A DNA stretch of 20,073 nt, from positions 1-20,073 of IMG/VR virus record IMGVR_UViG_3300025646_000506, one strand, 5' to 3'. The notes below the pieces were generated by a model, which was not told the DNA's origin, made no database searches, and worked only from the letters and a program-made list of their open reading frames with translations. Position numbers and translations under genes: made by a program. Position 1 is the stretch's first letter. Every line of letters starts with the position of its first letter. Origin of the DNA: a virus. Below are positions 1 through 20,073 of this stretch, in pieces.

Positions 1-107
1 TTCCTTCTTTAGGCGATCAAACAAATATTGGGTTACCAGAAGATCAAAAAGATAAAGCACAAGAGTTTCTAAGAAGACTTAGCAAGTTTGGAGGGGGCAC
101 AAAGTAA
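1..107 (+). CDS. 3' end of an unidentified phage protein (partial)
   Basis: The frame beginning at base 3 is open from the window edge to a TAA at 105-107 and encodes 34 residues ending in SKFGGGTK. The stop overlaps the next ATG (TAATG), and a purine-rich GGAGGGGG run about 8 bases upstream is a good ribosome binding site for that next gene. The tail is hydrophilic and charged (EDQKDKAQEFLRRL). By position this should be a virion protein, but the fragment is too short to assign. Confidence 0.7.
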   Translation, partial: PSLGDQTNIGLPEDQKDKAQEFLRRLSKFGGGTK

Positions 108-832
108 TGGCAAATTTAACTCAAGCAGACAAAGAAGCTGTTCGCGCAGTAGCTCGTAATTTAAGAATGGATCCCAATGAACTGGGAGCTTTGATTCTTC
201 AAGAGTCGGGATTTCGCCCTAATGTTTGGGGAGGAGGCGGTAATAATTATTACGGTTTAATTCAATTTGGTGGCCCAGAAAGACAAGAAGTTGGTTTAGA
301 TCCTAACAAGATTGGTAAGTATTCTGTGGCAGAACAAATGCCACACGTAGAAAGATTTTTTAGAGGAAGAGGATTTAAACCAGGCATGGGTATTCAAAAA
401 GCCTATGCAACTGTGTTAGGCGGTAATCCTAATGCAAATATTTACGCACAAGATAGCAATAAGACTAGTGTAGCCTCTGTTGCACCAAGAATGGCTCGCG
501 GTGGAGATTTATATAAACAATCAGAACAATTATTAGGAGCTTCTAATCTTACTGGAACAGAGACATTTAACCAAAGTTTGGTAGATCCAGACCAACCCTA
601 TTCAAATACCACCACAGCCACAACTGCTAATGGTGTTCCTATTAACATTAATATTTCTTTGGATGCTAATAAAAAAACAGAAGAACGTAAAACACTGGCT
701 GAACAGTTAAAAGAACAAGTGTTTCAGCAAACGTTTCAGACTTTAATGAATCCCCTTGCAGGCATGCAAAATATGTTGCCTTCTCCTTATACTATTTTTG
801 ATCCTTTATCAATGTTTGGAGGTAGCAAATAA
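107..832 (+). CDS. Lytic transglycosylase-like virion protein
   Basis: A 241-aa protein. Residues about 5-140 look like a soluble lytic transglycosylase/lysozyme-like domain: an ALILQESGFRPN segment with a candidate catalytic Glu33, followed by YYGLIQFG (residues 48-55), which matches the G-L-M/I-Q-F motif of that superfamily. Such domains cut peptidoglycan glycan strands, and in phage virions they open the cell wall for DNA entry. The C-terminal 100 residues are low-complexity (Thr/Asn-rich, then Gln-rich and hydrophobic) and resemble a virion-anchoring tail. There is no signal peptide. The start has a strong upstream GGAGG and overlaps the previous stop; the gene ends in another TAATG overlap. 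Its place among virion genes favours an ejected or tail-associated enzyme over a lysis endolysin, since a GH24 endolysin lies further on. The fold call rests on motifs read by eye. Confidence 0.65.
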   Translation: MANLTQADKEAVRAVARNLRMDPNELGALILQESGFRPNVWGGGGNNYYGLIQFGGPERQEVGLDPNKIGKYSVAEQMPHVERFFRGRGFKPGMGIQKAYATVLGGNPNANIYAQDSNKTSVASVAPRMARGGDLYKQSEQLLGASNLTGTETFNQSLVDPDQPYSNTTTATTANGVPININISLDANKKTEERKTLAEQLKEQVFQQTFQTLMNPLAGMQNMLPSPYTIFDPLSMFGGSK

Positions 833-1107
833 TGTACATTAAAAATTATGCAATTAATTATGATGCGGGATACACACCAGGGGAATTAATTCGCTCTAAC
901 ATTGAACAATATTATCCTTATGACAAGGATAAAATGATTCAACAGATCACAAATGCTCGCCTTGGAATAAAACAAAAACCAATTGAAACAGCAAGTTCTT
1001 TTCAAGATTTTTTAAATTTACAAATGCAACCTAGTTTGTTGTTTGATGTTGCAACAGCCCCTGGTTTAGCTGAGTTTAATCAGATAAGTCAAATATTTAA
1101 TCAGTAA
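832..1107 (+). CDS. Small hypothetical protein in the virion gene block
   Basis: A 91-aa protein whose ATG overlaps the stop of the transglycosylase-like gene (TAATG), so translation is probably coupled. It is rich in Tyr, Asn, Gln and Ile, with no membrane segment, signal peptide or recognisable motif. It ends 29 bases before the next gene, with a TATAAT element between them. A GGAGGTAG run about 8-12 bases upstream of the start would serve as ribosome binding site. Coupling to a virion enzyme suggests a minor structural or assembly protein; I do not recognise the family. Confidence 0.7.
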   Translation: MYIKNYAINYDAGYTPGELIRSNIEQYYPYDKDKMIQQITNARLGIKQKPIETASSFQDFLNLQMQPSLLFDVATAPGLAEFNQISQIFNQ

Positions 1108-1109
1108 GT

Positions 1110-1115
1110 TATAAT
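1110..1115 (+). promoter_or_regulatory. Candidate -10 element (TTATAATT type)
   Basis: TATAAT lies 21 bases before the GTG start at 1137, in the context GTTATAATTAAAA. Very similar contexts occur before 14612 and 16941. No convincing -35 hexamer is present at normal spacing, so either an activator or a phage-modified polymerase would be needed. The element also sits in a small inverted repeat (GTTATA at 1108-1113, TATAAC at 1127-1132). Confidence 0.35.
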
Positions 1116-1136
1116 TAAAAAAAAGGTATAACAAAA

Positions 1137-1928
1137 GTGGCATCTACTTCAACCAATAAACAACCTTTATTAGTCGATAGACCTTTATTCGATTCGGTAA
1201 GAGTTACAACTCAAACCGTAGGTACTGTGTCTACTTTGTTTGTACAGGGTGGACAAGCACCGTCTATCTTGGTTGATATGGATGCTGCTTTAACAGAGGA
1301 TAATAACAATGGCGGCGTAGTTGATGCAATTAATATTGTTAGAAACGATTCATATAGAGCAGCAGATTTTACTATTAACAGTGGTACATCTGGAAATGTA
1401 ATTTCAATTAGTAGTGGTCAAATTTTATTTGTAGAAGACACTAGTCAGATTACAGCTACTGGTACTCCCATGAGTGGCTATGGGTATTATGTTTATACAG
1501 GCGCAACTACCTTAACAGGCGTTAATACTGCATTGCATATTACAGGTGGTGATCCTAGTGGTTTATCAGGTGGTTTTACATATACTGGTGTTGCCTTTGG
1601 CCAACAAGATCCTGTAACCTTTGTGTTTTACCACACTCGTGGTACTACCACTCCCATTCCTGCAAGTGGTGATTATAAAATTCTTTTTTCAAAAACTATT
1701 CCTCTTAACACTCAACAAGTTGATTGTAATGATGTAATGCCTGATATTGCTTATCCAATGCCTAATGCAGGAGACAGCGCAAGTTTAGCCGGTGGATCAC
1801 CTTTAAGAAATAAAGGTATTTATTTAGAACGAGGAGATCGTATTTACGTTGGCGTTGTACCCAATGGCCCCCATGCCTCTGGTTACACGCCAGGTGTTCA
1901 CGTTTTTGCTCAAGGCGGTTTCTTCTAA
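1137..1928 (+). CDS. Probable beta-rich virion structural protein
   Basis: A 263-aa protein with a GTG start; no upstream in-frame ATG exists and the N-terminus MASTSTNKQPLLVD looks natural. The sequence is rich in Gly, Thr, Ser and Val and poor in charge, with alternating polar/hydrophobic stretches expected of a beta-sandwich or spike protein. There is no catalytic motif, signal peptide or coiled coil. Two bases separate its stop from the next ATG, so it is probably co-expressed with the 545-aa protein. It follows a possible promoter and a purine run AAAAAAAAGG. It could be a head-decoration, tail or baseplate-like component, but I cannot choose from sequence alone. Confidence 0.6.
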   Translation: MASTSTNKQPLLVDRPLFDSVRVTTQTVGTVSTLFVQGGQAPSILVDMDAALTEDNNNGGVVDAINIVRNDSYRAADFTINSGTSGNVISISSGQILFVEDTSQITATGTPMSGYGYYVYTGATTLTGVNTALHITGGDPSGLSGGFTYTGVAFGQQDPVTFVFYHTRGTTTPIPASGDYKILFSKTIPLNTQQVDCNDVMPDIAYPMPNAGDSASLAGGSPLRNKGIYLERGDRIYVGVVPNGPHASGYTPGVHVFAQGGFF

Positions 1929-1930
1929 TC

Positions 1931-3568
1931 ATGGGAAAAAAGAACGGAAACTCTTTCGGTTCTTTTAATTCATTTGTTAAATCAAAAAGTACTGAACCTA
2001 AGGGCATAACTCCAATTAGGACTGAGTTTTCTAAAGGCTCAGTTCCTGATTCAATTTATACTTCCAATAGAGAATCAGCCTGGTCGCGTTGGAGGAGAGG
2101 TTTTGAAATTTATTCAAATAGTTCTATAGGGCAAGTCTATAGTTATCCGTTTGATTATATTGTTCCTGTAGGCACTGTTCCAACTACTGGCCAACAACCA
2201 AGAATACCAGGTGTTTTTCAAGGTTTTCCAACTAAAAACAAAGAACTTGGCATGCATTGGGCCGGTGTAAGACTAGGCGGAAGTTTACGTTTAGATAACA
2301 TTAATGATGGCTTAGGAACTAAAGCATCAATATTATCAGTAACAGAAGACGAAGATTATTGGTATGTTAAATTAGCAGGAAACTGGAGTATTTTTAATCC
2401 TTTACCAGCCCCTTTATATGTTTTCACGGGACCTGGTAGACCACCCCTTTATCCAATGAATGGTGAAATATTTGAAACCAGAATAGTTGTTGATGGTGGT
2501 GCTCCAATTACTTCAGAAACAATTGATCCAACAACACAAAAAAGATATGGGTATATTCAAGCTGTTGTTGTAGAAACACAAGAAGCCACTGGAATAATTA
2601 AATTACAAAAACAAGGTTCAGTTGAATCAACCACGGACGCTGTTTTTGTCACACCAGCAAGAACAAGTCCTCAACTAGGTCGATTCATGATGACTGGGAC
2701 AAGATATTGTTGTTCATGTCAAGACTTTACAAGAAGAGATTATGCTTATATTTCCCAACTTGGAAGCACAAGCAATAATAAAATTTTTCCACGTACCAAA
2801 GCATCAACCGTAAAACCAGGTCGTTTTGAAAGAATGTATAAAGGTGAAGTTGTTACTGGTGTTGGCCCTATACCTACGGTGCGCCCACAACTAGATCGTT
2901 TTGGAAATCCAATTCCTGATGATCGAGCAATGTCAAAAGGAACTGAAGATAGAGCAATGGAAGTGGTTGCTCCATCTGCTGAATACGAAATACCACCTCA
3001 GGTTACTCCAACCAGTGATACACAACGAGGTGCGTTAAGAGATCGCCCTGGCATGTTTAGAGATTTTGGTGGTGTATACACAAGAAGTACTCCTTTACCT
3101 TCTATTGAAGGTGCAAAGTCAGAAGGTATGCCCAGCTATAACGATTATGACAGTTCAAGAAATCCAGATGGATCTTATAACATAACTTCAATTACAGACT
3201 TTTGGACTCCTTTATTGGATGAAATTCGATATTGCAAACATATATATGCAATGAAATTTGCTGAAAAAGTATTTCCACCAGAGCCATCAGATTTTCCGGT
3301 TGGAACAGCAGAAGGTTTAACAGAATGGGAGCAAAAGCTGGTAGAACAAACTAATAAAGATAATCAAAAAGCTGAATATGAAATTGCAAAAAATGGTTTA
3401 TCTAAAATGGATGTACCACCTTATAACTGTGGTGCTCCAATGATGATGCCAATGGCACAGAAACTATTTAATATACCAAGTGACTTTGTTCAAATGTCGA
3501 GCTTTAGAATGTATGATAAAAATGGTAAAGAATACACTCCATATGAAGGTGGAAGACCTGGAACATAA
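1931..3568 (+). CDS. Large probable virion protein, family not recognised
   Basis: A 545-aa protein starting at an ATG two bases after the preceding stop. The N-terminal 30 residues are Ser/Lys/Phe-rich and look disordered. Residues about 60-250 are rich in aromatic residues, Pro and Gly (YSYPFDYIVPVGT, PLYVFTGPGRPPLYP) and probably beta. A cysteine cluster RYCCSCQDFTRRDYAYI (Cys260, 261, 263) is unusual for a phage structural protein, with further cysteines later (YCKHIYA, YNCGAPMMMPMA). A Pro/Arg-rich linker precedes the C-terminal part. There is no enzymatic motif. The stop overlaps the next ATG (TAATG). Position among virion genes suggests a tail or connector part. The cysteines could bind metal or form disulphides in the particle; that is inference. 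Confidence 0.6.
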   Translation: MGKKNGNSFGSFNSFVKSKSTEPKGITPIRTEFSKGSVPDSIYTSNRESAWSRWRRGFEIYSNSSIGQVYSYPFDYIVPVGTVPTTGQQPRIPGVFQGFPTKNKELGMHWAGVRLGGSLRLDNINDGLGTKASILSVTEDEDYWYVKLAGNWSIFNPLPAPLYVFTGPGRPPLYPMNGEIFETRIVVDGGAPITSETIDPTTQKRYGYIQAVVVETQEATGIIKLQKQGSVESTTDAVFVTPARTSPQLGRFMMTGTRYCCSCQDFTRRDYAYISQLGSTSNNKIFPRTKASTVKPGRFERMYKGEVVTGVGPIPTVRPQLDRFGNPIPDDRAMSKGTEDRAMEVVAPSAEYEIPPQVTPTSDTQRGALRDRPGMFRDFGGVYTRSTPLPSIEGAKSEGMPSYNDYDSSRNPDGSYNITSITDFWTPLLDEIRYCKHIYAMKFAEKVFPPEPSDFPVGTAEGLTEWEQKLVEQTNKDNQKAEYEIAKNGLSKMDVPPYNCGAPMMMPMAQKLFNIPSDFVQMSSFRMYDKNGKEYTPYEGGRPGT

Positions 3569-3780
3569 TGGCTGACTTTGGTGATATTGTTGATGGTGTT
3601 TTTGTTCTTTCAGAAGAACAAATTAATATTCGTAAATACGGATTTAGTACTATTAAAGCCAGTGGTACGCCAACTGTATACCACGCTGGTGATGTTGTTA
3701 ATTTACCTTATGAGAGCGGTGAAACATCAACCATAGAGGCTGTAGGAGCCTGTTGGGCAGCCTTTGCGAGTGGAGTTTAA
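3568..3780 (+). CDS. Small hypothetical protein, translationally coupled
   Basis: A 70-aa protein whose ATG overlaps the stop of the 545-aa gene. It is acidic at the N-terminus (MADFGDIVDGVFVLSEEQ) and ends with AVGACWAAFASGV. It has no transmembrane helix of convincing length and no recognised motif. As the last gene of the first virion block, before a 108-base gap and the integrase-like module, it is probably a minor structural or assembly protein. Its compact Val/Gly/Thr-rich composition suits a small beta domain. Confidence 0.65.
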   Translation: MADFGDIVDGVFVLSEEQINIRKYGFSTIKASGTPTVYHAGDVVNLPYESGETSTIEAVGACWAAFASGV

Positions 3781-3888
3781 TTAATTAGTGTATACTAATA
3801 ATAAGCTCAGATACCAAAGCAATACTAATGGTTCTGTGGCGATGGTTTGACCAGTGTATACAGTATGGTTAATACCGATTAAAGACCT
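3781..3888 (+). promoter_or_regulatory. Intergenic spacer with repeated AGTGTATAC elements
   Basis: This is one of the longer non-coding gaps. AGTGTATAC occurs twice, near 3787 and near 3853, each resembling a -10 (TATACT, TATACA). The first lies in an imperfect palindrome TTAGTGTATACTAA. This could be the promoter/operator for the integrase-like gene, or an attachment or binding region for the nearby HTH protein. No tRNA-like 3' end, as many phage att sites carry, is visible. The only ATG-led frame inside is a 14-codon one that I do not support as a gene. Confidence 0.3.
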
Positions 3889-4344
3889 ATGGAACTTACA
3901 CCTCCTACCGATCAACGAATTGTAAATGATTATTTTAAACTGCTTTCTTTTAGTAAATTAAAAAATGTTGCATGGCTTTATGGCATGATTGCCACTTATG
4001 GCGTTAAACCAGATAAGCTATGGGACTTTAAATGGGGTCCTGATAATAGTATTTTTATCAAAAATAAAAAACGTCCTATTTACCCACTGCATCCACAGTG
4101 GGTAATTTTATTTAATTTAAAAGAAAAACGACCCCAAAGATTATGGGGCCGTATTAAAACATTGTGTTATAACTTATATCAAGAAATGGCTAATCAGCGA
4201 ATTGAGTTAAACATTACAGATTTATTATTGGCTTATAAAATAAGAAAACAATATTACCTTAATACTACGCAGCAATCATTTCGTCATCCACAGAAGCAGC
4301 TTGAAAATGAATCTGCTTTTGTAAATGTTTCTGGACGGCGTTGA
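3889..4344 (+). CDS. Truncated, degenerate tyrosine-recombinase (integrase)-like protein
   Basis: A 151-aa protein. Residues 4-75 resemble the start of the catalytic domain of cyanobacterial/cyanophage integrases: PTDQRIVNDYF, then WLYGMIATYGVKPDKLWDF (box I region), then IKNKKRPIYPLHPQWV (the beta-hairpin with the conserved Lys, and the P-L-x-P-x-W-V motif). The core-binding N-terminal domain is absent, and an in-frame stop at 3880-3882 rules out a longer start. The box I arginine appears to be Lys40. The box II H/Y-x-L-R region reads TDLLLAYKIR, so its catalytic Arg is gone. No box III or tyrosine nucleophile motif is seen. Its 3' end overlaps the convergent HTH gene by 80 bases. It is either a decayed integrase or a protein reused for DNA binding. 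The family call is by eye. Confidence 0.55.
   Translation: MELTPPTDQRIVNDYFKLLSFSKLKNVAWLYGMIATYGVKPDKLWDFKWGPDNSIFIKNKKRPIYPLHPQWVILFNLKEKRPQRLWGRIKTLCYNLYQEMANQRIELNITDLLLAYKIRKQYYLNTTQQSFRHPQKQLENESAFVNVSGRR
4080..4105. other. Strong hairpin with T-rich flank inside the integrase-like gene
   Basis: TTACCCACTG (4080-4089) and CAGTGGGTAA (4096-4105) form a perfect 10-bp stem with a 6-base loop, CATCCA. On the plus strand it is followed by TTTTATTTAATTT, which gives the look of an intrinsic terminator although it lies within the reading frame. A second, weaker stem (CCCC/GGGG) follows at about 4131-4148. It could attenuate transcription passing from the first virion block, or simply be chance within coding sequence. 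Confidence 0.4.
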
Positions 4345-4519
4345 CGTTCCAGTAATAGCTGTCCCGCGACCAGGTTTTCCCAGGAAATGCTGTAAAATGG
4401 GTACCAAGCTTAAGGGTGCCATTGTCACGAAAACGGAAAAGAGTCTTGCGGTCTAAGCCAAGCATCTCCTCTGCTTTGTTGATTGAAACCCATCCGGTTG
4501 AGTCAGATGTTTTTGCCAT
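4265..4519 (-). CDS. Excisionase-like helix-turn-helix DNA-binding protein
   Basis: An 84-aa protein on the opposite strand, convergent with and overlapping the integrase-like gene. Residues 9-36 (GWVSINKAEEMLGLDRKTLF followed by RFRDNGTLK) form a MerR/Xis-type winged HTH, and the following GTHFTAF and YYWNVNAVQKHL segments fit the pattern of small cyanobacterial/cyanophage HTH proteins that accompany integrases. It probably binds DNA to direct recombination or repress transcription. Pairing with an integrase-like gene supports a recombination directionality factor, but because the integrase looks dead a purely regulatory role is equally possible. A similar domain arrangement occurs in the 135-aa protein at 13779-14186. 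Confidence 0.65.
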   Translation of the reverse strand: MAKTSDSTGWVSINKAEEMLGLDRKTLFRFRDNGTLKLGTHFTAFPGKTWSRDSYYWNVNAVQKHLQKQIHFQAASVDDEMIAA

Positions 4520-4642
4520 GGAAGAATTTGGCTTGCATATTTAAAGTACATAGAAAAACAAACTTATTAATGGTTTTAATAAACATTTCTTATTTTTATA
4601 CGAATTTAGGAATCTTAAAATAAAGTAACCGCAACTGAAGAG
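4520..4642. promoter_or_regulatory. Divergent intergenic region between HTH and HNH genes
   Basis: This 123-base AT-rich gap separates the leftward HTH gene from the rightward HNH gene and must supply promoters for one or both. An inverted repeat TTATTAA-tggtt-TTAATAA lies at 4564-4582 and could be an operator for the HTH protein or a weak hairpin. Possible -10 sequences are TTATAC near 4597 on the plus strand and an AT-rich TTTAAATAT on the minus strand. GAAGAG immediately before the ATG at 4643 lies too close to be a good ribosome binding site. No gene is seen. Confidence 0.35.
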
Positions 4643-5020
4643 ATGTTCAATGACGAGAAGGAACCCCTCTCCCTGCTCATTGAAGTCACTCCTCGGTTAG
4701 CAAAAAAACGATATCGACAATCAATTTACGAAGCTTGGGACTACCGCTGTGGTTACTGTAATAAACCAGCGACATCATTGGATCATATTGTACCTAGATT
4801 TAAATCCGGTTCAAGTAATAGAAATAATTTGTTACCTTCTTGTCAACGTTGTAACAGCAATAAAGGCAGCACAGATATGGAAACCTGGTATAAACAACAA
4901 ACATATTTTTGTTTAGAAAAACTAGAAAGAATCAAAGCCTGGACAGAGCTTGAATATATTTGTTGTGAACTTCCAATTTATAATATAAATACATTATCAC
5001 CAGATCCAGAAGCTGCGTAA
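4643..5020 (+). CDS. HNH endonuclease
   Basis: A 125-aa protein with a clear zinc-binding HNH domain: CGYC (Cys36, Cys39), LDHIVPR (Asp47-His48 with the metal/base residues), RNNLLPSCQRCNSNKG (Asn62, Cys67, Cys70, Asn71, Lys74). HNH enzymes cut DNA through a beta-beta-alpha-metal fold. The C-terminal part (YKQQTYFCLEKLERIKAW) is typical of small free-standing cyanobacterial and cyanophage HNH proteins. It sits between the integrase/HTH pair and a large virion gene. It lies far from any packaging gene seen here, so a homing or mobility role is more likely than DNA packaging. Its stop is four bases before the next ATG. All motif residues appear intact, so activity is plausible. Confidence 0.85.
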   Translation: MFNDEKEPLSLLIEVTPRLAKKRYRQSIYEAWDYRCGYCNKPATSLDHIVPRFKSGSSNRNNLLPSCQRCNSNKGSTDMETWYKQQTYFCLEKLERIKAWTELEYICCELPIYNINTLSPDPEAA

Positions 5021-5024
5021 ATAA

Positions 5025-8000
5025 ATGACAGGTCCTATTATTATTTTTGCTCCAGGGATGACAGCAGGGATTCCTGTGCAAAATATTCCCAATGTATCTG
5101 TTCAGCCAACAATTTCACAAGGAGGTACTTTAACAACTGAACAAGCTATAGAACAAGGTTTAAAAGAATTAGAGCAACAAAATGCACAAACACAAAATGT
5201 TGATTTAAATTCACAAGTTGCTATAACCGCAGAAAATCAATACACAGGAATTGATACTCCAACTGAAAATTTTTATCCAACATCTACAGGAACACAAGGA
5301 ACAACTTTAGATAATCAAGAAACAGAATATCCAACAGCTTTTATTAGGTTTCAAAAAAATGCACAGTATCCTGTTACTTTAGCTAATGGCGCTGTAGTTA
5401 ATGTACCTTTAGTTGCTACTAATACTCCTGCAGTACATCCAGGGCAAGCACCTGTTGCACCTGTTGCTGCTGACTATACAGTAAAAGCTTATCTGCCCAC
5501 AAACAATCAAGTAAAAGACGGAGGTATTCAATACACTCAAAGGGGAGGTAGTATACCAGGGGGTAATAGAGAAATTGGTGCTGCATATTCTAATGGAACA
5601 TACTATGGTCCTCAGGGTCCTAGCGACAAAGCAACAGCTGTTAATACTAATTTAGCTTCTTCAGCTAAGTCAGCTAAAACGGATTTTGATAAAGCAGACA
5701 AAGCATATAACACAGCAAAAGGAACATATGACGCAGCCCTTGCAGATTACAATATAAAAGTTAAAATTCAACAAGGTGTTGATGCTGTAGCACAAGCAGC
5801 TGCTCAAGCAGTTTTAGATAAAAATGATAGTGGATTTAGCGGAAACTATACAGTTCATCGAGATAATTTATTAAATGCATTACAAACAGCAGGCATTAGT
5901 GATCCAAGAGGTTTAGAAAATGCTTTTAGAGAGTTCTATATATCTGCTGATTTAACTCCACCAGAAACTTCAAAAGAACTTTATCAAGAAACGCCTTATG
6001 AAAGACTGGGAGATGAAAGAGATAAATTTAATAGTGATTACTATGGAGATCAAGAAGCGTTTCAAAATTTAGAAAACGGACCAAAACAACAATGGCAACA
6101 AATTGTCAACACAGATGATGTTGACATGTTGTATTTATACGGAGTAGAAGATACAACTCAAAGAGCAGCTAATCCTAGCGAAAAATATAATCCAACTAAT
6201 TTTTATCGTAATGATTACAGGATTAGATCTAACGCCGGAGAAAATGTTAGAGGAAATCCTGTATACAACATTTTAGAGTATGGGCAAAAAAATGAACTAG
6301 GTGAGTTTGTTAAACCAGCTCAGATGGAAGGAAAAGGAATTGATTTTGTAACAGATAGCGATATACAAAATGCAAGAAACCTTTCCTTGGGTGTGGGTCA
6401 AAACGATGAAGAAAATTTAATAAAAGAACTTTTAAATAGAGAAGGTCAAGTTTATGATCAATTAAGAAATCAATTTAATTTAGCTACCAGTGGAACTGAT
6501 GAAAATTGGAATGCGTTAAGAGATCAATATACATGGGAGGATGGTATTCCTCTTTATGAATTAAATGCCGATAAACCTGTTCATTTTTTAAATTTACTTC
6601 GTTTAGCATCTTTAGATTCTGAAAGTCAATTAGGACAAACAACAAGACAAATATTAAATGATTTAAAAACAGAAGATGAAACTTTAGAAAATGAGTTAAG
6701 AACAACAGATGCAGAAGAAATAATTAACACTTTTATTAGTGACGAAAGTAGAAAAGAAATTAGAAAATTTGGCGCATTAACAGAAGATGCTTTGTCAAAA
6801 ACATTAGAAGAAATACAAAGACAAAGAGCAGAAGAAACTAATTTAGCCTTTTTAAAAGGCTTTGGTAGCTTTAATGAAGTTTTTAATGCTGCTTCTACAA
6901 TTACTGACTCACTGTTAAATGACACAGGACTAGGAGGTTTACTTCCTTTAACCAGTAGCAATGCATCTAAATACAGAACAGATTTAGAAAAGAATGTTAA
7001 AGAGCTAGTTGGAATTAATAACAGCGTTACATACAACTGGGAAGATTGGTTTGAAAATAATTTATCTAGAAATTACAATGCTCAGTATTATCTTGATAAT
7101 ATTGATCAATTTGAACCGCTAGAAAAAGGTAAAGAAATTTTAGAAGCTTATACAAAAACAAAAAATTTATATCCACTTTTTGACATGTATTCTAAAGAAG
7201 AAGTGGAAACAACTGATCCAGAAACTGGTGAGACAAGTATAGAAACAATCGGAACTTATGATGAAAGATTTTTAAAAGAAGCTGGTTTTGAAAGTACAGA
7301 AGAATTAAATAATTATTTACAAACTCAATCTGATGACGATGGTTCTTATTTCAATGAAATAAAAGAACTTATTCAAAATGTTGAACAAGATTCAAGAGTA
7401 GTTGCAGATAATTTAAAAAAAGTTGAAGAATTAATTCAAATACATAACGATGATATTGATGAACTAGATAAAGTTTTACAGGAAGAATCAGGCGAAGATG
7501 CTTTTGTTGTAACTATTAATAATGAAGAACAAACAATTAATGGTAGGTTTTTGCGTTCATTTTTAGAAGATTATTTAAAACCAAGATTCGATACTTCTCG
7601 ATCTATGGATGAGTTTGTTGAATATATGGATGTAAGACAAAAAGAAAAAAATCCATTTCAAACAGAAGATTTTGCAAGCGCAATTAGAGATGCTGGTAGA
7701 GCTGCTTCAGAAAAATATCTAAAAGAAGTAATTAATCCAACGTTAGGCAAGGAAAGATCATTTGATTATGAATATTATATGAATCCTATTGACACAATAA
7801 AAAAAAGAGGATCTAGTGCTATTGATGTCAATAACCCTCCTGAAAAATATTTAAATCAAGCGGAAATTGTTACTAGAGATTGGGAAGAAGCAAAGCTTAA
7901 TCCTAATCAATTAGTAAATAAAAACGCTCCAGGAGAACCAGACTATGGCACCTGGGCACAACAAGCGTATCGATACGGGTATGATCTTAATAATCCTGAA

Positions 8001-8819
8001 CACTTTGCAAAGTTACATTTTGATCTTTTAGGATATAAAAAAGATGGTTATAATTTTGACCCAGCAGAAGATTATTTTAATGCGCAAAGCATTCAAGAAT
8101 TTTTAGATGGAAAATTAACTACTGTATTAACAAATAGAGCCACACAAGTCAATAGTGTTTTTGGCCGTTTCTTAACACCTGAAGAATTTGCTGATGAATT
8201 TTTAATTGGTTTAGACCCAGCTAATATAGAAGAGTACGAAAAAGCACTTAAAGAAGTTGGCTTAGAAGGGTTTAAAGGAACCCTCGAAGAATTAAAAGAA
8301 TACATTATTCAAAATATTAGAACAGGTACGGCTCAAGTAATTAGAGAACAAATCAAATATTTAAATGAAAGAAGAAAAGAACCAACGCAAGAAGTATTAG
8401 GTATTACTTATATTCAACGACCAGAAGATTATAAGGAAACTGGAGGTATAGCAGATACACAACTTTATAAATTTTTTCAAGACGCAGGTTATCAAGGATC
8501 TGAAACTGAATTTTATGAAACATTTGCGCCAGATGAAAATAGAGAGGACTTAGAATTAATAGCAACCATTAGTGATCCAAAAGGTTTTCAATTTGCCTTT
8601 GGATCAGAAGAAATGGAAGATCCTTTTACTGCATTGGGAACATTTCAAACATTGTTTCCTGTTGATGAAGAAGAGGATTATGACAGTTCTTCTTCTAAAA
8701 AAGAAGATTCTGGTTTCTTTGATTTATTTGGTACAAGTGATGATGACAATGAAAAATCAGACAGTGCCAAAAGTTTCTTGAGCGAGTTTACTTCTTTTAT
8801 TAAACCAAATGTCAGATAA
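5025..8819 (+). CDS. Very large acidic protein, probable internal or tail virion protein
   Basis: A 1264-aa protein. The N-terminal 200 residues are rich in Gln, Thr, Pro and Ala, with low-complexity stretches. Residues about 215-270 are Ala/Lys/Asp-rich and strongly helical (SAKSAKTDFDKADKAYNTAK). Most of the rest is an acidic, Asn/Glu/Asp/Tyr-rich, mainly alpha-helical sequence (KNLYPLFDMYSKEEVE, ELIQNVEQDSRVVADNLKKVE). The C-terminus is a highly acidic Ser/Asp tail (DEEEDYDSSSSKKED) followed by a short mixed helix. I see no protease, transglycosylase or DNA-binding motif. Size and place among late genes fit an ejected internal core protein (T7 gp15/gp16 role) or another large tail component; no heptad tape-measure pattern was confirmed. 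The ATG lies 4 bases after the HNH stop, without a clear Shine-Dalgarno. Confidence 0.6.
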   Translation: MTGPIIIFAPGMTAGIPVQNIPNVSVQPTISQGGTLTTEQAIEQGLKELEQQNAQTQNVDLNSQVAITAENQYTGIDTPTENFYPTSTGTQGTTLDNQETEYPTAFIRFQKNAQYPVTLANGAVVNVPLVATNTPAVHPGQAPVAPVAADYTVKAYLPTNNQVKDGGIQYTQRGGSIPGGNREIGAAYSNGTYYGPQGPSDKATAVNTNLASSAKSAKTDFDKADKAYNTAKGTYDAALADYNIKVKIQQGVDAVAQAAAQAVLDKNDSGFSGNYTVHRDNLLNALQTAGISDPRGLENAFREFYISADLTPPETSKELYQETPYERLGDERDKFNSDYYGDQEAFQNLENGPKQQWQQIVNTDDVDMLYLYGVEDTTQRAANPSEKYNPTNFYRNDYRIRSNAGENVRGNPVYNILEYGQKNELGEFVKPAQMEGKGIDFVTDSDIQNARNLSLGVGQNDEENLIKELLNREGQVYDQLRNQFNLATSGTDENWNALRDQYTWEDGIPLYELNADKPVHFLNLLRLASLDSESQLGQTTRQILNDLKTEDETLENELRTTDAEEIINTFISDESRKEIRKFGALTEDALSKTLEEIQRQRAEETNLAFLKGFGSFNEVFNAASTITDSLLNDTGLGGLLPLTSSNASKYRTDLEKNVKELVGINNSVTYNWEDWFENNLSRNYNAQYYLDNIDQFEPLEKGKEILEAYTKTKNLYPLFDMYSKEEVETTDPETGETSIETIGTYDERFLKEAGFESTEELNNYLQTQSDDDGSYFNEIKELIQNVEQDSRVVADNLKKVEELIQIHNDDIDELDKVLQEESGEDAFVVTINNEEQTINGRFLRSFLEDYLKPRFDTSRSMDEFVEYMDVRQKEKNPFQTEDFASAIRDAGRAASEKYLKEVINPTLGKERSFDYEYYMNPIDTIKKRGSSAIDVNNPPEKYLNQAEIVTRDWEEAKLNPNQLVNKNAPGEPDYGTWAQQAYRYGYDLNNPEHFAKLHFDLLGYKKDGYNFDPAEDYFNAQSIQEFLDGKLTTVLTNRATQVNSVFGRFLTPEEFADEFLIGLDPANIEEYEKALKEVGLEGFKGTLEELKEYIIQNIRTGTAQVIREQIKYLNERRKEPTQEVLGITYIQRPEDYKETGGIADTQLYKFFQDAGYQGSETEFYETFAPDENREDLELIATISDPKGFQFAFGSEEMEDPFTALGTFQTLFPVDEEEDYDSSSSKKEDSGFFDLFGTSDDDNEKSDSAKSFLSEFTSFIKPNVR

Positions 8820-9108
8820 ACAAAAAAAAGCTGTTAAAGCTGCAAAACTAGCTAAAGATGAAATGGCTTGCAATAAGCCTAGAAAAACTCCGGGACATGC
8901 TACTAAATCACATGTAGTAAAAGCATGTAAAGATGGCAAAGAAAAAATTGTACGGTTTGGACAACAGGGCGTAGAAGGAGCTGGCAAGAACCCTACCACT
9001 GAAAAAGATAAAGCCAGAAAGAAATCATATTATGCTAGACATGATGCACAGGACGCAAACCCTGATAAATTTTCTGCACGTTATTGGTCGCATAAAGTTA
9101 AATGGTAA
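8809..9108 (+). CDS. Conserved small basic phage protein (KIVRFGQQGV family)
   Basis: A 99-aa Lys-rich protein whose ATG lies 11 bases inside the 3' end of the 1264-aa gene. The layout KPRKTPGHATKSHVVKACKDG, then KEKIVRFGQQGVEGAG, then DKARKKSYYARHD, and the C-terminal KFSARYWSHKVKW match, from memory, a conserved small protein of cyanophages and other marine phages that lies near structural genes. Its function is not known to me; the high positive charge suggests nucleic-acid or virion binding. Its stop overlaps the next start, so it heads a chain of three translationally linked small genes. Confidence 0.75.
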   Translation: MSDKQKKAVKAAKLAKDEMACNKPRKTPGHATKSHVVKACKDGKEKIVRFGQQGVEGAGKNPTTEKDKARKKSYYARHDAQDANPDKFSARYWSHKVKW

Positions 9109-9281
9109 TTCAATGTGAATTTGAAACTACTGATGTTAGAAATCTATACGATGCAGTTTGTGATGCAATTGAAAATTGGCCTGGCTATCCGGGAAGACCA
9201 GTTCAACAACAGGAAGACTACTTGCGGTTAAAAACGTTTTTATTTAGTATGTTATGTGAAATGATCTTGAGGGACCAATGA
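9102..9281 (+). CDS. Small hypothetical protein (59 aa) in overlapping chain
   Basis: ATG at 9102 overlaps the stop of the 99-aa gene (ATGGTAA), and the gene ends in TGA at 9279-9281. The product, beginning MVIQCEFETTDVRNLYDAV and containing NWPGYPGRPVQQQEDYLRLK, is a compact acidic alpha-helical protein. The overlaps at both ends and the sensible amino-acid composition argue that it is real. A similar protein seems to accompany the 99-aa family in cyanophages as I recall. The function is unknown. Confidence 0.65.
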   Translation: MVIQCEFETTDVRNLYDAVCDAIENWPGYPGRPVQQQEDYLRLKTFLFSMLCEMILRDQ

Positions 9282-9391
9282 GAAAAGGCGGCAATTACAT
9301 ACAAGGATCTCCTAAAAAAACTAAACAAGGACAAGGCAAACATTCAAAATCCAACCACGGAAGAAAGAAATTACGTGGCCAAGGCAAATAA
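9278..9391 (+). CDS. Very small, highly basic protein (37 aa)
   Basis: ATG at 9278 overlaps the previous stop in an ATGA junction, and TAA is at 9389-9391. The product starts MRKGGNYIQGSPKKTKQGQG and ends HGRKKLRGQGK; it is dominated by Lys, Arg, Gly and Gln and is almost certainly disordered and nucleic-acid binding. The two QGQGK/RGQGK-like segments form an internal repeat. Small proteins of this type occur beside the preceding two genes in cyanophages as I recall. It could be a packaged DNA-condensing peptide or an inhibitor of host machinery; neither is shown here. Confidence 0.65.
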   Translation: MRKGGNYIQGSPKKTKQGQGKHSKSNHGRKKLRGQGK

Positions 9392-9396
9392 ATTGT

Positions 9397-9420
9397 TATA
9401 TTATTGGTAATGATTTACCA
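9397..9420 (+). promoter_or_regulatory. Candidate promoter and hairpin before the endolysin
   Basis: TATATT at 9397-9402 is a possible -10. It is followed by a hairpin, TGGTAA (9405-9410), loop TGAT, TTACCA (9415-9420), ending 8 bases before the TTG start of the lysozyme. The stem occupies the position where a ribosome binding site would be expected, so together with the TTG start it would keep endolysin translation low or conditional. Confidence 0.3.
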
Positions 9421-9428
9421 GTAGTACT

Positions 9429-10049
9429 TTGAACTTTTCAAAAGCAATACAGTTAATCTGTAAATATGAAGGGTTCAACGAAAAGGCGTATCCCGATGTA
9501 TGCACTGGGGATGCGCCTTTTACTATTGGCTATGGAACTCAGTACTATCCAGATGGACAACCTGTATGTAAAGAACACTGTTGCACTAAAAAAAAGGCAT
9601 TAGAGTATGTCAAAGATGAAATTAATTTAATAGAAGATGATTTAAATAAATTAAACTTACATTTAGATAATTCAATGAAAGAAGCTTTAATTTCTTTCAT
9701 TCATTCAATTGGTTGGTCCGCTTTTATTTTTACGAATCTTCCTGAATACATTGAAAATGAGAACTGGTCAGAAGTCGCTGATCAATTTTCTCGTTGGATT
9801 TTTGACTGTGAACATAATGTTATTGGAAATTTAGTAGATAGAAGAAGAGAAGAAATTCATTTGTTTTTTCAAGAAATTAATGAATCCCCCTGGGGTTCAA
9901 CTGAAATTCTTTTGCATGCTTTTCGGAATTATGCAGCTACACCAAATCAGATACGTGCGATCAGAACGCTAGAAGAACATATTAATCCTCAGATCCTCGC
10001 AGATTTTGGAAATGAATTTGATGTAAACAAAGGCTTTTGGTTAGATTAG
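9429..10049 (+). CDS. Endolysin, GH24 lysozyme (T4-type muramidase)
   Basis: A 206-aa protein. The N-terminal GH24 domain has CKYEGFNEKAYPD with the catalytic Glu14, Asp23 in E-x8-D spacing, and FTIGYGTQYYPDG with Thr32 and the conserved IGYGT. The insert CTGDAPF between Asp and Thr is longer than in T4 lysozyme. The enzyme hydrolyses the MurNAc-GlcNAc bond of peptidoglycan at lysis. Residues about 155-206 (LLHAFRNYAATPNQIRAIRT) form an extra helical C-terminal region, perhaps wall-binding. Six cysteines are unusual for a cytoplasmic phage enzyme. There is no signal peptide, so a holin would be needed. The start is TTG: an in-frame TGA at 9411 leaves no ATG, and the reading from here gives the correct N-terminus. 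A weak start suits late, tightly controlled lysis. Confidence 0.85.
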   Translation: MNFSKAIQLICKYEGFNEKAYPDVCTGDAPFTIGYGTQYYPDGQPVCKEHCCTKKKALEYVKDEINLIEDDLNKLNLHLDNSMKEALISFIHSIGWSAFIFTNLPEYIENENWSEVADQFSRWIFDCEHNVIGNLVDRRREEIHLFFQEINESPWGSTEILLHAFRNYAATPNQIRAIRTLEEHINPQILADFGNEFDVNKGFWLD

Positions 10050-10065
10050 AATACGAAAAGAAAAA

Positions 10066-10070
10066 AAGGA
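10066..10070 (+). promoter_or_regulatory. Ribosome binding site that fixes the NblA-like start
   Basis: AAGGA in an A-rich run, with 5 bases to the ATG at 10076. The reading frame also extends upstream to a TTG at 10037, but that would add 13 Lys-rich residues unlike NblA and overlap the endolysin. The good ribosome site favours the ATG. Confidence 0.6.
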
Positions 10071-10075
10071 ATCTA

Positions 10076-10360
10076 ATGGATAGCATCCCAGAGCCCCAGG
10101 AATTTACGATTCCATTAGAGCTTCAATTTTCTATGCGTAAAGCAGAAATCCAAGCTCAAGATATGACTTGGGAAGAATTGCATAGCGCTCTTTTAAATCT
10201 TTATTATCAAAGATTGTTAGAATGGCAAGCAATTAAAGAAATTATGGATAGTGAAAACATTGAAATTGATTTTGATGTTCCAACTGATCTTGAATTAGCC
10301 GAGCTAGCTGCTTGTGCAATGCCTGAAGACGACGAAGAAGATCCTTTTGAATCTGTTTAA
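10076..10360 (+). CDS. nblA: NblA-like phycobilisome degradation protein
   Basis: A 94-aa protein. Residues about 10-60 align without gaps to the NblA pattern I know from cyanobacteria: IPLELQFSMRKAEIQAQDMT against L-S-L-E-Q-Q-F-x-x-R-x-x-x-x-Q-x-Q-x-M, then LLNLYYQRLLEWQAIKEIM against the LxxLYxQMxVRExxYxELL helix. NblA is a small helix-loop-helix adaptor that docks on phycobiliproteins and brings Clp protease to the phycobilisome. Phage-encoded forms are known from freshwater and uncultured marine cyanophages and are thought to free amino acids or alter light harvesting during infection. This one carries an extra acidic tail of about 35 residues (AMPEDDEEDPFESV) beyond the usual roughly 60-residue length. 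It lies between the endolysin and a conserved cyanophage protein. The assignment is by eye. Confidence 0.6.
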   Translation: MDSIPEPQEFTIPLELQFSMRKAEIQAQDMTWEELHSALLNLYYQRLLEWQAIKEIMDSENIEIDFDVPTDLELAELAACAMPEDDEEDPFESV

Positions 10361-10386
10361 TAAAATTATTTAACTAGAGAAACAAA

Positions 10387-10704
10387 ATGCTTTCAACAGA
10401 ATATCGTTTACGGTTGCAATTTATTTGCAACCGTATTGCAAAACAACAAGAAGTTCAATTAACCGATGTTATTTGGGCTGAAAAATTAGCAAAAGCAAAT
10501 CGATCTGCTGCAGAGCTTTTAAGAAAAGCTAGAAGAGTTGCTTGTAATCCAGAAATTGAAACAAACAGTTTAGATAGTTTGCTCAACGATTTAGACCTGG
10601 GTGATCCTGACCCAAGTAATCACAGAACAGGTTTTAAGAGCGCAGATGATATTGTCGATTGGTTTAGCCAAGAAAAAACAGATGATTGGAGACAAAGAGA
10701 TTAA
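10387..10704 (+). CDS. Conserved cyanophage protein of unknown function (105 aa)
   Basis: A 105-aa protein. The N-terminal half (YRLRLQFICNRIA, then IWAEKLAKANRSAAELLRKA) is helical and basic. The C-terminal half has LGDPDPSNHRTGFKSADDIV and ends KTDDWRQRD. From memory this pattern recurs in T7-like and other marine cyanophages, with the DPDPSNH and terminal DDWRQRD segments best preserved. No enzymatic motif is visible. The shape, a basic helical region plus an acidic tail, would suit a DNA- or protein-binding accessory factor. It follows the NblA-like gene by 26 bases and ends just before a bidirectional hairpin, so it closes this plus-strand unit. A strong hairpin lies within its 5' coding region. 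Confidence 0.75.
   Translation: MLSTEYRLRLQFICNRIAKQQEVQLTDVIWAEKLAKANRSAAELLRKARRVACNPEIETNSLDSLLNDLDLGDPDPSNHRTGFKSADDIVDWFSQEKTDDWRQRD
10409..10435. repeat. Perfect 11-bp inverted repeat in the 5' coding region
   Basis: TACGGTTGCAA (10409-10419) and TTGCAACCGTA (10425-10435) are exact reverse complements with a 5-base loop, TTTAT, about 22 bases downstream of the ATG at 10387. In mRNA this is a stable stem placed where it could hinder initiation or protect the 5' region of a processed transcript. It is not followed by a U run, so it is not a terminator. Confidence 0.55.
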
Positions 10705-10705
10705 T

Positions 10706-10726
10706 AAAACCTTTTTAAAAGGTTTT
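10706..10726. terminator. Bidirectional terminator between convergent genes
   Basis: AAAACCTTTT-T-AAAAGGTTTT is a nearly perfect palindrome in the 32-base gap between the plus-strand gene ending at 10704 and the minus-strand gene ending at 10737. With A runs before and T runs after in both directions it would work as a weak intrinsic terminator for both transcripts. The stem has only two G:C pairs, which lowers confidence. Confidence 0.5.
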
Positions 10727-10736
10727 AAAAAATTGA

Positions 10737-10976
10737 TTAAAAATTAAGAAGTCGCGACAAGTACCATTGTGCTTTCTTCAAAGACTCAGTACCCCCTTTT
10801 TGTTTTTCTCTCCACAAATATTTTGCGACGTTACCTTTTAGGTATCCTCTATATTCTTCTTTGGTTAACTGTGCTTCGATTGCTTGGATGCATTCAACAC
10901 CATCTCCCAAATAATGTGGGGGATGATTAACCATATCAACAAGTTCTGGCATAACGCCAGAAAGAGTTACAACCAT
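10737..10976 (-). CDS. DUF3310 family protein
   Basis: A 79-aa protein from the ATG at 10976, or 71 aa from the ATG at 10952. The core MVNHPPHYLGDGVECIQAIE, then LTKEEYRGYLKGNVAKYLWR, and SLKKAQWYLSRLL is the hallmark of DUF3310, a family seen alone or as the C-terminal part of nucleotide-kinase-like proteins in T7-like phages. The frame stays open upstream to 11195, but that part is a shadow of the 118-aa gene: it is Arg/Gly/Ser-rich and unlike DUF3310. The start at 10976 lies 11 bases after that gene's stop, so the two form a leftward pair. The precise role of stand-alone DUF3310 proteins is unknown; a link to nucleotide metabolism is inference from family context. Confidence 0.8.
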   Translation of the reverse strand: MVVTLSGVMPELVDMVNHPPHYLGDGVECIQAIEAQLTKEEYRGYLKGNVAKYLWREKQKGGTESLKKAQWYLSRLLNF

Positions 10977-10987
10977 TGGAGGCTCGT

Positions 10988-11344
10988 TTAATTCGCTAAA
11001 CCACGGCGCTGAAGGGATCTCAGGCCCTCTAGCGTCAGCTCCGCAGGTGGTAAGTCCATGCCGATCCTCTCGCTCGCCATCGGCAATGTCCCTGGATACA
11101 GGTGAGCTTCCTCTACTGACGGAATGTAACCAGTTTTCCCCGGTCTCTTCATTCCCTCCAAAGCCAAGTTTTTTCTCTCCATCCCTGTTTCGCATGCTGA
11201 AAGACCACGATTGTACATATCATACAAAGGTACATCGTTATCTGCATTTTCAAGAGGTTGACCAAAATCTTCTTCAGTCAAACAACGACAAGCAATTTCA
11301 TCTTGTACAAAACTATCTAAAAAACCTGCAGCGTTCATTAACAT
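10988..11344 (-). CDS. Unrecognised protein with a GC-rich 3' half
   Basis: A 118-aa protein read leftward. The N-terminal half is acidic and AT-rich in codons (VQDEIACRCLTEEDFGQ, DNDVPLYDMYNRGLSAC). The C-terminal half (MKRPGKTGYIPSVEEAHLYP, then LPPAELTLEGLRSLQRRGLA) is encoded by DNA of about 58% G+C, counted by eye over about 11000-11160, against about one third in the flanks. The switch occurs within the reading frame near 11170-11200. No motif, signal or membrane segment is recognised. It precedes the DUF3310 gene in the same transcript and diverges from the gene at 11401. The ATG at 11338 is an alternative start two codons inward. The protein reads smoothly across the composition break, so the frame is probably real. 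Confidence 0.6.
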   Translation of the reverse strand: MLMNAAGFLDSFVQDEIACRCLTEEDFGQPLENADNDVPLYDMYNRGLSACETGMERKNLALEGMKRPGKTGYIPSVEEAHLYPGTLPMASERIGMDLPPAELTLEGLRSLQRRGLAN

Positions 11345-11400
11345 TTTTAGTTTGATTTATTCCTCTTACAATAATACTATGGCAAAATCAGATAAGAACC
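11345..11400. promoter_or_regulatory. Divergent intergenic region
   Basis: This 56-base gap lies between the leftward 118-aa gene and the rightward 112-aa gene. It is AT-rich and contains TACAATAATACTAT (from 11367), which offers overlapping -10-like sequences for the plus strand. GAGGAA on the minus strand lies 15 bases from the leftward ATG, too far for normal use. An ATG at 11379 opens only a 9-codon frame that is out of frame with the 112-aa gene. Confidence 0.3.
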
Positions 11401-11739
11401 TTGTTTAATTTAAATTACGATCCACTAAAAGATTCTGCTAGCTCAGGCAGCGAAGTAACAGATTTAAATCCAGAACGTATTTACGATACAGACTTAAGAC
11501 GTTTGGATCAAAAAGATGCAAGTATTGTTAGTCCAATTAATTCAAAACAAGAACAAGTTTCTAAATTTATGAAAGCTGTTAAATCAGCAAATAAATATAG
11601 ACAGAAAGCAGAAATAGATTACCCGTTAGGACCTGGTGGAGATGTGCCAGGTTACTTTGAGGGAGATCGTTTTGGTCGTGGAGGCGGAACTAATTACGCA
11701 GAAAAACCAAAACGATTCTCTGGTAAACCGTTTGGTTAA
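11401..11739 (+). CDS. Hypothetical protein with a Gly/Arg-rich tail
   Basis: A 112-aa protein. The only standard start in frame is TTG at 11401; the frame is open upstream to a TGA at 11353 but contains no ATG or GTG. The sequence is hydrophilic: an N-terminal NYDPLKDSASSGSEVTDLNP, a central Lys/Gln-rich helix (KQEQVSKFMKAVKSANKYRQ), and a Gly-rich end (GRGGGTNYAEKPKRFSGKPFG). It looks mostly disordered, with one helix. The stop overlaps the dCTP deaminase stop on the other strand (11736-11739). I do not recognise it. A lone plus-strand gene between two minus-strand units suggests late expression, possibly as a scaffold-like or minor virion protein. Confidence 0.55.
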   Translation: MFNLNYDPLKDSASSGSEVTDLNPERIYDTDLRRLDQKDASIVSPINSKQEQVSKFMKAVKSANKYRQKAEIDYPLGPGGDVPGYFEGDRFGRGGGTNYAEKPKRFSGKPFG

Positions 11740-12326
11740 ACTTTGGAAAAAACTACTTCCTTTTTTTGGCTTTGATACTTGCCCTTTCGATCTTGATAGC
11801 TAGTAGCGCAAGGTTTGCCCCGGTGAAATATTAATTGAGTAATACCTTCATCTGCATAAATGCGATTAAAAAGGCCAGTGCAATTGCTAATTTCTAAAGT
11901 AAGATAACCTTCCCAACCAGCTTCTGCCGGTGTGATATTAACAAGAATACCAGAACGAGCATAAGTTGATTTGCCAACCGCAACTACAGTCACATTTCTT
12001 GGAAGTTTTAAATGTTCTTGAGCAACACCAAGACAATAACCATACGGAGGCAAAATAAAATATTGACCATTTTCATCTTCCAGTAATTCGGCTGGCTTTA
12101 AAATATCTTCCGAATCAAAGTTTTTTGGATCACAATCCCCCCTTTGGGTGCCACCAAAAATTAAACATTGGCTAGGAGATAGACGGATATCATAGCCATA
12201 AGAACCAAGACCATAGCTAAGAATACGTTTGCCATTTTTTTCCTTACATGAATAATCAATAAAAGGAGAAATCATATTTTGCTGTTGAGCGAGTTCTTTG
12301 ATTTCCCAATCTGACAATACAGACAT
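11736..12326 (-). CDS. dcd: dCTP deaminase
   Basis: A 196-aa protein that converts dCTP to dUTP plus ammonia, feeding dTMP synthesis for phage DNA replication. Diagnostic segments are YGYDIRLSPSQCLIF (residues 43-57), the active-site VGKSTYARSGILVN (Ser120 and Arg124 corresponding to E. coli Ser111 and Arg115) and GWEGYLTLEISN with catalytic Glu145. It fits the trimeric Dcd/dUTPase superfamily and has the usual length. The frame runs up to a TTG at 12359, overlapping the methyltransferase-like gene, but the ATG at 12326 gives the normal N-terminus MSVLSDWEIK. It is the last gene of the leftward operon, in line with an AT-rich phage raising its thymidine supply. Confidence 0.9.
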   Translation of the reverse strand: MSVLSDWEIKELAQQQNMISPFIDYSCKEKNGKRILSYGLGSYGYDIRLSPSQCLIFGGTQRGDCDPKNFDSEDILKPAELLEDENGQYFILPPYGYCLGVAQEHLKLPRNVTVVAVGKSTYARSGILVNITPAEAGWEGYLTLEISNCTGLFNRIYADEGITQLIFHRGKPCATSYQDRKGKYQSQKKEVVFSKV

Positions 12327-12351
12327 AAATTTGAATTTTGATATAACCAGA

Positions 12352-12942
12352 TTAAACAATTATTCGCCCCTTTGGCGAATAAATTTCAATAAATCTTTCT
12401 GTAAAAAAAGTAGGATCCCCCTTTGGTTGCAAATAAACCAAAAGAGAAGTGCATGTACGTTGCGTGGTAATTCCTTGACTGGTATTTTTAATTAAAGTAG
12501 GAGCTGTTCTTAAAATACAAACTGGAAAATCAAAAATTTTTTGTTCATATCTAATCATGTCAGGACAGTTTGTAAAATATAAACCTTGTTCAATGTCGTT
12601 ATTCCACCAAGATTTATACAATTTACGAAACCATACAGCATGAGAAGAAGTCAAAGAAGGAGAAGATGCTCTAGTCATCTTCCAACGTTCTTCTTTTTTA
12701 TTCCAAAAATAAGCACCGGAAGGGGGAAATAAATAAACACGCCCATACCAATCTTTTATATTTAAACCATCTTCTGAAGGGGTAAAATAATTTTCTGCTT
12801 GAACATACTCATTGGCTACTTTAGAGCTAGCAACATCTAGCTCAATACCTCCTAGTAATTCATGTGCAGCTGCAGTTAAATCATAATTTGTAATATATTC
12901 TCGGTCTTCATTCAAACCCTTTTTAATATTTGGAATTGACAT
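12352..12942 (-). CDS. DNA N6-adenine methyltransferase (phage Dam) family protein with altered motif IV
   Basis: A 196-aa protein. ELLGGIELDVASSKVANEYV (residues 28-47), then NYFTPSEDGL and WYGRVYLFPPSGAYFW, follow the order seen in phage Dam-type methyltransferases (L-D-x-A-S/S-x-x-A-N, A-x-x-Y/F-x-T-x-x-x-x-G-L, W-x-G-R-V). Where active enzymes carry N/D-P-P-Y/W, this one has FPPS (residues 72-75). The C-terminal half (WFRKLYKSWWNN, GLYFTNCPDMIRYEQ) is well formed. The family methylates adenine in DNA, often protecting against restriction. Loss of the Asn/Asp and Tyr suggests altered chemistry or a non-catalytic role. The start overlaps the preceding stop (TAATG), and it is co-transcribed with dcd. 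Confidence 0.7.
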   Translation of the reverse strand: MSIPNIKKGLNEDREYITNYDLTAAAHELLGGIELDVASSKVANEYVQAENYFTPSEDGLNIKDWYGRVYLFPPSGAYFWNKKEERWKMTRASSPSLTSSHAVWFRKLYKSWWNNDIEQGLYFTNCPDMIRYEQKIFDFPVCILRTAPTLIKNTSQGITTQRTCTSLLVYLQPKGDPTFFTERFIEIYSPKGRIIV

Positions 12943-13322
12943 TACTTTTTCTCTTTTTCGTAATCTACTTCAAAATAACGAATGCCTTCACTGTCATTAA
13001 TAATATAACCAGCTTTTTCTTCTGGATTAATTTTTTGAGCAGCTTCTAGAATTCTTCTAAAAGTTTCTGCCAGATCACCATCATTGTTATTCTCAGATTT
13101 TTCTTGAGCTGAATGAATTTCTTCAAGAGTTAAATAAAACATAACTCTATCTGAGTCAGGTTGAAAGCACATGACACCAGGGCCTTCAACTTGCCAAAAT
13201 TTAAAGTATTCTTTACCCATGTCACCCAAGATAAACCTTACGGTTGTATCTAACATTTTTACTTTTTCTTGATCAATGTTTTTTCCAAGAACACTACGAA
13301 TTAATTTTTCTCTTCTGTTCAT
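12942..13322 (-). CDS. Conserved-looking cyanophage hypothetical protein
   Basis: A 126-aa acidic protein linked to its neighbours by an ATGA overlap upstream and TAATG downstream. It has a compact alpha/beta pattern: a basic N-terminal helix (MNRREKLIRSVLGKN), an EYFKFWQVEGPGVMCFQPDS core, a helix ETFRRILEAAQKINP and the end AGYIINDSEGIRYFEVDYE. The GPGVMCFQP and DGDLAETFRRILEAAQK segments seem familiar from marine cyanophage hypothetical proteins, but I cannot attach a function. There is no membrane segment or catalytic motif. Confidence 0.7.
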   Translation of the reverse strand: MNRREKLIRSVLGKNIDQEKVKMLDTTVRFILGDMGKEYFKFWQVEGPGVMCFQPDSDRVMFYLTLEEIHSAQEKSENNNDGDLAETFRRILEAAQKINPEEKAGYIINDSEGIRYFEVDYEKEKK

Positions 13323-13777
13323 TTTTTTATTAGACCCTGTTTTGATAAAGATTCTAATAGTTTTGGAAGTGGTTTGTAGATTACAACTAATTTGCCAAGG
13401 TTGCCTCGTTTTTTAATTAATTTTCCATCTTCATCTTTAAGTTTATCAAATTCACCAGACCGTATTAAATATTCAGCAACACATCTTAACCTTCGCTTTA
13501 GAGGTAATTCTGCGGACGGAAATTTACCACAAATTGTATCTGGTTTCATATCTTTAAATGCGGTGCGCAGTCTATTTGCTAATGTCATTTGAAAGCCTTC
13601 TTCTTCTTGTTCATATTCTTTAATATTTTGTAAATATCGTTTTAAACAATCAGAATCAAAAGAACCATTTGGAGGAAGAAAAAAAGATACTTGCTTAACT
13701 AAAGAAGGAGGTAAAAGCAAATTAAAATTTTCAAGTGAAATAGATTTTAAATCTATATCATCAAAACGATTTGACAT
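13319..13777 (-). CDS. Hypothetical protein, possible DNA-binding or accessory factor
   Basis: A 152-aa protein from the ATG at 13777. The frame extends to 13843, but the extra 22 residues (MNLKIFINKNLYIKLLIQLK...) overlap the upstream gene and look like a shadow; the ATG at 13777 is one base after that gene's stop (TAAAATG). The protein is helical and Leu/Lys/Glu-rich. The middle and C-terminus (LPLKRRLRCVAEYLIRSGEF, then KRGNLGKLVVIYKPLPKLLE) could form a winged-helix-like unit, but no defined family is recognised. The operon position next to an HTH protein is compatible with a regulatory or replication accessory role. Confidence 0.65.
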   Translation of the reverse strand: MSNRFDDIDLKSISLENFNLLLPPSLVKQVSFFLPPNGSFDSDCLKRYLQNIKEYEQEEEGFQMTLANRLRTAFKDMKPDTICGKFPSAELPLKRRLRCVAEYLIRSGEFDKLKDEDGKLIKKRGNLGKLVVIYKPLPKLLESLSKQGLIKK

Positions 13778-13778
13778 T

Positions 13779-14186
13779 TTAAATTTCAGTTGGATGAGAA
13801 GTTTTATATAAAGGTTTTTGTTTATAAAAATCTTCAGGTTCAATTTTTTTATTTTTTATAAAAGATTGAATTAACTGGTTCCAGGGGATTCTAATAATTG
13901 CTTTACGCCCACTGTCGGGAACAATATTGATATAATGAATACCTTCTTTCCAACCATTGTCTGGTTTGTTTTTCCCTATTGCTATCCAATTTCTAATTGT
14001 TTGATCAGATACATTTAACCTACGACCACATTCTTCTGTTGAAATATATTCATCAGCATAAGCGTCTGGACACAAAGAAGATGAATTTTTATCAGGATGC
14101 TTGTCATACCACATAGAATTAAGGACGTTTTTTATTCCTCTTAATTCGTGTACGACATCTTTCATGACTTTATAAAATCCATTCAT
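13779..14186 (-). CDS. Helix-turn-helix regulator, excisionase/MerR-like
   Basis: A 135-aa protein. An N-terminal basic/amphipathic helix (residues 1-25) is followed by a linker and then a HTH at about 46-72: DEYISTEECGRRLNVSDQTI followed by RNWIAIGKN. A wing-like GWKEGIHYINIVPDSG and IIRIPWNQLIQSF follow. This is the layout of MerR/Xis-type small DNA-binding proteins and parallels the 84-aa protein at 4265-4519. As first gene of the leftward operon, facing a 50-base divergent region, it probably controls its own operon and/or the late fibre unit. Whether it is a repressor, activator or directionality factor cannot be decided. Confidence 0.7.
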   Translation of the reverse strand: MNGFYKVMKDVVHELRGIKNVLNSMWYDKHPDKNSSSLCPDAYADEYISTEECGRRLNVSDQTIRNWIAIGKNKPDNGWKEGIHYINIVPDSGRKAIIRIPWNQLIQSFIKNKKIEPEDFYKQKPLYKTSHPTEI

Positions 14187-14236
14187 AATGCAATAGCAGT
14201 TATTTATTGCTAGTCTATAAAAAATTCTAGCTAAAA
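14187..14236. promoter_or_regulatory. Divergent promoter region between HTH operon and late unit
   Basis: A 50-base AT-rich gap between divergent starts. It contains a GCAATA...TATTGC inverted repeat (about 14190-14210) and two CTAG sites bracketing TATAAA. This is a natural place for an operator bound by the HTH protein and for back-to-back promoters. The sites are read by eye only. Confidence 0.35.
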
Positions 14237-14563
14237 ATGGAAAATCAAGTTGAGCCCTCTGTTCAAATTCCTCAATTTAATCCAGAAGATCTGGAAGAAA
14301 TGAAAAAACAAGCTAGAGAACTAGCCATTCAACAGGTTTTGCAAAGAAGAACTGAAATTCAACAGCAACAACAAATGACTCCTGTAGTGCCACAGCAAAG
14401 AAATTTAATGCCAAATTTACAAGGCAATCAAAAAAGAAGTCTTACAGTTGCAGAAATTCTTTTGATGTTTGTTCTTTCTTGTCTTTTGGTTTCAGGGCTG
14501 CAAGCTGGATGGCATGCAGTATCTAATATTTTACCTAGTATTGAAATAAAAATGAAAAAATAA
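14237..14563 (+). CDS. Small single-span membrane protein upstream of fibres, holin candidate
   Basis: A 108-aa protein. Residues 15-57 form a charged, Gln-rich helical domain (EDLEEMKKQARELAIQQVLQ and a polyglutamine run), followed by a basic linker and one hydrophobic segment at about 69-92 (SLTVAEILLMFVLSCLLVSG), then an amphipathic end with EIKMKK. The layout matches small proteins I recall just before tail-fibre genes in cyanopodoviruses. Function could be a holin or other lysis-membrane protein, since no other membrane protein is visible in the window, or a virion membrane component. With one span and a cytoplasmic N-domain it does not fit the classical multi-span holin classes well. 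Confidence 0.6.
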   Translation: MENQVEPSVQIPQFNPEDLEEMKKQARELAIQQVLQRRTEIQQQQQMTPVVPQQRNLMPNLQGNQKRSLTVAEILLMFVLSCLLVSGLQAGWHAVSNILPSIEIKMKK

Positions 14564-14580
14564 CTCAGATACAGTGGAAT

Positions 14581-14586
14581 TATAAT
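14581..14586 (+). promoter_or_regulatory. Candidate -10 element before the first fibre
   Basis: TATAAT in the context GGAATTATAATTACAAATAGG, 25 bases before the GTG start at 14612. It matches the contexts at 1110 and 16917 (ATTATAATT followed by an A-rich stretch). No -35 hexamer is seen at normal spacing. Confidence 0.4.
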
Positions 14587-14611
14587 TACAAATAGGTATT
14601 AAATATGTTAA

Positions 14612-16900
14612 GTGGCAGATAGAAAGATTTCGGAATTATCAGCAATTGCCGGTGCAGATATTGCAGATGGCGATTTATATACTGTTGTTGATGTTTCCGA
14701 AGTAGATCCTGGGTTAAAAAATAGAAAATTTACTTTTCTATCTTCTCGGGAATATTATAATGTTTATTATCTACAGTTAACAGGCGGCACGATTGCTGGT
14801 AGTTTAACTGTAGATAATGATCTTTCTATTGGTGGAACTTTTGCGCCGTTAAACGTTAATATATCAGGCACTGGAACATTTAACCAATTAATTTGCACCG
14901 GCACTGGAGAGTTTAGAAATTTACTGAGTGGCAATACAATTACTGGTTCTGATTTAAGAGGTACCAACGCTAATATTACAACTGGAAATATCACACAAAT
15001 TATCTGTACCACAATTACTGGAACATCTGCAGGTTTTAATGTTGTTACAGGTGGTACCGTAACAGGATCTACAGGTAAATTCACAGAAATTACAGGTCAA
15101 AAATTCATTGGTTCAAGTGGTTTATTCAATACTGTTAGCGGCGCCATCATTACTGGCGCACAAATTAACACAACTGGTACGTTATCTGGTACAACTATTA
15201 CAGGTGAAACCGGTAAGTTTACAAACTTTACAGCAACAAATATTACTGGAACAACAATTACTGGAACAACAGGTAAGTTTTCAAATATTAGTGGAACCAA
15301 TATTACAGGTAACACAATTACAGGAATAACAATAAAAGGTGCAACAATTACAGGAACTACTGGAACGTTTATTTCTTTAACTGGCACCAGTATTACTGGG
15401 CAGACAGGTAAATTTATTAATTTTAGTGGAACAACTGGTAATTTTGTTTCTTTAACAAGTCAATTTATTACAGGTTCTACGCAAATATCTGGATTAACAA
15501 TTAAAGGTTCAACAGGAAATTTTAATGAAATTACAGGTGAAACAGGAATATTTACCACAAAATTAAGTGGAAAAACAATTACTGGCAATACAGGTTTATT
15601 TTCTACACAGCAAGCAGTTTCAGGAGTTTTTACCACTAGAGTAAGTGGTCAAACAATTACTGGTATTACTGGACAATTTACTTCTTTAACAGCTTTAACA
15701 GGTACTTTTACAGATCAAGTAAATATTCCTAGTATTTCAACAACTGGTAATGTTGAAATTGGTGGGAATTTAACGCTTACAGGCACGGGATTTTTCCAAC
15801 AAAATATAAACGTTTCAGGTCGCGTAAGTGGTGTTACCATTTCAGGTATTACAGGTACTTTCGGTGATATCACTGCAAATACTATTACTGGTTCGACTTT
15901 AATAACAGGTGAAAATATTAATGCAAATAATATTACTGGCACCACAATTACCGGAGTTACAGGTAAATTTACATCATTAACAGGAACAAGTATTACTGGT
16001 GTAACTATTACAGGTGAAACAGGTAAATTTTCAAACCTTACAAGTACAAATATAACCGGAACCACAATTACTGGAACAACTGGTAACTTTCAAATTGTTA
16101 CTGTTTCAGGATTAAACGCCACAACAAAAATTTCTGGCGTCACTATTACAGGTCAAACTGGACAGTTTACAGTAGCAACTATTAGTAGTTTTACAGCTAC
16201 TTCTATTACAGGGACCACAATTACTGGTACTACTGGTAACTTTGCATTTATTACAGCAGGTTCAATTACAGGCACCACAATTACTGGAACAACTGTAAAA
16301 GGTACCACTATTACAGGTACAACAGGTTTATTTGATAATTTAACTGGTAACACGATTGGCTTTTCAACTCTTAATGTTGAAACAGGTAATTTTACAACTG
16401 TAAGTGGTACATCGGGTACTTTTACAGATACCCTATCTGGCGAAAATATTGTTGGTCAAGATTTAACGGTAAGCAGAATTACAGGTACTACTAGGGTTGT
16501 TACTGATTTATTAAGCGGCACCACTATTACTGGTAGCACAGGCAGCATTCATTTTATTTCAGGCTCTACTGGCATTTTTACAGATCGAATTTCTGGAGAT
16601 TATATTACTGGTGGCACTTTAATTGAATCAGTAACAGTTACCGCTATAACGGGTAACTTTACTGTTGCTAACTTTGTCACCACATCAACAGGTAATATTC
16701 TTTCCAGTGGTTATATTTCAGGCGCCTCTGGATTAAGAACAGATAGGAATGTTAGAGGTGCAATGCTTGAAACAAAAGCTGTGTATGATATTGACCAAAC
16801 TGTTGAAAGTGGTTACAACGCTTTATCTATTACACCTTTAGAAATAGCAACCGGAGTTACTGTTACAGTACCTACCGGTTCAACTTGGTTGACATTATAA
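14612..16900 (+). CDS. Repetitive tail fibre protein
   Basis: A 762-aa fibre. The N-terminal MADRKISELSAIAGADIADG...LYTVVDVSE is the particle-attachment signature of many cyanophage fibres. The bulk (about 80-690) is a long run of T-G-T-x-I-T-G-x-T-G-x-F-like units (such as TGTTITGTTGKFSNISGTNI) made almost only of Thr, Gly, Ile, Ser, Asn, Phe and Val, which probably form a trimeric triple-beta fibre. The end (TVESGYNALSITPLEIATGV, VTVPTGSTWLTL) is a compact C-terminal cap also typical of marine phage fibres. There is no S74 chaperone. The GTG at 14612 is preferred because a nearby ATG at 14605 is out of frame and soon stops. The gene is 40 bases before the second fibre and shares its repeat style. 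Repeats probably vary in number by recombination. Confidence 0.85.
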   Translation: MADRKISELSAIAGADIADGDLYTVVDVSEVDPGLKNRKFTFLSSREYYNVYYLQLTGGTIAGSLTVDNDLSIGGTFAPLNVNISGTGTFNQLICTGTGEFRNLLSGNTITGSDLRGTNANITTGNITQIICTTITGTSAGFNVVTGGTVTGSTGKFTEITGQKFIGSSGLFNTVSGAIITGAQINTTGTLSGTTITGETGKFTNFTATNITGTTITGTTGKFSNISGTNITGNTITGITIKGATITGTTGTFISLTGTSITGQTGKFINFSGTTGNFVSLTSQFITGSTQISGLTIKGSTGNFNEITGETGIFTTKLSGKTITGNTGLFSTQQAVSGVFTTRVSGQTITGITGQFTSLTALTGTFTDQVNIPSISTTGNVEIGGNLTLTGTGFFQQNINVSGRVSGVTISGITGTFGDITANTITGSTLITGENINANNITGTTITGVTGKFTSLTGTSITGVTITGETGKFSNLTSTNITGTTITGTTGNFQIVTVSGLNATTKISGVTITGQTGQFTVATISSFTATSITGTTITGTTGNFAFITAGSITGTTITGTTVKGTTITGTTGLFDNLTGNTIGFSTLNVETGNFTTVSGTSGTFTDTLSGENIVGQDLTVSRITGTTRVVTDLLSGTTITGSTGSIHFISGSTGIFTDRISGDYITGGTLIESVTVTAITGNFTVANFVTTSTGNILSSGYISGASGLRTDRNVRGAMLETKAVYDIDQTVESGYNALSITPLEIATGVTVTVPTGSTWLTL

Positions 16901-16916
16901 ATAGATTTAAGGCGAT

Positions 16917-16922
16917 TATAAT
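16917..16922 (+). promoter_or_regulatory. Candidate -10 element before the second fibre
   Basis: TATAAT in GGCGATTATAATTGAAAATAAAA, 18 bases before the ATG at 16941. A TTGACA lies upstream at 16889, but at 22 bases it is too far for a standard -35/-10 pair. The context closely matches that at 14581. Confidence 0.4.
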
Positions 16923-16940
16923 TGAAAATAAAACAGAGAC

Positions 16941-19900
16941 ATGGCATTCGGTAAAGTAAAAGTTGATCAAATTATTTATTCTAGTGGCGCCAGTGAAGTT
17001 ACTTTAAATGTTTCTGGTTTGCTTGATGCAAGCGCAAGCAATCTTACTATTTCAGGAACTATTTCAGGTGTAACTGGAGAGTTTCAAACTGTTGTTGCTC
17101 CTTCAGGTAATTTTAGTGGGTTAGCGGTTTCTACTGGTGATTTTACCTATATTACGGGTGTTGAAGTTAATGTTTTAACTTTATTATCAGGAACAACAAT
17201 TACTGGTCAGACTGGTAATTTTGATGTATTAAACGTTGGTGGTCATACGTCTACTGGTACTATTTCTGGTACTACTATTACAGGTCAGACTGGTAATTTT
17301 GATGTATTAAATGCCAATACAGCTACTTTTGTAACTGGCATTACAAAAGAACGTTTAACTGTTACTGGTGATGCATATTTTGTTGAAGATATTTTTGTAA
17401 CTGGTTCAGGTGTTTTTGGTTCAGGTGTTTATTCTACAGGCGGTGTCATTTCTGGTATTACTGTCCAAGGAGGTACCGGAGACTTTACAAACATTACTGG
17501 TGCAAATATTTATGGAACAACTTTAATTTCTGGTCAAACCATTTCTGGTGTTGACATTAGAGGTACAACCAGTATTTCTGGTAATTTAATTACGGGTGGT
17601 AGTTTAACCGTTACAGGTACAATTAGCGGTAGCGTTATTACTGGCGATACTGGTAGATTTACAAGCATTACAGGTGCAGATATTATCGGCGTTACTAGTA
17701 TTTCTGGTGGTGCTATCTCTGGCAATAGTTTAGTTGCAACTTCTGTAACTGGTGGTTCATTATTAGTTACTGGTAATGTTACACATACAGGTAATGCAAC
17801 AACTGATTTAAAAGGTTATCCATTAGAGGAAGGTAGTGGCACTAGAGCGCTTCGTTTTTATGAAGCAAATAATACAAATTATGTTGCACTTAAAGCTGCA
17901 AGTGGTATCACTAGCAATGTAACTTGGACGTTGCCTGATGCAGATGCAACTGTTTCTGGTTATGCATTAGTTAGTGATGCAGCTGGAACTTTAAGTTGGG
18001 CATCTGCTGGTGATGAACAGGTTTATTCAACAGGTATTAATTCAACACTTAATTTAGAAGAAGGAACTAATTATGTTGTTTTAAAAGCAAATGCAACAGG
18101 AAGTGGACTTGCTTATTCAACTAGTAATTTATATTACAGTAATGCGACAAATTACTTAAATGCAGTTGGTTTAAGTGGAACAACTATTACTGGCGATACA
18201 GGCAACATTGGAACAGGTAATTTTGTTTTAGCTAAAGGCACTACTATTTCAGGTACTACTATTACAGGTCAGACTGGTAATTTTAATATTGCAACTATTG
18301 GAACTAATTTAACTTCAAATGGAGGCAGCACCCTTAAAAAAACTACGACTATTACAGGATTGTCTAGTTTATTACAATTTAAAGATAATGCAGATGGTGA
18401 TAGTACTGAAGTTAGATTTTACCAAGGGAACAGTGCAAACTATGTTGCATTTAGAGCACCAACAACATTAAATGGTAGTAATACTACATTTAGATTACCT
18501 AGTGGTGATAGCACATCTGGTGATGTGTTAATGACTGACGGTGCAGGTAAATTAAGTTTTACTACTATTTCTGCAGGCTCTACTTTAAGTGGTATTACTG
18601 AAACAGGTATAACACAATATGGTGCAAATCAAGACACTCTTACTCAAAGTGGTGCTGTTGTTATTGGCACAGCAGCTGGTAAAATAGCTAATGCTTTTGG
18701 CCGAAATACAATTTTGTCTGGTGTATTAATCGGCCAAAATGTATGTTCAGGCACAACTGGATTTGCCAGCAATGAAGGAAAAAATGTCATTATAGGTTGC
18801 GAAGCAGCAACAGAATTATATGAACCACAGCGTGCTGTTATTATTGGTTTTGAAGGTGGCAAAGGCGGTAATAATACTTATAGAACATCAGATGATTGCG
18901 TTCTTATTGGTTATCAAGCAGGTAAAGATGCAAACTTATTTGGTTATTCCTCAACCACTAACAAAGCTATTGTTATTGGATCTAAAGCTTGTAACTTAAA
19001 TGCAGGTATTGCAAATGGTATTTATATAGGATCAGAGGCATGTTCTGGATTTATAACAAGTCATACTAACAATACAGTTATAGGACACAGAGGTTTACGC
19101 AAAGCAGGAACTGCTGATTATAATGTTTTCATTGGTAGCAATGTTGCTGAATCTGGTGAATACTATACAAATACTGTTGCTATAGGTTATCAAGCTGCTG
19201 CATATAATGCATATAGTCAAACCAAAAATTCTGGTAATGTTTGGATAGGTTATCAATGTGGTAAGTATTTACAGGGCGAAACTTATAATAGTGTTGTTAT
19301 TGGTGAGAAAGCAGCTACTACTGGATTTGATGTTAAAGATTCTGTCATTATAGGTAAAGATGCTATTGGCTTTGCAAATAGTGTTTCTGGTATAATTGCT
19401 ATTGGCTATAAAGCTGGCGGAAAACCTAACAATGTCGGCAGGCTAAATGTATTTATAGGAAATCAAACAGCTTCAGGTCATCAAACTGGTCAATACAATA
19501 CTTATGTTGGACATGGTATTGCATCAGGTGCATTTGCTTCTTTTAACCAGAAGAATTCTGTAATGGGTTATGGAGCTGTTCCATTTTTATATGAGGCATC
19601 AGGCAATGTAATTCTTGGTCATCAAGCAGCAGTATCTACTCGTTATGCTAGTGGTTGCACATATATTGGTGCTAACTGTGTTGCTTTTTCCTTCTCTGGA
19701 ACTGGTAATACTGTAGTAGGCAACCTAGCAGGTAATGATTTAGATTATGGAGCATATAATACACTTATTGGAACAGAAGCGGATGGAATAGGAACTGGTT
19801 CTAATAATACAGTAATAGGATACCAAGCAGCGGCATCGGCACTTATTGTTAGTAATCAAATTACATTAGGTAATTCATCTATTACATCATTAAGATGTAA

Positions 19901-20073
19901 TGTAACAAGTATTAGTAGTCTTTCTGATGAAAGAGATAAAACAAACATTACAGATCTTGAGCATGGTGTTAATTTTATTAAACGATTAAGACCTGTTAAG
20001 TTTGACTGGGCGCGTAGAGATGGTAGCTTTGAAGGCAAAAAAGATTATGGTTTTATTGCTCAAGAGTTACAAA
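16941..20073 (+). CDS. Second tail fibre with YadA-like head repeats and S74 chaperone (3' partial)
   Basis: Open from ATG to the window edge, 1044 residues visible. Order: N-terminal MAFGKVKVDQIIYSSGAS attachment region; T-G-x-x-I-S/T-G repeats to about 290; two related beta modules (FYEANNTNYVALKA...WTLPDADATVSGYAL at about 305-355, and VRFYQGNSANYVAFRAP...FRLPSGDSTSGDVL at about 490-540); about 22 repeats with V/I-x-I-G-x-x-A cores (VLIGYQAGKDA, TVIGYQAAASA) at about 570-985, like the left-handed roll of YadA heads; then the start of an S74 peptidase/intramolecular chaperone, SLSDERDKTNITDLEHGVNF and RPVKFDW...DYGFIAQELQ. Ser995 and Lys1000 match the S-x4-K self-cleavage dyad. The chaperone trimerises and is released after folding. 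The fibre should recognise the host surface. Several cysteines in the IG repeats are unusual. Confidence 0.88.
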   Translation, partial: MAFGKVKVDQIIYSSGASEVTLNVSGLLDASASNLTISGTISGVTGEFQTVVAPSGNFSGLAVSTGDFTYITGVEVNVLTLLSGTTITGQTGNFDVLNVGGHTSTGTISGTTITGQTGNFDVLNANTATFVTGITKERLTVTGDAYFVEDIFVTGSGVFGSGVYSTGGVISGITVQGGTGDFTNITGANIYGTTLISGQTISGVDIRGTTSISGNLITGGSLTVTGTISGSVITGDTGRFTSITGADIIGVTSISGGAISGNSLVATSVTGGSLLVTGNVTHTGNATTDLKGYPLEEGSGTRALRFYEANNTNYVALKAASGITSNVTWTLPDADATVSGYALVSDAAGTLSWASAGDEQVYSTGINSTLNLEEGTNYVVLKANATGSGLAYSTSNLYYSNATNYLNAVGLSGTTITGDTGNIGTGNFVLAKGTTISGTTITGQTGNFNIATIGTNLTSNGGSTLKKTTTITGLSSLLQFKDNADGDSTEVRFYQGNSANYVAFRAPTTLNGSNTTFRLPSGDSTSGDVLMTDGAGKLSFTTISAGSTLSGITETGITQYGANQDTLTQSGAVVIGTAAGKIANAFGRNTILSGVLIGQNVCSGTTGFASNEGKNVIIGCEAATELYEPQRAVIIGFEGGKGGNNTYRTSDDCVLIGYQAGKDANLFGYSSTTNKAIVIGSKACNLNAGIANGIYIGSEACSGFITSHTNNTVIGHRGLRKAGTADYNVFIGSNVAESGEYYTNTVAIGYQAAAYNAYSQTKNSGNVWIGYQCGKYLQGETYNSVVIGEKAATTGFDVKDSVIIGKDAIGFANSVSGIIAIGYKAGGKPNNVGRLNVFIGNQTASGHQTGQYNTYVGHGIASGAFASFNQKNSVMGYGAVPFLYEASGNVILGHQAAVSTRYASGCTYIGANCVAFSFSGTGNTVVGNLAGNDLDYGAYNTLIGTEADGIGTGSNNTVIGYQAAASALIVSNQITLGNSSITSLRCNVTSISSLSDERDKTNITDLEHGVNFIKRLRPVKFDWARRDGSFEGKKDYGFIAQELQ
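17205..17311 (+). repeat. Tandem near-identical coding repeat in the second fibre
   Basis: A 29-base segment starting GGTCAGACTGGTAATTTTGA occurs at 17205-17233 and again, identical, at 17283-17311, a 78-base (26-codon) period. Its first 18 bases recur at 18267-18284. It encodes GQTGNFDVLN. Identity at DNA level, including synonymous positions, points to recent duplication and a substrate for repeat expansion or contraction. Confidence 0.7.

Follow-up and report, generated by a model that had tools for sequence, protein, structure and literature searches.

What does a gene that resembles an integrase, yet seems unable to recombine DNA, do among the virion genes of a cyanophage? The question is raised by the virus record IMGVR_UViG_3300025646_000506, of which 20,073 bases were analysed (the window). 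Gene order comparison showed that the window is arranged like the late region of an isolate, Synechococcus phage S-EIVl. The upstream run of virion genes ends with a 70-aa gene (3568..3780, plus strand) that is kept in S-EIVl and absent from some relatives. It is followed by a leader (3781..3888, plus) and by a gene encoding a truncated tyrosine recombinase catalytic domain of 151 aa (3889..4344, plus), which we call DTR, for dead tyrosine recombinase. Convergent with DTR is a single-copy gene for an 84-aa HTH protein (4265..4519, minus); according to the ORF coordinates, the two genes overlap tail to tail by 80 nt. A divergent intergenic region (4520..4642) separates the HTH gene from a gene for a 125-aa HNH endonuclease (4643..5020, plus; Pfam PF01844), and the interval is bordered on the HNH side by a 1264-aa gene (from 5025). 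A first-pass annotation of this DNA had placed three genes at 3781-5020, with DTR and HTH tail to tail, and the ORF positions agree with it. It had also described them as a module lodged in the virion block, a description that does not suit the HTH and HNH genes, which are near-universal at this site across the family.

DTR is a homologue of cyanobacterial integrases and is predicted to be catalytically dead

Searched alone, the 151-aa protein had no useful match in Pfam, PHROGs or NCBIfam, and none to PF00589. The family profile found nothing useful among the sequences of solved structures, and tblastn found no match in named phages; in viral contigs, tblastn gave 303 confirmed matches. We aligned 32 relatives (alignment A1), surveyed the catalytic residues of 84 distinct relatives, and used for comparison three full-length cyanobacterial chromosomal integrases (Nostoc CMAA1605, Aliterella and Gloeocapsopsis; L099-L101), which were retrieved from the genome collection by profile. 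The DTR family profile aligned with the full-length cyanobacterial integrases (hhalign 98.8%, E 6.6e-17) and matched the three proteins with hmmsearch E-values down to 4e-12 (Z=100000). In the reverse search, an integrase profile run over 21 long records matched DTR in every DTR-positive record and gave zero matches in the 4 DTR-negative ones. The homology covers DTR residues 7-123, with 35% identity in the profile alignment, the same predicted fold, and the shared motifs ATYGxRPxEL and PLHPQW. The integrase of cyanophage PSS2 is related to these chromosomal integrases as well. The AlphaFold model of DTR (mean pLDDT 85.7) had as its top 26 entries in VIA-align only catalytic domains of tyrosine recombinases or telomere resolvases, and while their Z of 6.1-8.7 may reflect a common arrangement, the gap to the next, unrelated entries (Z 3.4) and the sequence evidence agree on a recombinase. 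Foldseek alone gave only E of about 0.1-1. The recombinase-like scaffold proposed from the letters is thus borne out by both profile and structure comparison.

The cyanobacterial integrases, about 480 aa long, possess an N-terminal region and the complete set of catalytic residues, whereas DTR consists of a truncated catalytic domain alone. The N-terminal core-binding domain is missing, and the match begins at DTR residue 5-7, which lines up with residues around 256-262 in the Nostoc integrase (486 aa). Arg I is replaced by K, N, T, Q or S in 83 of the 84 relatives (the sole Arg I is in L073), the box II Arg position is occupied by L, I, M, V or T, and box III and the nucleophilic Tyr are missing in all 84. 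The loss of the N-terminal domain and of the catalytic Arg, His/Arg and Tyr, first noticed in the window, therefore extends through the family with the exception of that one Arg I. The family is basic, with a median pI of 9.7. Together with the selection analysis below, these results give good support to DTR being a homologue of the cyanobacterial tyrosine recombinase catalytic domain that has lost catalysis and is a selected domain.

DTR is under purifying selection and is patchily distributed

Nearly all of the 84 distinct relatives are about 140 aa long, and no frame damage was seen across the family core. Pooled dN/dS was 0.16 for codons 1-60, 0.22 for codons 61-92 and 0.11 for codons 93-123, and 0.60 for the tail that overlaps HTH; the medians for the neighbours were 0.15 (HTH) and 0.175 (HNH). 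The dN/dS check proposed in the first-pass annotation thus indicated purifying selection outside the overlap. Because the lowest value falls beyond both of the terminators described below, the full-length DTR protein is under selection.

Among 71 loci readable through the interval, DTR was present in 61 and absent from 10, and all ten DTR-negative loci retained both HTH and HNH. On the tree of the 545-aa neighbour (p545), these absences need 5 changes, at least 4 of them on well-supported branches, and alignments showed sister pairs with and without DTR among those changes. DTR therefore appears to have been lost or exchanged several times. Its position is constant across the relatives examined, it is single copy in long records, and 84 of 84 checked loci from the DTR-profile or HTH scans, a similarity-ranked set biased toward near kin, also carry HTH and HNH. 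The comparison with related genomes that the annotation had called for did find sites free of DTR; the pattern it had set against its own insertion idea, ordinary genes fixed without variation, fits HTH and HNH and fails for DTR. A search for att-like flanking repeats found none, just one chance-like 12-nt repeat pair in the region. A search of 20 long viral relatives and S-EIVl, a set in which most records may be incomplete, yielded no other integrase. The absence of PF00589 was too weak to be used alone as proof, because cyanobacterial integrases themselves fall under the PF00589 cut-off, and the search was redone with the integrase profile. Taken from sequence comparisons, DTR appears to be an accessory yet selected protein in S-EIV1-like, virulent-looking cyanophages. 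S-EIVl itself (KJ410740) shares with the window the virion gene order, a 74-aa gene, and the minus-strand HTH gene and the HNH gene in the corresponding place, but lacks DTR and the sense terminator. No publications on the DTR family were found in the collection of papers searched.

The interval is also a plastic spot. In L079 (6252-7337), a psbA-like gene (photosystem II D1, assigned by eye from the translation) follows the 70-aa gene and replaces HTH and HNH. One clade (L039, L040, L041 and L050) has an extra 183-aa ORF, located at 7991-8542 in L040, within a spacer of 855 nt between the 70-aa gene and DTR. In L077 and L078, some 4.7 kb past the 545-aa gene, several genes that look fibre-like by eye separate it from the 70-aa gene; other long ORFs occupy the interval in L038 and L064. 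At 14612-16900, the window encodes a long protein with ITGTTITG-type repeats, which is probably a tail fibre. Two contigs of the DTR phage family come from bacterial MAGs (L097 and L098, one labelled Aliivibrio) and look misbinned.

Two predicted terminators face each other within DTR

A terminator scan of positions 3400-5200 found exactly two sites, both within the DTR coding sequence and facing each other. The sense intrinsic terminator (4080..4105, plus, with a T-rich tail to about 4113) is formed by the codons for PLHPQWV (-15.5 kcal/mol, z -6.2), and the antisense one (4128..4152, minus, with a T tract at 4118-4127) by the codons for KEKRPQRLWGR (-15.8 kcal/mol, z -5.5); both hairpins fold far better than shuffles. 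The antisense terminator, nearly always located at DTR codons 77-81, was below -10 kcal/mol in 84 of 84 DTR genes compared with 18% of synonymous shuffles that preserved the protein and the codon pool. In 24 distinct sequences with the standard layout, its stem showed two-sided changes at 9 of 11 pairs, 97% of cells pair, and compensatory cells numbered 44, compared with 10.8 for shuffled and no more than 13 for slid controls; these shuffle and covariation counts overstate independence, since the family members are related. The sense terminator at PLHPQW passed -8 kcal/mol in 81% of genes, a few of which have it elsewhere in DTR, compared with 22% of shuffles, and within its stem the choice of Leu codon was associated with that of Gln codon (Fisher p 0.0006, uncorrected for relatedness). 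Covariation was thus strong for the antisense terminator and limited for the sense terminator. None of the three cyanobacterial host integrases contained hairpins of the DTR type.

The two terminators also differed in their distribution. In DTR-positive loci, the antisense terminator was found in 57 of 57, about 144 nt past HTH, and the sense terminator, which is weaker and whose motif has amino acids common to host integrases, was found in 49, being lacking in 8. In DTR-negative loci, the antisense terminator was present 33-58 nt past HTH in 9 of 10 and the sense terminator in 0 of 10; no HTH terminator was found in the short spacer of S-EIVl. That the antisense hairpin is a selected structure is well supported by these comparisons, and it is where the HTH transcript is predicted to have its 3' end. 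As it is present with or without the surrounding DTR gene, the HTH message seems to need it. Bacterial overlapping convergent units and excludon-like arrangements, as set out in one report (PMC7154746), resemble this locus in that the messages of neighbours overlap. They differ from it in that here both terminators are located mid-ORF and the antisense one covaries under a protein code.

The HTH and HNH neighbours and their relation to DTR

The HTH gene is present as annotated, but its excisionase likeness has weak support: matches to PHROG excisionase families had E-values of 0.009-0.06. HTH_17 was matched in 21 of 27 HTH members (best 7e-4), with the window member below the cut-off, and the HTH model had a pLDDT of 69. 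No active integrase that HTH could direct was found in 21 records, most of which may be incomplete. A second small HTH-type gene, of 135 aa by eye, is located in a minus-strand block of the window (13779-14186, minus).

Pairwise distances of the non-overlapping cores were correlated at 0.68 between DTR and HTH, compared with 0.45 for DTR-HNH, 0.48 for HTH-HNH, 0.31 for DTR-p545 and 0.37 for HTH-p545, and the partial DTR-HTH correlation given p545 was 0.64. The bootstrap interval for the excess of DTR-HTH over HTH-HNH was 0.00 to 0.40, touching zero, so a tighter co-inheritance of DTR with HTH than with other genes is only suggested, and the correlation could stem from the physical overlap alone. 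No clear change in HTH was seen when DTR is absent, in an HTH tree too short to say. HTH does not need DTR, because it persists without it.

The HNH gene is intact as proposed (PF01844, 38.3 bits against a cut-off of 21.4). As a neighbour it is fixed whether or not a genome has DTR, and its presence in DTR-negative genomes argues against the earlier suggestion that HNH was the agent of spread.

Leaders and candidate promoters

DTR has a conserved leader of its own. In the alignment of 38 leaders, a near-palindrome centred on GTATAC (3787-3800 in the window) is followed in most by a small hairpin, either GTCTCACGAGAC or a variant of it; the variants differ on both sides and look compensated. 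This leader element is a possible promoter, operator or 5' RNA structure; the palindrome is not a motif repeated elsewhere in the window. In the alignment of 47 HTH/HNH spacers, most relatives have a conserved pair of TTGACA and TACGGTAT-like elements facing HTH, which is poorly kept in the window, and a conserved leader lies ahead of HNH. This promoter-like pair and the HNH leader indicate that transcription of HTH and HNH probably begins in the shared spacer and diverges from it.

Proposed working of the locus and alternative explanations

We lean towards the reading that DTR is a domesticated dead recombinase that acts with HTH as a DNA-binding partner or regulator, in a gene that doubles as a transcription insulator. 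The sense terminator would halt transcripts of the upstream virion genes inside DTR, before HTH and HNH, and the antisense terminator would end the HTH message, so that the locus would keep upstream and downstream transcription units apart and may also set their timing. The DTR protein probably either partners HTH in binding DNA or regulates it, a role that we rank first, ahead of the inhibition of other recombinases, and the two proteins may jointly act as DNA-binding regulators of the region. The annotation had offered, as its second option, a dead recombinase kept as a DNA-binding regulator paired with HTH. Purifying selection, the basic charge of DTR and its correlation with HTH fit this option; the retention of the protein stands, while the grounds for DNA binding are the fold and the basic charge. 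The loss of the core-binding domain counts against binding, as recombinases owe much of their hold on DNA to that domain.

Since selection on DTR is strongest past the sense terminator, polymerase must at times pass that point, and on the favoured reading DTR translation or some other read-through would be needed for it to do so and give full-length DTR. Translation would be the simplest gate, because a ribosome close behind the polymerase prevents the hairpins of intrinsic terminators (PMC5021804). A more specific version, tentative and rather doubtful, is a switch, in which DTR and the convergent HTH gene form one co-inherited unit whose mid-ORF convergent terminators are gated by the translation of DTR. 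If this were true, a protein code and a termination code would be held together by selection.

Alternatively, DTR could inhibit, as a decoy or dominant-negative protein, an active tyrosine recombinase present in the infected cell, be it a host integrase or one from a resident prophage or a satellite, by preventing its assembly or blocking its site. Such a role would account for an accessory, often-lost gene in phages seemingly without their own integrase: absence of DTR is patchy, the long records gave no integrase of their own, and the sequence relatives of DTR are full-length cyanobacterial chromosomal integrases. A precedent is Odn of ICP1, a satellite-derived domain turned against satellites, which resembles DTR as a mobile-element enzyme domain retained by a phage and differs in being an active nuclease, while DTR is predicted to be inactive (PMC10448857). 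We regard inhibition as unlikely, as the co-inheritance of DTR with HTH and the design of the locus favour a local partner. Recombinases join one another through the C-terminal segment and the N-terminal domain, and DTR has neither. It is quite improbable that the locus is mainly a DNA or RNA element, that is, a bidirectional terminator insulating the virion genes from HTH and HNH, with a DTR protein that matters little or no longer matters. The terminators are conserved, the antisense one covaries, and the HTH terminator is kept where DTR is lost, but selection on the protein is needed to explain the near-constant ORF length and the dN/dS of 0.11-0.16 to either side of the terminators.

The two explanations that rest on mobility fare worse. 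That HTH, DTR and HNH form a homing cassette driven by HNH would suit the plastic interval, in which psbA-like or fibre genes occur instead in some relatives, the distances of the three genes, which agree poorly with those of the 545-aa neighbour, and the frequent location of nuclease genes at phage exchange boundaries (PMC10448857). We consider it more improbable again, as all DTR-negative loci, S-EIVl included, have HNH and HTH, and the readable loci included no empty site that lacked HNH in an otherwise unchanged layout. Least credible is the option, entertained in the annotation, that DTR is left over from a lysogeny or satellite insertion and is decaying: it lacks the catalytic residues, the N-terminal domain and the C-terminus, and some genomes have no DTR, but the loss is identical in all members, the family core is free of frame damage, length is near-constant, selection is purifying and the position fixed, att-like repeats were not found, and HTH and HNH occur without DTR.

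Under the reading we favour, that of a domesticated recombinase domain, DTR represents an unannotated protein family of a cyanophage lineage and, as far as sequence and predicted structure tell, a clear example of how a recombinase fold can be maintained without catalysis, with two predicted terminators facing each other and nested in a selected coding sequence. For phage genomes, it cautions that the annotation of a degenerate integrase need not imply decayed lysogeny.
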